From Nonlabens sp. Ci31 (GTDB taxonomy: Bacteria; Bacteroidota; Bacteroidia; Flavobacteriales; Flavobacteriaceae), in the NCBI RefSeq assembly GCF_012974865.1, contig NZ_CP043633.1, positions 3,035,501 to 3,099,500 on the forward strand: a stretch of DNA of 64,000 nt, given 5' to 3'. Both the position numbers and the translations under genes were made by a program. Shown here in pieces: positions 1 through 64,000 of this stretch; within the stretch, counting starts at the first letter, position 1, and each line of letters opens with the position of its first letter. The notes below the pieces were generated by a model. It searched no databases. It saw nothing but the letters and a program-made list of their open reading frames with translations, and was not told the DNA's origin.

Positions 1-561
1 AAAGGTCTTAAAAAAACTTATGCAAAAGGTTCTGAACTACGAGGTAAAACTATAGGAATTATTGGAATAGGCCGTATAGGGCAAGAAGTAGCAAAAATTG
101 CAGCTGGTGTAGGAATGAAGGTAATTGCTCACGATAGTTTTGCCGATAAGGCACCTACTGTTTCCTGGGATCTTTTTGACGGACAGACCGTTAGTGTTGA
201 GATTCCATTAGTAAGTAAAGTAGAACTATTAAAAACAGCCGACTTTGTAACCATACATGTTCCTGCACAAACGGATTATGTAATAGGTACCGATGAGTTA
301 GGAATGATGAAAAAGGGAGCTGCTATCGTAAATGCTGCTCGTGGTGGTGTTCTTGATGAAGTGGCTTTAGTAGAAGCGCTAGAGTCAGAGCATATCTCTT
401 TTGCCGCCTTAGATGTTTTTGAAAAAGAACCAAAACCTGAGGTTGTATTGCTTATGAATTCTAAACTTTCTTTAAGTCCGCATATAGGTGCTGCAACTAA
501 TGAAGCTCAAGACCGTATAGGAACTGAACTAGCAGACCAGATTATCCATATATTAGGATAA
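1..561 (+). CDS. serA: D-3-phosphoglycerate dehydrogenase, 3' part (cut by window start)
   Basis: The reading frame is open from the first base, so the gene begins outside the window; 186 codons are visible. They hold the NAD-binding Rossmann fold (GIIGIGRIGQEVAK, about visible residues 19-32) and the catalytic set of the D-isomer 2-hydroxyacid dehydrogenases: Arg in NAARGGVLDE, Glu in FEKEP and His in SPHIGAAT. The family oxidises 3-phosphoglycerate to 3-phosphohydroxypyruvate, the first step of serine synthesis, in the cytoplasm. No C-terminal ACT domain follows, so this is the short form. Other D-2-hydroxyacid dehydrogenases look similar, so the exact substrate is inferred. A strong hairpin terminator follows. 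Confidence 0.85.
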   Translation, partial: KGLKKTYAKGSELRGKTIGIIGIGRIGQEVAKIAAGVGMKVIAHDSFADKAPTVSWDLFDGQTVSVEIPLVSKVELLKTADFVTIHVPAQTDYVIGTDELGMMKKGAAIVNAARGGVLDEVALVEALESEHISFAALDVFEKEPKPEVVLLMNSKLSLSPHIGAATNEAQDRIGTELADQIIHILG

Positions 562-673
562 GTCGTTTTCACATGACTCATCGTAGTAATTGGACGAAGG
601 AACAATTGGCTTGTAAAATTGATTTTATTTCGATGCTGCTTATTAGTATCTAGAGACTAAGCTTATAGAAAAG

Positions 674-711
674 TAAAAAACCGCATTTCTGATAGAATTG
701 CGGTTTTTTTG
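674..711 (+). terminator. Rho-independent terminator after serA
   Basis: An inverted repeat AAAAAACCGCA / TGCGGTTTTTT with a loop of about 14 bases is followed by a run of T. It lies about 115 bp after the serA stop codon. Confidence 0.8.
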
Positions 712-744
712 ATTCCATTAACACCATATTACTTGTACCTACAA

Positions 745-752
745 TAAATTTG
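745..752 (+). promoter_or_regulatory. TAnnTTTG -7 box of the pirin gene
   Basis: TAAATTTG lies five bases before the pirin ATG. It matches the Bacteroidota sigma-A -7 consensus and implies a very short leader or none. Confidence 0.6.
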
Positions 753-757
753 CCTAC

Positions 758-1471
758 ATGAACACAATCTTACACAAATCAGACTCTAGAGGTCATGCAA
801 ATCATGGCTGGTTGAATAGTTTCCATTCTTTTAGCTTTGCTAGCTATCACGATCCAGATCGAATGAGTTTTGGAGTATTGCGCGTATTAAATGATGATAC
901 CGTTGCTGGAGGAATGGGCTTTGGTGCTCACCCACATTCCAACATGGAAATTATAAGTATTCCCCTTTATGGTGATTTAAAACACCAAGACAGTACAGGG
1001 AGAAAAGCCATTATTAAAAATGGGGATATCCAAGTGATGAGCGCAGGAACAGGTATTACTCACAGCGAGAAAAATGCAAGTCAAAAAGAAGATGTGAAAT
1101 TTCTTCAAATTTGGGTTATTCCTAATCAGCAAAATGTCACTCCACGTTATGATCAAATCACTCTCGATCCTAAAAATAGGCACAACCAATTAGATCAAAT
1201 ACTTTCTCCTAACCCAGAGGATGCCGGTGTATGGATTTATCAAGATGCTTGGTTTAATTTAGGAACTTTTGAAAAAGGTACAAAAGGTGCTTATGAGATC
1301 AACAAATCTGGCAATGGTGTTTACGCTTTTGTTTTGAAAGGTTCTTTTAAGATAGGAGATCAAGAAATAAACCATCGCGATGGCTTAGCTATTTGGGATA
1401 CCTCCTCTTTTGAATGGACTTCTTTATCTGAAAACGCAGAGATTTTATTGATGGAAGTACCATTGGGATAA
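758..1471 (+). CDS. Pirin family protein (YhaK/quercetinase-like bicupin)
   Basis: This 237-residue protein has the pirin N-terminal cupin. The likely metal ligands are His58 and His60 in AHPHSNMEI, and His102 and Glu104 in GTGITHSEKN. A second cupin-like half follows from about residue 150. Pirins are cytoplasmic iron-binding proteins; some bacterial members have quercetin 2,3-dioxygenase activity, others are regulators or have no known substrate, so the role here is open. The length is normal for the YhaK-like group. The gene stands alone between a terminator and a long gene-free stretch. The ATG is supported by a TAAATTTG box just upstream. Confidence 0.9.
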   Translation: MNTILHKSDSRGHANHGWLNSFHSFSFASYHDPDRMSFGVLRVLNDDTVAGGMGFGAHPHSNMEIISIPLYGDLKHQDSTGRKAIIKNGDIQVMSAGTGITHSEKNASQKEDVKFLQIWVIPNQQNVTPRYDQITLDPKNRHNQLDQILSPNPEDAGVWIYQDAWFNLGTFEKGTKGAYEINKSGNGVYAFVLKGSFKIGDQEINHRDGLAIWDTSSFEWTSLSENAEILLMEVPLG

Positions 1472-1888
1472 ACTACTGTTGAAGAACTCTCTGCCAGCAC
1501 AGTGAAGCCATTTGGACAACTCCAAAGCTAATTGGCATAGTCACAACCTCACAGATAAGCTTTTTCGTTAAGGAGGTATTGCCACTTTTCCCTTTTAAAA
1601 AAAAGCAAGACTTTTAAAATACCATTAATATTGCCGGTTATAACTGTCACTCTATATTCGGATAGGGCTTATTTGTATCAAATATACTCTTACTTTTGGT
1701 TCCCTAAAAACCGCCACCTTCTTATTAGAATACCTTAGAATGGGGTTAGAAACTTTGTAATTTATTGTAGCTTTTCACTTTTTAATAGCTATTTTCAACC
1801 TAATAATTTTTCAGATTAAGGCCGTTTTTTGTAACAAAGCCAGCCTATCCACCGTCAGATCTATATAAACATAGCTAACACCAGTTCA
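1472..1888. other. Gene-free stretch
   Basis: 417 bp between pirin and the serine hydrolase gene. I see no open frame with a recognisable product, no strong hairpin and no repeat element. Confidence 0.5.
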
Positions 1889-2980
1889 ATGATTAAAAAA
1901 ATAATACTAGGAATGGTTATCGTTGTTGTTATAGCTGCCGCAGCTGGGGGTTATGCGATATACTCCTTTTTTCCAGAAGATGATTATATGGCTCGATTTG
2001 CTATAGAAAACCCAGATAAATCTGCTTTTTTGTTGATTAGAAATGATACCGTCATCGGTCAACAAAACCTTCATCAAGAAATGCCTTTAGCCAGTACTGT
2101 AAAGTTTATTATTGCCGTGGAATTTGCAGAGCAAGTGGGCAAAGGATGGATACTCCCAGAGGAGAACATAGCCAAGAAAGAACTTCTTAACTTCTATGTC
2201 CCCAATACAGATGGTGGTGCTCATAATAACTGGTCTGACAGTGATGATATTCTTCAATACGGCGATAGCATCCCTTTAATAAGTATTGCAAAGGGAATGA
2301 TGCAATACAGTTCTAATGCAAATTCAGAATGGCTTATGGAACGATTAGGACTTGAAAACATCAATAATCAGTTGGCCAAATTAGATTTTAAAGACCACAC
2401 TCCTATTTATCCTTTTGTTTCTTCCCTATTTATTACTGAGGAGTACTTTAAAGATAAGACAGAAGATGAATTAGTAGATGCCATAAAAAATATATCTGAA
2501 GAGCAATACATCAATTATGCATTGGATATTCATCAGAAAATGCTCCAAGATCCTGAATATAGAAATCAGCAGCTGGATTTAAATGAGACCATGCAAGGTA
2601 TTTGGTCGGACCGATTGCCTGCAGGGAGCGTTAGTGATTATGTTTCGTTGATGAAAAAGCTCAATTCAAAAACCTATTATGATGAAAAAACACAAACTGT
2701 TCTCAATGAAATCATTGAAACTAGTATGCGTTATAATTCTACGAAGGAGTTCTATCAGCACATAGGAATTAAAGGTGGGTCCACTCTTTTTATCATGACA
2801 AAAGCTCTTTATGCAGAAGACCATAAAGGGAATAAAACGGAGATGGCTTACTTTTTTAATGGCTTGGAAGCTCAGGAGCGCAAAAAAATGACGATGTCCA
2901 TAAATGACTTTGACAGGACTGTTTTGAGAAATCCGATGATGGTACAAAAGATAAAGAAGTTGTTTTCAACCTATGAATAG
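1889..2980 (+). CDS. Serine hydrolase, class A beta-lactamase-like
   Basis: The 363-residue protein has one N-terminal membrane segment (about residues 5-27), so the rest is probably periplasmic and anchored. It carries the three active-site elements of the penicillin-recognising serine hydrolases: Ser69-Thr-Val-Lys72 (SxxK), Ser141-Ser-Asn143 (the SxN motif, in QYSSNANSEW) and a Lys-Gly-Gly triad near residue 295 (GIKGGST). The fold resembles the beta-lactamase2 family. I do not see a clear class A Glu166-type omega-loop motif, so resistance activity should not be assumed; a DD-peptidase-like or unknown hydrolase role is equally possible. It stands alone. Confidence 0.8.
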   Translation: MIKKIILGMVIVVVIAAAAGGYAIYSFFPEDDYMARFAIENPDKSAFLLIRNDTVIGQQNLHQEMPLASTVKFIIAVEFAEQVGKGWILPEENIAKKELLNFYVPNTDGGAHNNWSDSDDILQYGDSIPLISIAKGMMQYSSNANSEWLMERLGLENINNQLAKLDFKDHTPIYPFVSSLFITEEYFKDKTEDELVDAIKNISEEQYINYALDIHQKMLQDPEYRNQQLDLNETMQGIWSDRLPAGSVSDYVSLMKKLNSKTYYDEKTQTVLNEIIETSMRYNSTKEFYQHIGIKGGSTLFIMTKALYAEDHKGNKTEMAYFFNGLEAQERKKMTMSINDFDRTVLRNPMMVQKIKKLFSTYE

Positions 2981-3114
2981 TGAATGTTTATGTGTTTTAA
3001 TGCCGCTTTACTGCCTGCCGCTAGAAAAAGCTCGGAAACAACATAAAAAACATTTCAATTAATCACTAAAACCTAATTCTTTGTATATTAAAGCCTTGTA
3101 TATATCATTTATTT

Positions 3115-3365
3115 ATGGATTAAATTCTTAATTTATTACCATCTCATATAGGAAAAACCTTGATCCAATTGTTGTCACAAAAAACAGGACAATCAACAGA
3201 CAAAACCTCAAACGTGCTTTTACAAGCAATGCCCTTACTTTTAGAGCCATGCAACGCAACGAGGTTACAGAAGAAGGTGTTTCATCTTTAAATAATGCGT
3301 TAAACAATCTGCATCACAGTAGTCGTGAAGATATAGATATGTTGGATGTGGTTATTGGCAAATAG
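3115..3365 (+). pseudogene. DUF937 family protein, decayed (in-frame stop plus frameshift)
   Basis: Translation from an ATG at 3115 gives Met-Asp, a TAA stop at 3121-3123, then ILNLLPSHIGKTLIQLL and SQKTGQSTDKTSNVLLQAMP, the N-terminal pattern of DUF937 proteins. At about 3244-3249 the homology moves to another frame and continues as MQRNEVTEEGVSSLNNAL, ending at a TAG at 3363. A single lost base near GAGCCATG explains the shift. Both lesions together indicate a dead gene. DUF937 proteins have no firmly known function. Confidence 0.7.
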
Positions 3366-3483
3366 ATAGAACTGCATTTTTAAAATTTAAAGCGATCAGC
3401 TTTTAAATGGTCGCTAATGGTAGTTTAACTCATTGAATATAGGTGTTGACTCATTGCTCCTTTTTAAAGCTTAACTTCCAAGT

Positions 3484-3491
3484 TACTTTTA
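3484..3491 (+). promoter_or_regulatory. -7 box (TACTTTTA) of the DUF6146 gene
   Basis: TACTTTTA lies four bases before the ATG at 3496. It differs from TAnnTTTG only in the last base. Confidence 0.45.
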
Positions 3492-3495
3492 GCCT

Positions 3496-3906
3496 ATGAA
3501 AAATTTACTCTACAGCATTTTAATGATAGCAGCTATTGTTGGATGCAGCTCCGTGCAAACGAGCACTAACGGAAAAAAGAAATCCCTAGCAGTACAAAAT
3601 GACACCGTGCGTATTGCAAATGACAGTCTGCAATACGAGGTGATCGTTATAGAGCCTGGATTTTACGGATTTCTTGCCACACAACCACAACAAGGTTATT
3701 ACACACAATCTAGTATGGAAATTAGTAATAACTTTAAAGTAGCAGAGTATAATTTACGAACTAGAAGCCCAATGCAATATGGAATTAACTTATACGTGTG
3801 GCCTATAGAATATGATCGCAATATAGATTATGGTTATGAAGTCAATTATATGTTATATAACTACTTTCTTTTTTTCGAACAAAAATACAATCAGAGGCTG
3901 AAGTAA
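3496..3906 (+). CDS. DUF6146 family lipoprotein
   Basis: The 136-residue protein begins with a lipoprotein signal peptide ending in IAAIVGC (lipobox Cys17). A short Ser/Thr/Lys-rich linker and a compact Tyr-rich domain follow, with YEVIVIEPGFYGFLATQP in the middle. This matches a family of small Flavobacteriia lipoproteins that I recognise as DUF6146; no function is known. It is followed 14 bp later by the DUF6787 membrane protein, and this pairing is common in the lineage as I recall it. A short-leader promoter box precedes the ATG. Confidence 0.75.
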   Translation: MKNLLYSILMIAAIVGCSSVQTSTNGKKKSLAVQNDTVRIANDSLQYEVIVIEPGFYGFLATQPQQGYYTQSSMEISNNFKVAEYNLRTRSPMQYGINLYVWPIEYDRNIDYGYEVNYMLYNYFLFFEQKYNQRLK

Positions 3907-3908
3907 CT

Positions 3909-3916
3909 TATTTTTG
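3909..3916 (+). promoter_or_regulatory. TAnnTTTG -7 box of the DUF6787 gene
   Basis: TATTTTTG spans the end of the previous gene's downstream gap and ends four bases before the ATG at 3921. Transcription from it would be leaderless or nearly so. Confidence 0.55.
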
Positions 3917-3920
3917 CAGC

Positions 3921-4427
3921 ATGCAAAAAATAAAAAAGAATTGGGAAATAACCCATAACTGGGAACTCATTTTTATACCATTAGGAATCATAGGACTTCT
4001 CGCTTGCGGCTATTTTATCGCAGTACTCATCTTACCTACTACTTTTGAAGACATCACTTATGAATATGCTTTTATGGCAATTACCACTTTAGTTCTTGCT
4101 TTTATTTTTTATGTCTTCACTATGTGGTTGTTTAAAAAATTGAGAACGAGGTGGGACGTGACTTATAGATGGGAATTGATAGCTATTTTTATCGTGTTTG
4201 CTATTACTGGTTCCTTATCGGCTCGATTATCTGGTCCTTTTATAGAATTTATAGGCTTGACTAAAGAATCTACTTCAGCTTGGATATTTTGGCCACTGCG
4301 CATATTGATTATCTTCCCTATTTACCAAATAGTCTTGGTAGGAATGGGATGGGTTTTTGGACAACATGCATTTTTCTGGGAATTTGAAAAGAAGATGTTG
4401 TCGAGGTTTGGTATTAATTTGTCATAA
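3921..4427 (+). CDS. DUF6787 family membrane protein
   Basis: 168 residues with four predicted membrane helices (about 18-38, 50-75, 90-112 and 128-150). The protein is an internal duplication: KKNWEITHNWELIFIPLGI near the start is echoed by RTRWDVTYRWELIAIFIVF near residue 75, each leading into a helical hairpin. The C-terminus is cytoplasmic-looking and charged. I recognise it as the DUF6787 type, without known function. It directly follows the DUF6146 lipoprotein and probably works in the same envelope context. Confidence 0.7.
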   Translation: MQKIKKNWEITHNWELIFIPLGIIGLLACGYFIAVLILPTTFEDITYEYAFMAITTLVLAFIFYVFTMWLFKKLRTRWDVTYRWELIAIFIVFAITGSLSARLSGPFIEFIGLTKESTSAWIFWPLRILIIFPIYQIVLVGMGWVFGQHAFFWEFEKKMLSRFGINLS

Positions 4428-4464
4428 AGAAAAAGCATATATTAACTCGTTTGTTAGCTATTTT

Positions 4465-4488
4465 GTTTCGCTTTCGCGAAAGCGGAAC
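4465..4488. repeat. Dispersed palindromic element, intergenic copy
   Basis: A 24-bp near-perfect palindrome with the core CGCTTTCGCGAAAGCG at 4469-4484. The left arm reads GTTTCG where the consensus has GTTCCG, the only mismatch. It sits between the DUF6787 and DUF1456 genes. Confidence 0.9.
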
Positions 4489-4526
4489 TCACCCGAGTAT
4501 ATCCCGCTTAAAAAAAATCATAATCG

Positions 4527-4534
4527 TACCTTTA
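4527..4534 (+). promoter_or_regulatory. -7 box (TACCTTTA) of the DUF1456 gene
   Basis: TACCTTTA lies 30 bases before the ATG at 4565, downstream of the palindrome. Confidence 0.4.
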
Positions 4535-4564
4535 CAGCTCTAGATAAGATTAGAAACAAAAAAA

Positions 4565-5062
4565 ATGGATAACAACGATATTTTAAGAAGACTGCGATTT
4601 ACACTCAATTTGAGTGATGACTCTATGATGGATATGTATGCTAAAGGTGGAGAGACTGTTTCTAGAGCAGAGATAAGCAGCTGGCTTAAAAAAGAGGAAG
4701 ATGAAGACTTTGACGTTGTTATAGATGAAAATCTGTCTACTTTTCTAAACGGTCTTATTGTCAATTATCGCGGTAAAAAAGACGGTCAGATTCCTGTTGC
4801 AGAAACGGAACTCGACAACACTATTATCTTAAGAAAATTGAAAATCGCCTTTAACTTTACCTCAGACGAATTGATTTACATCTGGAAAAAAGCGGACGTT
4901 GAAATTAGTGAAACAGAGTTAAGCGCCTTTTTCCGAAAGAAATCACATCCTAAATTCAAATACCTAAACGATCAATATTTACGTAAATTCTTAAAAGGAT
5001 TCCAGATACAGCGCAAGACACAGCGTGAAAAAGAGGCCTATAGAAATTCTTTTAAGAAGTAA
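4565..5062 (+). CDS. DUF1456 family protein (YehS-like)
   Basis: 165 residues made of two copies of a helical repeat. Copy one begins NNDILRRLRFTLNLSDDSMM (about residue 3) and copy two begins NTIILRKLKIAFNFTSDELI (about residue 82). Each contains a Glu/Ser-rich turn (VSRAEISSWL; ISETELSAFF) and an FL-rich end. This is the arrangement of the DUF1456 family, which includes E. coli YehS; no biochemical role is established. The protein is soluble and acidic to neutral. It is preceded by a copy of the palindromic element and a promoter-like box. Confidence 0.88.
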   Translation: MDNNDILRRLRFTLNLSDDSMMDMYAKGGETVSRAEISSWLKKEEDEDFDVVIDENLSTFLNGLIVNYRGKKDGQIPVAETELDNTIILRKLKIAFNFTSDELIYIWKKADVEISETELSAFFRKKSHPKFKYLNDQYLRKFLKGFQIQRKTQREKEAYRNSFKK

Positions 5063-5227
5063 CTTATAAAACTTAGTGGGTTACTAATGGGATGAAAGGC
5101 TTTTTTGAAATGACCTTTTGACGGTCCTATTAAAGGATTAATGATGGACTAAGAATGTTGTAGAACTTCTAGTGCCATAAGTTAGGTTCATTCCATTTCC
5201 TGAAAATTCTTTTTAATAAAATGCTCC

Positions 5228-5272
5228 ACAAAAAAAAGCGCTACCCAGAAATACCATTCTGTATAGCGCTTT
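5228..5272 (-). terminator. Terminator of the minus-strand cytochrome c biogenesis gene
   Basis: The inverted repeat AAAGCGCTA (5235-5243) / TAGCGCTTT (5264-5272) is followed, reading the minus strand, by a run of T. It lies just after the stop codon at 5296. Confidence 0.75.
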
Positions 5273-5295
5273 GAAATTGGTCTGTTAAAATAGGA

Positions 5296-8200
5296 CTAGT
5301 TATTTTTCCTATGCACCTTAAATTCTTTATACCTCGCAAAGGCAGCAATAATAAATATTACAGATAAGGTTATTATCGCAAACTGATAGGAAATAATCTG
5401 ATCTCCACTAGCATAACTGTGCAATCCTGATAAGTAGAAATTCACTCCAAAATACGTCATCAATACACTAGCAAAAGCGATAACAGACCATAAATTAAAG
5501 GTCCATCTTCCTTTTAATCCAGGAACCAATCGCAAGTGCAATACAAATGCGTAGATGAAAATGGTAATCAAAGCCCAAGTTTCCTTAGGATCCCAACCCC
5601 AATAACGACCCCAAGATTCGTTTGCCCACATACCACCTAGGAAGTTTCCTATGGTTAACATGATCAATCCTACAGTAAGTGCTACTTCATTGATATAGGT
5701 CAACTCTTTGATATTGAGGTCCATGATTTTTCTGTTTTTCTTTGTAGAAAAAATCATTAAAATTAGAGTGACTAATCCGAGAATCATTCCTAAAGCAAAA
5801 GGTCCATAACTACCTACAATAACCGCCACGTGAATCATCAACCAGTACGAATCCAACACCGGTTGCAAATTACCTATGGAGGGATCCAGCCAGTTCAATT
5901 GAGCTACCCATAAAATGATAGCCACTACAAAAGCAGTACTGGCGACAGTCATCTCACTTTTCCTACCGAACATTAATCCAAAAGCCATTGTTGCCCAAGC
6001 GACATAAATTAAAGATTCATAAGCATCTGACCAAGGCGCATGACCACTCAGATACCATCTAGTGATTAAAGCTGCTGTATGCACTAAGAATAAGGCTGCA
6101 ATCACCCAATGATGGAACTTTATGGTCCATCGTATCTGTTTCATAGGTCTGATGATTTCTACGATTAAGAGAATCAACATAAGAATACCAAACCATACAT
6201 ACCATTTATACAAATTCTTAAAGACATTGTATTTGTTGTATAAGATCTCTGCGTCGATGCGTTCTTTGCTAGGAATGATTTCTGCACCGTGGTAACGTTG
6301 GAATTCAAAAAGACTGTTCAGTGCTGCATTTGCATTGAGATAATTACCACTGGCATTTCCTTGACGTAATAAAGAGGTGTAAGCTGGGAAAAAGTCTCTT
6401 ACAAAATTGATGTCTCGTTCTTCCTCATAGGCTGCTTTTCCCATATCTGGTGAAGCATACCAAGTATTGTTTTCTGCCCCTTTTTTAGGAAAAATCTTTA
6501 AAATAGAACCTGAAAGTACTTGATCTAAAATCCCTACACTGTAGTTGATGTCTATAAAGCCTTGTTGGATACTGGACTTTACATCAGCAGCATTTGCTTC
6601 ATCCAGGTATGGACTGATTTTATAACTTCCTATCGTACTATCTTGTCTTCTCCAGAAGTCCATTCCACGAGCATACTTGGTACTTTTATCGAGTCCTAAG
6701 ATTGTTTTTAAAGAATCGTTTTTATAATTCAGTTTTATCAGTGGTACATCAAACCATAAATCTCTGAATTGAATCATGCTGATCATGGTCTGTTCTGGCG
6801 TTAGTCGGACAATACTATCTCCTACTTTTGCCTCATAATAGTCTCGTTCAGAAAGTCTGCGCAGGATTTCACTAGCTAAAGTAGACAGGGGCTTCATACG
6901 TCCATCGTCTTGTACGACTACTTTACCAAAACGCTCTGCCTGAGCCAGTGGTGCCATATTAGCTACAATGATACTATCGGCAAGCCTTACGGGGATAGGT
7001 GGCATCTTAGGTGGTGCTATATCTTCTGCAGCGACACCTATATTTACAGTAGAAGCGTCTTGATTAGTACTCACTCCTTCCCTATTCTCAATGGAAGTAG
7101 AATGTCCTCCAGGCGCATGATTGTGCCCTGTATGGTCTTCTTCTTGTACCTGAGCTCCAGCAATACTTGCAGTAAACAAGATGGCTATCATCGCTAGATG
7201 CTTTGCTTTACGTTTTTTAACTCGCTCAATCAATCTTCTCAATTCCCCAAATCTTGTATTCGGATCAAAAATCAATGCCATCAAACCAAGATAAAGTAAA
7301 CAGTACCCAATATAAGTTACCGTTTTACCCCAAAAATCATGGTTGACAGAAAGGTGTGTTCCTAGCTCATCTGGATCAAATCCTGCTTGGAAAAATCGGT
7401 AACCTTTTTTATCGAGTACATTATTCATATAAATACGTTCTTGTGACTTCCCAGCCGAATCAATTACCGTTACTTGACTTTCAAAAGCCGAGTAAGATTT
7501 CTCAGTTCCTGGTTGTTTACTAGCTATAAAATCATTCAATTGTATCCCAAATGACAGATCCCTTGCAATAGACCCATATTTGATATAAGTTTTTAAACCA
7601 TTGATATCCACATCGACATAATCAGAGATGATACCTTTTCCTCCTAGCATTTCTATTTTCTGTGACTCGTCACCGCTAGTTACTGTAGCCAAAATACCAT
7701 GTGCTTGTGCCTTAGTAGGTTCTGGACTTTTTATAATTCCAACTTCACCTTGAGTAACAGGATCTGGAATTACAAATTGCATTCCTGCCATCGTATAAAG
7801 AGATCTCAACTGTAATGTTTGGATAGAATCTGGGATTACTTCCCCCTCCATCTGGTCTGCCATACGTAGAAAACCCCCTTCATAAGGAGTTTGTATAGTG
7901 TAGCCGTTCCAGTTTTCAGTAATATTAATCAATCCTTTTTGAGCAGCTATTTCTGGATCTATATTCACACCGAAGAGCACATTGTGAATACTCGCCTCTT
8001 CACCAGCTTTAATCAAATGATCGTGACGCTTTCCTTCCCCTGCTTCCACTATTTTTAAATAGTAATCGCTATTCTCGTCTCCTTCTTTCAAGCCTTCTAC
8101 AGCATCAAAGATCATGCTATCTATGGTCACTGTTATATTCTTATCGTAGAAATTAAAATCTCTAGATATTTGATAATCGTATTGAGAAATTAACAATCTT

Positions 8201-8628
8201 TCCTTAACTGATCGCTGCATAGGTTTCCCAGCTTGATCTTCTCCTTGAATAATAGCGCTGAAATAGGTTTCTTCACTTAAAAAAGTGTTCTCTGTCTGCC
8301 CTTCTCGTATCAACATCATCCCTTCAAAAGAAATGTATCTAGTAATACCTGCACCTATGATAATGAGTACCCAAGAAAGGTGCAATGTAAGAGTGGCCCA
8401 TTTCTTCCATTGTAAGAGTTGGTACCTCTTGATATTGTAAATAAAATTAAACATCAACCATAACATGATCAATGAAAACCACCATTCATTATACACCCAA
8501 AGTTTAGAAGTAGGCGTATCATAGGAGTTCTCAATAAAGGTCCCAGCCGCCATACTTGCTGCAAAAGCAAGTAATAAAACTGTCATTGTACGCGTACCAA
8601 ATAGCAAAGCAATCAATCTGTCTTTCAT
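5296..8628 (-). CDS. ccsBA: Cytochrome c biogenesis protein, ResB/CcsB-CcsA fusion
   Basis: The 1110-residue protein fuses both halves of the system II cytochrome c synthase. The N-terminal part has membrane segments near residues 15-30, 45-65 and 80-100, a large periplasmic ResB-like domain, and another segment near residue 435. A further hydrophobic stretch (about 480-495) is followed by a His-rich segment, EEDHTGHNHAPGGH. The C-terminal third is CcsA-like, with many helices and the haem-handling WWD motif WGRYWGWDPKETW near residue 1000. System II attaches haem to apocytochromes c on the outer side of the membrane. The fused form is typical of Bacteroidota. A TATCTTTG box precedes the gene and a terminator follows it. 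Confidence 0.92.
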   Translation of the reverse strand: MKDRLIALLFGTRTMTVLLLAFAASMAAGTFIENSYDTPTSKLWVYNEWWFSLIMLWLMFNFIYNIKRYQLLQWKKWATLTLHLSWVLIIIGAGITRYISFEGMMLIREGQTENTFLSEETYFSAIIQGEDQAGKPMQRSVKERLLISQYDYQISRDFNFYDKNITVTIDSMIFDAVEGLKEGDENSDYYLKIVEAGEGKRHDHLIKAGEEASIHNVLFGVNIDPEIAAQKGLINITENWNGYTIQTPYEGGFLRMADQMEGEVIPDSIQTLQLRSLYTMAGMQFVIPDPVTQGEVGIIKSPEPTKAQAHGILATVTSGDESQKIEMLGGKGIISDYVDVDINGLKTYIKYGSIARDLSFGIQLNDFIASKQPGTEKSYSAFESQVTVIDSAGKSQERIYMNNVLDKKGYRFFQAGFDPDELGTHLSVNHDFWGKTVTYIGYCLLYLGLMALIFDPNTRFGELRRLIERVKKRKAKHLAMIAILFTASIAGAQVQEEDHTGHNHAPGGHSTSIENREGVSTNQDASTVNIGVAAEDIAPPKMPPIPVRLADSIIVANMAPLAQAERFGKVVVQDDGRMKPLSTLASEILRRLSERDYYEAKVGDSIVRLTPEQTMISMIQFRDLWFDVPLIKLNYKNDSLKTILGLDKSTKYARGMDFWRRQDSTIGSYKISPYLDEANAADVKSSIQQGFIDINYSVGILDQVLSGSILKIFPKKGAENNTWYASPDMGKAAYEEERDINFVRDFFPAYTSLLRQGNASGNYLNANAALNSLFEFQRYHGAEIIPSKERIDAEILYNKYNVFKNLYKWYVWFGILMLILLIVEIIRPMKQIRWTIKFHHWVIAALFLVHTAALITRWYLSGHAPWSDAYESLIYVAWATMAFGLMFGRKSEMTVASTAFVVAIILWVAQLNWLDPSIGNLQPVLDSYWLMIHVAVIVGSYGPFALGMILGLVTLILMIFSTKKNRKIMDLNIKELTYINEVALTVGLIMLTIGNFLGGMWANESWGRYWGWDPKETWALITIFIYAFVLHLRLVPGLKGRWTFNLWSVIAFASVLMTYFGVNFYLSGLHSYASGDQIISYQFAIITLSVIFIIAAFARYKEFKVHRKNN

Positions 8629-8647
8629 AGGACTTTTTTACCAGCGG

Positions 8648-8655
8648 CAAAGATA
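8648..8655 (-). promoter_or_regulatory. TAnnTTTG -7 box of ccsBA
   Basis: Reading the minus strand, TATCTTTG lies 19 bases before the ATG at 8628. It is in the divergent region shared with the DUF2520 gene. Confidence 0.55.
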
Positions 8656-8681
8656 CTTCACAAAAGCCGCAACGCCATGCC

Positions 8682-8711
8682 TTGTGAGTCGCATTGAAGT
8701 GCGTATTTTTA
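8682..8711 (+). promoter_or_regulatory. Full Bacteroidota-type promoter of the DUF2520 gene
   Basis: A TTG at 8682-8684 is separated by 19 bases from TATTTTTA at 8704-8711, close to the TTG-N19-TAnnTTTG consensus. The ATG follows after only four bases (8716), so the transcript should be leaderless or nearly so. Confidence 0.6.
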
Positions 8712-8715
8712 CAGC

Positions 8716-9480
8716 ATGATTAAGATAATTATCATAGGAACTGGTAATGTGGGAGCCCATTTGTGCCATACCATTGAGAGCAACTCACTGGCTGGCAAGC
8801 TTCTTCTTGTGGGCTACTACAATAGGGCTCAAAAAGAACTATCGGGAATTAACACAACTTTAATACCTGACCTTCATAACCTACCAGAAAGTGACCTTAT
8901 TCTACTTGCTGTTCCAGACGATTCCATAGAAAAAGTGTCTCAAGAAATAAAACCTTCACGAACTATATTAGCACATACCAGTGGTAGCGTTGCTATGAAC
9001 GCAATGCAAAATCATGAGAATCACGGAGTCTTTTATATGCCTCAAAGCTTTAGTAAGAATAGAGCACCTAAATTTGAGGACATCACTATATGTCTGGAAT
9101 CTAGCAGTGAAGCTGTACATAAAGTTTTAGAAATGGTGGCTGTTACGCTTTCGCGAAAGCGGGAACAAATCAATTCTTCTCAACGCAAGAAACTCCATCT
9201 CGCAGCAGTTTATATGAATAACTTTGTAAATCACTGTTATACCAAAGCAGGGGAAATTATGGAAGAAGCTTCCATGGATACACATTTATTAGATGCATTG
9301 ATGCGAGAAACATTAGAAAAAGCAATAGCTCTTTCTCCTAAAAAATCACAGACAGGTCCTGCGATAAGAAACGACTCAAAAACAATAGAAAAGCACATAC
9401 GACTGCTTGAAAAAGAAGATCGGGATATGTACCGGTCTATAACAAAATCTATACAAAAGACACATGGCAAAAAGCTATAA
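8716..9480 (+). CDS. Rossmann-like / DUF2520 domain protein
   Basis: 254 residues. The N-terminal half is a Rossmann fold with IIGTGNVGAHL (about residues 6-16) and resembles pyrroline-5-carboxylate reductase and prephenate dehydrogenase-like NAD(P) proteins. The C-terminal half is the helical DUF2520 domain (INSSQRKKLHLAAVYMNNFV). The family is thought to be a dehydrogenase, substrate unknown. A copy of the dispersed palindrome lies in the gene at 9146-9161 and encodes LSRKR just before the conserved INSSQRK motif. The last 17 bases overlap the next gene, so the two are translated together. Confidence 0.85.
   Translation: MIKIIIIGTGNVGAHLCHTIESNSLAGKLLLVGYYNRAQKELSGINTTLIPDLHNLPESDLILLAVPDDSIEKVSQEIKPSRTILAHTSGSVAMNAMQNHENHGVFYMPQSFSKNRAPKFEDITICLESSSEAVHKVLEMVAVTLSRKREQINSSQRKKLHLAAVYMNNFVNHCYTKAGEIMEEASMDTHLLDALMRETLEKAIALSPKKSQTGPAIRNDSKTIEKHIRLLEKEDRDMYRSITKSIQKTHGKKL
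9146..9161. repeat. Dispersed palindromic element inside the DUF2520 gene
   Basis: Exact 16-bp palindrome CGCTTTCGCGAAAGCG, read here as Thr-Leu-Ser-Arg-Lys-Arg. The right flank GGAAC also matches the longer consensus. Confidence 0.9.
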
Positions 9481-9997
9481 AGAATTACTCCACGACATTA
9501 CCACTTTTATTTTAGACGTAGACGGCGTGCTTACAGACGGCAGGCTTATTATCTCTGAAAGTGGCGAACTACTGCGCACTATGAATGCAAGAGATGGCTA
9601 TGCGATGAAGACCGCACTTAACAACGGCTATAATGTCTGCATTATTACTGGAGGTACTAACGAAAGTGTAAAAAGCAGATTAGTAGGTTTAGGCATTAAA
9701 GACGTGTACCTTAACGCCAGCGATAAAATGATCCAAATCCACGATTACGTGACAAAGCATAACTTAAAACCAGAAAACATTGTATTCATGGGTGATGACA
9801 TGCCTGATGTTCCAGCAATTGAATTTGCAGGGTTAGGTTGTTGCCCACAAGACGCTATACCAGAAGCAAAAGCGGTAAGTCAGTATATTTCTCATAAAAA
9901 TGGTGGCGATGCTTGTGTACGCGATATCATTGAACAAGTGATGAAAGTACATGGGAAATGGAGTGTGCAAGACGGAAAGAGCGTGAGATCCACCTAA
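9464..9997 (+). CDS. kdsC: KdsC-type HAD phosphatase (3-deoxy-D-manno-octulosonate 8-phosphate phosphatase)
   Basis: 177 residues, the length of the stand-alone KdsC group of HAD phosphatases. Motif I is LDVDGVLTDG with nucleophile Asp18 and acid/base Asp20. Motif II is IITGG and motif IV is FMGDDMPD near residue 112. The family removes phosphate from KDO-8-phosphate during lipopolysaccharide core synthesis in the cytoplasm. The C-terminal GGDACVRDIIEQV is characteristic. It overlaps the DUF2520 gene by 17 bases. Related sugar-phosphate phosphatases cannot be ruled out from sequence alone. Confidence 0.87.
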   Translation: MAKSYKELLHDITTFILDVDGVLTDGRLIISESGELLRTMNARDGYAMKTALNNGYNVCIITGGTNESVKSRLVGLGIKDVYLNASDKMIQIHDYVTKHNLKPENIVFMGDDMPDVPAIEFAGLGCCPQDAIPEAKAVSQYISHKNGGDACVRDIIEQVMKVHGKWSVQDGKSVRST

Positions 9998-10134
9998 TGA
10001 AATCAAGTTGAAATTAGTGCAAAGTATGAAGTGCCATTTATTAAAAGGCTATTGGTTACTGTCATTTTGCTGTAACGCAGAATCGCCTAAAATGATCTTA
10101 GGAAATTAATAATAGTTTCTTTTACTTTTATTTT

Positions 10135-10142
10135 TATTTTTG
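10135..10142 (+). promoter_or_regulatory. TAnnTTTG -7 box of the UbiA-family gene
   Basis: TATTTTTG lies 19 bases before the ATG at 10162. Confidence 0.5.
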
Positions 10143-10161
10143 CTTCCTTTTAATTTATTTA

Positions 10162-11082
10162 ATGTCTACATTTTTTAAAATCATACGCTGGCCTAACGTT
10201 TTGTTGACCATTCTTACTCAATTAGTTATTGTTTATGGTCTGTTAATTCCCTATGGAGTTGATCCAGCTTTAAACTGGTGGCAATTACTTTTGTTGATCA
10301 GTGCAACAGGCCTGCTTACGGCAAGCGGTAATATCATCAATGACATTTATGATGTGGCAATTGATCAAGTGAATAAACCTGAAAAGCTACTCGTGACAAA
10401 AAGCATCTCAGAATCAAGTGCTTATAATTTATATTTTGTTTTAACCGTGCTTGCCGTAATTTGTGGTTTTGTACTTTCAAACAGTTTGAACAAGCCCATT
10501 TTATCCAGTATTTTTATTGGAGTGGCCTTTGTACTTTACCTTTATGCGAGTTCGCTCAAAGCAATGTTGCTCATAGGCAACCTTGTTATTTCTTTATTGG
10601 TTGCTCTAGTGATCTTGATAACAGGAATATTTGAATTGTTCCCATCCATCACAGCAGAAACACAAATAGGATACAAGTTTCTTATGGAACGCTTATTGGA
10701 ATTTGGCTTGATGGCGTTTTTAATCAATTTAGTTCGAGAATGGGTGAAAGACTGTGAAGATGTAAATGGAGATAAAGCAGGTGACAGGAATACCCTAGCT
10801 ATCGCTCTAGGAAGAAGTAGAGCCGCAAAGTTTATTGCTTTTTTTATTATAGGTATTCTAATCTTATTAGGTTGGTATGTTTATGAATATATTTATCTAA
10901 ATGATATCGCTACCTATTACTTTGTTTTCCTTATTATGGGACCACTGCTATTTGTGATGATCAAGCTTTGGTCGGCAAAAAGTCAAAAGGAATTCCATAT
11001 ACTTTCTACGGTTCTCAAAGTCGTTCTCCTTTTTGGTATCCTTTCCATAGGAATCTTTAGAATCAATTATTACCTTAATTAA
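10162..11082 (+). CDS. UbiA family prenyltransferase (geranylgeranylglycerol-phosphate geranylgeranyltransferase-like)
   Basis: 306 residues with eight or nine membrane helices. Both prenyl-diphosphate/Mg2+ binding sites are present: Asn60-Asp61-x-x-Asp64-x-x-x-Asp68 (NDIYDVAIDQ) and Asp197-x-x-Asp200-x-x-x-Asp204 (DCEDVNGD). UbiA enzymes transfer a prenyl chain to an acceptor at the membrane. The Bacteroidota members next to kdsC and maf are usually annotated as geranylgeranylglycerol-phosphate geranylgeranyltransferases, but the acceptor is not proven. The gene is followed five bases later by maf and likely shares its transcript. Confidence 0.85.
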   Translation: MSTFFKIIRWPNVLLTILTQLVIVYGLLIPYGVDPALNWWQLLLLISATGLLTASGNIINDIYDVAIDQVNKPEKLLVTKSISESSAYNLYFVLTVLAVICGFVLSNSLNKPILSSIFIGVAFVLYLYASSLKAMLLIGNLVISLLVALVILITGIFELFPSITAETQIGYKFLMERLLEFGLMAFLINLVREWVKDCEDVNGDKAGDRNTLAIALGRSRAAKFIAFFIIGILILLGWYVYEYIYLNDIATYYFVFLIMGPLLFVMIKLWSAKSQKEFHILSTVLKVVLLFGILSIGIFRINYYLN

Positions 11083-11087
11083 GATCC

Positions 11088-11669
11088 ATGCTAGCAGACA
11101 AATTTGCAACTACAAAAATCATTCTCGCTTCACAATCACCTAGAAGACAAGAGCTTTTAAAAGGATTGGATCTAGATTTCACCATAGAAATCAGGCCTGT
11201 AAATGAAGTGTATAGCACTGATTTGAAAAGTCACCAAATCACCGATTATCTTTCTGTTTTAAAAGCAAGTGCATTTAAAACAGACCTTAAAGATAAGGAG
11301 TTATTAATAACCAGTGATACTATTGTATGGTTCAAAGAGAAGGCATTAGAAAAACCTAAAAATGCAACGCATGCCAAAGAAATGCTCACTTTGATGAGTG
11401 GTCATTCTCATGAAGTATACACGTCAGTTTGCTTTACAACTATACAAAGCCAAGAAGTTATTTATGACGTGACTAAAGTTTATTTTGCAACACTGACAGA
11501 GGAAGAAATAGATTACTATGTCGCTAATTACAAACCATTTGATAAAGCGGGCGCCTATGGTGTTCAAGACTGGTTAGGTTATGCAGCAGTAACCCGATTA
11601 GAAGGTTGTTATTATAACGTTATGGGATTGCCGTTGCCAAAGGTGTATGAGTTTTTAAAAGGGTTTTAG
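11088..11669 (+). CDS. maf: Maf-type nucleotide pyrophosphatase
   Basis: 193 residues with the Maf signature near the N-terminus (LASQSPRRQELL, residues 13-24), the ITSDTIVWF segment near residue 77, and FDKAGAYGVQDWLGY near residue 153. Maf proteins hydrolyse dTTP, UTP or modified pyrimidine triphosphates to monophosphates and are linked to nucleotide-pool cleaning. The internal GHSHEVYT motif is also typical. It is the last gene of the DUF2520-kdsC-ubiA-maf cluster and is followed by a bidirectional terminator. Confidence 0.9.
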   Translation: MLADKFATTKIILASQSPRRQELLKGLDLDFTIEIRPVNEVYSTDLKSHQITDYLSVLKASAFKTDLKDKELLITSDTIVWFKEKALEKPKNATHAKEMLTLMSGHSHEVYTSVCFTTIQSQEVIYDVTKVYFATLTEEEIDYYVANYKPFDKAGAYGVQDWLGYAAVTRLEGCYYNVMGLPLPKVYEFLKGF

Positions 11670-11730
11670 AACTGTCTTGCTTTTACGCCATGCCGGTCGG
11701 CGTTTAGGAAAGCGAAACATACCGGTACAA

Positions 11731-11762
11731 AAAAAATCCACTTTTAAAAAAAAGTGGATTTT
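11731..11762. terminator. Bidirectional terminator between maf and ndk
   Basis: A 13-bp perfect stem AAAATCCACTTTT / AAAAGTGGATTTT with a four-base loop. A and T runs on the two sides let it serve both converging genes. Confidence 0.85.
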
Positions 11763-11802
11763 CTATAATAAAAAGTAGTAAAACTACTATAAAGGCCATT
11801 CC

Positions 11803-12228
11803 TTAAAACATTTCACGTCCTGAGAAATGGAATCCACTCTCGATTGCTGCGTTTTCATCGCTATCACTTCCGTGAACAGCGTTTTCTCCCATACTCTTAG
11901 CAAACATCTTTCTGATAGTGCCATCAGCAGCGTCAGCAGGATTTGTAGCTCCAATTAATGTACGGAAATCTGCAACTGCATTTTCTTTTTCAAGAACAGC
12001 GGCAACTACGGGACCACGAGTCATAAATTCAACTAATTCGCCATAAAATGGACGCTCGCTGTGTACCGCATAAAATTCCTGTGCATCAGCAACAGTCATT
12101 TGAGTTTTCTTAAGAGCGACGATTCTAAAACCGCTCGCTGTAATCTTGTCAAGTATAGCACCTGTGTGACCGTCTTCAACTCCGTCAGGCTTAATCATTG
12201 TAAATGTTCTATTCGTTGCCATTTTCAT
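11803..12228 (-). CDS. ndk: Nucleoside-diphosphate kinase
   Basis: 141 residues covering the whole family. The phosphate-accepting histidine is His119 in NAVHGSDS, and the nucleotide-binding TMIKPDGV is near residue 10. The enzyme moves the gamma-phosphate between nucleoside triphosphates and diphosphates in the cytoplasm. Translation may begin at the second Met (position 12222), which gives the usual MATNRTF start; the first Met adds only two residues. The gene is monocistronic, bounded by a TATTTTTG box and the shared terminator with maf. Confidence 0.95.
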
Positions 12229-12247
12229 ATTTTTTTAAAATGCGCTG

Positions 12248-12255
12248 CAAAAATA
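12248..12255 (-). promoter_or_regulatory. TAnnTTTG -7 box of ndk
   Basis: Minus-strand TATTTTTG, 19 bases before the annotated ATG. Confidence 0.5.
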
Positions 12256-12598
12256 CGGTATTAGTTAGTTTTGATTGAGTTTTATTAAAATATAATTTTA
12301 CCGGTTTTAATTAAAGAAGCACTGCCCACAAACCCTTTTAACTTGTAACAAAGTTGCACTCTTTTTTTTCCTTTAGCTCAAGGTAAAGTATCATTCGGTA
12401 GCTTTAACAGATCCTGCCCTGCCGTAGAACAAAATGAAGAATAAAAGAAGTGATTTTATCTAGCTGTAAAATTTATTTGTGTACCTTATAAGAGTGGGGT
12501 TTAAAATTATAGAATTCAAAAAAAAGTAACTCTAGCTTAAAATCCGGAAACTACCAACCACAAACGACTATTTACTACCAACTAAAGCAGTAAATCCT

Positions 12599-12606
12599 TA
12601 CTTTTG
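12599..12606 (+). promoter_or_regulatory. TAnnTTTG -7 box of nrnA
   Basis: TACTTTTG ends seven bases before the ATG at 12614, implying a very short leader. Confidence 0.55.
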
Positions 12607-12613
12607 CTGGTCT

Positions 12614-13639
12614 ATGAATAAAGATCAAATTCAAAACTTACAACAAGAGCTTTCTACTGCTAAAAAAATAGTTATTGTTCCACATAAAAATCCAGACGGA
12701 GATGCTGTGGGATCTGTTATTGCTCTTTACGGCTACCTCATTCAGTTGGGACATCAAGTGAGCATGATCAGTCCAAATGATTTTCCTTCATTTTTGAAAT
12801 GGATGGAAAACAGCGACTTATTTTTAAACTACGAGAAAGAAAAGGAACAATCAGATAGACTAATTGAAAAAGCTGATCTTATTTTTAACCTGGATCATAA
12901 TGCATTTCATCGCGCTGGAGATATGGAGTCTATTCTTAATGAAGTAGATGCGACTTTTGTCATGATCGACCATCATCAGCAACCTGACGATTTTGCTACC
13001 TATACCTATAGTGATACTTCAATGAGTTCTACCTGTGAGATGATATATCATTTTCTTGAAATGATGAATGATACTGATAAGATTAATCCAGCTATGGCTG
13101 CTGCTATGTATACAGGCATTCTTACCGATACAGGCAGTTTTAAATACCGTTCTACCACATCCACTACCCTACGGGTTGCGGCTAATCTTGTTGATAAGGG
13201 AGCAAATAGTGAAGCGATCAACCGCAAGATTTATGACGTAAATACGCCGTCAAGAATGAAATTACTTGGTGTGGCTTTAAGTAATATGGTCATTTTAGAA
13301 AAATACCGAACTGCTTACATCACCTTAACTCAAAAGGACCTGAACGATAATAATTTTAAAAAAGGCGATACAGAAGGTTTTGTCAACTATGCACTTAGCT
13401 TGGACGGAATCGTTTTTGCACAAATTTTTATAGAAAAAGAAAGTGAGGCGATTATCAAAACATCTTTAAGATCTAAAGGTGATTTTGATGTCAATCAATT
13501 GGCTAGAGAAAACTGGGAAGGTGGCGGCCATAAAAATGCCGCTGGAGGTAAATCTGATTTATCAATGACAGAGACCATAAAAAAATTAATTAGTATCTTG
13601 CCTTCTTATGAAAAAGAGCTCCATGAAGTTGTTATTTAG
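12614..13639 (+). CDS. nrnA: DHH-family oligoribonuclease / pAp phosphatase (NrnA-like)
   Basis: 341 residues. The DHH domain has HKNPDGDAVGS (His24, Asp28, Asp30), LDHNAFHR near residue 95 and Asp119-His120-His121 (IDHHQQPDD), which bind catalytic Mn2+. The C-terminal DHHA1 domain ends with GGGHKNAAGG near residue 303. NrnA enzymes degrade very short RNA oligomers and dephosphorylate 3'-phosphoadenosine 5'-phosphate. Its 3' end overlaps the start of gldI, so the two are co-expressed. Confidence 0.92.
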   Translation: MNKDQIQNLQQELSTAKKIVIVPHKNPDGDAVGSVIALYGYLIQLGHQVSMISPNDFPSFLKWMENSDLFLNYEKEKEQSDRLIEKADLIFNLDHNAFHRAGDMESILNEVDATFVMIDHHQQPDDFATYTYSDTSMSSTCEMIYHFLEMMNDTDKINPAMAAAMYTGILTDTGSFKYRSTTSTTLRVAANLVDKGANSEAINRKIYDVNTPSRMKLLGVALSNMVILEKYRTAYITLTQKDLNDNNFKKGDTEGFVNYALSLDGIVFAQIFIEKESEAIIKTSLRSKGDFDVNQLARENWEGGGHKNAAGGKSDLSMTETIKKLISILPSYEKELHEVVI

Positions 13640-14174
13640 AACGTTTCTTATAGGTGTTTTAACCCTCTCTCTTCAAAGCTGTAGCAAGAAGATTGAGGCA
13701 AGAAAACCAATTACTACAACTACCAGCTCTACCATACAGCAGTCAATAGAAAAAAACAAGAAACTTAACGCCGCTGAGGAGCAAGCTATAGAAAACATCA
13801 TAAAAGATCTCGATCAAAAATTTGAACGTAGTGCTAACGGTTTTTATTATTCTTTTACTAAAATGGATTCTACTACAGGGGTACAACCTAAATTTGGAGA
13901 CCGAGTAACTTTTGAATACGATGTGATAGCCTTAAATGGGGATACCATATACAGTAAGCAAGAACTTTCCCCTATCACTAAAAGTCTTGATCAAGAATAC
14001 GGTGTTTTTAGAGGTATGCGAGCAGCATTGAAATTGATGAAAACTGATGAGGAAATGATTGTATTTTTCCCTTCTTACTCCGCTTACGGGTATTACGGAG
14101 ATAATAATCGTATTGGTGCAAATACTCCATTTAAAAGTAGGGTAAGACTCTTAGGTATTAACTTAGAAAAATAA
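13623..14174 (+). CDS. gldI: Gliding-motility FKBP-type peptidyl-prolyl isomerase lipoprotein GldI
   Basis: I chose the ATG at 13623 because it starts a clean lipoprotein signal peptide (MKLLFRTFLIGVLTLSLQSC); an ATG at 13608 in the same frame adds five charged residues. The mature 183-residue protein has a Thr/Ser-rich linker and helical segment, then an FKBP domain (KFGDRVTFEYDVIALNGDTI through the YSAYGYYGDNNRIGANTPF loop). GldI is a lipoprotein needed for gliding in Flavobacterium and is thought to help fold surface proteins. It overlaps nrnA by 17 bases. Confidence 0.85.
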   Translation: MKLLFRTFLIGVLTLSLQSCSKKIEARKPITTTTSSTIQQSIEKNKKLNAAEEQAIENIIKDLDQKFERSANGFYYSFTKMDSTTGVQPKFGDRVTFEYDVIALNGDTIYSKQELSPITKSLDQEYGVFRGMRAALKLMKTDEEMIVFFPSYSAYGYYGDNNRIGANTPFKSRVRLLGINLEK

Positions 14175-14289
14175 TGTTGTAAGACGTCTTGTACTTTCTT
14201 ACTTTTAAAGAAAATTAACATTAATACTGAATTTTATTCAGTGCCAATGCGAATAATTAAATATATTTAAACAAAAATAAATTAGTAAA

Positions 14290-15426
14290 ATGAAAAAAAT
14301 CCACGGACTCCTTGCAATTATTGCCCTTGTATTTATGGCATCATCTTGTGAAGACAAATATCCAGACGCAGAAGATGGTATCTATGCAGAAATTCAAACT
14401 AATAAAGGGACCATGTTTGCTCAATTGTATTATGAAGCGGCACCTATTTCTAGTGCTAACTTTGTTGCATTAGTAGAAGGAAAACACCCATTAGTAAACG
14501 ATTCGTTAAAAGGGAAACCTTTCTATGACGGATTAATCTTTCATAGAGTTATGAAAGATTTCATGATCCAAGGTGGCGACATTAGTGGCACTGGTAGCGG
14601 TGATGTAGGTTATAAATTTGATCAAGAGGTAAGTGATACTTTAAAGCACGATTCAAAAGGTATTCTTTCTATGGCAAATTCTGGCCCTAATACTAACGGA
14701 AGTCAGTTCTTCATCATGCATAAAGAAAATCCTAGCCTCGATATGCGTTATAATGTATTTGGTAAAGTGGTAAAAGGACTAGAAGTGGTTGATTCTATAG
14801 CGTTAACTCCGGTAAACGGACAGCGTCCTGTAGATTCAATGATCATGCAAAAAGTTTCCATTATTCGTAAAGGAAAAGCTGCTAAGAAATGGGATGCGGT
14901 TAAAACTTTTGAAGATGCTATTAGTGCTGCCGAGATTGAAAAAGAGAAAGATGCCAAGTTAGCCGCTGAAAGAGCTGCTGCTGCTCCAGCTGCAAGAACA
15001 GCAAAAGCTGAAGAACTTGCTGCGTTAAAAGAAAAGGCAACAAAATTACCTAATAGTAATGTTATGGTATACGTGAAAAGTAAAGGAAATGGTGAAAAAC
15101 CAGCTGAAGGTGCATCTGTCATGATGGATTATAGTGGCTTCTTTTTGGACGGTACTTTATTTGATTCTTCGATTCTTGAAGTTGCTCAAAAATTTGATAA
15201 TATCAATGCTAGAAAAGAACAAATGGGTGCCTATGCTCCTATGCCAGTGCAATACAGTTCTTCTGTAGGGATGGTTCAAGGGTTTAAAGACGCGATGTTA
15301 AGCATGAATTACGGTGATGAAATCGTAGCATTTATACCATCTGATCTCGCTTATGGTGAGCGTGGTGCAGGTGGTGTGATCGCTCCCAACACAGATCTTG
15401 TTTTTGAAATGAAGATCATTCAATAA
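14290..15426 (+). CDS. Cyclophilin-FKBP fusion lipoprotein (peptidyl-prolyl isomerase)
   Basis: 378 residues with a lipoprotein signal (Cys20 in FMASSCEDK). Residues about 32-195 form a cyclophilin domain with FHRVMKDFMIQGGD and NTNGSQFFI. Residues about 200-248 are an Ala/Lys/Glu-rich, probably helical linker. Residues about 250-378 are an FKBP domain (VMMDYSGFFLDGTLFDSS, GFKDAMLSMNYGD, IPSDLAYGERGAGG). Both isomerase types in one chain indicate a periplasmic or outer-membrane folding helper. It follows gldI, forming a small cluster of envelope foldases, and ends at a strong terminator. Confidence 0.88.
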   Translation: MKKIHGLLAIIALVFMASSCEDKYPDAEDGIYAEIQTNKGTMFAQLYYEAAPISSANFVALVEGKHPLVNDSLKGKPFYDGLIFHRVMKDFMIQGGDISGTGSGDVGYKFDQEVSDTLKHDSKGILSMANSGPNTNGSQFFIMHKENPSLDMRYNVFGKVVKGLEVVDSIALTPVNGQRPVDSMIMQKVSIIRKGKAAKKWDAVKTFEDAISAAEIEKEKDAKLAAERAAAAPAARTAKAEELAALKEKATKLPNSNVMVYVKSKGNGEKPAEGASVMMDYSGFFLDGTLFDSSILEVAQKFDNINARKEQMGAYAPMPVQYSSSVGMVQGFKDAMLSMNYGDEIVAFIPSDLAYGERGAGGVIAPNTDLVFEMKIIQ

Positions 15427-15458
15427 AATATTTGGAGCTACGGCTCTTCATCAATATC

Positions 15459-15492
15459 AAGCGCATTGTTTTATTCAATGCGCTTTTTTTGT
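15459..15492 (+). terminator. Rho-independent terminator after the cyclophilin-FKBP gene
   Basis: Stem AAGCGCATTG / CAATGCGCTT followed by seven or more T. Confidence 0.85.
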
Positions 15493-15548
15493 TTAAAAAT
15501 TAAGATGGATTTTAAAGGTCTACAGTCACTATTCATTAATTTAGTATT

Positions 15549-15947
15549 ATGAAAAAAATTATATACACTAACCTTGCGCCTAAACCTATTGGCCCTTATA
15601 ATCAGGCTGTTTACTATAAAAATGCTTATGAACACACTCTATATACGAGTGGCCAAATCGCCATCGATCCCAGCACTGGAGAATTAAAAATAGATGATCT
15701 TAAGGAAGAAACTCATTTGGTGATGAAACACTTAGAGAGTCTGTTAAAGCAAGTAGACATGACTTTTGAGCATGTTCTTAAAACAAGTATATTTCTTAGT
15801 GACATGTCCAACTTTGCAACCGTAAATGAGGTTTATGGAAGTTATTTTAAGGAAGAAACTGCACCTGCAAGAGAGACTGTAGAAGTAGCCAATTTGCCTA
15901 AATATGTGAATGTGGAAATTTCACTCATCGCAAAACACGAAATATAA
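15549..15947 (+). CDS. ridA: RidA family reactive-intermediate deaminase
   Basis: 132 residues, the full YjgF/YER057c/UK114 length. Typical segments are APKPIGPYNQAV at the start, LYTSGQIAID near residue 33, and the substrate-binding Arg in APARETVEVANLP near residue 108. RidA hydrolyses 2-aminoacrylate and other enamines/imines made by PLP enzymes, such as threonine dehydratase. The gene ends one base before the nucleoside phosphorylase ATG, so the pair is an operon. Confidence 0.92.
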   Translation: MKKIIYTNLAPKPIGPYNQAVYYKNAYEHTLYTSGQIAIDPSTGELKIDDLKEETHLVMKHLESLLKQVDMTFEHVLKTSIFLSDMSNFATVNEVYGSYFKEETAPARETVEVANLPKYVNVEISLIAKHEI

Positions 15948-15948
15948 T

Positions 15949-16815
15949 ATGCCCATAGCAAACTCAGAGCTCATCATCAATCCAGATGGGAGTATTTATC
16001 ATCTCAACTTAAAACCTCACCAACTGGCCGATACGGTTATTACCGTAGGAGATCCCGAACGTGTGAGCGAAGTATCTAAGTATTTTGATGTGATTGAATT
16101 AAAGGTAGGAAAACGAGAATTCCACACACATACAGGTGTTTACAAAAATAGACGCATCAGCGTGGTTTCTACAGGTATAGGAACTGATAATATTGATATT
16201 GTTTTTAATGAGTTGGACGCTTTAGTTAATATAGATTTTAAAACTAGAGAGATTCATAAAGAACTCAAGTCTTTAGATATCATACGTGTAGGAACTAGTG
16301 GTGCGGTTCAAAGCGATATTCCTGTGGATAGCTTCTTACTATCGCAGCGTGGGATAGGTTTTGACAGTTTGATGCATTGGTATGAAAGTGATGGTGGTGA
16401 TCTCGCTTTCGCGAAAGCGGTATCCAAACAAATACCCAGATCAAAATTACAGGCTGCCCCTTACGTCGTTGCTTGCGATCCAGATCTTGCTCAAAAGTTC
16501 CAAACCTTAGAAATGAAAAACGGCAATACCATTACAAACGTTGGATTTTATGGTCCACAAAGCCGTAAAATTAGACTAGAACCCTCAGAGAAAAATCTCA
16601 ATACTCATATAGCAGATTTTAACTTTGAGGGACATAAAATTACCAACTTAGAAATGGAAACCGCTGGAATCTACGCGATGGCTGCACTCTTAGGACATCG
16701 TGCTGTTTCTTTAAATGCAATTTTAGCAAATCGCGCTACTGGAGAATTCTCAAACCAACCTGCTGCAACAGTAGAGAAATTGATCAAATTCACCCTAGAT
16801 GCCGTTGTGGCTTAG
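15949..16815 (+). CDS. Nucleoside phosphorylase (uridine phosphorylase-like)
   Basis: I chose the ATG at 15949, one base after the ridA stop; an upstream in-frame ATG at 15910 lies inside ridA. The 288-residue product has the phosphate-binding GDPERV (about residue 34), VVSTGIGTDN and RVGTSGAV motifs, and the ribose-binding NLEMETAGIYAMAALL near residue 235. The family cleaves nucleosides with phosphate for pyrimidine or purine salvage. A copy of the dispersed palindrome lies inside at 16404-16419 and encodes AFAKA in a variable region. Uridine is the likely but unproven substrate. Confidence 0.85.
   Translation: MPIANSELIINPDGSIYHLNLKPHQLADTVITVGDPERVSEVSKYFDVIELKVGKREFHTHTGVYKNRRISVVSTGIGTDNIDIVFNELDALVNIDFKTREIHKELKSLDIIRVGTSGAVQSDIPVDSFLLSQRGIGFDSLMHWYESDGGDLAFAKAVSKQIPRSKLQAAPYVVACDPDLAQKFQTLEMKNGNTITNVGFYGPQSRKIRLEPSEKNLNTHIADFNFEGHKITNLEMETAGIYAMAALLGHRAVSLNAILANRATGEFSNQPAATVEKLIKFTLDAVVA
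16404..16419. repeat. Dispersed palindromic element inside the nucleoside phosphorylase gene
   Basis: Exact CGCTTTCGCGAAAGCG, read as Leu-Ala-Phe-Ala-Lys-Ala. Confidence 0.9.
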
Positions 16816-16867
16816 CACAAGTCACGAATAGCCTTTGTACTTTCATATTTACTTAACACCTGTGTAC

Positions 16868-16875
16868 TATCTTTG
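16868..16875 (+). promoter_or_regulatory. TAnnTTTG -7 box that decides the start of the solute-binding-like gene
   Basis: TATCTTTG ends six bases before the ATG at 16882. A possible TTG start at 16873 is part of this box, so the ATG is preferred. Confidence 0.6.
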
Positions 16876-16881
16876 TCTTCG

Positions 16882-17763
16882 ATGGAAAAAAAAATAACCA
16901 TAAAAATAGGCGGTGTACCAGAGCATTTTAATTTGCCCTGGCACTTAGCTCTTGAGGATGATGCTTTCGCAAAAGCGGGAATAGATCTACAATGGCAAGA
17001 TGTGCCAGAAGGAACTGGCCTTATGAGTAAACTTCTACGCAATGAAAAACTGGACGTGGCTTGTATATTGACAGATGGTATCGTAAAAGATATCATCGCC
17101 GGTAACAAATCGCGCATCCTTCAAGTATACGTTTCTTCACCACTGCTTTGGGGTGTTCATGCACCAGGACAAATTGAAGCAGATCGCACTGAACAATTAG
17201 AAGACGGAAAAATAGCCATAAGCCGTTACGGAAGCGGTTCTCATTTAATGAGTTACCTTCTTGCTAAAAGACATGGATGGGATACAAATGACATAGAGTT
17301 TGAATTGATTAATACTCTAGACGGTGCGGTAAAAGCGTTGAGCACTAATAAAGCGCAGCTATTTCTTTGGGAACGCTACATGACTCAACCTATAGTAGAT
17401 AAAGGTATTTTCAAACGCCTGGAAACTATAGCCACTCCATGGCCTAGTTTTGTCATTGCTGCCACCGAAAACTGTATCAAAGAAAAAGAAGAAGCCTTAT
17501 CAAAAATGCTTCATATTATCAATATCTATACAGCAGACTTTAAGTCTATACCGAGTATAGACCGCACTATTGCATCTCATTACAACCTGCAAGTAGGAGA
17601 TGTACAACAATGGCTGTTGCGCACAGAGTTTAGTAGTGAACAGCTATGGGAAAGCACAGTAGATACCATTATTGAAGAATTTACAGCTGTAGGAATTATT
17701 GAAAGAAAGGTGACGCTAAAAGACTTGGTCCATTATGTTCCTAAAATAGATGAAGAAGAATAA
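16882..17763 (+). CDS. Solute-binding-like protein of the NMT1/SsuA type, cytoplasmic
   Basis: 293 residues from the ATG that follows a promoter box. It has the periplasmic-binding-protein type II fold used by sulfonate/thiamine-precursor binding proteins: IGGVPEHFNLPWHLALEDD at the start, IDLQWQDVPEGTGLMSKLL, and SRYGSGSHLMSYLLA near residue 115. There is no signal peptide and no ABC permease or ATPase nearby, so it is probably a soluble ligand-binding or enzymatic protein. Its function is unknown. A degenerate copy of the palindrome (GCTTTCGCAAAAGC at 16963) encodes AFAKAG. Confidence 0.75.
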   Translation: MEKKITIKIGGVPEHFNLPWHLALEDDAFAKAGIDLQWQDVPEGTGLMSKLLRNEKLDVACILTDGIVKDIIAGNKSRILQVYVSSPLLWGVHAPGQIEADRTEQLEDGKIAISRYGSGSHLMSYLLAKRHGWDTNDIEFELINTLDGAVKALSTNKAQLFLWERYMTQPIVDKGIFKRLETIATPWPSFVIAATENCIKEKEEALSKMLHIINIYTADFKSIPSIDRTIASHYNLQVGDVQQWLLRTEFSSEQLWESTVDTIIEEFTAVGIIERKVTLKDLVHYVPKIDEEE

Positions 17764-17795
17764 GCAGCTGTATTAATGTAAAACTTGCCGGTATA

Positions 17796-18164
17796 ATGAA
17801 AAACCTCCTTCTAAAATTGCCTGAGTTCTATTTTCTTGTATTGATTTTTTTGGCTGGATATACACCAGCATTTTCAATAGCTCCGTTTTACATTGTATTA
17901 ATGATCGTTTTAATACTGCAAATTATTTTTAAGAATAAAGTGTCAGGTCTTTTAATAGGTGGTTTGATTTTCTTTTGTAACCTGTTTTTCCTTGTCGCTT
18001 TACTATCTGAATTTAAGGAATTTACAGAGTTTGATATTGAAGCTCAAAAATTACTGTTTGTAGGTTTCTCCGTTTGGATTGTGAATATCATCGCATCGGG
18101 AACTATGATGTACAGATATGTTAAAATAAAAACACGCAGCAGTCAAATGATTAAATTTAATTGA
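17796..18164 (+). CDS. Small four-helix membrane protein, function unknown
   Basis: 122 residues with four hydrophobic stretches (about 8-25, 28-45, 50-70 and 84-104) and a short basic C-terminal tail (RYVKIKTRSSQ). I recognise no family. It lies 32 bp after the solute-binding-like gene on the same strand and could share its transcript. Length, start codon and even hydrophobic pattern make a real gene likely. Confidence 0.65.
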   Translation: MKNLLLKLPEFYFLVLIFLAGYTPAFSIAPFYIVLMIVLILQIIFKNKVSGLLIGGLIFFCNLFFLVALLSEFKEFTEFDIEAQKLLFVGFSVWIVNIIASGTMMYRYVKIKTRSSQMIKFN

Positions 18165-18197
18165 AGGTTTATACAACATTTACTCTAAGCCTTGAGT

Positions 18198-18205
18198 TAC
18201 TTTTG
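18198..18205 (+). promoter_or_regulatory. TAnnTTTG -7 box of the dus gene
   Basis: TACTTTTG lies upstream of the conserved dus reading frame. There is no ATG, GTG or TTG in frame between it and position 18428. Confidence 0.5.
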
Positions 18206-18232
18206 CAATCTAGCAATCACTTACTTTAAGAA

Positions 18233-19189
18233 ATCATCGCAAATAACTTCACTTTACTTTCTTCACCTCTACAAGGCTTTACAGAATTTAGATTTCGTAA
18301 TGCAGTTCACAAGTACTTTGGTGGAATAGATACCTTTTACGCGCCTTACATAAGGTTCAATAACAAACCAGTCATCAGCAGTAAATACCAGCGTGATTTA
18401 CAATTAGAAAACAATCTTGTTCCTGAGTTGATTCCTCAAGTGATGACTAATGATGCAGACGAGTTTATTACCGCAGTAAAATACATAAGGTCTTTAGGCT
18501 ATAAAGAACTCAACTGGAATCTGGGTTGTCCTTATCCTATGGTGACTAAAAAAGGAATGGGAAGCGGTCTTATTTGCGACCCAGCAAAGATTGATCATAT
18601 CTTAAAACGTGTCCATGCAGAAACAGATGTTATTGTTTCCATGAAAATGAGAATGGGTTATCTAGAGCCCACAGAGATTTTAGGGACCTTTCCTATTCTA
18701 GAAAAGTATCCTATTAAAAATATCGCGATTCATGCACGTATAGGAAAGCAACTCTACAAAGGTGGCGTTGATCTGGAGTCTTTTCAAAAATGTCTGGACA
18801 CTTCCAAACATAAACTCTATTACAATGGCGATATAACAACTGTAGCTGGTTTTAGACAGATGCAAACGCTGTTCCCTAGCATTGATCACTGGATGTTAGG
18901 TCGCGGCCTCATTGCAGATCCATTTCTGCCCAGCATGATTAGAGCAAATACAGAGCTATATCCCGAGAACAGGTGGGAGATTTTCAGAGAGTTCCATGAT
19001 ACCCTATATAAAGAATACGATGAATTTCTTCAAGGCCCTACTCCTATCAAAATGAAAATGCAGGGCTTTTGGGAATACTGGTCTCAAACTTTTCCAAATC
19101 CGCAGAAGACGTTTAAAGCCATCAAAAAAGCAAATAATCCTAGGGCATATCAACAAGCAGTAAATGATAATTTGAAATCGGTTTCTTAA
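18233..19189 (+). CDS. dus: tRNA-dihydrouridine synthase, with no canonical start codon
   Basis: The product has the FMN-binding start LLSSPLQGFTEFRFRN, then FGGIDTFYAPYIRFNN, the catalytic-Cys motif NLGCPYP near residue 100, MKMRMG, IHARIGKQLY and the FMN-phosphate loop GRGLIADPF. Dus enzymes reduce uridine to dihydrouridine in tRNA loops. The frame is open from 18230, but the first ATG/GTG/TTG in frame is a TTG at 18428. That start would delete the PLQGF motif, so a rare AUC start (18233 or 18236) is proposed. Without it the gene has lost its start. Total length from 18233 is 318 residues, normal for the family. Confidence 0.8.
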   Translation: MIANNFTLLSSPLQGFTEFRFRNAVHKYFGGIDTFYAPYIRFNNKPVISSKYQRDLQLENNLVPELIPQVMTNDADEFITAVKYIRSLGYKELNWNLGCPYPMVTKKGMGSGLICDPAKIDHILKRVHAETDVIVSMKMRMGYLEPTEILGTFPILEKYPIKNIAIHARIGKQLYKGGVDLESFQKCLDTSKHKLYYNGDITTVAGFRQMQTLFPSIDHWMLGRGLIADPFLPSMIRANTELYPENRWEIFREFHDTLYKEYDEFLQGPTPIKMKMQGFWEYWSQTFPNPQKTFKAIKKANNPRAYQQAVNDNLKSVS

Positions 19190-19213
19190 CTAGAAAATAA
19201 ATTAGAATAAGAA

Positions 19214-19235
19214 TTCCGCTTTCGCGAAAGCGGAA
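19214..19235. repeat. Dispersed palindromic element, intergenic copy
   Basis: Perfect 22-bp palindrome with arms TTCCGCTTTCG / CGAAAGCGGAA, between dus and the radical SAM gene. Confidence 0.92.
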
Positions 19236-19248
19236 CAAACACATACCT

Positions 19249-19256
19249 TAAATTTG
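19249..19256 (+). promoter_or_regulatory. TAnnTTTG -7 box of the radical SAM gene
   Basis: TAAATTTG, 16 bases before the ATG at 19273 and 13 bases after the palindrome. Confidence 0.5.
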
Positions 19257-19272
19257 CATTCTATTTTGATCT

Positions 19273-21474
19273 ATGCAAAAAGACCTTTTCCTTTTCACGC
19301 CTCCATTTACTCAACTGAATACCCCGTATCCGGCAACGGCTTATATCAAAGGCTTTCTAAATACCAAGGACATTGATTCCTATCAAATGGATTTAGGTAT
19401 CGAAGTAATTTTAGAGTTGTTTTCATCTGCTGGAATGACAAAGCTTTTTGATTATGCGCTGGATAAAAACAGCATTTTAAGCGATAACAGTCAGCGCATC
19501 TATGCGTTAAAAGATCATTATATAAGACCGCTAGACAACATCATCTCTTTCCTTCAAGGTCATAACGATACTTTTGCAAGACAAATTTGTACTGATAATT
19601 TCCTCCCACAAGCCTCTAGATTTGATCAAATAGACGACCTAGAATGGGCTTTTGGAAACATGGGAATGCAAGATAAAGCAAAGCACCTCGCTACCTTATA
19701 CTTGGAGGACTTATCTGATTTTATAGTAGATTGTGTGGATGATAATTTCGGTTTTAGTCGTTATGCAGAGCGACTGGGAATGAGTGCCAACAGTTTTGAT
19801 GAGCTTTATGAGGAATTGCAGCAGCCATTATCCTACATAGATGAAATAACTGTTTCTATTTTAAAAAAGAAACTCCAGGAAATCCAACCAAAATTGGTAG
19901 TGATGTCTGTCCCCTTCCCGGGTAACTTATACAGTGGCTTGAGATCTTCTCAGTTTATCAAAAAGCATTTTCCAAATACTAAAATCGCCATGGGAGGCGG
20001 TTTTCCTAATACAGAATTGCGTTCCTTAAAAGACGCTCGGGTATTTGAGTTTGTAGATTTTATATGCTTGGATGATGGAGAATTACCGCTAGAATTAGTT
20101 ACAGATTATGTATTGCATCATCCTTTAAAACCTATTCAAGACCTAGAATTGAAAAGAACGTTTGTACTAGAAGATGAACAAGTTACTTATAAAAACAATT
20201 CTAAAAAATCCGATTATAAGCAGCTGCAAGTAGGAACCCCAGATTATGCCAACTTGCTTTTAGATCAGTACATCTCTGTGATAGAAGTTGCAAATCCTAT
20301 GCACAGTCTTTGGAGCGATGGTAGGTGGAACAAACTGACTATGGCACATGGTTGTTACTGGGGTAAATGTACCTTTTGTGACATCTCGCTTGATTATATC
20401 AGTCTTTATGAGCCTGTAGCTGCCACTATTCTTGTGGATCGCATGGAGCAATTGATCGCACAAACTGGAGAACAAGGTTTTCATTTTGTTGATGAAGCTG
20501 CACCGCCTGCTTTGATGAGAGCTGTAGCCTTAGAAATCCTAAAAAGAAATTTAACCGTCACTTGGTGGACCAACATACGATTTGAAAAGAACTTTACACC
20601 AGACTTGTGTTATTTATTAAAGGCTTCTGGCTGTATTGCCGTTTCTGGCGGACTTGAAGTAGCGTCAGATCGCTTGTTGAAATTGATCGATAAAGGTGTG
20701 ACTGTAGAGCAAGTCGCACAAGTGACTAGAAGTCTTACCGCTGCTGGTATTATGGTCCACTCCTATTTAATGTACGGTTATCCTACACAAACGATTCAGG
20801 AAACCGTAGACAGTTTAGAAATGACCAGACAATTGTTTGAATTAGGTGTTATCCAAAGTGGTTTTTGGCATCAATTTGCTCTTACCGCCCATAGTCCAGT
20901 AGGAATGAATACACAAGATTATGGCATTACACCTCACTTAAAGGAAATTAGCTTTGCTAATAATGATGTGCAGTTTACCGATTCTACAGGAATTGATCAC
21001 AGCATTTTTAGTGATGGATTGAAAAAGTCCTTATTCAATTTTATGCATGGTATAGGCTTTGATATGTCGTTACAGGAATGGTTCGATTTTGAGATTCCAC
21101 AAACAACTATTGCCCCTTACTATATAGAAGATTGCTTAAATAAAGATTCTTTTAGATCCATTAAATCCAATTCAAAAGTGATTTACTTAGGTAATTTACC
21201 TTTGATTGGTACTTTTACAAAGACTAAAAAGGGTGTAGAAGTTCCTTATTTGGATCTGGTGTTTCATGATAAATCAAGTTCCTTGCAAATAGCACTTCCT
21301 GAAGATCAAGGCAACTGGTTATTAGACCAATTGGAATTATGGCAGCCTACCCATAAACTCACTACGTTTTCTCAAATCAAAACTTCATACGAAGCTCAAT
21401 ATGAGGATTTCGAATCTTTCTGGTATGCTGAAGAAATGGAGCTTTTACGAGAAAATGGATTGTTAGTTTTATAA
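19273..21474 (+). CDS. B12-binding domain radical SAM protein
   Basis: 733 residues. The N-terminal half contains a cobalamin-binding-like Rossmann domain (LVVMSVPFPGNLYSGLRSSQ and MGGGFPNTELR, about residues 205-250). The radical SAM core begins with Cys361-YWGK-Cys366-TF-Cys369, a CX4CX2C spacing rather than the usual CX3CX2C, followed by FHFVDEAAPP and SGGLEVASDRLL. A C-terminal domain of about 170 residues has no family I know. Such enzymes use a 4Fe-4S cluster, SAM and often cobalamin for methylation or rearrangement of unactivated carbons. Substrate unknown; no RiPP precursor is visible nearby. Confidence 0.82.
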   Translation: MQKDLFLFTPPFTQLNTPYPATAYIKGFLNTKDIDSYQMDLGIEVILELFSSAGMTKLFDYALDKNSILSDNSQRIYALKDHYIRPLDNIISFLQGHNDTFARQICTDNFLPQASRFDQIDDLEWAFGNMGMQDKAKHLATLYLEDLSDFIVDCVDDNFGFSRYAERLGMSANSFDELYEELQQPLSYIDEITVSILKKKLQEIQPKLVVMSVPFPGNLYSGLRSSQFIKKHFPNTKIAMGGGFPNTELRSLKDARVFEFVDFICLDDGELPLELVTDYVLHHPLKPIQDLELKRTFVLEDEQVTYKNNSKKSDYKQLQVGTPDYANLLLDQYISVIEVANPMHSLWSDGRWNKLTMAHGCYWGKCTFCDISLDYISLYEPVAATILVDRMEQLIAQTGEQGFHFVDEAAPPALMRAVALEILKRNLTVTWWTNIRFEKNFTPDLCYLLKASGCIAVSGGLEVASDRLLKLIDKGVTVEQVAQVTRSLTAAGIMVHSYLMYGYPTQTIQETVDSLEMTRQLFELGVIQSGFWHQFALTAHSPVGMNTQDYGITPHLKEISFANNDVQFTDSTGIDHSIFSDGLKKSLFNFMHGIGFDMSLQEWFDFEIPQTTIAPYYIEDCLNKDSFRSIKSNSKVIYLGNLPLIGTFTKTKKGVEVPYLDLVFHDKSSSLQIALPEDQGNWLLDQLELWQPTHKLTTFSQIKTSYEAQYEDFESFWYAEEMELLRENGLLVL

Positions 21475-21794
21475 TCGTGCCGGCTCTGTTTAAACTGGCG
21501 TTTTTATCTTTCTTACAAAACTAAGTCGTCCATCTATTGATGAAATAAATTAAGAAAATAGTTGCTCTTTAGACTTATAACTTTAGATTTGAACTTCTAA
21601 TTATCAAAGATTTGCACAAAAATAATAGTACCTATCAAGACTGTCCACCAGCTGTTACAATCGGTGTTTATATGTAGCATGATATGCATTACAGGGAACA
21701 CCCTTTTGGGTTACTAGCATTTTATTATCATCTGTTTGGTGTATGGGATGACATCGTTTTCTTAAAATAATTTCAATTATCAAAGTTTTCAACT
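21475..21794. other. Upstream region of the thr operon
   Basis: 320 bp. It holds a short open frame (21684-21770) but no Thr/Ile-rich leader peptide and no convincing attenuator hairpin. Confidence 0.4.
21684..21770 (+). other. Possible 28-codon ORF before thrA
   Basis: ATG to TAA encodes 28 residues beginning MHYREHPFGLLAFYYHLF and ending WDDIVFLK, 24 bp before thrA. It is hydrophobic and not rich in threonine or isoleucine, so a classical thr attenuator role is not supported. I cannot assign it. Confidence 0.2.
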
Positions 21795-24239
21795 ATGAAA
21801 GTCTTAAAATTCGGTGGTACTTCTGTAGGGAGTTCTCAACATATAAATCGTGTTATTGCCATTCTCAAAGCACAATCTCAAGAGGAAAGAGTAATAGGTA
21901 TAGTTTCTGCCATAGGAGGAATCACTGATCAATTACATAAAACTGGTTTATTAGCACAACAAGGCGATGTTTCTTATTTAGACGCTTTAATCGCTATAGA
22001 AGAACAACATTTTCAAATATTAAAGGAGCTTATACAGGAGCATGCATCAGTAATCAAGTCAAGATTACAAGAAAAACTCCAGCACTTAAAGAATTTACTT
22101 AACGGTATTTATTTGATCAATGAGTTATCCCCTAAAACCTCGGATAAATTACTCAGTTTTGGAGAACAACTTTCTGCTTTTATTATCACGGAAGCCTTAA
22201 AATCAAGGGGTCTAAATGCAGTTCTAAAAAACTCACAAGAACTCATTGTCACTGATGAGGCTTTTACGAAAGCACAAGTACTACTTCCAGAAACTAATGC
22301 CCATATCCTAGCCTATTTTAGAAAAGCGCAACAGTCTATTAGCATTTTACCAGGCTTTATCTCCAGATCCATCAATGGTGAAGCGACTACTTTAGGACGT
22401 GGAGGATCTGATTATACAGCAGCATTAGTTGCTGCAGCCATAAGTGCTCAGGAATTAGTAATATGGACCGATGTAAGCGGTATGTTTACCGCAAATCCGA
22501 AATTGGTTAAACAAGCATATCCTATTGAAAACATCACTTATCAAGAAGCGATGGAATTGTCTCATTTTGGAGCTAAGGTGTTGTACCCGCCATCCATACT
22601 GCCAGTTCTGGAATTAAAAATTCCTGTTTTGATTAAAAATACCTTGCAACCACAAGATGCTGGGACACGCATTTCAGAAACAGCACATAAGGAAGGTCTA
22701 AATGCGACAGGAATTAGTAATGTGGATCACATCAGCTTGTTAACGCTTCAAGGGAATGGTATGGTAGGAATACCAGGATTTTCTAAAAAGTTATTTGAAA
22801 GACTTGCCCATGATCGTATTAATGTAATTTTAATTACACAAGCCTCATCAGAGCATTCTATTTGTATAGCTGTAGATCAACAAGACATTCAAAAAGCAGA
22901 GAATGGAATCAATGATACTTTTTCCTATGAAATAGAACGACATCAACTCGATTCCGTTATTGTAGAGAAAAACCTTGCTATTATAGCTTTAGTGGGCAGT
23001 CGCATGAAACATTTACAAGGTATGAGCGGTAAAATGTTTGGTGCATTGGGGAAAAATAACATCAATATAAGAGCCATTGCCCAGGGAGCATCAGAAATGA
23101 ATATCAGCGCTGTAATTGATCAAAAAGATGTAAAAAAAGCATTGAATACGTTACACGAGCGATTCTTTGAAGGGAATCATAAACAAATCAACTTATTTAT
23201 TGCCGGTGTAGGAAACGTAGGTGAGAAACTTATAGACCAGATCAAAGAGCAACGCAAGTACTTAAAAGAGCATCTAAAACTCCATGTACGGGTAATTGGG
23301 ATTACTAATTCTAGGAAGATGTATTTTAAATCTGACGGTATGGATTTACAGACTTGGCAGGAATCCTTAGTAAATGGAGAAGTAACCCGTCTGGAAAAGT
23401 TTCGTAAAAAAGCGATTGATCTCAACTTGCGCAATAGTGTGTTTGTCGATGTGACGGCTAGCGCAAGCGTTTCAAAAGAATATGCCTATTATTTAAAGGA
23501 AAGTATAGCTGTAGTAGCTTGTAATAAAATTGCTTGTTCGGCAGCGCTAGAAGACTACCAGCAGCTCAAGAAATACTCTTTAAAATACAATGCGCCATTC
23601 TTATTTGAAACCAATGTAGGAGCTGGATTGCCCATTATTGATACCTTGAGGAATCTCATGGCTTCTGGAGATAAAATTATTTCTATTCAAGCGGTTTTAT
23701 CTGGGAGTCTTAATTTTGTATTTAACAATTTTAGCGATCAGACAAAGTTTCACGATATTGTACAACAAGCGCAAGAACTAGGCTTTACAGAGCCCGATCC
23801 ACGTATAGATTTAAGTGGTGTAGATGTCGCAAGAAAGATTTTGATTCTCGCCAGAGAAAGTGGTCTTGCCATGAATCTGGAGGATATTCAGAACAATTCA
23901 TTCCTTACGGATAACAACAACAACAGCGATAGCGTAGCTGACTTTTACAGCACATTGATAGATGATGAGGCTCATTTTCAATCCTTGTACGCTTCCGCTA
24001 AAGCGAACAAAAACCAACTCAAATACGTAGCAACGCTTACCGAGAATGGAGCTAGCGTAGGATTAAAAGAAGTTCCAGTAGGCCACCCTTTTCACAACTT
24101 AAAAGGAAGTGATAATATTGTCATGTTCTACACTAGGAGATATCCAGAACAACCTTTAATTGTAAAAGGAGCTGGCGCAGGAGCTGATGTTACTGCATCA
24201 GGTCTATTTGCAGATATTATTAAAACAGGAAACAACTGA
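21795..24239 (+). CDS. thrA: Bifunctional aspartokinase / homoserine dehydrogenase
   Basis: 814 residues, the full fused length. The aspartokinase begins at residue 1 (MKVLKFGGTSVGS) and includes FGEQLSAFI and the GGSDYTAAL motif. Tandem ACT domains follow (about residues 310-460), with LITQASSEHSICIAVD and NINIRAIAQGASEMNISAV. Homoserine dehydrogenase starts near residue 466 (LFIAGVGNVGEKL) and contains NKIACS and VLSGSLNFVFN. The enzyme performs the first and third steps from aspartate to threonine/methionine. The ACT domains point to feedback control by threonine. First gene of thrABC. Confidence 0.95.
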   Translation: MKVLKFGGTSVGSSQHINRVIAILKAQSQEERVIGIVSAIGGITDQLHKTGLLAQQGDVSYLDALIAIEEQHFQILKELIQEHASVIKSRLQEKLQHLKNLLNGIYLINELSPKTSDKLLSFGEQLSAFIITEALKSRGLNAVLKNSQELIVTDEAFTKAQVLLPETNAHILAYFRKAQQSISILPGFISRSINGEATTLGRGGSDYTAALVAAAISAQELVIWTDVSGMFTANPKLVKQAYPIENITYQEAMELSHFGAKVLYPPSILPVLELKIPVLIKNTLQPQDAGTRISETAHKEGLNATGISNVDHISLLTLQGNGMVGIPGFSKKLFERLAHDRINVILITQASSEHSICIAVDQQDIQKAENGINDTFSYEIERHQLDSVIVEKNLAIIALVGSRMKHLQGMSGKMFGALGKNNINIRAIAQGASEMNISAVIDQKDVKKALNTLHERFFEGNHKQINLFIAGVGNVGEKLIDQIKEQRKYLKEHLKLHVRVIGITNSRKMYFKSDGMDLQTWQESLVNGEVTRLEKFRKKAIDLNLRNSVFVDVTASASVSKEYAYYLKESIAVVACNKIACSAALEDYQQLKKYSLKYNAPFLFETNVGAGLPIIDTLRNLMASGDKIISIQAVLSGSLNFVFNNFSDQTKFHDIVQQAQELGFTEPDPRIDLSGVDVARKILILARESGLAMNLEDIQNNSFLTDNNNNSDSVADFYSTLIDDEAHFQSLYASAKANKNQLKYVATLTENGASVGLKEVPVGHPFHNLKGSDNIVMFYTRRYPEQPLIVKGAGAGADVTASGLFADIIKTGNN

Positions 24240-24242
24240 GTA

Positions 24243-25169
24243 ATGAAAGAAGTAAAAGTATTTGCCCCAGCAACGGTAGCAAACGTGGCGTGCGGTTTTG
24301 ACGTACTTGGTTTCTGTCTAGATACTATAGGAGATGAAATGGTCGTAAGACAAGTTGTAAAAAAGGGCGTTGTCATCACTAAATGTATGGGGTATGTGCT
24401 TCCTATGGCAACAGAGCAAAACGTTGCTGGAGTTGCTGCTCAAGCTTTTGTAAATGATTTTGATCCAGAATTAGGGATTGAAATCGAGATTTATAAATAC
24501 ATCAAGCCAGGAAGTGGTATAGGAAGTAGCGCTGCAAGTGCCGCTGGAGTGGTTGTAGCTTTAAACGAGTTGCTAGGAAAGCCCTATAACAGAGAACAGC
24601 TCACCACTTTTGCTATGAAAGGAGAAGCGGTAGCCAGTAAATGTGAACATGCTGATAACCTTGCTCCGGCTATCTATGGTGGTTTTACGCTCGTAAAATC
24701 CTGCCATCCAGTAAAAGTTTTGGAAATCCCTACCCCAGCCGACTTGTTTGCAACGATTATACATCCTCAAATAGAAATTAAAACTGCCGATTCCAGAGCG
24801 GTACTTCCTAAAAAGATACCTTTAGATCTTGCCATTGAACAATGGGCAAATTTAGGAAGCTTGATTCATGCCCTTCACACTTCAAATTATGATTTAATAG
24901 CCGACTCCCTGAATGATGTCGTTATTGAACCCTATAGAAGTACCTTGATTCCTCATTACAAAGAAGTAAAAACAGCCGTTTTGCATACTGGAGCATTAGG
25001 ATGTGGTATTTCAGGATCAGGTCCTAGTATTTTTGCGTTGTGCAAAGGAAAGAAAATGGCTCTAGAAATAGAACAAAAGATGATAGACGTTTATATACCT
25101 ACCGGTATTGATTTTGAAACTCACGTTTCTGGCATCAACCACCAAGGAATTAAAATACTCAACTCTTAG
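24243..25169 (+). CDS. thrB: Homoserine kinase
   Basis: 308 residues of the GHMP kinase family. The start KVFAPATVANVACGFDVLGF is followed by the ATP-binding loop PGSGIGSSAASAAGVVVAL near residue 89 and the C-terminal GCGISGSGPSIFAL. It phosphorylates homoserine for threonine synthase. The ATG is three bases after the thrA stop and thrC starts three bases after its own stop, so translation of the three genes is coupled. Confidence 0.95.
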   Translation: MKEVKVFAPATVANVACGFDVLGFCLDTIGDEMVVRQVVKKGVVITKCMGYVLPMATEQNVAGVAAQAFVNDFDPELGIEIEIYKYIKPGSGIGSSAASAAGVVVALNELLGKPYNREQLTTFAMKGEAVASKCEHADNLAPAIYGGFTLVKSCHPVKVLEIPTPADLFATIIHPQIEIKTADSRAVLPKKIPLDLAIEQWANLGSLIHALHTSNYDLIADSLNDVVIEPYRSTLIPHYKEVKTAVLHTGALGCGISGSGPSIFALCKGKKMALEIEQKMIDVYIPTGIDFETHVSGINHQGIKILNS

Positions 25170-25172
25170 TTT

Positions 25173-26468
25173 ATGAATTATTACTCACTTCATAATAAAG
25201 CCCCTAAGAGTTCTTTCAAAGAAGCAGTTATAAAAGGACTTGCTCCCGATAAAGGCTTGTATTTTCCTGAAACTATAACTGCTTTAGAAGAGGCATTCTT
25301 TTCCTCCATAATAGATTTAAGTCGTGAAGAAATAGCTTTTAGAGTGATAGAACAATTTGTAAGTCCTGAGATTCCTGATGATGTATTAAAAGAGATCATC
25401 AAAGAAACAATTGACTTTGACTTTCCGATAGTTGCATTAGACAGTCACATCTCGACTTTAGAACTCTTCCATGGCCCTACTATGGCATTCAAAGATGTAG
25501 GTGCTCGATTTATGGCCAGATGTTTAGGCTACTTTAATCAGCATAATAAAGAGGAAATCACTGTTTTAGTTGCTACTTCTGGAGATACTGGAGGTGCTGT
25601 AGCTCACGGATTTTTAGGCGTAGAAGGTGTTCAAGTAGTTATCCTTTATCCAAAAGGTAAAGTAAGTGATGTTCAAGAAAAACAGTTGACGACCTTGGGA
25701 CAAAATATTACCGCTTTAGAAGTAGATGGTGTTTTTGACGATTGTCAAGATATGGTAAAACGTGCTTTTAGCGATACCGATTTGACATCGCAAATGCGAC
25801 TCACTAGTGCCAACTCTATAAATGTCGCAAGATGGCTACCACAAATGTTTTATTTCTTTTTTGCCTACCAGCAGCTGTATAAAAAGCATAATAAAATTGT
25901 TTTTTCAGTTCCTAGCGGAAATTTTGGGAATATATGTGCTGGAATGATGGCAAAAAAACTAGGACTTCCTATCCATCATTTTATTGCGGCAAACAATGAA
26001 AATAATGTGATCACTAAATTTTTGGAAACACAAGAATATAGCCCAGAACCAACGGTAGCAACCATAAGTAATGCTATGGATGTTTCTAATCCGAGTAATT
26101 TTGTGCGTATACAAGAAATCCATCATCAAGATTTTAAATCGATGTCTCAAGCGCTTTCCTCCTATTCCTATTCTGATAAGGAGACAGAAGATGCTTTAAA
26201 AGAGATAAAAGTACAATACGATTATATAGCAGATCCTCACGGGGCGATAGGATATTTAGCTTGTAAAGAGTATTTAAAAGATCATAAGAAAACACATTGC
26301 GTGTTTTTAGAAACAGCACATCCTGCAAAGTTTTTACGAACGGTAGAGGGTGTACTGAACGTTAAAATAGCATTACCAGAACAAATTAAACAGGTAATAA
26401 ATAAGAAAAAGGTGGCTATAGCGATTAGTAATTACGATGGATTAAAAAAGTTTCTTCTATCTAGATAG
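25173..26468 (+). CDS. thrC: Threonine synthase
   Basis: 431 residues. The PLP lysine is Lys107 in HGPTMAFKDVGARF, and the phosphate-binding ATSGDTGGAVAHGF loop is near residue 133. The protein converts O-phosphohomoserine to threonine. The length and the N-terminal YYSLHNKAPKSSFKEAVIKG match the Bacteroidota/yeast-like subgroup. It is the last gene of thrABC and is followed by a terminator. Confidence 0.95.
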   Translation: MNYYSLHNKAPKSSFKEAVIKGLAPDKGLYFPETITALEEAFFSSIIDLSREEIAFRVIEQFVSPEIPDDVLKEIIKETIDFDFPIVALDSHISTLELFHGPTMAFKDVGARFMARCLGYFNQHNKEEITVLVATSGDTGGAVAHGFLGVEGVQVVILYPKGKVSDVQEKQLTTLGQNITALEVDGVFDDCQDMVKRAFSDTDLTSQMRLTSANSINVARWLPQMFYFFFAYQQLYKKHNKIVFSVPSGNFGNICAGMMAKKLGLPIHHFIAANNENNVITKFLETQEYSPEPTVATISNAMDVSNPSNFVRIQEIHHQDFKSMSQALSSYSYSDKETEDALKEIKVQYDYIADPHGAIGYLACKEYLKDHKKTHCVFLETAHPAKFLRTVEGVLNVKIALPEQIKQVINKKKVAIAISNYDGLKKFLLSR

Positions 26469-26485
26469 TTGAGTTTAAAGCAAAA

Positions 26486-26513
26486 AAAGAGAGGACTCCT
26501 CCTCTCTTTATAA
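26486..26513 (+). terminator. Terminator of the thrABC operon
   Basis: Stem AAAGAGAGGA / TCCTCTCTTT with a four-base loop, 18 bp after the thrC stop. The T run is short. Confidence 0.65.
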
Positions 26514-26730
26514 ACGATCTCCACCGCTTTATTTTAATAAACAGTAGTCTTGGAATACCAACTTGTTTATTTACTTAAACCTTTGTAAAAATAAGAGTTT
26601 ATTGTAGGGTAGAGAAGCTTAAAACACTTTTAAAGGCAAATAAAACTGTCAATATGCTATTTCCTTGTAAGTAAGCGTGTTAATTATCTATGTTTTGTGT
26701 AGTTCATCGATAATACCTGCTTATGTAAAT

Positions 26731-27798
26731 TTACTCCAATTTGTTAAGTATGAATTTACTTACCTTAGAGCGTCCTGCAAGGAAACCTTCTTTATTATTG
26801 ATCATTTTAACGGTATAAAAGCCTTTATCACTTAACTTTTTCCAAGAATTACCTTGTGTACCGCTCCACCATATTCCTTGAGGTCCTACTGCGAGAATTT
26901 CCTTTCCTTCTGTTTCAGGAATAAATACAATATCGCTACAATAACCTGGTCCACTGCCAGCATCCATAAGCTTCCAGGTTTTACCGCCATCATCAGTTAT
27001 CGCTTTGTTAGCTGCGTTATCTTCCTTATTGTTCCAATCACCACCTATGAGAATACCGCGTTGGTCATCTATAAAATCAATGGCATAAATACCTGTCATC
27101 TCGCCACCAGCGATAATCGGTGTGTCATAAGATTCCCAAGTGGAGCCTCTATCTTTACTATGTAACACTCTAGCAGCTGCTCCTCCTGTAACCAGCCATA
27201 CATTATCTGTATAGATACTGATGTTTGAATTGCTAGCTGCAAAGGCTGCTTCGCCTATTATAAATTTTGGGAGGCGGGTACATTTAGATTTTGTCCAAGT
27301 CTGGCCTCCGTCAATAGTTTTGATTATAGATAAACAATCTTCTATAGGATCACCAAAGGCAATTCCTTCCTGATCGTTCCAAAACTTCATACTATCATAA
27401 AACACTTGATCTCCAAGCTCGGTATAAACCAACTTGACTTCATTGGTTGCATGTGTTATTTTATAGATCAATGCAGGATTACCGGCACTTAATAGGTAAG
27501 TGTACTGCTCTGTAACTGCTATAGATCTGTATTCCATTTTTCTAGCTTCCTTGGAAGTCAGTTGGAACTTCTTGACCTCACCTGTCGCAGCATTTATTCT
27601 TCCATACTGTCCGTCACTACCAGAATACCAGTAATCGGTATGCAGGTAATCTAGCGCACGTATGCTTATAGAGTCTGTCATGATTTGGTCGATCTCTATA
27701 GTGACATCAGTTTTAAACGCTTCTTTTTCAGTAGCTTTTGAGTTGGTTTTACAAGCGGTGCTCGTCAGCAACAAGGTAAAATATAGCAGGTCTTTCAT
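26731..27798 (-). CDS. BNR/YCF48-like beta-propeller lipoprotein
   Basis: 355 residues with a lipoprotein signal (LLLTSTACKTN, Cys16). Several Asp-box motifs of sialidase/YCF48-like propellers are visible: TIDGGQTW (about 165), SKDRGSTW (about 218), TDDGGKTW (about 270) and SGTQGNSW (about 315). The protein is likely an outer-membrane or periplasmic propeller. Bacteroidota homologues are often labelled oxidoreductase without evidence, and no catalytic residues can be named. It is divergent from the rsmB-like gene. Confidence 0.75.
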   Translation of the reverse strand: MKDLLYFTLLLTSTACKTNSKATEKEAFKTDVTIEIDQIMTDSISIRALDYLHTDYWYSGSDGQYGRINAATGEVKKFQLTSKEARKMEYRSIAVTEQYTYLLSAGNPALIYKITHATNEVKLVYTELGDQVFYDSMKFWNDQEGIAFGDPIEDCLSIIKTIDGGQTWTKSKCTRLPKFIIGEAAFAASNSNISIYTDNVWLVTGGAAARVLHSKDRGSTWESYDTPIIAGGEMTGIYAIDFIDDQRGILIGGDWNNKEDNAANKAITDDGGKTWKLMDAGSGPGYCSDIVFIPETEGKEILAVGPQGIWWSGTQGNSWKKLSDKGFYTVKMINNKEGFLAGRSKVSKFILNKLE

Positions 27799-27845
27799 GG
27801 GAGTAAAAATAAGTTAGAAAAAGTAAATAGGCGGTTGAAGTTTCT

Positions 27846-27881
27846 GCTTTCCTGCCAGCAGGCAAGGCGCGAAAGCGAAAC
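27846..27881. repeat. Interrupted copy of the dispersed palindrome
   Basis: Left arm GCTTTC (27846-27851) and right arm GCGAAAGCGAAAC (27869-27881) are separated by a 17-base insert that itself contains the small inverted repeat CTGCC/GGCAA. It looks like a palindrome split by another small element. Confidence 0.5.
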
Positions 27882-27941
27882 AATTATCAAAAATCATGTA
27901 AAAAAATATATAGTCTCCCTTAACTTCCTGAGGAATAGCCG

Positions 27942-27949
27942 TACTTTTG
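27942..27949 (+). promoter_or_regulatory. TAnnTTTG -7 box of the rsmB-like gene
   Basis: TACTTTTG ends four bases before the ATG at 27954; a leaderless transcript is predicted. Confidence 0.6.
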
Positions 27950-27953
27950 CAAA

Positions 27954-29162
27954 ATGAGATTTCACCATAATTTAGTGCAGGGAACTGTAGATGCTTTGCA
28001 TAACATTTTCAACGACGGTAAATATGCCGATCAAGCGATACAAAAGATTCTAAAGCGTGATACACGTTGGGGTTCTAGAGATAGAGGTTTTATCGCTGAG
28101 ATGACCTACGACATCGTAAGATACAAGAGATTATACGCTTCTATTGCCAAGGCTAGTGAGCCTTTTAACAAAGAAGATTTATGGCGACTTACTAGTGTAT
28201 GGATCGTTTTAAAAGGACATGACCTTCCTGCATGGGAAGAATATTTTAATACTCCGGTAAGACGTATAAGAGGCGGACTGGACGAGGTACGAACAAATCG
28301 CAAGATGCGGGAATCCATTCCAGACTGGATGGATGAAATGGGAATTGCAGAGCTAGGAAACATTTGGGATCAAGAAATTACGGCTTTGAATCAACAAGCA
28401 TCGGTAGTTTTAAGAGCTAATAGATTGAAGACTGATGTCAAGTCTTTAAAGGAAAAACTAGTTGCTGAAGAAATACTGACGACTACTGACGAGCGTTTTC
28501 CAGACGCACTAATTCTCAATGAACGTGCAAACGTTTTCCGTACACAATTATTTACTGACGGATTATTTGAAGTACAAGATGCAGGATCACAACTTATTGC
28601 TGCTTATTTAGACCCTAAGCCAGGAGAGCGCATTATGGATGCTTGTGCTGGCGCTGGTGGAAAAGCATTGCATCTAGCTGCAATGATGGAAAATAAAGGA
28701 CAAATTATCGCTACAGATATTTATCAAAGTAAACTCAACGAACTAAAAAGACGTACCCGTCGTGCAGGAGCTCATAACGTGGAGACCCGATTATTAGAAT
28801 CTACTAAAACCATCAAGAAACTAGATGGTAAAATAGACGGATTGCTTATCGATGCACCATGCAGTGGTTTAGGAGTTTTAAGACGTAATCCTGATGCCAA
28901 ATGGAAATTACAACCAGAGTTTATTGAAAAAATAAAAGACACCCAACAAGAAATTTTACAATCCTATAGTCGCGTGGTAAAATCTGGTGGTAGAATGGTC
29001 TATGCCACATGTTCTATTTTTCCTTCAGAAAATGAGATACAAGTAGAGAAATTCTTGAGGTCAGAAGCTGGAGCAGATTTTGAACTAGAAGATTCACAAA
29101 CACTATATGCTCATAGGGATGGTTTTGACGGTTTCTTTATGGCGAGGATGAAAAAGAAATAA
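27954..29162 (+). CDS. RsmB/NOP family RNA cytosine-5 methyltransferase
   Basis: 402 residues. An N-terminal NusB-like helical domain (about 1-130) is followed by the SAM-dependent methyltransferase. Motif I is DACAGAGGKALHL (about 228), motif IV DAPCSGLGVLRRNPDAKW (about 301) and motif VI ATCSIFPSENE (about 350). The Cys of motif VI is the nucleophile and the Cys of motif IV releases the product. Members methylate cytosine 5 in rRNA or tRNA; 16S C967 is the classical RsmB target, but the site here is inferred. It stands alone with its own promoter. Confidence 0.9.
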   Translation: MRFHHNLVQGTVDALHNIFNDGKYADQAIQKILKRDTRWGSRDRGFIAEMTYDIVRYKRLYASIAKASEPFNKEDLWRLTSVWIVLKGHDLPAWEEYFNTPVRRIRGGLDEVRTNRKMRESIPDWMDEMGIAELGNIWDQEITALNQQASVVLRANRLKTDVKSLKEKLVAEEILTTTDERFPDALILNERANVFRTQLFTDGLFEVQDAGSQLIAAYLDPKPGERIMDACAGAGGKALHLAAMMENKGQIIATDIYQSKLNELKRRTRRAGAHNVETRLLESTKTIKKLDGKIDGLLIDAPCSGLGVLRRNPDAKWKLQPEFIEKIKDTQQEILQSYSRVVKSGGRMVYATCSIFPSENEIQVEKFLRSEAGADFELEDSQTLYAHRDGFDGFFMARMKKK

Positions 29163-29348
29163 ATTTTTGTGAGCTAGACAATTGTACCAAATAAAGTATG
29201 ATTTATCCATCTAGATTAGGAATAAAATGATACCGTCATTTTAACATCCTTATAGATGGTTTTTAAACCTAGTAAATCAATAACAAGCAAGGTCTTTGTT
29301 TTTTGGTATATAACCTTATGACTACTTCAGTAGATCAATGGACAACAT

Positions 29349-29543
29349 ATGCCTGATTTTAATTTTATAGAAACTCCGGTCAGGCAGATTTTCAGAATTC
29401 AGAATTGGATACTTTTTTAGCTTTAAAAAGAACCTAAAGACAATGTGTTCATTGCCACACTAATTTTTGCTCAATACTCGAATCCCTTTAACGTTAAAAA
29501 TTATTTAGATCCTCTAAAAAGTTCTCCAGAGTTACTCATTTAA
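29349..29543 (+). pseudogene. Possible frameshifted remnant of an unknown gene
   Basis: From an ATG at 29349 the frame reads MPDFNFIETPV, then continues plausibly in another frame as DFQNSELDTFLALKR, and returns to the first frame as PKDNVFIATLIFAQYSNPF up to a TAA at 29541. The composition is protein-like in each patch, but I know no family, so this is a tentative call. Confidence 0.3.
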
Positions 29544-29646
29544 ATTAGACTATCACAGTTCATCTTATGTTTAATCATGGTTAGATAAAGGTTGTACCAT
29601 TCATCGAATTGTTAACCTGATCACAATATTCTGTGGAATGTTTATT

Positions 29647-29654
29647 TACATTTG
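29647..29654 (+). promoter_or_regulatory. TAnnTTTG -7 box of the secreted VGIGT protein gene
   Basis: TACATTTG, 25 bases before the ATG at 29680. Confidence 0.5.
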
Positions 29655-29679
29655 CCTCCGATTTTAAAAAATAGATTTG

Positions 29680-30375
29680 ATGAGAACAATTTTTGCTTTT
29701 TTTACATTCGTTTTATGTATTTGTTTAACTATTCATGCCCAGGTGGGTATAGGAACAAGTAATCCTCAAGCAGAATTGCATGTGGCTGGAAGTAAGACAG
29801 GAATCCAGACCTTGCGTATTGATGACCTTGCTGTAACCACTGGAGGAACAAATCCAGGAGAATTAGCTACAAGTAGTACTACAGTTAAAAAAACGGTCTA
29901 CATTGATGAATCTGGAAACTTATGGTCTAGTGATGCGTATGGAAGTTCTATGAAGAGTGTTGTTTTTTCAACAGCCCAAAATATAGTGGGCTCCACAAAA
30001 ACTAATATCACTGGAGCTGCTTTAACTTTTACCCCTAAACATGAAGTAGTCTATCTCTCATTTGCTGTTTCTGGGTACAATCGTTTAACTTGTGGTTCTG
30101 GTCCTAATAATACAAACCAGCATTCTTGGTTTGGTGTACATGTCATAAAGGATAATGTTACAGTAGGCAGTTTTGTAAGCTTGAGCGCTACAACAAATGA
30201 AGGTGTAGGTTCTGTAGGTGCCGCAAATAATGGAGCAGCACAGTTTCCTATTAACGTTACCCCAGGAGTACCTACCACAATAAAACTTCAAGGGAATAAT
30301 GGTGGTTTAGCCTACGGTTGTGGTTTTACAATCAACAACGGCGGCTGGTCGAGTTACATGAGCATTATGGATTAA
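29680..30375 (+). CDS. Secreted protein with VGIGT-NP-LHV N-terminal motif
   Basis: 231 residues from the ATG at 29680; a TTG three bases upstream is less likely. A signal peptide ends at IHAQ, followed by VGIGTSNPQAELHV, the repeat opening of many Flavobacteriia surface and tail-fibre-like proteins. The C-terminal region (about 90-231) is a beta-rich, Gly/Asn-rich domain that could be C1q- or adhesin-like. I infer an extracellular structural or binding role. A terminator follows. Confidence 0.65.
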   Translation: MRTIFAFFTFVLCICLTIHAQVGIGTSNPQAELHVAGSKTGIQTLRIDDLAVTTGGTNPGELATSSTTVKKTVYIDESGNLWSSDAYGSSMKSVVFSTAQNIVGSTKTNITGAALTFTPKHEVVYLSFAVSGYNRLTCGSGPNNTNQHSWFGVHVIKDNVTVGSFVSLSATTNEGVGSVGAANNGAAQFPINVTPGVPTTIKLQGNNGGLAYGCGFTINNGGWSSYMSIMD

Positions 30376-30814
30376 TTTGTAATTTTAAAAGCATCCTTAA
30401 TAAATTCGGTATCTAAACATTACCAGTTCCTTTATCACCAGAATCATACGTTTTTTGTCTGACATAGAAAATTCTTTAATAAGTACAACTCCTTAATTTA
30501 AAAATTAAGGAGTTTTTTATGTGGTGTTGTTTTTAAAACTATCGCTATGCTGTTACCGCAACTATATCTTTATATTTGCTGTTATAAGTACATAATTTCT
30601 AGTTTTAAAAAAGAGACCTATGAAATCCACTTGACGTTTTGTTATCAATGAATTACAGCTAATTCTTAGACATAAATAAACCAAAAACTTGCTTAAGTCT
30701 TTACTATGAATAAAAGCTAATAGTAGAGAAATCTCCTTTATCAGTAATAAAATAATGCTTCTATCACCCTCCAACCGTCTAAATAGTTATAATGCTTTCA
30801 ATTGATTTGATGAC
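30376..30814. other. Gene-free stretch with terminator and an orphan promoter-like box
   Basis: 439 bp. It contains the terminator at 30487-30518 and a TATATTTG box at about 30572-30579 with only a five-codon frame downstream. Nothing else is recognised. Confidence 0.45.
30487..30518 (+). terminator. Rho-independent terminator
   Basis: Stem AACTCCTTAAT / ATTAAGGAGTT followed by TTTTTT, about 110 bp after the secreted protein gene. Confidence 0.8.
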
Positions 30815-31360
30815 ATGATTTACCTACGTCCAGATTTATCGCTCCAGCCTATTACAACATTAGATCAAGAGAGACTATTGGAACTCATGATGAAAATTTA
30901 CAGACCGGTGTACCAGCATCTCTGGTTTGATGATGGTAGTAGTTATCTGGCATCGCAATTTAATTTACAACAATTACAAAGTGACTTGTCCTCCCCTACT
31001 GTTTTCTATTACTTTGTACACTTGAAAGAGGAGCCTATTGGAATCCTTAGGTTTTTAAAGGATTGTCCAACAAGCGCCATTAATGAATCCAACACGACCA
31101 AATTGCACCGTATTTATCTCGATCCATCCATACACGGCAAAGGCATTGGAAAAGCGCTTATGAGGTGGATGTTCGATTTTCTAAAGGAACAAAATCAAGA
31201 GTCCATCTGGTTAGAGTGTATGGACACACAACTGGCGGCGTACCACTTTTACCAGCAATTAGGTTTTAAAACTATAGAGCCATTCACGCTGGATTCCCCG
31301 ACGATGCGCTCTGAAATGCGCGGTATGTTACGTATGAAGTTGAATCTAAATAATGCTTGA
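30815..31360 (+). CDS. GNAT family N-acetyltransferase
   Basis: 181 residues. The acetyl-CoA binding loop is at about residues 106-118 (YLDPSIHGKGIGKALM), preceded by the beta-strand LHRI and followed by IWLECMDTQLAAYHFYQQLGF, the usual last part of the fold. The substrate cannot be told; the family acetylates amines, ribosomal proteins or small molecules. It stands alone, flanked by non-coding stretches of more than 300 bp. Confidence 0.88.
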   Translation: MIYLRPDLSLQPITTLDQERLLELMMKIYRPVYQHLWFDDGSSYLASQFNLQQLQSDLSSPTVFYYFVHLKEEPIGILRFLKDCPTSAINESNTTKLHRIYLDPSIHGKGIGKALMRWMFDFLKEQNQESIWLECMDTQLAAYHFYQQLGFKTIEPFTLDSPTMRSEMRGMLRMKLNLNNA

Positions 31361-31694
31361 TCTATCCAACTACAAATAGCAATCTCCTGATTTTTTAGTC
31401 ATCACAAATTGCCCCCTCTTTAATTCAGTAATTACCTTTTATAAAGTAGAACTAGGGTTTAAAACAAAGAGCTTGATACTAGACATGCATAGGCAGTAGT
31501 TATATGAAGTAGGTAAATCATAGTGCTCTTATCAAAACCTGATCTCCACTAATGATCCATAACTAAAAAGTTAGGATTAAGTTGCATTACAAGAGTAACA
31601 CAGTAGCATTGAACTTGCATAAAACATTCTAAAAGTACATTTTAAAACAATTAAAAATGATTATCATTACTTTTAATTAAAAAACAGCATCTTC
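31361..31694. other. Non-coding stretch carrying an operator-promoter overlap
   Basis: 334 bp. Only the 3' end is informative: a Fur-box-like palindrome joined to a -7 box just before the WG-repeat gene. The remainder has no recognisable content. Confidence 0.5.
31656..31675 (+). promoter_or_regulatory. Fur-box-like palindrome overlapping a -7 box
   Basis: AATGATTATCATT (31656-31668) is a perfect 6-1-6 inverted repeat resembling the core of a Fur box. Its last T is the first base of TACTTTTA (31668-31675), a -7 box 19 bases before the ATG. A repressor bound here would block the promoter. A Fur family gene is present at 47424-47885. Confidence 0.45.
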
Positions 31695-32468
31695 ATGAAA
31701 ACCTATATCTCCCTATGGATCATGTGTACTGGCCTATGCGCAGGCTCACAAAATTTAACTTCTAGTGACCAAATAAAATTAGATCAAATACTTGCAAACA
31801 AGAGCACGTTGGATGAAAAGTCTGATCTAGAAGGATGGATTCTTTTTGAAACCCAAAACGGAGAATCTGTGTTTTTTAACAAAAAAGGAGTGCTGCAGCT
31901 AAATCTAGGAAAAAGATTTGATTGGGTAGATGGCTTTTATGGTTCAGAGCTTGCAAAGGTTTCTAAGAATAACAGACTGGGCTTTATAAATAAAAAAGGA
32001 GAAGTCGTCATACCCTTTGACTTTGAAAACGTCAAAGTTTTCAGCAATGGACTTGCCGCTGTAATGATGTTGGGTAAGCACGGATTTATAGATACTACCG
32101 GTAAGTTGGTGATTCCTTTCCTATATGAAGATGCTGGTTATTTTGGTAACGGTCTTGCCCCAGTTAAGAAAAACGGAAATTTTGGTTTTATGGATAGAAA
32201 AGGAACCCTTACAATTCCTCATAAATACGATGATGCTAAATCCTTCTATAACGGTAGGGCAGCTGTAAAACTTGATACCTACAATAGTACTACTGCAGAA
32301 GAAGTAGGTAAATGGGGATTTATAGATACTACGGGTAAATTAATTATCCCTTATAACTACGCTGTTGTAGGTAATTTCACATCTAATTTTACCGTAAAAG
32401 TGACACTTCCTGATGGGAGTTCCTCTGGCGATGTGCATTTTATTGATGTCCATGGAAACAGGTTATAA
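31695..32468 (+). CDS. WG-repeat protein, exported
   Basis: 257 residues with a signal peptide (about 1-19, cut near CAGSQN). Four WG/KWG-type repeats of about 40 residues follow: LGFINKKGEVVIPFDFE, HGFIDTTGKLVIPFLYE, FGFMDRKGTLTIPHKYD and WGFIDTTGKLIIPYNY. Such repeats form beta-rich scaffolds in Bacteroidota envelope proteins; a specific partner is unknown. The upstream Fur-box-like operator suggests iron-linked control, an inference only. Confidence 0.85.
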   Translation: MKTYISLWIMCTGLCAGSQNLTSSDQIKLDQILANKSTLDEKSDLEGWILFETQNGESVFFNKKGVLQLNLGKRFDWVDGFYGSELAKVSKNNRLGFINKKGEVVIPFDFENVKVFSNGLAAVMMLGKHGFIDTTGKLVIPFLYEDAGYFGNGLAPVKKNGNFGFMDRKGTLTIPHKYDDAKSFYNGRAAVKLDTYNSTTAEEVGKWGFIDTTGKLIIPYNYAVVGNFTSNFTVKVTLPDGSSSGDVHFIDVHGNRL

Positions 32469-32694
32469 TCGGCACTTGTCTTTATGTTTTAGTTTATTTG
32501 ATAAGCAATACGGTTAGCTTTCTTCTATTATTTCATTTGGTAATTAGAATATTAAGTTAGGAAATAGCCATTGCTTTAACACATATCAAATATTCCAAAA
32601 TCAAGTGTTGGTACAGAACGAATAGTTCTACTAGTTTCTATTTAAATGTTACTCTTCATTTTTATTTTGTAGTAGTGAATAAGTTCGTTGATAA

Positions 32695-32716
32695 TTCCGC
32701 TTTCGCGAAAGCGGAA
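32695..32716. repeat. Dispersed palindromic element, intergenic copy
   Basis: Perfect 22-bp palindrome, arms TTCCGCTTTCG / CGAAAGCGGAA, 27 bp before the purL promoter box. Confidence 0.92.
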
Positions 32717-32742
32717 CCACCACAATTATCATCCTAAAAAAG

Positions 32743-32750
32743 TATCTTTG
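32743..32750 (+). promoter_or_regulatory. TAnnTTTG -7 box of purL
   Basis: TATCTTTG, 23 bases before the ATG at 32774. Confidence 0.5.
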
Positions 32751-32773
32751 TAACCGCCCATAAAAGCGCTCAA

Positions 32774-35700
32774 ATGATCCATTTTTACGGAAATCCGTCC
32801 CAATCAGTTTACGTAGTACAAACCCAAGCACCGATCTCTCCAGAAGATAATCTGAAATTACAATGGCTTTTTGCCGGTGCTCCAAAACTAGAAGCCGATT
32901 CTTTATCTGGTTTTTTCACTGGACCGCGTGCTACTACCATTTCTCCATGGTCTACCAATGCGGTAGAAATTACACAAAACATGGAAATCAAAGGAATTCT
33001 GCGTATAGAAGAATTTTATACGTGTACAGCAGACTCTGACTTTGATAAAATGTTGTTGCAAAAATTTGATGAATTGGATCAGTCGCAATTTGATGTGCAT
33101 GTAAAACCTGAAGACGTTTTAGAAATAGACGATATCGCTGCTTATAACATGCAAGAGGGTCTTTCCTTGAGCGATGACGAGATTGATTACCTGATTGCAC
33201 TTTCAGAAAAATTAGATCGTAAATTAACAGATAGTGAAGTTTTTGGATTCTCACAAGTAAATTCAGAGCACTGCCGCCATAAGATTTTTAATGGAACCTT
33301 CATCATCGATGGAGAAGAGATGCCTACCTCGCTTTTTAAACTCATTAAGGAAACTTCCAAGCGCTGGCCTAACGGAATTGTAAGTGCGTACTCTGATAAC
33401 GTAGCCTTTGTAGAAGGACCACAAGCCGAGCAATTTGCTCCTAAAACAGCCAACAAACCAGATGTGTATCAAACCAGTCTTTTTGATTCGGTGATCTCCT
33501 TAAAAGCAGAAACTCATAACTTCCCTACTACCGTAGAGCCCTTTAATGGCGCAGCAACCGGATCTGGTGGAGAAATAAGAGATCGACTCGCTGGCGGACA
33601 AGGGTCCTTACCACTTGCAGGAACTGCAGTTTATATGACCAGTTATTCCAGACTAAATGAAGAACGCCCATGGGAAAAAGGTTTTGAAGCACGCAAATGG
33701 CTGTATCAAACACCTATGGATATTTTAATCAAAGCCTCTAATGGTGCGAGCGATTTTGGAAACAAATTTGGCCAGCCCTTAATTACAGGTTCTGTTTTGA
33801 CGTTTGAACATCAAGAAGGCGATCAGAATTTAGGTTTTGATAAGGTTATTATGCAGGCTGGAGGTATAGGCTATGGTAAAAAAGATCAAGCATTAAAGAA
33901 AACTCCTGCCACAGGTGATGACATCATCGTTTTAGGTGGAGATAATTATAGAATAGGAATGGGTGGTGCTGCGGTAAGTAGCTCAGATACTGGCGCACTA
34001 GATTCTGGACTGGAATTAAATGCCGTTCAACGTTCCAATCCAGAAATGCAAAAACGTGCGGCAAACGCTATACGCGGTCTGGTAGAGAGCGATCTCAATC
34101 CTATTAAATCCATTCACGATCACGGTGCTGGCGGTCATTTGAATTGCCTGTCAGAACTGGTAGAAGAAACTGGCGGGATTATAGACGTAGAGAAACTCCC
34201 TATAGGTGATCCTACCCTATCACGTAAAGAACTCATAGGTAACGAGTCGCAAGAACGAATGGGATTAGTTATAGATCCTAAAGACACGCCTATTCTAGAA
34301 GAGATTGCTGCTCGTGAGCGCGCACCCTTATACAAGGTTGGAAAAGTTACTGGAGATAACAGATTTACTTTTAGCGAGAAAGATGGCCGCAGTCCTATGG
34401 ACCTTGCCTTAGAAGATATGTTCGGCTCCAGTCCTAAAACCATTATGGATGACAAGACCATCCATCGCAACTATGCCCCTATTACTTATGATGGAAAAGA
34501 TTTCAAACTTTACCTCTATCAAGTATTGCAGCTGGAAGCAGTTGCCTGCAAAGACTGGTTAACTAATAAAGTAGACCGCTGTGTAACGGGTCGTGTAGCT
34601 AAGCAACAAACTTGTGGAGAATTACAATTGCCTTTAAATAACGTAGGTGTAATGGCCATTGATTATAACGGTAAAAACGGTGTAGCAACTACTATAGGTC
34701 ATGCTCCTGTTGCTGCCTTAATTGACCCAGCAGCTGGTTCTCGCAACGCGATTGCTGAGGCCTTAACCAATCTTGTTTTTGCACCGCTAGAAAAAGGCTT
34801 GTCAGGTGTGAGTTTAAGTGCCAACTGGATGTGGCCGTGCAACAATCCTGGTGAAGATGTACGTTTATACAGCGCTGTAAAAGCCGTAAGCGATTTTGCT
34901 ATTGAACTAGGAATCAACATTCCTACCGGTAAAGACAGTCTTTCTATGAAGCAAAAATATCCAGATATGGACGTGCTTGCTCCAGGAACGGTAATCATCA
35001 GTACCGTAGGAAATTGTGACGATATCACAAACATTATTGAGCCTGTGTTACAGCCGCAATACGACGCTCCTATTTATTACATCAACATGAGTGGTGATGA
35101 ACATAAATTGGGTGGCTCTAGTTTTGCACAAACACAAAATAAAATAGGTAATGAATGTCCTACTATTGTGGATAGTTCCGCTTTCGCGAAAGCATTTACA
35201 GCCATCCAAAACTTAATAAAACAAGGTAAAGTACTCGCAGGACACGATGTCGCCAGTGGCGGATTGATCACTACATTATTAGAACTGTGTTTTCCTTCCC
35301 AAAACATAGGAATGGAACTGGACTTCAGTGAAGTAGGTCACGACATGGTCAAAGTACTCTTTGCCGAAAATGCGGGTATCGTACTTCAAGTAACCGACGA
35401 CAGTGTAGAAGCAGAACTTTCAAAAACGGGTGTTCCTTTCTTTAAAATAGGAAACGCGATAGATGAAGCGGTGTTGGATATCAACGAATTCATCATAGAC
35501 GTTGATGATATGAGAGATGTGTGGTATGAAACCTCACATTTACTAGATCAAAAACAATCCTTTAACGGCACTGCAGAAGAGCGCGCGTTGAATTATGTGA
35601 ATCAGCCGTTGGAATTCAAATTTCCAGTACATTTTACTGGAAAACTACCCGAATTGCCTCAAAAACGAGTAAAAGCAGCCGTAATACGTGAAAAAGGAAG

Positions 35701-36415
35701 TAATTCTGAACGAGAAATGGCACGCGCCATGTACCTCGCAGGATTTGAAGTGATAGACGTTCACATGACCGATTTAATCGCTGGTCGTGAAACCCTAGAA
35801 GATGTGCAGTTCATAGCAGCAGTAGGTGGTTTTTCTAACTCTGATGTTTTGGGAAGTGCCAAAGGTTGGGCAGGAGCATTCTTATACAATGAAAAAGCAA
35901 ATAAAGCTTTAAAAGACTTTTTTGCCCGTCCAAACACGATGAGTATAGGGGTTTGTAACGGTTGTCAGCTTTTTGTTGAATTGGGATTGATACATCCAGA
36001 CCACGATGACAAACCTAAAATGCTACACAACAATTCTGGGAAGTTTGAATGTAATTTCACAAGCGTAGAGATTGCTGATAATAATTCAATTATGTTGAGG
36101 ACATTATCAGGAAGCCAACTAGGAATCTGGGCTGCACACGGAGAAGGGAAATTTCATTTACCTAAAGACCGCAGTGATTATCAAATTCCTGCCACTTACG
36201 CCTACGACACCTACCCAGCAAATCCCAACGGGTCTGATTATAACGCCGCGATGTTGAACTCAGAAGATGGACGTCATTTAGTAATGATGCCGCATTTAGA
36301 ACGTTCTACATTCTCTTGGAACTGGGCGCACTACCCTAACGATCGTAAGAACGATAAGGTGACTCCTTGGTTGGAGGCTTTTGTGAATGCTAGAGTATGG
36401 TTGAGTGGAAAGTAG
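32774..36415 (+). CDS. purL: Phosphoribosylformylglycinamidine synthase (large single-chain type)
   Basis: 1213 residues, the fused PurS-PurL-PurQ form. A PurS-like N-terminal domain is followed by a linker, then two AIRS-type ATP-binding halves (FSQVNSEHCRHKIF near residue 165; TGSGGEIRDR near 263; HDHGAGGHLNCLSELVEE near 452; GHDVASGG near 823). The C-terminal glutamine amidotransferase begins near residue 975 with VAVIREKGSNSE-like sequence and has the nucleophile Cys in GVCNGCQL near 1060. It converts FGAR to FGAM in purine synthesis. A palindrome copy (35180-35193) encodes SAFAKAF. Confidence 0.95.
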   Translation: MIHFYGNPSQSVYVVQTQAPISPEDNLKLQWLFAGAPKLEADSLSGFFTGPRATTISPWSTNAVEITQNMEIKGILRIEEFYTCTADSDFDKMLLQKFDELDQSQFDVHVKPEDVLEIDDIAAYNMQEGLSLSDDEIDYLIALSEKLDRKLTDSEVFGFSQVNSEHCRHKIFNGTFIIDGEEMPTSLFKLIKETSKRWPNGIVSAYSDNVAFVEGPQAEQFAPKTANKPDVYQTSLFDSVISLKAETHNFPTTVEPFNGAATGSGGEIRDRLAGGQGSLPLAGTAVYMTSYSRLNEERPWEKGFEARKWLYQTPMDILIKASNGASDFGNKFGQPLITGSVLTFEHQEGDQNLGFDKVIMQAGGIGYGKKDQALKKTPATGDDIIVLGGDNYRIGMGGAAVSSSDTGALDSGLELNAVQRSNPEMQKRAANAIRGLVESDLNPIKSIHDHGAGGHLNCLSELVEETGGIIDVEKLPIGDPTLSRKELIGNESQERMGLVIDPKDTPILEEIAARERAPLYKVGKVTGDNRFTFSEKDGRSPMDLALEDMFGSSPKTIMDDKTIHRNYAPITYDGKDFKLYLYQVLQLEAVACKDWLTNKVDRCVTGRVAKQQTCGELQLPLNNVGVMAIDYNGKNGVATTIGHAPVAALIDPAAGSRNAIAEALTNLVFAPLEKGLSGVSLSANWMWPCNNPGEDVRLYSAVKAVSDFAIELGINIPTGKDSLSMKQKYPDMDVLAPGTVIISTVGNCDDITNIIEPVLQPQYDAPIYYINMSGDEHKLGGSSFAQTQNKIGNECPTIVDSSAFAKAFTAIQNLIKQGKVLAGHDVASGGLITTLLELCFPSQNIGMELDFSEVGHDMVKVLFAENAGIVLQVTDDSVEAELSKTGVPFFKIGNAIDEAVLDINEFIIDVDDMRDVWYETSHLLDQKQSFNGTAEERALNYVNQPLEFKFPVHFTGKLPELPQKRVKAAVIREKGSNSEREMARAMYLAGFEVIDVHMTDLIAGRETLEDVQFIAAVGGFSNSDVLGSAKGWAGAFLYNEKANKALKDFFARPNTMSIGVCNGCQLFVELGLIHPDHDDKPKMLHNNSGKFECNFTSVEIADNNSIMLRTLSGSQLGIWAAHGEGKFHLPKDRSDYQIPATYAYDTYPANPNGSDYNAAMLNSEDGRHLVMMPHLERSTFSWNWAHYPNDRKNDKVTPWLEAFVNARVWLSGK
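35175..35193. repeat. Dispersed palindromic element inside purL
   Basis: GTTCCGCTTTCGCGAAAGC: the left arm and core match the consensus and the right outer arm is lost. It is read as Ser-Ala-Phe-Ala-Lys-Ala. Confidence 0.88.
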
Positions 36416-36605
36416 ATAATATGAATAGATATAGAAAAGTAGAATACACCATCGATGAAAGAACTGTAGCTCATTTACTGTAGAAATTATTTTAAACTTT
36501 TTTTTAACCTATAAGAGAGAGTTTAACAAATCTATTTTTAATCATTTAGATAATTTTAAGAAAGCGAAAGATTTCTCTAGTTAACCTTCAAGTATTGAAG
36601 GTAAA

Positions 36606-37070
36606 TTGGGTCGTAGGAAGAAACCAATTGATGTGATGTCTAATTCCCCGCATTTCTTTGGCTTACGTTTTATTGTTAGCGAAAAGTTTAAAGAGGTATT
36701 TGAAGATCTTGGTATTAAAGATTCATATTTTAAACAAATACACCTGAGAAAATTTGACTCTAATTTATATCTTTTTCTCAACCCTATTACTGATTATCAT
36801 GTTATTGATTTTGAAAAATCTCGCTTTTTTAAACAAGTAGGTATAGAGAGAAAAACACTCAAATTTAATGATATGGAAGATTTTATTAAAAATAAAGATT
36901 CGTATGATTTAGTAGAAGAATGTTTTTTAAATGACGATTTTAAAAACGATGACGTAATTTATTTAAGATCAAACGGACTGTTTTTTAGTGAGAGACTCCT
37001 AAAAGCACTTGAAGATAAAAATATAATAGGGTTGGCTACAAGTAATTTAATAACAGCTATAAGCAGGTAA
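36606..37070 (+). CDS. Imm11-family immunity-like protein, probably truncated or decaying
   Basis: 154 residues from a TTG; the first ATG is at 36636. The pattern SPHFFGLRFIVSEKFKEVF at the start and YLRSNGLFFSERLLKALEDK near the end, with YLFLNPITDYHVIDFEKS between, fits the Imm11 (DUF1629) fold of immunity proteins for polymorphic toxins. The family usually has 30 or more further N-terminal residues. Upstream, the same frame is protein-like (NHLDNFKKAKDFSS) but carries a TAA at 36582, and a separate frame at 36421 starts MNRYRKVEYTIDERTVAHLL. No toxin gene lies next to it. The gene may be a pseudogene. Confidence 0.5.
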   Translation: MGRRKKPIDVMSNSPHFFGLRFIVSEKFKEVFEDLGIKDSYFKQIHLRKFDSNLYLFLNPITDYHVIDFEKSRFFKQVGIERKTLKFNDMEDFIKNKDSYDLVEECFLNDDFKNDDVIYLRSNGLFFSERLLKALEDKNIIGLATSNLITAISR

Positions 37071-37291
37071 TTATCTAACTTCAAAAGTTTTATATATTTA
37101 TAAATCTTTAATTGCCTTTCTCTATAAAAGCCTCGCCCTTGAGACGAATGGGAAAAAGTTGACAGCTTTGCAGACAACGCAAAGGCTTTGAAACGATGCT
37201 GGATGGTATCGAGATACTTTAAAATAAAAGAGAGAACTTTAAACATCGTTCAGTTTCCATTAACATCTCGATAAGTATAAACTTTCTTGAA

Positions 37292-37444
37292 ATGAACAAA
37301 CACCGCATTCAACCACTCCGAGATTTCTGCGAAATCCCACCTCGCCTATTCTTAGGCGAGGAGCTTTTAATTCTCGAGTTTAATAAACTTCTTTCTTCAG
37401 AACTAGTCTCCGACGAGCTTTTAAAATGTTTTATAAATATGTAA
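37292..37444 (+). CDS. Small hypothetical ORF (50 residues)
   Basis: ATG to TAA, starting MNKHRIQPLRDFCEIPPRLF and ending CFINM. The acidic, Leu-rich middle looks helical. A stable hairpin lies inside the frame at 37340-37361. No family recognised. It overlaps the next small ORF by 19 bases, and may be a fragment rather than a gene. Confidence 0.25.
   Translation: MNKHRIQPLRDFCEIPPRLFLGEELLILEFNKLLSSELVSDELLKCFINM
37340..37366. terminator. Strong hairpin, possible terminator
   Basis: Nine-base-pair perfect stem CCTCGCCTA / TAGGCGAGG with a TTCT loop, followed after AGC by only four T. It is a weak candidate as a terminator. Confidence 0.35.
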
Positions 37445-37596
37445 TTCATAAACATACCAGCTATTTATATTTCTTGGTGCGTTTGGACAAATATCAAACT
37501 GATAAGATATATCAAGGAATGCACAACAATCACTCATTAATTCTGGCAATTAATGGACTGGATTTAGACAATCATGGTAAAATAACAGATAACTAA
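37426..37596 (+). CDS. Small hypothetical ORF (56 residues)
   Basis: ATG to TAA, starting MFYKYVIHKHTSYLYFLVRL and ending GKITDN. It overlaps the preceding small ORF in a different frame. No family recognised; it could be a remnant of an accessory gene. Confidence 0.25.
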   Translation: MFYKYVIHKHTSYLYFLVRLDKYQTDKIYQGMHNNHSLILAINGLDLDNHGKITDN

Positions 37597-37682
37597 AATT
37601 TCAAGCATTAAAGTTGAACTATTTCATCACGCAACCTTTTTGATGTATCCAGGACTAATAAGTAGAAACTAAACCGTTTGTT

Positions 37683-38732
37683 ATGAAAAATATTAAAAAA
37701 TACCTTATGCTATTTTTTGCATTTACTGTTATTCATTCTTGTACTTATGAAGATTTAGATGATGCTGGTGCAAAAGATTTAATCAGCGTGGACTCTGAAT
37801 TATATCAAACATTACAAGATGTTGCAAAAGATCCCGCTATGGATGAAAATGCCATTTCTTGTATTCTAATTGTATATCCTATTAGCATGTTTACTTATGA
37901 TGCAAATAATGCCGTTATAGCAAACACCCTAATTACGGATAATTCTGGTTTTAGTGCTTTTCTTGATACCTTGCCTATTACTCATTCTATAAGCATAAGC
38001 TTCCCTATCGCAGCAACCCTAGCAGATGGAACCCAGTTGAGCATCACCACAAATGAAGAGTTAAAAGAAAGTATCGATGATTGCATCGAGAATGAAGAAG
38101 AACTTATAGGCAACTGTCAAGCGCTTATTGACGATTGCATATGGAAAGTTGGTTACTCACAAGTATCTAATAATAACTATTTGGGAGCTACTTTATTTGT
38201 AGAAAATGGTGCAACCACTTTTAGTTACAGCCCCTTATCTGCTTTTGGGTCATGGATCGCTATTTTTATTGAAAACGAGTTATACATCAATATCAATCTC
38301 AACGGTAATATTAGCGTTGAAAATGATTTTAATCGCAATTGGAAAGTAGCATATCTAGATGCAGATACTTTAAAACTCACTGATGATCTGGATGAATTAA
38401 TACTAAATCAATATTGCAATGTTCCTACAGATGAATGTTTTGATTTCAACTTTACAGCTTGCGAGGATAACACAACACCTGGATTTGCTACCATTCTACT
38501 AGACGATTATTCCTTTTGTATTTATCAAATTTTACAGCAAGACGACTCCTTAATCAGTCTGTCTTTTTATAGAACATTGATAGATGCAGATAATGGAATA
38601 AATCCTATCGATACCAGTGCTGCATTTAGCAATACGAGTCTAATAGAATCTTATTTAGTAAGAGTAACTAATACTACAGACAGTACTTATTACATTATCC
38701 AAATAAGTGTTACTGTAGAAAGTTGTCTCTAA
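37683..38732 (+). CDS. Acidic lipoprotein, function unknown
   Basis: 349 residues with a lipoprotein signal (FFAFTVIHSCTYED, Cys20). The mature chain is rich in Asp, Asn and Thr and contains several Cys (ENAISCILIVYP, DDCIENEEELIGNCQALIDDC, DECFDFNFTACED). From about residue 150 two beta-rich segments resemble flavobacterial lipoproteins of unknown role. The acidic surface and exported Cys pairs suggest an outer-membrane protein. It follows the Imm11 debris and may belong to the same accessory patch. Confidence 0.7.
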   Translation: MKNIKKYLMLFFAFTVIHSCTYEDLDDAGAKDLISVDSELYQTLQDVAKDPAMDENAISCILIVYPISMFTYDANNAVIANTLITDNSGFSAFLDTLPITHSISISFPIAATLADGTQLSITTNEELKESIDDCIENEEELIGNCQALIDDCIWKVGYSQVSNNNYLGATLFVENGATTFSYSPLSAFGSWIAIFIENELYININLNGNISVENDFNRNWKVAYLDADTLKLTDDLDELILNQYCNVPTDECFDFNFTACEDNTTPGFATILLDDYSFCIYQILQQDDSLISLSFYRTLIDADNGINPIDTSAAFSNTSLIESYLVRVTNTTDSTYYIIQISVTVESCL

Positions 38733-38880
38733 TATAGTATGTAAAGCACTGAATACTTTAACATGCCAAGTAGTCGCTTTGCTATGTTCATTTATGTAAA
38801 TAATTTTAAAAGAAACGTCCTATCTACTAGGTTTCTGTAGTAAGATATAGCTTCTAATATGACTTTATTGTATTTCTTTT

Positions 38881-38902
38881 TTTCGCTTTCGCGAAAGCGA
38901 AA
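38881..38902. repeat. Dispersed palindromic element, intergenic copy
   Basis: Perfect 22-bp palindrome with arms TTTCGCTTTCG / CGAAAGCGAAA. This copy has TTTCGC where others have TTCCGC, with the compensating change on the other arm. Confidence 0.92.
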
Positions 38903-38964
38903 GCATAAAATAGGATAACCTACTTACTGCCTTCCAATAAATTGATGTACTATGCTTGTAAATG

Positions 38965-39010
38965 AAAAAGTCGACTTAGCAACCTATTTGTTGTTAAGAC
39001 GACTTTTATT
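38965..39010. terminator. Imperfect bidirectional hairpin
   Basis: AAAAAGTCG...CTTAGCAAC pairs with GTTGTTAAG...CGACTTTTA, with one bulge, between converging genes. Confidence 0.5.
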
Positions 39011-39055
39011 AAATATATGAATGATGATTAGTTCCTCATAAAGAGAAATACTTTT

Positions 39056-39643
39056 CTATCGGTCATTACCTGGATCAGAAGGGTCTTTAGTTGTAGAGGT
39101 ACAAGAAAGCATGTCTAGTTGCATGTAAGTTGCCCAAGAACGACCTGGAAAACCTACTCCAGCTCCCCAAGCAGTTTCATTCTGTCCTGTAGAACTCGTA
39201 ACTACCGCATGAGAAGCTATACAGGTTTCAAAAGGCAAAGTAGTACCATCTGTTGTATAAGTTACTACTGAAGTTCCTGAAGCATGTACCGCACTGTATT
39301 CAAAGTGACCTACTTTAGGGTTACCAGATCCCGTAGTAGGAATATCGCCAGTACAATTACCTATAGACATATGAGTCTCATCAAGATTCCACCCAGGTAT
39401 CGTATGGTACACGATAGATAAAGTGAACCCGTCTCTATAAACATCTACCGTTCCTACAACGGTATTCTGACCTGCAATCAGATCACTGGTTTGACAAAGT
39501 ACTGCCGTCGGAGAAACTAATTTACCTGCAGATGCGGCAGCATTAATTTCAAAATTGACTTCTTGCGGAGTCGCATTTTCAGATTCTTCTACAGTACATG
39601 CTGCTAGAAATAGAAAACATAGGGAAAGGGAAAGTAGTTTCAT
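39056..39643 (-). CDS. Secreted lipoprotein, function unknown
   Basis: 195 residues with a lipoprotein signal (LCFLFLAACTVEES, Cys16). The mature domain has conserved-looking motifs AVLCQTSDLIAGQNTVVGTV and GWNLDETHMSIGNCTGDIP, a central HFEYSAVH and the end WATYMQLDMLSC; the Cys residues may form disulfides. The tail KDPSDPGNDR is disordered. I recognise the pattern only as a flavobacterial exported domain of unknown function. The gene is alone and divergent from the MFS transporter. Confidence 0.7.
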   Translation of the reverse strand: MKLLSLSLCFLFLAACTVEESENATPQEVNFEINAAASAGKLVSPTAVLCQTSDLIAGQNTVVGTVDVYRDGFTLSIVYHTIPGWNLDETHMSIGNCTGDIPTTGSGNPKVGHFEYSAVHASGTSVVTYTTDGTTLPFETCIASHAVVTSSTGQNETAWGAGVGFPGRSWATYMQLDMLSCTSTTKDPSDPGNDR

Positions 39644-39976
39644 AATTTTGATTTTAAGGTTTGATGCAAGGTATAAAAGTTTAAAACTTTTTTAGGTTAA
39701 TTAACTGTATTCATCGATTAAATACACTTTTATAAACCAAAAATGATGTTATTGAACGATATTATTATCAAATGTTATTTTAATAAATTCGCTCTGATCC
39801 TAGAAATTAGCTTTAAGACCACACTAAATTCCTTAGTCTTTGCAGCATTTTTTAGATTATCGCGATTGCAAATACCTATGATTAATTCACAGATTATGGC
39901 TGCTTGATATATTTTGTTGGTCTTATTTACTTAGATTCTGTAAAAACTATTTACTACTTTTACTTAAAAATCAACG
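39644..39976. other. Divergent intergenic region, lipoprotein / MFS
   Basis: 333 bp. Apart from a TACTTTTA box at 39955-39962 for the MFS gene I see no further element. Confidence 0.45.
39955..39962 (+). promoter_or_regulatory. -7 box (TACTTTTA) of the MFS gene
   Basis: TACTTTTA lies 14 bases before a candidate AUU start at 39977. Confidence 0.4.
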
Positions 39977-41251
39977 ATTATCTTAAGCAAAGGTCAAAGA
40001 GCAATCAACCTGCTGCTTCTCATACTTGCAGGAGAAGCTATTTTTATATTACCATTTGTACTCGCTCGTATATTTAGGCCTACCGTACTTGATGTTTTTG
40101 AACTTACTAATCTAGAACTAGGTACTTGTTTTTCAGTTTATGGAACAGTAGCCTTTGTTTCCTACTTTTTTGGAGGAAGTTTTGCAGATAAATACCCACC
40201 GAGGTACTTGATGTCAATTTCATTGATTTTGACTGCTCTTGGAGGTATTTATATGTCTACTTACCCATCCCTATTGGGCTTAACTATGCTTTATGGTTAT
40301 TGGGGTTTTACAACTATTTTTCTATTTTGGGCTGCGATGATTAAAGCTACTAGGGTCTTGGGAGGAAAGCTCCAACAAGGAATTGCATTTGGGCTGCTCG
40401 ATGGTGGTCGCGGTTTAGTTTCCTTTGCATTTGGTTGGTTGGGAATCCTTATATTCTCTTGGATTTTAGTGGAAAAAATAGAAACTGCCACATTATTAGA
40501 ACGCAAGGAGGCTTATAGTTATGTGGTATTGATATGCTCAGTAATCATTGCTGTTGTAGGTGTTTTATTGATTGCTTTGGTCAAAGAGGATCCTTCTGTA
40601 ACCAAAAATATTGAAAAGACTACTACGCATCAACTCCTTAAAAATTACTTGGAAGTTATTAAAATTCCATCGGTATGGCTATTGATGATCATTATACTCT
40701 GTGCTTACACAGGATACAAAATCACAGATGTGTATTCGCAATATGCTAATGAAGTGATGGGATATAATGAAAGTGATGCCGCAGCAATAGGAAGTAACCT
40801 TTTAGGAATACGTGTGCTCATAGGTATTGCGATAGGACTTCTAGCAGATAAGACGCGATCTTCTTTTATGATGATCATTAGTTTTGGCATCACCATTATA
40901 GGGGCACTTATTTTTGCCTCTGGATACATAAATCCTGACACTAGCATGTTGTTTTGGTTTACAATTATAACTGTTGCCACAGGTGTTTATGCTTTTAGAA
41001 CGCTTTATTTTTCTGCTATTCAAGAAGGCAAAATTCCACTTGAATTAACTGGAACAGCTGTAGGCCTGATCTCTTTGATAGGTTTTACTCCAGATATATT
41101 TATGGGTCCAGCAATGGGTGTTTTAATGGATAATTCTCCCGGCGAATTAGGTTTGCAGCAAGTGTTTCTTATGCTTGCCATTTTTGCATTTATAGGTTTA
41201 CTGGCATCTGTAGTTTTTTACCGTATTAATAGGCCCAATAAGTCTTTATAA
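39977..41251 (+). CDS. MFS transporter, with no canonical start codon
   Basis: From 39977 the product is 424 residues with twelve predicted membrane helices. The first pair is encoded upstream of the earliest canonical start: INLLLLILAGEAIFILPFVL and CFSVYGTVAFVSYFFGG, followed by the loop-2/3 motif ADKYPPRYLM. In frame between the stop at 39965 and the TTG at 40208 there is no ATG, GTG or TTG; beginning at 40208 or 40211 would remove two helices. An AUU (39977) or AUC (39980) start is proposed, or the gene has lost its start. Substrate unknown. Confidence 0.72.
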   Translation: MILSKGQRAINLLLLILAGEAIFILPFVLARIFRPTVLDVFELTNLELGTCFSVYGTVAFVSYFFGGSFADKYPPRYLMSISLILTALGGIYMSTYPSLLGLTMLYGYWGFTTIFLFWAAMIKATRVLGGKLQQGIAFGLLDGGRGLVSFAFGWLGILIFSWILVEKIETATLLERKEAYSYVVLICSVIIAVVGVLLIALVKEDPSVTKNIEKTTTHQLLKNYLEVIKIPSVWLLMIIILCAYTGYKITDVYSQYANEVMGYNESDAAAIGSNLLGIRVLIGIAIGLLADKTRSSFMMIISFGITIIGALIFASGYINPDTSMLFWFTIITVATGVYAFRTLYFSAIQEGKIPLELTGTAVGLISLIGFTPDIFMGPAMGVLMDNSPGELGLQQVFLMLAIFAFIGLLASVVFYRINRPNKSL

Positions 41252-41332
41252 ATGTATGCCTTTTCTACTTTCTTTTCTTTGGAAAATAAAAGTTGATGCA
41301 CCACTTTATTCTGAGTAAATGGAATATGCAAA

Positions 41333-42085
41333 TCAATTATTAGTAAAATGAGCCAGCAGCTCTGAAGCTTTATTCACGTCCAACTTCTTGTAGATATTTT
41401 TAATATGGGTTTTTACCGTATGAGGAGATATACATTCTTCATCAGCAATAGTTTTGTGATCCTTTCCTTCCAATAGATGTGCAATAATTTTTTTCTCAGA
41501 AGGTGTTAGTACATAAGTGGAGTAATAAATGGTGCGGTCGTAAATAGTCTTCTGTTCTTCTTCTTTGTTCAAACGCACCAAACCACGCACACCGTTGAAA
41601 TCCAATACTGATTCATAACAAATTCCTGTAGAAATAGAGGGACGCCCCTTATCGTCAAAGTCTGCATAGGAGCTGTATTCTACAACGGGAGTTAGCTTTC
41701 CAGTCTTATTATTTTGCATATGGTAATGCAGCTCAAATACAACGGCACGTTTGTCTTCTAGACAAAGGTCTTTAACTACTTGGTTCATTCCAGGAAATAA
41801 ATCATTGGAAAGGGCTTTAAAATCCTTACTAATCATTATTTCAGATAAAATTTGCATTCCTTTTCCATAAAAGTCTATAGGCTTCATGCCCGTAAAAGCA
41901 GTACATGAATTGCTTATAAACTCATATTTTAAATCTTTAAGATTGAGGATGTATCTTATAGAATTGATATTAAGGCCATCGATGGCAAAAGACTTGAACG
42001 ATTCCAAAAAGGAATCTATATCTTGTTCTTTCTGTGAGGCGATAGCGGTTAATTCTTTTCTATGTGCCTCTAGGGAAGCTTTCAT
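41333..42085 (-). CDS. LuxR-type transcriptional regulator with PAS-like sensor
   Basis: 250 residues. The N-terminal part (about 40-180) looks PAS-like: YILNLKDLKYEFISNSCTAF, the MKPIDFYGKG loop, and a beta-rich end near GICYESVLDF. The C-terminal 60 residues are a LuxR/GerE helix-turn-helix (LTPSEKKIIAHLLEGKDHKT, ISPHTVKTHIKNIYKKL). There is no receiver domain, so it probably senses a small ligand directly. It converges with the MFS gene and lies downstream of no operon partner; its targets are unknown. Confidence 0.85.
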   Translation of the reverse strand: MKASLEAHRKELTAIASQKEQDIDSFLESFKSFAIDGLNINSIRYILNLKDLKYEFISNSCTAFTGMKPIDFYGKGMQILSEIMISKDFKALSNDLFPGMNQVVKDLCLEDKRAVVFELHYHMQNNKTGKLTPVVEYSSYADFDDKGRPSISTGICYESVLDFNGVRGLVRLNKEEEQKTIYDRTIYYSTYVLTPSEKKIIAHLLEGKDHKTIADEECISPHTVKTHIKNIYKKLDVNKASELLAHFTNN

Positions 42086-42162
42086 GAATTTTTTTTAACA
42101 GACGTTAAATATAATGAAAAATTAAATAGTCATGGATTTTAAATGCTAGCAGTGTTTAAAAA

Positions 42163-42193
42163 CAAAAAAAAGCAACCTCTTCAGGTTGCTTTT
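42163..42193 (-). terminator. Terminator of the metalloprotease gene
   Basis: Stem AAAAGCAACCT / AGGTTGCTTTT with a CTTC loop; reading the minus strand a T run follows. The stem lies just after the stop codon at 42215. Confidence 0.85.
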
Positions 42194-42214
42194 ATTCAAA
42201 AATCAAAACTCTTC

Positions 42215-44659
42215 TTATCGGGGATTTAAAATTAGTTCTACTCGTGCTAAAAGGTCCTCATAATGATAACGGTCTACTTTGTTAGTAGTGGCATTTCTTT
42301 TACGGAGTAAAGTGGACTGCAAGGTATTTAGTTCACCTCTTACCAGTGCTCTGACATCACTTTGAGCAACATTATAGTCACTGCGTGAAGGAGCTGTTGT
42401 CATGAGGTATTCCAGTCGGTCCACGAAAGCTCTTTGCAAGTTTCTTTTGTAAATATCTATAGTTGATCTTGAGAACATACCCATTCTTAGGTCTTGTAAT
42501 AAATCTATTGCGGCATAGTAATCGGTATCAACCGTTTCTGAATTGATCAGCCTACCGATGCGGTCAAAACTTAATAAACTATTTAAATGACGCGTTTGTA
42601 CCGATCTTAAAACTTCAAAGTATCCGTCTGGATTGATGTTTTGAAGGATTTGCTTATCTACCAACCAATTAGGAGTATCAAACACATTTTCTTGTATCCA
42701 CTCTACAGATTCTTTTTGTGTATTTTTATCTACCGTACTGTAAACAGTACCTGACTGTAAAGGTTTCTTAAGGTCCTCGTTTACCCCTCCTACATTAGTA
42801 ACCACATGACCTACATACCTAGAATAAACTCCTAAAAGTTCTCCATATAACTCTTCAAGATCGTCGTAATTATTAGTTTGATCTGAGGTCCACTCTGGTA
42901 AATTTTTAGCGACATATTTCAGGTTTTTAATTCCATAAGCACTGGCCTTTATGGGATCATTACCTATAGCTTCTGTCTGTGATTGAGGATCAAATCTACT
43001 GCTCTGACGACCAAATTTATATTTAGGATCTCCCGCTTTTTCCATGATCCAGTCGTTCAAGGTTTTTGTTTCTTGCTTTGGAGAAGTAGCATTAGGAATC
43101 ACACGATAACCCCAGTTAGTCGCATAGTGGTCATAAGGTCCCATCTGGCGTACAAATCTGATATTTTCATCACCTGGTTGTGCAATATAGTTGTAACGTG
43201 CATAATCCATTAGACTTGCAGCAATACCATTCTTTTGAGTAAAATCTCCATCTCTATAGTCTTCCACATTATAGGCATAACTAGCGGCCATGTTATGAGG
43301 GAAACCAAGAGCATGGCCTACTTCGTGTGCAATTACTTGCCGCATCATCTCCCCTATTTCTTCAGCATTGGTATTTAAAGTGCGCGCGCTAGGGTTTGCT
43401 GCTCCGGTTTCTAGTAAATACCTGTTTCTGTATGACCTTAGATGATTGTGGTACCAAATGATATCACTTTCTATAATCTCTCCACTCCTAGGATCACTTA
43501 CCGATGGTCCCACAGCATTACGAGTAGTACTTGCCACATAACGCACTACAGAATAACGAATATCTTCTGGACTAAATTCTGGATCTTCCTCCAGTGTAGG
43601 TGCATCTCTTGCGATGATTGCATTTTTAAATCCTGCTGTTTCAAATGGCTTCTGCCAGTCTTCAATACCTTGTTTGATATATTCCTTCAGACTTTCTGGT
43701 GTTCCTGGGTCTAAATAATAGATAATAGGCTTAACTGGTTCTACCAGTTCACCTCTTGCGTAGGCTTCTGGATCTTTAGGCTCTAATCTCCACCTGCGTA
43801 TATAGGTCTTCTCATCTGCCTTTAAAGCTGCGCTAGAATAATCAATTTGGTTTACCGTAAAAAAGCCAACTCTAGGATCGTATAATCTAGGTTGCATAGG
43901 TTCTTTAGGAAGAAGAATCATGGACTGATTTACTTGCATACTTATGGACCCTACAGATCCGTTAGATGGCGGCTCTGCTGCTGTAAAAGTAACATCTTGT
44001 TTTACCTCAATATTTTCTGGAAATGATTTTATAGAATTGATAAAGCTTCGATCTTTATCGAGACCGCGTACTTTATACGCTTTTCGCAATCCTGGACTTA
44101 ATCCACTAATAGAAGGAACATCTGTACTGAAGAATTTAGTCACATCAATAACCGTTGCCGTGGAATCTGCATCAAATGCCATGATATCAAAAGCATACAT
44201 GGTAGGCTCATAATTATTAACCTTTACAGAATTGTTGATCGCAGCAGTAGAGTCCAATGCTACTTCAGAATATGATTTTACTTTCAGCAATATTTTATCT
44301 TGAAAACGTTGCCAAGAAACTACTTGCTGGTTGGTCTTGCTTCCTGCATTCATATATCCACCTCCTAAATTAGATGGGATTTGTGCAATACGAGTGACCC
44401 ATAACAGGTCTTTATCGAGCATTTTATTAGGGATCTCATAGAAAAAGTCCTCTCCGACTTGATGCGTCTTAAAAAGTCCTTCGTCAGTGATAGCTTCACT
44501 TGTGATGACTTTGTCGTACGATTTGAATTTTGATTTTTTCTTGCTGCTTTTTGCTGCGACCTCTTTGTCAGCTTCAGCAACTGCTTTTTGAGTTGTTTTA
44601 CAACTACTCATTAATAAAGTCATCGCTATGACAAGGCTGGTGAGAATTATTTTTTTCAT
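42215..44659 (-). CDS. Zinc-dependent metalloprotease lipoprotein (DUF5117/DUF5118 type)
   Basis: 814 residues with a lipoprotein signal (MTLLMSSCKTTQ, Cys20). The zinc site HEVGHALGFPHN lies near residue 444, an extended HExxHxxGxxH of the metzincin type. A Met-turn-like SLMDYARYNYIAQ is near residue 483. N-terminal DUF5117/DUF5118 domains carry LLWVTRIAQIPSN and the beta-rich region up to about 250. The family is common in Bacteroidota and thought to be periplasmic or surface-exposed; substrates are unknown. The gene is monocistronic. Confidence 0.88.
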   Translation of the reverse strand: MKKIILTSLVIAMTLLMSSCKTTQKAVAEADKEVAAKSSKKKSKFKSYDKVITSEAITDEGLFKTHQVGEDFFYEIPNKMLDKDLLWVTRIAQIPSNLGGGYMNAGSKTNQQVVSWQRFQDKILLKVKSYSEVALDSTAAINNSVKVNNYEPTMYAFDIMAFDADSTATVIDVTKFFSTDVPSISGLSPGLRKAYKVRGLDKDRSFINSIKSFPENIEVKQDVTFTAAEPPSNGSVGSISMQVNQSMILLPKEPMQPRLYDPRVGFFTVNQIDYSSAALKADEKTYIRRWRLEPKDPEAYARGELVEPVKPIIYYLDPGTPESLKEYIKQGIEDWQKPFETAGFKNAIIARDAPTLEEDPEFSPEDIRYSVVRYVASTTRNAVGPSVSDPRSGEIIESDIIWYHNHLRSYRNRYLLETGAANPSARTLNTNAEEIGEMMRQVIAHEVGHALGFPHNMAASYAYNVEDYRDGDFTQKNGIAASLMDYARYNYIAQPGDENIRFVRQMGPYDHYATNWGYRVIPNATSPKQETKTLNDWIMEKAGDPKYKFGRQSSRFDPQSQTEAIGNDPIKASAYGIKNLKYVAKNLPEWTSDQTNNYDDLEELYGELLGVYSRYVGHVVTNVGGVNEDLKKPLQSGTVYSTVDKNTQKESVEWIQENVFDTPNWLVDKQILQNINPDGYFEVLRSVQTRHLNSLLSFDRIGRLINSETVDTDYYAAIDLLQDLRMGMFSRSTIDIYKRNLQRAFVDRLEYLMTTAPSRSDYNVAQSDVRALVRGELNTLQSTLLRKRNATTNKVDRYHYEDLLARVELILNPR

Positions 44660-45123
44660 TTATAAAGGGATCATTTAAATTCAGGAACAAAATAGGGTAT
44701 AATTCTCACCTTTTATTTGAGATTTAAAAAGCTTAACAAAACTCTAAGAAATAAGTTGTTATGCGAAGAGTTCTAGTATAGGAGTTGATTTGGTCAACAG
44801 TTTCAAATTTAAACGGTCTTCTGCGAACTTAATCAAGTCATTTATTATGCTTTTTCATTAAAAGTTTTTAAAAGAAATTTCTGCTATTACTATGAGGAGG
44901 TTTTGTGTGTAATCACTGGAGGAATAAGCCCTAGCAAGGGAGTTAAAAGAACCCACTTGAAGCAATCCTTTTGAAAATATACCAATAGAAAATTATTTTC
45001 TACTGTTTTAAAAACTGTTTAAAATAAAGCTATTTGATTTCTAAAATATCCATTAGTAGTTCTATAAATTTTCAATTTTGTATGCGAGTTATCCTAGAAG
45101 GTTTGCGTTGATGGTAGTTGCTG

Positions 45124-45145
45124 TTCCTCTTTCGCGAAAGCGTGC
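45124..45145. repeat. Dispersed palindromic element, partly degenerate
   Basis: The core CTTTCGCGAAAG (45129-45140) is intact. The left flank GTTCC matches the consensus but one base of the inner arm is changed, and the right flank reads CGTGC. Confidence 0.75.
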
Positions 45146-45199
45146 GAAAAATACCTGTTTAGAAAACATAAAATAATTGCTCATATGCCTAAAGTAGCT

Positions 45200-45207
45200 T
45201 AACTTTA
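45200..45207 (+). promoter_or_regulatory. -7 box (TAACTTTA) of the rsh gene
   Basis: TAACTTTA ends six bases before the ATG at 45214. Confidence 0.45.
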
Positions 45208-45213
45208 CTATAT

Positions 45214-47415
45214 ATGACTGATGTCGAGATTAAAGAAGAAAATAAACAGATAGCTAGAGGTTATAAAGACCTTCTTAAAATAAGTTATCAAATGCTTAAC
45301 GATGAAGATAAAAAGCTGATTAGAAAAGCTTTTGACATCGCAGTAGAGGCCCACGCTCCACAGCGCCGAAAGTCTGGTGAAGCCTATATTTTCCATCCTA
45401 TAGCCGTAGCAAAAATAGTTGCTAAGCAAATAGGTCTAGACGCAACAGCCATAGCTGCAGCATTGTTACACGACGTTGTAGAAGATACACAGTACACCCT
45501 TTCAGATATTGAGCAACTCTTTGGGGAAACTATCGCACGCATCGTCGATGGCCTAACAAAAATTGCCCACCTTAAAAAGGATGCTGATATCTCGCAACAG
45601 GCAGAGAATTTCCGCAAAATGTTATTGACGCTTAATGATGACATACGCGTGATCATTATCAAAATAGCCGACCGTTTGCACAACATGCAGACTATGGATA
45701 GCATGCCGGACTATAAACAGGTAAAAATAGCCAGTGAAACGCTTTATATCTATGCTCCTATTGCCCATAGATTAGGTCTTTATAACATCAAGACAGAGCT
45801 GGAAGATTTAGGTTTAAAGTATACAGAACCAGAAGTTTTTGACGATATCCAGAAATCTATTGTTGAAAGTAAGGAGGAGCAGAAAGAATATATAAAGAAC
45901 TTTAGTAGTGTCATCGATGAGAGTTTAAAAAGTGAAGGACTGGAATACCGTATTTCTGGCAGGCCTAAATCTGTTTTTTCCATACGTCGCAAGATGCTCA
46001 AACAAGGGGTGACTTTTGATGAAGTCTACGACAAGTTTGCCGTGCGCATCATTTTTAGAAGTGATCGCGCTAATGAAAAGTTTCTGGCTTGGAAAATATA
46101 CTCTGTGGTTACAGACCACTTTACACCTAACCCAGTACGACTTAGAGACTGGATAAGTTCCCCTAAATCCACTGGCTATGAAGCTTTGCACATTACCGTA
46201 ATGGGTCCTGATGGAAGATGGGTAGAAGTACAAATACGATCAGAACGCATGCATGAAATAGCCGAAAAAGGTTATGCAGCTCACTATAAATACAAACAAG
46301 GAAGTAAAGAAGACGGACTAGAAGAATGGTTGAATAGGTTGCAAGAAGCACTGGAAAATCAGGATGGTAATGCCGTAGACTTTGTAGAGCAATTTAAACT
46401 CAACCTTTACAGTAAAGAGATTTTTGTATTTACCCCTGCTGGAGAATTAAAATCCTTGCCTAAAGGGTCTACACCTCTGGATTTTGCCTTCTCCATTCAT
46501 ACAGAAGTAGGCTTGCATACCCGCGGTGCAAGAGTTAATGGAAAACTAGTGCCGCTATCTCATGAATTAAAAAGTGGGGATCAAGTAGATATTATCACCT
46601 CTGACAATCAAAAACCTACTAAAAACTGGTTGGATTATGCTACCACGGCAAGGGCACGTGCCAAAATAAAAAGTGCCTTAAAAGAAGATCAAAAAATTGT
46701 AGCCGTAGACGGTAAAGAAATTTTATTAAGAAAGTTAAAGTCTCAAAAAATCCCTCTAGATGAGACTAGCGTGAATCAAATGGTGAACTTTTTTAAATTA
46801 AAAACCAGTCATGATCTTTTCTTTAGAGTAGGAAATGGAACGATAGATAACAAAGCGATCAAGGAGTACGCTAACAGCCGCAGTAATGCACTGTACTCTT
46901 TTATCAAGAGTAAAATGCGCAAGCCTAAAGAGAATCCTGATTTACACAAAGAAGAAGTCACTGAAAATTATGACGCGCTAGTATTCGGCAAGGAAGGTAC
47001 CAGCCTAGATTATACACTTTCTAAGTGTTGTAACCCTATTCCTGGTGATTCGGTTTTTGGTTTCACCACCGTAAGCGAAGGTATTAAGGTTCATAAAAGT
47101 AACTGCCCCAATGCGATAAGTCTTCAAAGTAAATTTGCTTATAGAATTATAAGTGCCACATGGATAGATTCTACTCAAAGAGAATACAAAGCAGAATTGA
47201 AGTTGACTGGAATTGACAGAATGGGCTTGGTACAAGAGATTACTGGACTTATTTCAGAAAACATGCATGTGAACATAAGGAATATTTCCTTTAATAGCAA
47301 TCACGGGATTTTTACAGGAGAAATTACCGTAGTGGTACCTAACAAAAACTTGCTGACTTCACTGATTCAAAACCTAAATAAAATAAATGGTATCGATAAG
47401 GTAACCAGATTTTAA
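45214..47415 (+). CDS. rsh: RelA/SpoT-type (p)ppGpp synthetase/hydrolase
   Basis: 733 residues. An HD hydrolase domain ([22 protein letters not shown] near residue 87, [10 protein letters not shown] near 150) precedes the synthetase domain ([13 protein letters not shown] near 249, [20 protein letters not shown]). A TGS domain ([20 protein letters not shown] near 405) and a C-terminal ACT domain follow. The intact HD suggests a bifunctional enzyme controlling the stringent response. It is followed eight bases later by fur and then by purA, forming one cluster. Confidence 0.95.
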
Positions 47416-47423
47416 AAAAAAAT

Positions 47424-47885
47424 ATGAGTAAAATTATCAACACTCTTGAAAAAGAACAAGAAACAGTAAAGAAGGTATTCACCCAGTTTTTGAGTGATAA
47501 CAAGCATCGTAAAACACCAGAGCGTTATGCTATTCTAGACGAGATTTATGCCAGTGAAGAACACTTTGATGTGGAGTCACTTTACATAAAAATGAAGGAG
47601 CAAAACTACCGTGTAAGTCGCGCTACGCTTTACAATACGATAGAATTATTACTGGAATGTAAACTGGTGAGAAGACATCAATTTGGTCAAAATCAATCAC
47701 ATTACGAGAAGTCTTATTTTGATCGACAGCACGATCATTTAATACTTACCGATAATCATGAAGTGATCGAATTTTGTGATCCGAGAATAGAGTCGATAAA
47801 AAAAACGATTGAAGAGGTATTTGATGTGACAATTACCAATCATTCTTTATACTTTTACGGCGTTAAAAACACAACTGAAAAATAG
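47424..47885 (+). CDS. fur: Fur family transcriptional regulator
   Basis: 153 residues. The N-terminal winged helix carries [20 protein letters not shown] and the recognition helix [16 protein letters not shown]. The dimerisation part includes [15 protein letters not shown] with metal-ligand histidines. The CxxC zinc pairs of many Fur proteins are absent here, so it could be a Fur, PerR or Zur variant. It lies between rsh and purA with gaps of eight and five bases, so it is co-transcribed with them. Confidence 0.9.
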
Positions 47886-47890
47886 TAACA

Positions 47891-49162
47891 ATGGCAGTAG
47901 ATTTATTGCTCGGCCTTCAATGGGGCGACGAGGGAAAAGGTAAGATCGTAGATGTATTAACCTCTAAATACGACATCATCGCTAGATTTCAAGGTGGACC
48001 TAATGCAGGTCACACATTAGAATTTGATGGTATAAAACATGTTTTAAGAACGATTCCTTCTGGAATTTTTCATGAGAAATCAATGAACGTTATTGGTAAC
48101 GGTGTCGTTATAGATCCAGTAGTTTTTATACAAGAGCTGGAAGGTTTAAAACAATTTGATATCGATTTTAAGAGCAAATTGATTCTTTCTAGAAAAGCAC
48201 ATGTCATATTACCCACTCACCGTTTGCTTGATGCTGCTTCTGAGGCTTCCAAAGGAAAAGCAAAAATAGGCTCTACTCTTAAAGGAATAGGTCCGACGTA
48301 TATGGATAAAACGGGCCGTAATGGTATCCGATTAGGTGATCTAGAATTAAACTCTTGGAAAGAAAAATACAGAGCTCTTGCTAATAAGCATGAAGAATTG
48401 ATTGCCTTTCATAATGTTGATATACAGTACAACCTTCAAGAAATGGAGGATGAATTCTTTAAAGCTGTAGAAATTTTAAAGGAACTTACCTTTATTGATT
48501 CTGAAGAATACTTACAACAAGCACAAAAAAACGGGAAAACTATTCTTGCCGAAGGTGCCCAAGGGTCTTTACTAGATATTGATTTTGGAACTTATCCTTT
48601 TGTAACTTCTTCCAATACAACAGCAGCTGGTGCGTGTACTGGTCTAGGAGTTGCTCCTGGTCAGATAGGAGAAGTTTATGGAATCTTCAAAGCCTACACA
48701 ACTCGTGTAGGAAGTGGTCCTTTCCCGACAGAACTTTTTGATGAGGTAGGTGCTAAAATGGCTAAAGTAGGTCATGAATTTGGTGCTGTTACAGGTAGAC
48801 CTCGTAGATGTGGTTGGTTAGACCTTGTCGCACTTAAATACACCTGTCAAGTCAACGGAGTAACCCAACTCATGATGATGAAAGGTGATGTGCTTTCTGG
48901 TTTTGACGAATTAAAAATTTGTACGGCGTATACCTATAAAGGAAAAGAAATCACTCACTTGCCTTATAATATTGAGCCTGAAAACGTAACACCTGTGTAT
49001 ACGGTGTTTAAATGTTGGAAAGAAGACCTTACTAAAATGAGAGAAACTTCTCAATTTCCCAAAGAATTGAATGCTTATATAGACTTTCTAGAAAAAGAAT
49101 TAGAAATACCTATTAAGGTGATAAGTGTGGGTCCAGACAGAACACAGACTATTCACAGATAA
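47891..49162 (+). CDS. purA: Adenylosuccinate synthetase
   Basis: 423 residues. The GTP-binding P-loop is GLQWGDEGKGKIVD with catalytic Asp13, and His41 is in NAGHTLEF. KGIGPTYMDKTGRNGIRLGD, EGAQGSLLDIDFGTYPFVTSSNTTA-type sequence and the C-terminal SVGPDRTQTI follow. It makes adenylosuccinate from IMP, aspartate and GTP. It follows fur by five bases. Confidence 0.95.
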   Translation: MAVDLLLGLQWGDEGKGKIVDVLTSKYDIIARFQGGPNAGHTLEFDGIKHVLRTIPSGIFHEKSMNVIGNGVVIDPVVFIQELEGLKQFDIDFKSKLILSRKAHVILPTHRLLDAASEASKGKAKIGSTLKGIGPTYMDKTGRNGIRLGDLELNSWKEKYRALANKHEELIAFHNVDIQYNLQEMEDEFFKAVEILKELTFIDSEEYLQQAQKNGKTILAEGAQGSLLDIDFGTYPFVTSSNTTAAGACTGLGVAPGQIGEVYGIFKAYTTRVGSGPFPTELFDEVGAKMAKVGHEFGAVTGRPRRCGWLDLVALKYTCQVNGVTQLMMMKGDVLSGFDELKICTAYTYKGKEITHLPYNIEPENVTPVYTVFKCWKEDLTKMRETSQFPKELNAYIDFLEKELEIPIKVISVGPDRTQTIHR

Positions 49163-49231
49163 AATTACTATGGTGTACAACCCTATTTCAAATCCCAAGC
49201 TAACACTTGGGATTTCATTTTAAAAACTATT

Positions 49232-50191
49232 ATGTCAGTAAAAAGATACCTAACTATCGCTACAAAAGGGCTTCTTATGGGAGCCGCAGATGTTGTTCCT
49301 GGAGTTTCTGGAGGTACCATTGCTTTTATTACTGGGATTTATGAAGAATTGATCAAAACCATCGACGGCATTGACTTTCAATTATTCAAAGACCTATTTA
49401 AAATCGGGTTTAAAAATACCATTGCTAAATTCAATCTTGGTTTCCTGCTCGCACTTCTTACAGGAATTGCGATTAGTATACTTAGTCTTTCTAAATTACT
49501 GACCTATTTATTGCAACATCATTCAGTTTTGCTCTGGTCGTTCTTTTTTGGATTGGTGCTCGCTAGTGTGCTCTATATAGCAAAACAAATTTCTTCTTGG
49601 AACACAGGTGTAATTACCGCTATTATAGTAGGTACCGTTCTTTCTTATTACGTCACTATTGCAGAGCCTTTAGGGTCGCCAGATAGCTGGTGGTACATTA
49701 TCTTCTCTGGTTTTATCGCTATTATCGCTATGATTTTACCAGGAGTTTCAGGAGCTTTTTTATTATTACTATTAGGAAGTTATAAAACAGTGCTTGGTTC
49801 TATTTCTGGATTGTTAGAAGCTGTTCTAGATGGAGAATGGAGTCAGGCATTTGATTACTTTATAAATCTATTCCTATTTGCTATAGGTTGTGTTCTTGGT
49901 CTTAAAGTGTTTTCAAGACTGCTTACCTGGCTTTTTGAACATCAAAAAAACCTAACTTTAGCATTGCTTACCGGTTTTATGATTGGTTCCTTAAACAAAT
50001 TATGGCCGTGGAAAGAGGTTCTCAAGTATCGAATAGACAGTCATGGAGAAGAGGTTCCTTTTTTAGAGAAAAGTATCTCTCCTATTTCTTTTGACGGTGA
50101 CCCACAGATATTATACGTAATTTTTCTAACCCTTATTGGATTTGTATTGATCCTTGCTTTGGAAAAATGGGCAAATAAAAAAACAGCATAA
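49232..50191 (+). CDS. DUF368 family membrane protein, copy 1
   Basis: 319 residues with about eight membrane helices. The family signature is GLLMGAADVVPGVSGGTIAFITGIYEEL-like at the start (residues 13-40; visible as GAADVVPGVSGGTIAF), repeated as MILPGVSGAFLLLLLGSYKT near residue 170. Recent work places DUF368 (PopT/UptA-like with DedA) among undecaprenyl-phosphate translocases, so a lipid-carrier flippase role is plausible. The stop codon abuts the next gene, a paralogue. Confidence 0.88.
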   Translation: MSVKRYLTIATKGLLMGAADVVPGVSGGTIAFITGIYEELIKTIDGIDFQLFKDLFKIGFKNTIAKFNLGFLLALLTGIAISILSLSKLLTYLLQHHSVLLWSFFFGLVLASVLYIAKQISSWNTGVITAIIVGTVLSYYVTIAEPLGSPDSWWYIIFSGFIAIIAMILPGVSGAFLLLLLGSYKTVLGSISGLLEAVLDGEWSQAFDYFINLFLFAIGCVLGLKVFSRLLTWLFEHQKNLTLALLTGFMIGSLNKLWPWKEVLKYRIDSHGEEVPFLEKSISPISFDGDPQILYVIFLTLIGFVLILALEKWANKKTA

Positions 50192-51211
50192 TTGCGACAA
50201 TCTACGAGAAACTTCAACGATAAACTTTTCCTTGTTCTTAAAGGAATAGCTATGGGGACCGCAAATAAGGTTCCCGGAATCAGTGGTGGTGTCGTAGCTT
50301 ATGTAGGTGGATTCTACGAAGAGTTCATTTACTCCTTACAAAAACTCAACCTGAAGGCATTAAAGTTGCTCCTCACAGGCAGGTTCGGTATTTTTTTTGA
50401 TTATATCAACGGGCGGTTTTTATCCTTACTTATTTTAGGTGAAGCACTCAGCTATTTTACCGTAAGCAAAGGATTTGATTTACTGATACAGTACTACCCT
50501 ATTTTAGTTTGGGCCACCTTTTTTGGAATGATATTAGGCTCCATTTACTACATATCTATAAATTATGGAGAATGGACTCGTCGGAATGTACTGCTCTTAA
50601 TCACTGGTATTCTTATAGGAGTAGGTACTTCCCTACTCGATCCTGCAAGACAAAATACCAATTTGATTTTTGTTTTCTTTTGTGGGATGGTCAGTATTTC
50701 TGGGATGACATTACCTGGGTTAAGTGGTAGTTTTATCTTGATATTACTAGGTAATTACGTATTGCTATTGGTAGACAGTATCAATGCTTTTTTTGATACC
50801 ATGGTTGCCATTTTACAAGGCGATTTTTCTTGGTGGTTTGATCCTGCTCGCATGGATATGCTCGCCATTCTTGCTTCATTTGTCCTAGGTTCTATTGTAG
50901 GTCTTATCAGTCTCTCTCACCTTTTAGGCTGGACTATTAAACATTACCGCAATGAAACAAATGGGATGATTATAGGATTTATAACCGGTTCTCTTGGTGT
51001 GGTGTGGCCATGGAAAAAAGAAGTATATCAGTTGACTGATGCTGGAAAAATTGCTATTGATGCCTCTGGAAAGAAAATTTTAGAAAATTACAGCCGTTAC
51101 TGGCCTGAAATTAATGACACCCACACTTGGATTGCCTTTTTGATGATCATTTTAGGACTTTTAAGTGTTTATTTATTAGACCGTTATGGAAAAAATAAAA
51201 ATCCCATCTAG
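50192..51211 (+). CDS. DUF368 family membrane protein, copy 2
   Basis: 339 residues with the same layout as its neighbour: GIAMGTANKVPGISGGVVAY near the start and MTLPGLSGSFILILLGNY near residue 178. It starts with TTG directly after the upstream TAA, so it probably depends on translational coupling. The pair looks like a tandem duplication that has diverged. A role in undecaprenyl-phosphate recycling is inferred from the family. Its last 26 bases overlap aroE. Confidence 0.87.
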   Translation: MRQSTRNFNDKLFLVLKGIAMGTANKVPGISGGVVAYVGGFYEEFIYSLQKLNLKALKLLLTGRFGIFFDYINGRFLSLLILGEALSYFTVSKGFDLLIQYYPILVWATFFGMILGSIYYISINYGEWTRRNVLLLITGILIGVGTSLLDPARQNTNLIFVFFCGMVSISGMTLPGLSGSFILILLGNYVLLLVDSINAFFDTMVAILQGDFSWWFDPARMDMLAILASFVLGSIVGLISLSHLLGWTIKHYRNETNGMIIGFITGSLGVVWPWKKEVYQLTDAGKIAIDASGKKILENYSRYWPEINDTHTWIAFLMIILGLLSVYLLDRYGKNKNPI

Positions 51212-51977
51212 TGTTTTTGGCTTGGTAGGAAAACGTTTGGATTATAGTTTTTCTCGTGCTTATTTTTCTGAGAAATTTGAGAAACTCAAACTTTCTGATC
51301 ATGAGTATAGAAACTTTGAAATGAGTAGGGAGTTTTTACTGTCCCGCTTTCGCGAAAGCGTCACCTACCACAAAGATTCTCGCACTACAAATGGTAAAAG
51401 TGAGATCATTAGGGGGCTTAATGTGACCATTCCTTATAAACAGGACCTGTTGCAAGTGGTTGATGAATGGAGTGAAGAGGCTAAAATTATAGGCGCTATA
51501 AATACCATTGTTATTGAAGATAATGTTTGGACAGGTCACAATACCGATTGCTACGGGTTTGGAAAAAGTCTAAAACCCTTCTTACCTATTCAGAAAAATG
51601 CCCTTATTTTAGGAACTGGTGGCGCATCAAAAGCCGTGGCTTACACATTAGAAACTCTTCAAATCCCTTACCTATTTGTGAGCAGAAATCCGAAAGATGA
51701 GTATAGTATAGATTATAAATCGATTACTAAAGAAGTGATGGAAATGGTAAGCCTTATTATCAACACCACTCCTTTAGGTGTCACTCCAGAGGTGTCCTTG
51801 CGACCAGACATTCCTTATGAGTATCTCAATTCTTCTCACATTCTTTATGATCTGGTATACAACCCTTCATTGACTATGTTTATGAAGTTAGGACAGCAAA
51901 AAGGCGCAAAAGTTATCAATGGTTATCAAATGTTAGTGCATCAGGCAGAAAAGGCTTGGGAACTTTGGAATAAGTAA
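51186..51977 (+). CDS. aroE: Shikimate dehydrogenase
   Basis: 263 residues. The shikimate-binding SVFGLVGKRLDYSFSRAYF starts the protein, GLNVTIPYKQDLL near residue 79 holds the catalytic Lys, and NTDCYGF near residue 119 the catalytic Asp. The NADP fold has ALILGTGGASKAVAY. Between the first strand pair and GLNVTIPY the chain is roughly ten to fifteen residues longer than usual, and this extra stretch begins at a copy of the dispersed palindrome (51345-51360, read RFRES). It overlaps the DUF368 gene by 26 bases. Confidence 0.92.
   Translation: MEKIKIPSSVFGLVGKRLDYSFSRAYFSEKFEKLKLSDHEYRNFEMSREFLLSRFRESVTYHKDSRTTNGKSEIIRGLNVTIPYKQDLLQVVDEWSEEAKIIGAINTIVIEDNVWTGHNTDCYGFGKSLKPFLPIQKNALILGTGGASKAVAYTLETLQIPYLFVSRNPKDEYSIDYKSITKEVMEMVSLIINTTPLGVTPEVSLRPDIPYEYLNSSHILYDLVYNPSLTMFMKLGQQKGAKVINGYQMLVHQAEKAWELWNK
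51345..51360. repeat. Dispersed palindromic element inside aroE
   Basis: Exact CGCTTTCGCGAAAGCG, read as Arg-Phe-Arg-Glu-Ser. Confidence 0.92.
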
Positions 51978-52041
51978 ACTGCTAGAGAATTGTGGTTGAT
52001 GAAGAAACTAATTATCTTGCGATTCTATTAAAACATAGATA

Positions 52042-54195
52042 ATGGAAAAGAATGACAACCTGCAAGACGCAGATGGAAACACACCAGAAATGGATCAAAG
52101 GAAACAAGAAGCACAAGATGCTTTAGAAAATGCTATGGTAGAAGAAGCTAGCTCGCGTCAACAAGCTGCTGAAGGTCAAGAGACTAATGACAGTGATGAT
52201 GCGAGTACAGAACCGGTAAAAGTAGGTTCTAATAAAGTATTAGAAAGACTAGAAGATGCTTCTACCACTCATGAAGATGCCATCCTAGAAGAAAAGAAAA
52301 CGGTAGAGAAAGCTGCTGACACGATTGTAGAAGTAGACGAAGATGAAGACGATAACGAGCCAGAAGACGATAGTGTAAAGGAAATCACAGAAAAAGATTA
52401 TGATTCCATGGAAATGCCAGCTCTTATTGTAGAGTTAAGACATTTAATGCAGGAATATCCTATCAATAGTTTTAGATCACAAGCTGAGGACATCAAAAAA
52501 GCCTTTGAAAGCGCAGATACTGACGCAAAAAAAGAGGCTCAAGATAAATTCAAAGAGGAAAATCCACCTAGTGATGATGCTCCTACTCCTCAATTTGAAT
52601 ATAAAAACTCACATGCAACAGAATTCTATGATTTACACTCCTTATATAGAAAACAAAAAGGACAATTTCAAAGAGATAAACGCAAACAACAAGAAGTAAA
52701 TCTTGAAAAGCGTCGAGAGATAATAGAAGGGATCAAACAACTGATCAATCAAGAGGAAAATATAGGGACAACATTTAAGAAGTTTCATTCCCTTCAAGAA
52801 GAATGGAAAGCAACCGGTAACATACCTCACGATGCTTACAACATCACTTGGGAAGATTACCGCCTAGCAACCCAAAATTTTTATGATTATATAGATCTCA
52901 GTAAAGAGCTGAGAGATAAAGATTTTGAACGCAACCTAGAATTTAGAAAGAAAATCATCGCTCGTGCGATTGAATTAGGTGATGAAGAAAACATACATAA
53001 AGCACTGAGAGAATTACAGGAACTTCACCGCATGTGGAAGGAAGATTCTGGACCTGTAGCAAAAGAAGAGCGCGATCCTATTTGGGACGAATTTAGTGCA
53101 GCCACAAAAGTCATTCATGATAAGCGCCAAGCTTATTACGATGAACGTGATAAAATGAGTGTGCACCACCAGCTGGTAAAGGAAAATATTGTTGCAGAAA
53201 TTGCAAAAATAACTACTAAAGGTGCAAAAAACCACAAAGAATGGCAAGACAGATTGGAAGAAATAAATGTCTTAAGAGAGTTGTTTACTTCTACCGGTCC
53301 TGCACCTAAAGTTGTTAATAATGAATTGTGGAACCAGTTTAGAGCTAGAACTAGAGAATTCAATAAGGTCAAAAACGATTTCTATAAAGGTCTTAAGAAA
53401 GAACAACAAGATAATCTGGATGCAAAAATGAAGTTGATTGCAATTGCTGAAGAGCATCAAGACAACGAGAATTTTGCTGAAGGATTACAGGTCATGAAAC
53501 GCATACAGGCAGAATGGAAACAAATAGGTCATGTACCTAGAAAAGACAGTGATAAGATCTGGAAACGTTTTCAAAAGGCTTGTAATGCATTCTTTGAAAA
53601 GAAAACTGCACAGAAAAATGAAGATAGTAAGGAAGAAGTAGAGAATTTTGAAGCTAAGATGAAAGTCTACGATGCTTTAAAAGAAATGATTCCTCAGGAT
53701 GATAAAGCAATAATGCTAACTGAAGTAGAAAAACACATGGTATCTTGGGCAACTATAGGGCGTGTTCCTTATAGCAAACGTATGATCCAAGATAAATTTG
53801 AAAAATTGCTTCATGCAAAGTTGAAAGCCGCAGGATTAAGTGCTGTAGATGCTGAAATGTTAAAATATCAAAACAAATTAGCAAGTTTAAAGAATGGCGA
53901 TGATCAAGATTTCAAAAACGAACGTTTCTATTTAAAGAAAAGACGTAATGAGATTCAAGATGAAATGAGACAACTGGAAAACAATCTTCAATTTATCAAT
54001 GCTAAAGATGATAAGAACCCATTTTTAGTACAACAAAGAAAGAATATTGCGGAGTTATCTAAGGAACTAGACGTGATCAAAGAAAAGCAGAAGCAATTAA
54101 ATATCCTTCAACGACAAATGATAAAAGAAGAAGAGGAAGCCACTGCAGAAAACGAAGCTTCTAATGAAGAAGAGACTTCTGAGTCTACAGAATAA
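52042..54195 (+). CDS. DUF349 domain protein
   Basis: 717 residues. The first 120 are acidic and probably disordered. From about residue 205 several DUF349 repeats of about 70 residues follow, each with a Trp-rich start such as HSLQEEWKATGNIPHDAYNI, LHRMWKEDSGPVAKEERDPI and IQAEWKQIGHVPRKDSDKIW. The C-terminus is a coiled coil rich in Lys and Glu. It looks cytoplasmic. DUF349 proteins are poorly characterised. It follows aroE by 64 bp and ends at a strong terminator. Confidence 0.9.
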   Translation: MEKNDNLQDADGNTPEMDQRKQEAQDALENAMVEEASSRQQAAEGQETNDSDDASTEPVKVGSNKVLERLEDASTTHEDAILEEKKTVEKAADTIVEVDEDEDDNEPEDDSVKEITEKDYDSMEMPALIVELRHLMQEYPINSFRSQAEDIKKAFESADTDAKKEAQDKFKEENPPSDDAPTPQFEYKNSHATEFYDLHSLYRKQKGQFQRDKRKQQEVNLEKRREIIEGIKQLINQEENIGTTFKKFHSLQEEWKATGNIPHDAYNITWEDYRLATQNFYDYIDLSKELRDKDFERNLEFRKKIIARAIELGDEENIHKALRELQELHRMWKEDSGPVAKEERDPIWDEFSAATKVIHDKRQAYYDERDKMSVHHQLVKENIVAEIAKITTKGAKNHKEWQDRLEEINVLRELFTSTGPAPKVVNNELWNQFRARTREFNKVKNDFYKGLKKEQQDNLDAKMKLIAIAEEHQDNENFAEGLQVMKRIQAEWKQIGHVPRKDSDKIWKRFQKACNAFFEKKTAQKNEDSKEEVENFEAKMKVYDALKEMIPQDDKAIMLTEVEKHMVSWATIGRVPYSKRMIQDKFEKLLHAKLKAAGLSAVDAEMLKYQNKLASLKNGDDQDFKNERFYLKKRRNEIQDEMRQLENNLQFINAKDDKNPFLVQQRKNIAELSKELDVIKEKQKQLNILQRQMIKEEEEATAENEASNEEETSESTE

Positions 54196-54214
54196 TATTT
54201 TCTGAATTTATATT

Positions 54215-54248
54215 AAAAAAGCGCTGATTTACATCAGCGCTTTTTTTA
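54215..54248 (+). terminator. Terminator after the DUF349 gene
   Basis: Stem AAAAAAGCGCTGAT / ATCAGCGCTTTTTT with a TTAC loop and a T run, 20 bp after the stop codon. Confidence 0.9.
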
Positions 54249-54274
54249 GCTTTAGAAACAAATACCTACTATAC

Positions 54275-54976
54275 ATGTTTACATACCTACAAAAGCTTTT
54301 AGGAAAACCCATAAAATACTATGAGATGCTAATGCAGAGCAAATCTGAGCATGCCACAATAACTCAAAAACATATAGATGTCGTTTATAAGCAATTAAAA
54401 CCACAGGAACTAAACGCAATAGTCTATACTGAAAAAAGGGAAGAATATAACATTTTTATACCCCACTATGTCAAAGAAATTCCTGTAAATAAAAAGGGAA
54501 ACCCAATGTCGTTTAAAGGTAGTTTTATTCTTAATGACCAACTACTCACACTCTTTATCGATAATGAACTACACTTTAACGACAACAAAAAATATCGTTT
54601 AATAGTAAATAATATCGACGAACAGTATGTAGAGGTAAAAAAAATAATAGAAAAACAAAAAAATAATTTGTGTAAGAGTCTACCTATATGGGAGGAAATC
54701 ATACATAGATTTCCATCTATACATAAATTGATTGTTTCCATAAATAAAAAGCATCCATGGACACTATACAAGGAAACAAAAGGATTACTTAAAAAAAATG
54801 ATTACGTCTTACACATAGGAGGCTACCCTCAATGGAGAATTAATAATATTGATTTTAGGAAAATAAAAGACTTGAATTTTTTGATGGAATACCGTCAAAA
54901 GGATAAAAGTTTTTCCACCTACTTTTTTATGAATAAGACTACAAAAGCGATCGAATTTTTTAAACAAAAGGCTTAA
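54275..54976 (+). CDS. Hypothetical protein, Lys- and Ile-rich
   Basis: 233 residues, soluble, with no signal peptide. The N-terminus is helical (TYLQKLLGKPIKYYEMLMQS). Near residue 185 the stretch YVLHIGGYPQWRINNIDF recalls the GGYPQW element of DUF1963/YwqG-like proteins, but the rest does not let me assign that family. Codon use is more AT-rich than in its neighbours. It stands between a strong terminator and the CIA30 gene and may be an accessory gene. Confidence 0.6.
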   Translation: MFTYLQKLLGKPIKYYEMLMQSKSEHATITQKHIDVVYKQLKPQELNAIVYTEKREEYNIFIPHYVKEIPVNKKGNPMSFKGSFILNDQLLTLFIDNELHFNDNKKYRLIVNNIDEQYVEVKKIIEKQKNNLCKSLPIWEEIIHRFPSIHKLIVSINKKHPWTLYKETKGLLKKNDYVLHIGGYPQWRINNIDFRKIKDLNFLMEYRQKDKSFSTYFFMNKTTKAIEFFKQKA

Positions 54977-55103
54977 ATTTTAACTTTAGTTCATTCCTTT
55001 AAAAACCACTGTTAACTAATTATGTTCCTTATGCTTGTGTAAACTGATTTCCTTTGTTAACCTTAGTTGTGATTTACTTTTTATTTTACCATCATCCTTA
55101 AAA

Positions 55104-55619
55104 ATGAAAAAAGCAACTAAATTAATACCTACGGAAATAAATTTCGGTATACATCAATATCGTTACCGCTGGCTCACCTTTGATGACAAGGCAACTGGTG
55201 GAAAATCTACCAGTGAATTGGAATATCATCACGACCGCATTACCTATACCGGTACCATAAGAAATATCAACAACTCTGCATGGAGCTGTATGAGATCTAA
55301 TAAAATAGATCAAGATTTAAGCCTGTACTCTCTTATAGAAATAACATTAAAAACAGATGGACGTCCTTACGCGTTTGAAATGGAGTATAATGAAGGATGG
55401 CAAAATGAAAAATTAGGCTATATGATTCATACGTTAGCTCATCATTGGACAACTGTACAACTTCCTATTGCTGAATTCAAACATGTAAAATTAAGAAAAA
55501 TACTAGATAAGGAATTAGATACATCTGTTTTGACTCAAGTACTCAGATATAATTTTCATGTAGCCGAAGAGATTAAAGGACCGTTTTTATTAGAAATAGC
55601 AAGGATTAGATTCCTTTAA
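55104..55619 (+). CDS. CIA30 family protein
   Basis: 171 residues from the ATG at 55104; an in-frame TTG at 55035 would add 23 hydrophobic residues. The domain shows the CIA30 pattern of a beta-sandwich: WLTFDDKATGGKSTSELEYH (an altered DGVMGGxS segment), YTGTIRNINNSAWSCMRSN, LKTDGRPYAFEM and a C-terminal strand. The family includes mitochondrial complex I assembly factor CIA30 and bacterial NAD-binding-like proteins; the bacterial role is unknown. The gene ends at a bidirectional terminator. Confidence 0.75.
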   Translation: MKKATKLIPTEINFGIHQYRYRWLTFDDKATGGKSTSELEYHHDRITYTGTIRNINNSAWSCMRSNKIDQDLSLYSLIEITLKTDGRPYAFEMEYNEGWQNEKLGYMIHTLAHHWTTVQLPIAEFKHVKLRKILDKELDTSVLTQVLRYNFHVAEEIKGPFLLEIARIRFL

Positions 55620-55643
55620 AAGTTGTTAAAGTTTGATCATATA

Positions 55644-55675
55644 AAAAGCCGTTTCATTTGGTTGAAACGGCTTTT
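55644..55675. terminator. Bidirectional terminator, CIA30 gene / ATPase gene
   Basis: Thirteen-base-pair stem AAAAGCCGTTTCA / TGAAACGGCTTTT between converging genes. Confidence 0.85.
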
Positions 55676-55696
55676 ATCTTTTTAGTTTATAAATTG

Positions 55697-56560
55697 CTAT
55701 TGGATTGATTTTATCTTTTTGATATGATAATCAACCAGACCATCTATAGGTCTGCGCACTATATTACCTACCTCATAACCAAACTCAGCAGCAACTTGTT
55801 TAATTCTTGCCTGGGCAAAATGAGCAATACTGCCCACGAAATGAACTTCATGAGACTTGATCTCTTCTCTAAATTGTAAAATCATATTACGGGAGAATTT
55901 ACGCAAGCCTTTTCTCAAGAGCTTCTTAATATACCGCTCTTCTAAGTTTTGAAATATAAATTCTGCGTGCTTTGCTAAATATGCATTGGGATTAGGTTGC
56001 TTATAAAGGTTAAACTTAATAAAATCAGGATCCATATTGTAGGAGTCTGCAAACTTGGTCATTAAGTCGTTAGGCATGTTTTTAAAACCATAATCTCTTA
56101 GTAGATTCTTTCCATACCAGTTACCGCTCGCTTCGTCCATAAGAGTATAGCCTAGAGAAACCACACGTTGCTCAATATTTTCTCCATCAGAGAAACAACA
56201 ATTAGATCCTGTACCTAATATACAAACCACACCTGGATGATCTCCCACCGCGGCATATACCGCAGCAGCGGTGTCTTCTTTAACAACTACCTCACTGTTA
56301 GAAAAATATGTTTTTAGTAAATTTTCTAAAGCTATCCTTGGATCTTCTGTACCACAACCTGCTCCATAGAAGTACACTTGGTCTACTTGGTCTTTCTGTG
56401 CTACTAGTTCTTCACTTTCTACAAGGCGCTCCAGCAATTGGTCACCAGAAAGAATAGCAGGATTCATTCCACGAGTACGTGTTTTAAATAATTGATTGCC
56501 ATTTTTATCTAGCGCTATCCAATCAGACTTGGTAGAACCACTATCTACAATAAGTATCAT
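55697..56560 (-). CDS. N-acetylglucosamine kinase-like BadF/BadG family ATPase
   Basis: 287 residues. The phosphate-1 loop is VDSGSTKSDWIALD at the start and the adenosine/phosphate-2 element is CILGTGSNCCFSDG near residue 115, both typical of the actin-like ATPase fold. Conserved VSLGYTLMDEASGNWYGKNL follows. Members in Bacteroidota are annotated as N-acetylglucosamine or muropeptide sugar kinases; the sugar here is inferred. It lies downstream of gapA on the minus strand behind a terminator, so it may be transcribed separately. Confidence 0.8.
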   Translation of the reverse strand: MILIVDSGSTKSDWIALDKNGNQLFKTRTRGMNPAILSGDQLLERLVESEELVAQKDQVDQVYFYGAGCGTEDPRIALENLLKTYFSNSEVVVKEDTAAAVYAAVGDHPGVVCILGTGSNCCFSDGENIEQRVVSLGYTLMDEASGNWYGKNLLRDYGFKNMPNDLMTKFADSYNMDPDFIKFNLYKQPNPNAYLAKHAEFIFQNLEERYIKKLLRKGLRKFSRNMILQFREEIKSHEVHFVGSIAHFAQARIKQVAAEFGYEVGNIVRRPIDGLVDYHIKKIKSIQ

Positions 56561-56584
56561 AAGGTTACATTGAGTTTAATAAAT

Positions 56585-56626
56585 AAAAAAAGAGCTGTGA
56601 TTTAAAAGATCACAGCTCTTTTTTGA
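56585..56626 (-). terminator. Terminator after gapA
   Basis: Stem AAAAAAGAGCTGTGAT / ATCACAGCTCTTTTTT just after the gapA stop, with T run on the minus strand. Confidence 0.9.
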
Positions 56627-56629
56627 AAT

Positions 56630-57634
56630 TTATAAAGAGTTTACCTTTTCTGCAAGGTCCACTAGCTTGCTAGAGTAACCAAACTCATTATCATACCAGC
56701 TTACTAATTTAAAGAAAGTAGAATTCAATTCAATGGCAGCACCAGCATCATAGATACTTGTGCGATCATCACCTACGAAGTCCTGAGAAACAACCGCTTC
56801 ATCAGTATATCCTACCACACCTTTCATAGCACCTCTAGACGCTTTCTTAAAAGCAGCATTGATCTCTTCAAGGTTGGTCTCCTTTTCTAATTTTACCGTT
56901 AAATCTACAACAGATACATCTACTGTAGGAACACGGAAAGCCATTCCTGTCAATTTACCTTTCAATGCAGGTATTACCTTAGTTACTGCCACAGCAGCTC
57001 CCGTAGTCGCAGGGATGATATTGTTCATTGCACTACGCCCTAAACGGTAGTTTTTCTTACTTGGAGCATCCACTGTTTGTTGAGTAGCGGTAGCAGCATG
57101 TACCGTGGTCATTAATGCTTCTTTGATCCCAAAATTGTCATTAAGAACCTTTGCCATAGGCGCAAGACAGTTAGTCGTACAAGACGCATTGGAAACAATC
57201 GTATGAGCTGCGGTTAATTCTGAATCGTTAACACCCATTACAAACATAGGCACCGTTTTAGATGGAGCAGATATTACTACCTTTTTAGCACCAGCATCGA
57301 TATGGGCTTGTGCATTGTCAAGATCTGTAAAGATTCCTGTACAATCTGCAACTACGTCCACGTCCACTTCGTTCCATTTTAGGTTTTTTGGATCGCGCTC
57401 ACTAGTCACACGTACTTCCACACCATCAATGATTAAGTTACCATCTTTGATCTCGATCGTACCGCCATAACGTCCGTGAACGGAGTCATACTCTAGTAAA
57501 TAAGCTAATTGTTCTACATCTACCAAGTCATTGATAGCAACAACTTCTACATTTTCTCTTTTTAATGTAGCTCTAAAAACTATTCGACCTATACGACCGA
57601 ATCCGTTTATTCCTAATCTCAATTTTTTACTCAT
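56630..57634 (-). CDS. gapA: Glyceraldehyde-3-phosphate dehydrogenase, type I
   Basis: 334 residues, full length. The NAD fold is [14 protein letters not shown] at residue 8, the catalytic Cys is Cys152 in [13 protein letters not shown], and the catalytic His is in MTTVHAAT near residue 179. The end [15 protein letters not shown] is typical. It converts glyceraldehyde 3-phosphate to 1,3-bisphosphoglycerate. It is 113 bp downstream of pfkA on the same strand, so both glycolytic genes may be co-transcribed. Confidence 0.96.
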
Positions 57635-57747
57635 CTTTAAATTATTTAAGTTTTAAATTCTTTTAAAAAATTCGGTAGGCAGCACAGCTCCCCAATGAAT
57701 TTATTTGCTTTCCCTATTTTATACAGTGGGTTCTGTTGATTTTTATT

Positions 57748-58734
57748 TTAAGTAGTCATGATATCACTCACTCGTATCAATTCTTTATCGATATCTGTTT
57801 TGCCCTTTACTGCTTGATCAATAGGGCAAAGTACCATTTGAGTATCTCTTATTCCTACCATATAATTTGTTTTTCCTTCTAGCAGACTTTCTACTGCTTT
57901 TACCCCCATACGACTGGCAAGTACTCGATCAAAACAGGATGGTGATCCACCGCGTTGCATATGACCTAAGACAGACACACGTACGTCGTATTCTGGTAAA
58001 TTAGCTTCTACGTAATCCTTAAGTTCAAAAACATTATCGCCTGTTTTATCTCCTTCAGCCACGACAACTATACTCGATGATTTTCCAGAAAGTCTCGATC
58101 TTTTCAAACTTTCAATCAATCGTTCCTTTCCTAAATTCTCTTCAGGAATTAAGATTTCTTCTGCTCCTGCTCCTACTCCAGCATTTAATGCAATATTACC
58201 TACGTCTCGTCCCATTACTTCCACAAAAAACAACCGGTCATGGGAACTTGCTGTATCCCTTATTTTGTCAATTGCTTCTACCACTGTATTTAATGCGGTG
58301 TCATAACCTAATGTATAAGACGTTCCGTAAATATCATTATCTATAGTTCCAGGTATCCCCATCATCGGAAAACCAAATTCTTCAGAAAATATCATGGCAC
58401 CGGTAAAACTACCGTCTCCACCTATTACTACTATCGCATCAAGTCCTTTTTGTTTTGCTTTCGCGAAAGCGGTTTCACGACCTTCTTTAGTCCTAAAATC
58501 TTTAGAGCGAGCACTTTTAAGAATAGTACCACCTTTATTAATAATATTATTTACACTACGAGCGTCCATTTCTTTAAAGTCACCTTCTATTAAACCTTGG
58601 TAACCTCTATAGATCCCAACGCACTCAGTTTTGTGAAAAGCACAGGTACGGACCACCGACCTGATGGCAGCGTTCATACCAGGAGAATCACCTCCAGAAG
58701 TCATCACCCCTATTTTATTAATCTTATTGTTCAT
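57748..58734 (-). CDS. pfkA: ATP-dependent 6-phosphofructokinase
   Basis: 328 residues. Characteristic motifs are MTSGGDSPGMNAAIRSVVR near residue 13, GGDGSFTGAM near 104, PGTIDNDIYG near 129 with the catalytic Asp, VEVMGRDVGN near 172, and LGHMQRGGSPSCFDR near 257. The Gly after the GGD motif is the ATP-type residue. It performs the committed step of glycolysis. A palindrome copy (58457-58470) encodes AFAKAK next to the VVIGGDGSF strand. Upstream of gapA on the same strand. Confidence 0.96.
   Translation of the reverse strand: MNNKINKIGVMTSGGDSPGMNAAIRSVVRTCAFHKTECVGIYRGYQGLIEGDFKEMDARSVNNIINKGGTILKSARSKDFRTKEGRETAFAKAKQKGLDAIVVIGGDGSFTGAMIFSEEFGFPMMGIPGTIDNDIYGTSYTLGYDTALNTVVEAIDKIRDTASSHDRLFFVEVMGRDVGNIALNAGVGAGAEEILIPEENLGKERLIESLKRSRLSGKSSSIVVVAEGDKTGDNVFELKDYVEANLPEYDVRVSVLGHMQRGGSPSCFDRVLASRMGVKAVESLLEGKTNYMVGIRDTQMVLCPIDQAVKGKTDIDKELIRVSDIMTT
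58457..58470. repeat. Dispersed palindromic element inside pfkA
   Basis: Exact core GCTTTCGCGAAAGC, read on the minus strand as Ala-Phe-Ala-Lys-Ala. Confidence 0.88.
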
Positions 58735-58850
58735 TGAATTTTTGATAAAATCTACGCTAATCTATTAAAGTTTTGCGAGTGAAAGTAGTGAATTATTCTA
58801 TATTTAGCGTTTTAAGAAAATTCAAACGTTATCGTTAATAACTTTTATAC

Positions 58851-60593
58851 ATGAAATTAGAATTCATAGACATTTGCATCATTATCGTCTTCTTTTTGAT
58901 ATCTCTAGCTATAGGACTTATCGTCTCAAAAAGGAGCTCCAAAGACAGTTCTTCCTTTTATCTTTCTGGAAGAAATATGCCTTGGTGGCTGCTCGGTGTC
59001 TCTATGGTGGCTACTACTTTTGCGGCAGACACTCCTAACCTAGTTGCTGGACTCGTGAGAGTAGACGGTGTTTCTGGGAATTGGGTCTGGTGGGCGTTTT
59101 TACTTACCGGAATGCTAACGGTATTTTTTTATGCTCGTTTATGGCGTCGTAGCGGCATTACCACAGATCTTGAATTTTACGAGATGCGATACAGCGGTAA
59201 AAGCGCTGCATTTTTACGTGGCTTCAGAGCTATTTATTTAGGAGTAGTCTTTAACATTGTTATTATGGCAACCGTTTGCCTTGCTGCTATTAAAATAGGT
59301 CATGTCATGTTTGGTTTTAGTGCTGCAACTGCGCTTACTTATGCTTCGATCGTCACACTAGCCTATTCCCTACTCGGCGGACTAAAAGGTGTCCTTATCA
59401 CTGATTTTGTCCAATTCATTATCGCTATGGTGGGGTCTATCTGGGCAACTTGGTACATTCTTGATCTTCCACAAATCAACGGTATGGCAAATCTGATTAC
59501 ACATCCTAACGTACAAGGTAAATTAAATTTGTTGCCAGACTTCTCCAATACAGATTTGATGATGGGAATATTCATTGTTCCTATTGCTGTGCAGTGGTGG
59601 AGCACTTGGTATCCTGGAGCTGAGCCTGGTGGTGGGGGTTATATTGCCCAACGGATGCTGGCGGCTAAGGATGAAAAAAATGCCACATGGGCAGTACTGT
59701 TTTTTAATCTTGCTCATTATGCATTGCGCCCTTGGCCGTGGATCATTATAGGACTAGCTTCTCTTATTATTTACCCTAATTTGGAATCTCTAGCAGTGGC
59801 ATTTCCTGATCTCGACCCAAGCTTTATCAAAGACGATTTGAGTTATCCTGCGATGCTAACCTTCTTACCCGCTGGATTATTAGGACTGGTGGTAACATCT
59901 CTAGTAGCGGCATTTATGAGCACTATTTCAACTCATTTAAATTGGGGCTCTAGTTATGTCGTGAATGATTTTTATGCACGTTTTATAAATAAAGACGCCA
60001 GTGAAAAACAAAAAGTCACTACTGGGCGCCTTTCAATGGTCCTTATGATGGCTCTTGCCGCTCTGCTTTCCTTTGTACTGGAGGAAGCTAAATTTGCCTT
60101 TGACCTGATCATACAAATAGGTGCGGGATCTGGATTGTTATTTATTCTTAGGTGGTTTTGGTACCGCATCAATCCGTGGTCAGAAATTACTGCAATGGCA
60201 GTTTCGTTCAGTATGGCCGTCTTATTTTTTATTAATTCCAGTACGGAGTTAGGCTTAACAAACGAGTTATTTGGCAAACTAAAAGGATGGGAAATGATAT
60301 GTATCAATGTTTTGATTACCAGTATAGCTTGGTTAACAGTGACTTTCCTTACGGAGAAAAGCAATCAAAAAACCATCGATAGTTTTCACGCTGCTATTTT
60401 TGGTGAAGAATCAAAGTTTCACCATTTCCAATTCAAGACACTAGGTTTTCTTTTAGGAGTGATGGGTGTTTACAGTCTGTTATTTGCTACTGGTAAATTA
60501 CTCTATGGTCAGATGGGAATAGGTTTTGTTTTGCTCGGTATTTTTATAGCTTGTGCTTCAGGGATTTTAGCGATGAGAAAGAAACTGTTTTAG
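58851..60593 (+). CDS. Sodium:solute symporter family protein
   Basis: 580 residues with 13-14 membrane helices. SSS-family features are the N-terminal SKDSSSFYLSGRNMPWWLLG loop (residues 31-50), MVATTFAADTPNLVAGLVR, SLLGGLKGVLITDFVQF near 180, and MSTISTHLNWGSSYVVNDFY near 365. The family takes up sugars, amino acids or other solutes with Na+. The N-terminal WWLLGVSMVATTFAADTP resembles the subgroup often found in Bacteroidota; substrate not determinable. It is divergent from pfkA. Confidence 0.88.
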   Translation: MKLEFIDICIIIVFFLISLAIGLIVSKRSSKDSSSFYLSGRNMPWWLLGVSMVATTFAADTPNLVAGLVRVDGVSGNWVWWAFLLTGMLTVFFYARLWRRSGITTDLEFYEMRYSGKSAAFLRGFRAIYLGVVFNIVIMATVCLAAIKIGHVMFGFSAATALTYASIVTLAYSLLGGLKGVLITDFVQFIIAMVGSIWATWYILDLPQINGMANLITHPNVQGKLNLLPDFSNTDLMMGIFIVPIAVQWWSTWYPGAEPGGGGYIAQRMLAAKDEKNATWAVLFFNLAHYALRPWPWIIIGLASLIIYPNLESLAVAFPDLDPSFIKDDLSYPAMLTFLPAGLLGLVVTSLVAAFMSTISTHLNWGSSYVVNDFYARFINKDASEKQKVTTGRLSMVLMMALAALLSFVLEEAKFAFDLIIQIGAGSGLLFILRWFWYRINPWSEITAMAVSFSMAVLFFINSSTELGLTNELFGKLKGWEMICINVLITSIAWLTVTFLTEKSNQKTIDSFHAAIFGEESKFHHFQFKTLGFLLGVMGVYSLLFATGKLLYGQMGIGFVLLGIFIACASGILAMRKKLF

Positions 60594-60880
60594 CATACGC
60601 ATTAACTGCGTAGGCTGGCAACGCTCGATGAAGAACAGGAGAACCACCTCCTTTTTTGAAAATATAAAAGAAAGCGAAACAATACTAGGATCACTTCGTG
60701 AATTTACTATTCCTTTTCAAACTACTAAATTAGGTGAGGTAAAGACACCAATTAACTAATGATACCAAAGAGGCTTTTTACCCAGTTTAAAAAAAATAGT
60801 GTAAATTCATTTTTTATCACATCAAATAATAGTTGGAACTGGATGTTCCTTAATTTTTTATCAAGTGTTACCACCTAAAT

Positions 60881-61984
60881 ATGAAAAAAATATACTTTGC
60901 TCTCCTGCTATCGATTATTTCATCCTTATTTACCAGCATTGTTTTTGCGCAATGTACTGGTATAACCGTAGGAAGTCTCACCAGTACTGGACCTTTTTCT
61001 GTGAGTACGCTTACAGAGGCAGACGGGATCCGTAATGGTCCTAATTATTTAGGAGCGACTATTTACTATCCTACAAACGTGACACCCACACAGCTTTTAG
61101 CAAGTATTGCAATCGTACCAGGTTTTACTGCACTTCCTTCAAGTGTTGCAGATTGGGGCCCGTTTTATGCTTCTCACGGTATTGTAACTATTATTATAGG
61201 AACGAATTCTCTTTTTGACCTTCCTGAAGCGCGCGCTTTTGCGCTGTTAGACGCTTTGGAGACTATCAAACAAGAAAATATAAGAGTTTCATCTCCTCTA
61301 GAAGGAGCTCTTAACTTAAATCAGTTGGCTGTTAGTGGATGGTCTATGGGTGGCGGCGGTGCCCAGAGAGCTGCCGTTCTAGACAACAACATCGCTGCTG
61401 TAGTCGCATTGTGCCCGTATTTAAATAGTCCTCAACTCAATCATCAGAGCCCTGTATTAATTTTTAGCGGGGAAAACGATACGGTAGCACCACCTTCGCA
61501 ACATGCCGATATCCATTACAATACCACCCCAAATACAACCGATAAATTGCTCTTTGAAGTGGCAAACGGAAATCACTCTGTTGCCAACTCGCCTAATGGT
61601 GGAAGTGGTTCTGTGGGCAGGATAGCGCTTTCATGGCTTAAACTATACTTAGAAGGGAATGACTGTTATTGCCCTTTATTGACCAATACACTCTTAGTAA
61701 ATCCACCAGCGGCATCAAAAGTAGATCAAGATTTTCAATGCACCTTATTAGGATTGGATCCTCAAGAATTGACAAGTGTGGTTTATCCTAATCCAACAAC
61801 AAACGTACTGCATTTAGATATCGCTAAGGATGTTGATTACCAGCTTATTTCTACTCTAGGTCAAAAAGTTTTGGAAGGACATCTACAAGGTGGAAACAAA
61901 CAAATCACAATTTCACCATTTCCAGCAGGCATGTATTATTTGTACATAGAAGGTCAAATTATAAAGATCATAAAACAACAATAA
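60881..61984 (+). CDS. Secreted polyester hydrolase-like alpha/beta hydrolase with T9SS sorting domain (PETase-like)
   Basis: 367 residues. A signal peptide (1-23) is followed by an alpha/beta hydrolase: IVPGFTALPSSVADWGPFYA (oxyanion loop, Phe82), GWSMGGGGAQ (nucleophile Ser155, Trp154 before it, Met156), GENDTVAPP (Asp200) and ANGNHSVANSPNGG (His232). Order and wording closely follow the PET-hydrolase/cutinase group such as Ideonella PETase, where GWSMGG, ENDSIAP and GGSHSCAN occur. C-terminal residues 299-367 (VVYPNPTTNVLHLDI onward) form a type IX secretion sorting domain, so the enzyme is surface-bound or released. Polyester activity is inferred. A dienelactone hydrolase-like ester role is the alternative. 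Confidence 0.85.
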   Translation: MKKIYFALLLSIISSLFTSIVFAQCTGITVGSLTSTGPFSVSTLTEADGIRNGPNYLGATIYYPTNVTPTQLLASIAIVPGFTALPSSVADWGPFYASHGIVTIIIGTNSLFDLPEARAFALLDALETIKQENIRVSSPLEGALNLNQLAVSGWSMGGGGAQRAAVLDNNIAAVVALCPYLNSPQLNHQSPVLIFSGENDTVAPPSQHADIHYNTTPNTTDKLLFEVANGNHSVANSPNGGSGSVGRIALSWLKLYLEGNDCYCPLLTNTLLVNPPAASKVDQDFQCTLLGLDPQELTSVVYPNPTTNVLHLDIAKDVDYQLISTLGQKVLEGHLQGGNKQITISPFPAGMYYLYIEGQIIKIIKQQ

Positions 61985-62120
61985 GAGGTTTAAATCAACT
62001 CCTTAGCAGGGTGGTCTAGTTCCTATAAAATAAAGGTCCTACTAATAAGGTAGATCTGTTTCTATGCTGCAAATAAACCTGATGTATTCTCTATGATAAC
62101 ATTTTAGGATACTTTGAATT

Positions 62121-62144
62121 GTTCCGCTTTCGCGAAAGCGGAAC
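62121..62144. repeat. Dispersed palindromic element, best copy
   Basis: Perfect 24-bp palindrome with arms GTTCCGCTTTCG / CGAAAGCGGAAC, between the PETase-like gene and the ScfR-type regulator. Taken as the consensus of the family in this window. Confidence 0.95.
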
Positions 62145-62210
62145 AGTATTCACACTAAAAACACTTAAAATTTCTCCTTTAGGGTTCATACATACAATTA
62201 TAAAACACCT

Positions 62211-63689
62211 TTAAGCCATGAACTTAGCATTTAATTCTTCGACAATTTTTTCTATGTTTTTATTTCTAGCCACTTTATCTAAGATAGTTGCTGGCACTTG
62301 TCTCACCTCACAATCTTGAATAGAACAACGCTCGCAAGTCACTCCTACATGATGGTTTTTTATTTTAGGGTCTGTTAAAAAATGCAGTTTTCTTTCCAAT
62401 TGCTTATTGATAAGCAACCCGATGCTGATACTCCTAAAATGATTTTCTTTAAAAGGATCTTTAGTTACAGAGGACATTACCAAATACTTGGGACCATCAT
62501 TTTCATAGTTAGATATCTGTAAGTCAAATTCATGATTCTTTTCACTGTTACACATCTCTTTCAGTAACTTTAAAGATACCCACCGCCTGCAATAATGCTC
62601 ATTAGTTTCATTAGCATGTGGCGAATGTTGATGCGACAAATGCAATTCTTTTTTAAGATAAAATTGATGGCTTCCTGCCTTGTGTGTAAATCTCAAGAAA
62701 AATAAATTTTGAATATTATAGGCTTTGGGTAAAATATTAGTCAACCGCTGATAAAAGGATTCTGGAGAGGCATTAAATGCTTGTATAGCATCTAAAAATA
62801 AGGATCTATCGAAAGTCTCTTTTTCAAAAATATCCTGAAGCTTGGCTTTTATTTTATCACTGGGAATAATCAAAGCTCCAGCAAAATAAGAAGCATAGAA
62901 ATTATTTAAAACTTGGTCAAAAGAGTCAAATTTTATCCAAGGGAACGTGTACAAACGTTCCTGAATCTCTAGAAAATTATAGGCCAGTTCTTTTGCGTAA
63001 ATAAAAGTACGTTGAGCTTCGTCTATTTCATTGGTAAGTAGTAGGGTTTTGGTTTTGGGAACAAATACAGACCTCAAATTGCCCAATGCTTTATATTTAC
63101 TTAATTCATTGCCTTTTATACGGTATCCAAATTCTTCAATTAATATCTCTTCCAGATCTTTAGAAGTAATTTGTCCCTCTAAATCTATGTGATAGGCTCT
63201 AGCAAATTTTATAACACTTAGTTCTAAATCTTCAAAATAATTCTTATTTGCTTCTTGGAAAGAACGCACCGAAGCAAGGTAAAAACTCTCTCTACTGAAA
63301 TTATAATGTTGGGCGATTTTAATAATGGTAGTAATAAAGGCATTGACTTTAGCAGGTGCATTTGCTACAATGTCTATCAAATTACTCTCTTTAATACCGA
63401 AAAGCTCTAAGGGTATTTCTTTAAGTATTTTAGACTGTAGTATCTCTCCTATAGGAGCTAAGTTCTTATCTAACTTTAAGGATACCATTTGATCATAAGG
63501 CACATCTAATTTTTCAGAGAGCATTGCAATCTTATCAGGTTTTGGATATTTTTTTCCGTTTTCAATTTCGTTTAAATAAGACTTTGATAAACCAGAAAGT
63601 TTAGATAAACCAAACAAGGATAAATTCTTGTCCGTCCGTATCTGCTTGAGCTTTAAGCCAAATATCAATTTAATATAATCTTCTTCCAT
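62211..63689 (-). CDS. XRE/ScfR-type transcriptional regulator (RamB-like)
   Basis: 492 residues. An XRE helix-turn-helix fills about residues 10-65 (LKQIRTDKNLSLFGLSKLSG, KSYLNEIENGKKYPKP). A central region near 220-300 resembles the IrrE/ImmA-like domain (LTNEIDEAQRTFIYAKELAY) but lacks an evident HExxH zinc motif. The C-terminal ScfR/DUF2083-like part ends with a Cys cluster CERCSIQDCEVR near residue 450. RamB and related regulators control acetate and glyoxylate genes; here the neighbour transcribed in the opposite direction is malate synthase, which supports that role. Confidence 0.82.
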   Translation of the reverse strand: MEEDYIKLIFGLKLKQIRTDKNLSLFGLSKLSGLSKSYLNEIENGKKYPKPDKIAMLSEKLDVPYDQMVSLKLDKNLAPIGEILQSKILKEIPLELFGIKESNLIDIVANAPAKVNAFITTIIKIAQHYNFSRESFYLASVRSFQEANKNYFEDLELSVIKFARAYHIDLEGQITSKDLEEILIEEFGYRIKGNELSKYKALGNLRSVFVPKTKTLLLTNEIDEAQRTFIYAKELAYNFLEIQERLYTFPWIKFDSFDQVLNNFYASYFAGALIIPSDKIKAKLQDIFEKETFDRSLFLDAIQAFNASPESFYQRLTNILPKAYNIQNLFFLRFTHKAGSHQFYLKKELHLSHQHSPHANETNEHYCRRWVSLKLLKEMCNSEKNHEFDLQISNYENDGPKYLVMSSVTKDPFKENHFRSISIGLLINKQLERKLHFLTDPKIKNHHVGVTCERCSIQDCEVRQVPATILDKVARNKNIEKIVEELNAKFMA

Positions 63690-63694
63690 AAGAA

Positions 63695-63702
63695 CAAATA
63701 TA
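63695..63702 (-). promoter_or_regulatory. TAnnTTTG -7 box of the ScfR-type regulator gene
   Basis: Minus-strand TATATTTG, five bases before the ATG at 63689. Confidence 0.55.
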
Positions 63703-63704
63703 AG

Positions 63705-63758
63705 ATATTTTGCGAACTTTTATATTTTGCGAATTATATCTTTTAGCGAACGTTCGCT
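63705..63758. promoter_or_regulatory. Operator-like repeat cluster between ScfR-type regulator and aceB
   Basis: ATATTTTGCGAA occurs at 63705-63716 and again at 63722-63733 (17-bp period). A perfect 14-bp palindrome AGCGAACGTTCGCT follows at 63745-63758. They sit directly upstream of the regulator's own -7 box, as expected for autoregulation and for control of the divergent aceB. Confidence 0.6.
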
Positions 63759-63808
63759 TGTTTTTATTAAATCTTTGTTTTACTATTGTATTATAAAATA
63801 AACACCTC

Positions 63809-64000
63809 ATGGAAACCAGCACATTAAATTTAAGGAAACTCACGTATTCCAAAGACGTAGATAATTACTACCCAAAAATCCTATCAGACGAAGCCCTACA
63901 ATTTTTAACCGTACTTCATGAAAAATTCAATACCCAGCGATTGGAATTACTACAAAGCCGGTTGGAACAACAAAAGAAGTTTGACAAAGGTTTATTTCCT
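63809..64000 (+). CDS. aceB: Malate synthase A, 5' part (cut by window end)
   Basis: 64 codons to the window edge, beginning METSTLNLRKLTY. The stretch ILSDEALQFLTVLHEKFNTQ then RLELLQSRLEQQKKFDKG matches the N-terminal helices of malate synthase A. The enzyme joins glyoxylate and acetyl-CoA in the glyoxylate shunt. It is divergent from the ScfR-type regulator, with the repeat cluster between them. Confidence 0.8.
   Translation, partial: METSTLNLRKLTYSKDVDNYYPKILSDEALQFLTVLHEKFNTQRLELLQSRLEQQKKFDKGLFP

Follow-up and report, generated by a model that had tools for sequence, protein, structure and literature searches.

Close to the right end of the window, a 64,000-nucleotide stretch of Nonlabens sp. 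Ci31 (NZ_CP043633.1), lies an intact ORF that runs from ATG to stop at 60881-61984 on the plus strand (ORF list and translation). No minus-strand ORF of at least 80 aa overlaps it, and its translated antisense frame contains many stops. The locus has the following features, with window coordinates and the basis of each assignment.

58851..60593, plus: sodium:solute symporter, with which the conserved Nonlabens flank ends (profiles, congener comparison)
60599..64000, no strand: left part of a ~13.5-kb segment that G009, the closest congener, lacks here (congener comparison)
60637..60652, plus: hairpin resembling a terminator, with a T run behind it, in the gap from symporter to hydrolase (pattern match only)
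60881..61984, plus: PET30-like ester/polyester hydrolase of 367 aa, predicted to be exported by T9SS (ORF, translation, profile searches, solved-structure match)
60881..60949, plus: putative N-terminal signal peptide, residues 1-23, with expected cleavage before Gln24-Cys25 (PET30 alignment)
60965..61684, plus: catalytic alpha/beta-hydrolase domain, residues 29-268, PF12740 (profile, superposition on 7PZJ)
61118..61126, plus: Pro80-Gly81-Phe82, oxyanion/aromatic-clamp element; Phe82 corresponds to PET30 Phe80 (alignment)
61337..61360, plus: GWSMGGGG with the nucleophile Ser155 (61343-61345), followed by Met156 (translation, alignment)
61418..61420, plus: Tyr180 at the position of the wobbling Trp of IsPETase, corresponding to PET30 Tyr178 (alignment, PMC8767016)
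61478..61480, plus: catalytic Asp200 (translation, alignment)
61574..61576, plus: catalytic His232 (translation, alignment)
61670..61741, plus: Cys264 to Cys287, matching the only disulfide of PET30 (C262-C285) and putatively bonded (alignment)
61781..61972, plus: C-terminal Por/T9SS type A sorting domain, residues 301-364 (profile searches)
62120..62145, no strand: perfect palindrome (13+13) in the gap where the hydrolase and regulator genes converge (palindrome search)
62211..63689, minus: HTH/IrrE-type regulator, ScfR/RamB-like with scores under those cut-offs (profile searches)

All motifs quoted in the first-pass annotation are present in the translation: GFTA with Phe82, WGPFYASHG, GWSMGGGG with Ser155, CPY with Tyr180, GENDTVAPP with Asp200 and ANGNHSVAN with His232. 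The protein matches the PETase family PF12740 over residues 29-268 (E = 3.8e-53, 181 bits, cut-off 28), and dienelactone hydrolase PF01738 was not among the five Pfam families listed at E ≤ 1e-3; "dienelactone hydrolase" is the label that some homologs carry from their sources. The NCBIfam equivalog NF051441, bis(hydroxyethyl) terephthalate hydrolase, gave 142.7 bits, under its cut-off of 520. The T9SS tag that had been claimed is borne out at the C-terminus by PF18962 (Por tail, 34.6 bits, cut-off 27) and TIGR04183 (35.4 bits, cut-off 23). At the N-terminus the signal call comes from alignment with PET30, whose signal cleavage site is 23-24 (PMC8767016 Table 3); the AlphaFold model adds a helix at residues 2-16 at low confidence.

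Fold and active-site residues among homologs

The AlphaFold model of the hydrolase is a confident PETase fold in which residues 28..292 superpose on 7PZJ, and the predicted Ser-Asp-His residues fall at the aligned positions, in agreement with the triad proposed earlier. PDB entry 7pzj (molecule name "Lipase") is also the closest solved protein, aligned over residues 1-367 at E = 4.4e-154; its title describes a bacteroidetal PET esterase, and it is PET30 of Kaistella jeonii (PMC8767016). The next solved relatives, Ple629, Ple628, 7cwq, 8otu, PET2, LCC and IsPETase, follow at E values from 4.3e-50 to about 1e-40.

We found a total of 1338 homologs at E ≤ 1e-3 out of 7999 candidates scored. The 120 homologs listed of these 1338 are 65-89% identical to the hydrolase and all carry PF12740 and PF18962; with the window protein they form a comparison of 121 proteins, in every one of which Ser155, Asp200 and His232 are identical. 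The aromatic clamp varies more. Its combinations among the 121 proteins are FMY (n = 54), FMW (n = 35), YMW (n = 21), FMF (n = 8) and three singletons, and among 80 homolog loci FMW (n = 46), FMY (n = 16), YMW (n = 12), FMF (n = 3) and three combinations seen once, of which two are gapped at position 82. Phe82 and Tyr180 had been put forward as notable differences from PETase. They belong to the Phe-Met-Tyr motif published for PET30 (PMC8767016) and are frequent in the clade, and therefore represent a common clade state.

IsPETase-type enzymes have cysteines in ACEN and SCAN, where the alignments place Gly197 and Val234 of the hydrolase, which therefore lacks the active-site disulfide; Gly occupies position 197 in 121/121 proteins and Val position 234 in 114/121. 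Cys264 and Cys287 are each conserved in 119/121 proteins. In a 35-row alignment Cys25 (60953-60955) and Cys262 (61664-61666) are also invariant beside this PET30-disulfide pair. Cys25 adjoins the expected signal cleavage site, and from the sequence an additional disulfide involving Cys25/Cys262 is possible.

The M5 tail element DxDxR(Y)xxFxC, as interpreted from the motif given in PMC12224614, is absent from the hydrolase, from the K. jeonii locus, and from all 121 proteins and all 80 loci; among the controls, tail pieces of an IsPETase entry and of PET44 matched the motif and the 7cwq piece failed. The loci counts for both clamp and M5 keep one locus with a frame break (L126, 52 stops over the matched span) and one truncated locus (L117). 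The "full PET-hydrolase catalytic signature" originally proposed is thus borne out in part: the protein has the triad, the predicted PETase-type fold and PF12740, and it is missing the cysteines of the second disulfide and the M5 element.

Gene neighbourhood, distribution and origin

The hydrolase gene is separated from the symporter by 287 bp that include the hairpin, and five terminator-like sites occur in 60500-62250, as compared to a mean of 1.2 in shuffled sequences. The 26-bp palindrome at 62120-62145 is loopless, and similar palindromes occur at many other places in Nonlabens stretches; it is probably a common two-way terminator. Beyond it, the regulator is divergent from malate synthase and isocitrate lyase genes, both past the window end. 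We compared this neighbourhood with the best 80 of 148 homolog loci found, with flanks up to 8 kb and several contigs shorter than that. None of the 80 shares the symporter, the regulator, malate synthase or isocitrate lyase; a BadF-type neighbour alone has relatives there (3/80, 34-37% identity). ORF clustering of the 80 loci together with the locus stretch itself (L034) showed that recurrent neighbours are restricted to groups of related loci, for example a gene similar to DNA polymerase I (18 loci) and two that resemble ribosomal protein genes (12 loci). By sequence these look like housekeeping genes, and we rejected a conserved neighbourhood as a clue to the natural substrate because the recurrent neighbours are group-bound and housekeeping-like. 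Since none of the 80 loci shares its symporter, regulator or glyoxylate genes, and since the 287-bp gap with its hairpin and the palindrome set it apart, the hydrolase is most likely a stand-alone accessory gene. There is no Rfam match in 58000-64000 at E ≤ 0.1 and no tRNA in the locus stretch. The Bacteroidota promoter motif TAnnTTTG does not occur in the 200 bp upstream of the hydrolase and is found in one of nine homolog loci (L094).

The segment that holds the gene runs past the window end, at contig positions of about 3096099-3109598. To its left, gapA, pfkA and the symporter show 91% identity with G009, whose similarity ends directly after the symporter stop codon and restarts about 13.5 kb on at pcm. 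Among the eight congener stretches compared, the distance from symporter to pcm is 108 bp in G009 and about 2.5 kb in G008; the stretches compared for the remaining six showed no pcm. The site is variable within the genus. The symporter of another congener (G001:C18:97621-99353) is broken into two reading frames, by a frameshift or else by an error in sequencing. In addition to the hydrolase, the regulator, malate synthase and isocitrate lyase, the segment encodes a T9SS protein of 796 aa with DUF7619, and it contains a short methyltransferase ORF as well as small ORFs. The methyltransferase ORF (162 aa, L034 16279-17232), behind which lie small ORFs that match no family, may be a gene that is cut short or in decay. 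The leftmost 167 bp of the segment have no second copy in the genome, and thus no repeat-borne insertion is recognised.

We found no ortholog of the hydrolase in 22 congeners and 36 other relatives searched with the protein. At E ≤ 1e-3, 44 of 59 genomes match the protein; besides the gene itself all matches score at most 35.8 bits; most are to Por tails, and a few cover part of the catalytic domain. PF12740 is above cut-off in 7/23 Nonlabens genomes, the best match outside this genome reaching 62.8 bits (a 313-aa frame in G009), and a PET30-type hydrolase is carried by 1/23. The Ci31 genome itself (3.74 Mb, single contig) has one strong PF12740 gene and two weak matches of 23 and 21 bits, the latter reaching 32 with neighbouring matches in frame, above the cut-off of 28. 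Across the family, PF12740 was found at E ≤ 1e-50 in 15/397 genomes and 12/237 genera, this genome included, with at most five candidates scored per genome. Named carriers include Psychroflexus gondwanensis, Ulvibacter antarcticus, Brumimicrobium glaciale, Polaribacter and Aequorivita; many of the named taxa are cold-water organisms. One genome of the family (G182:C35:27824-30226) carries a tandem pair of PET30-type hydrolases that share 46% and 45% identity with the window protein.

In a midpoint-rooted tree of 72/80 loci and 11/121 proteins, with 20/80 inner forks open, deeper ones among them, the hydrolase groups with two metagenomic sequences (97/92), surrounded by mixed genera and apart from the K. 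jeonii protein. The tree omits the short or broken loci L103, L117, L122, L126, L127, L132, L136 and L137, and the L120 branch has a length of 3. Together these data suggest that this Nonlabens lineage probably gained the gene horizontally. An ancestral Nonlabens gene lost from the other sampled species would explain why the overall G+C of the hydrolase equals that of its flank (0.409, symporter 0.407); the site does vary across the genus, and the 108-bp adjacency in G009 could be a deletion scar. We consider such loss unlikely, given the lack of an ortholog among the 22 congeners and 36 other relatives, the few carriers in the family, and the mixing of genera in the gene tree; acquisition is the simpler reading. 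The lower third-position G+C of the hydrolase (0.304 vs 0.367 for the symporter) and the likewise lower G+C of the segment as a whole (0.341) are weak evidence on foreign origin either way.

The segment also raises the question of a link to the glyoxylate shunt. Isocitrate lyase occurs in 4/23 Nonlabens genomes and the regulator in 2/18 genomes searched (G010 and G017 lie outside those 18). Regulator, malate synthase and isocitrate lyase are together in G010, G014 and G017 (L170, L168 and L169), and are a sporadic three-gene glyoxylate module in Nonlabens; the malate synthase of G017 matches in two parts that differ in frame. Within the 19 kb around each of the three modules neither the hydrolase nor the symporter has a match, and the hydrolase is therefore not a fixed part of the module. 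It is very unlikely that the exported polyester hydrolase, the ScfR/RamB-like regulator and the glyoxylate shunt were gained in one segment as a linked depolymerise-and-assimilate cassette. If they were, C2 units or short acids from natural aliphatic polyesters could be assimilated via malate synthase and isocitrate lyase.

Proposed function

As a whole, the observations are best explained by an exported PET30-type serine carboxyl-ester hydrolase, a reading to which we assign a probability of roughly 0.87 from sequence and model. Family, tail and fold point to export and catalysis, and the properties of PET27-PET30 to the substrate. The N-terminal signal would direct the hydrolase into the periplasm, and the Por tail would target it to the T9SS for delivery to the cell surface or the medium; the genome has the T9SS translocon gene sprA (SprA, 2780 bits). 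Ser155, His232 and Asp200 would then act by the usual acyl-enzyme route on aliphatic polyesters and on esters with short to medium acyl chains, with Met156 and the backbone of Phe82 as the putative oxyanion hole. Amorphous PET would be cleaved slowly at best, as a side substrate.

A true PET hydrolase, used by the cell on plastic and acting mainly on PET or a related aromatic polyester, would fit the PETase fold, the triad and the clamp elements, and both PET27 and PET30 do release measurable terephthalate (PMC8767016). We nevertheless regard this as highly improbable. On PET, PET30 is about 253-fold and PET27 4.7-fold below IsPETase, the activity of PET28 and PET29 was not measurable as reported there, and the authors assume that PET is not the preferred substrate (PMC8767016). 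The hydrolase has Gly197 and Val234 in place of the active-site disulfide cysteines, and neither it nor any of the other proteins and the 80 loci compared has the M5 tail element. In the motif series of PMC12224614, PET activity was seen for M5 enzymes only and for none with M1-M4, and two Flavobacteriales-dominated clades (III/IV) are M2-M4. The two studies partly conflict, since PET27 and PET30 release some terephthalate without M5. In addition, a PF00848 dioxygenase was not found in the genome (the control matched in 4/14 genomes), and there is thus no sign of a known terephthalate pathway. Tannase/MHETase PF07519 had no match in the genome either, but its control matched nowhere and we do not claim its absence.

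An extracellular lipase or esterase that acts on low-molecular lipids, such as short-chain glycerides and esters of wax or algal origin, and has no function on polymers is a possibility we hold to be rather doubtful. PET27-PET30 act on tributyrin and pNP esters, PET27 and PET30 are called promiscuous esterases by the authors (PMC8767016), and 7PZJ is named a lipase. However, the predicted fold is that of a PETase/cutinase, all four relatives clear PCL and Impranil (PMC8767016), and export would suit a polymer substrate. We therefore favour the exported PET30-type esterase with aliphatic polyesters among its likely substrates.

A Nonlabens ortholog of PET30 appears to be undescribed in the literature searched, and the enzyme kind itself is fully described: the hydrolase is an ordinary addition to a described family and no new kind of plastic eater. 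With it, Nonlabens joins the genera with PET30-type exported esterases. Because 1/23 Nonlabens genomes and 15/397 family genomes carry one, the PET30-type gene seems to be an accessory gene of sporadic occurrence in marine flavobacteria, and a probably mobile one. PETase-like motifs are the mark of a large clade of esterases; the two of its tested members that are active on PET are far weaker than IsPETase on this substrate, and scoring such genes as plastic degraders may therefore overstate marine PET breakdown.

Comparison with PET30 and other known enzymes

Among known Bacteroidota PET hydrolases, a comparison proposed at the outset, the nearest is PET30, an enzyme with measured polyester activity (PMC8767016). 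The hydrolase shares its type features: PET30 is the best full-length match among solved proteins, and the Por tail, the clamp and Cys264/Cys287 are all present. Phe82, Met156 and Tyr180 align with PET30 Phe80, Met154 and Tyr178, and the F80Y and Y178W mutants of PET30 lost BHET and PET activity (PMC8767016). The PET30 motif is printed as Phe Met Trp in a 2026 paper (PMC13188925), as compared to Phe-Met-Tyr in PMC8767016 and in the K. jeonii locus. The two proteins are 72.7% identical over residues 25-290 and 42.9% in the tail. They differ in genus and genomic context, in Val202 of the hydrolase for PET30 Thr200, and by a two-residue insertion near position 70.

The Aequorivita enzymes PET27 and PET28/PET29 resemble the hydrolase in T9SS tail, triad and family but carry Phe-Met-Trp instead of Phe-Met-Tyr (PMC8767016); four Aequorivita homologs are 73.9-75.4% identical to the hydrolase over residues 25-290. 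PET93 and PET94 (Maribacter, Arenibacter) are likewise flavobacterial, secreted alpha/beta hydrolases and are PET-active, but they have no Por tail and fall outside the PET27/PET30 cluster (PMC13188925). The marine M4-class "pseudo-PETases" of PMC12224614 have the triad, [PG]G[YF] and GxSMG without M5, as does the hydrolase, the motifs being compared without spacing. Relative to IsPETase, the hydrolase has Phe82 for Tyr and Tyr180 for Trp, and hence Phe-Met-Tyr rather than Tyr-Met-Trp; it lacks the active-site disulfide and the M5 tail element, and it carries an additional T9SS tail.
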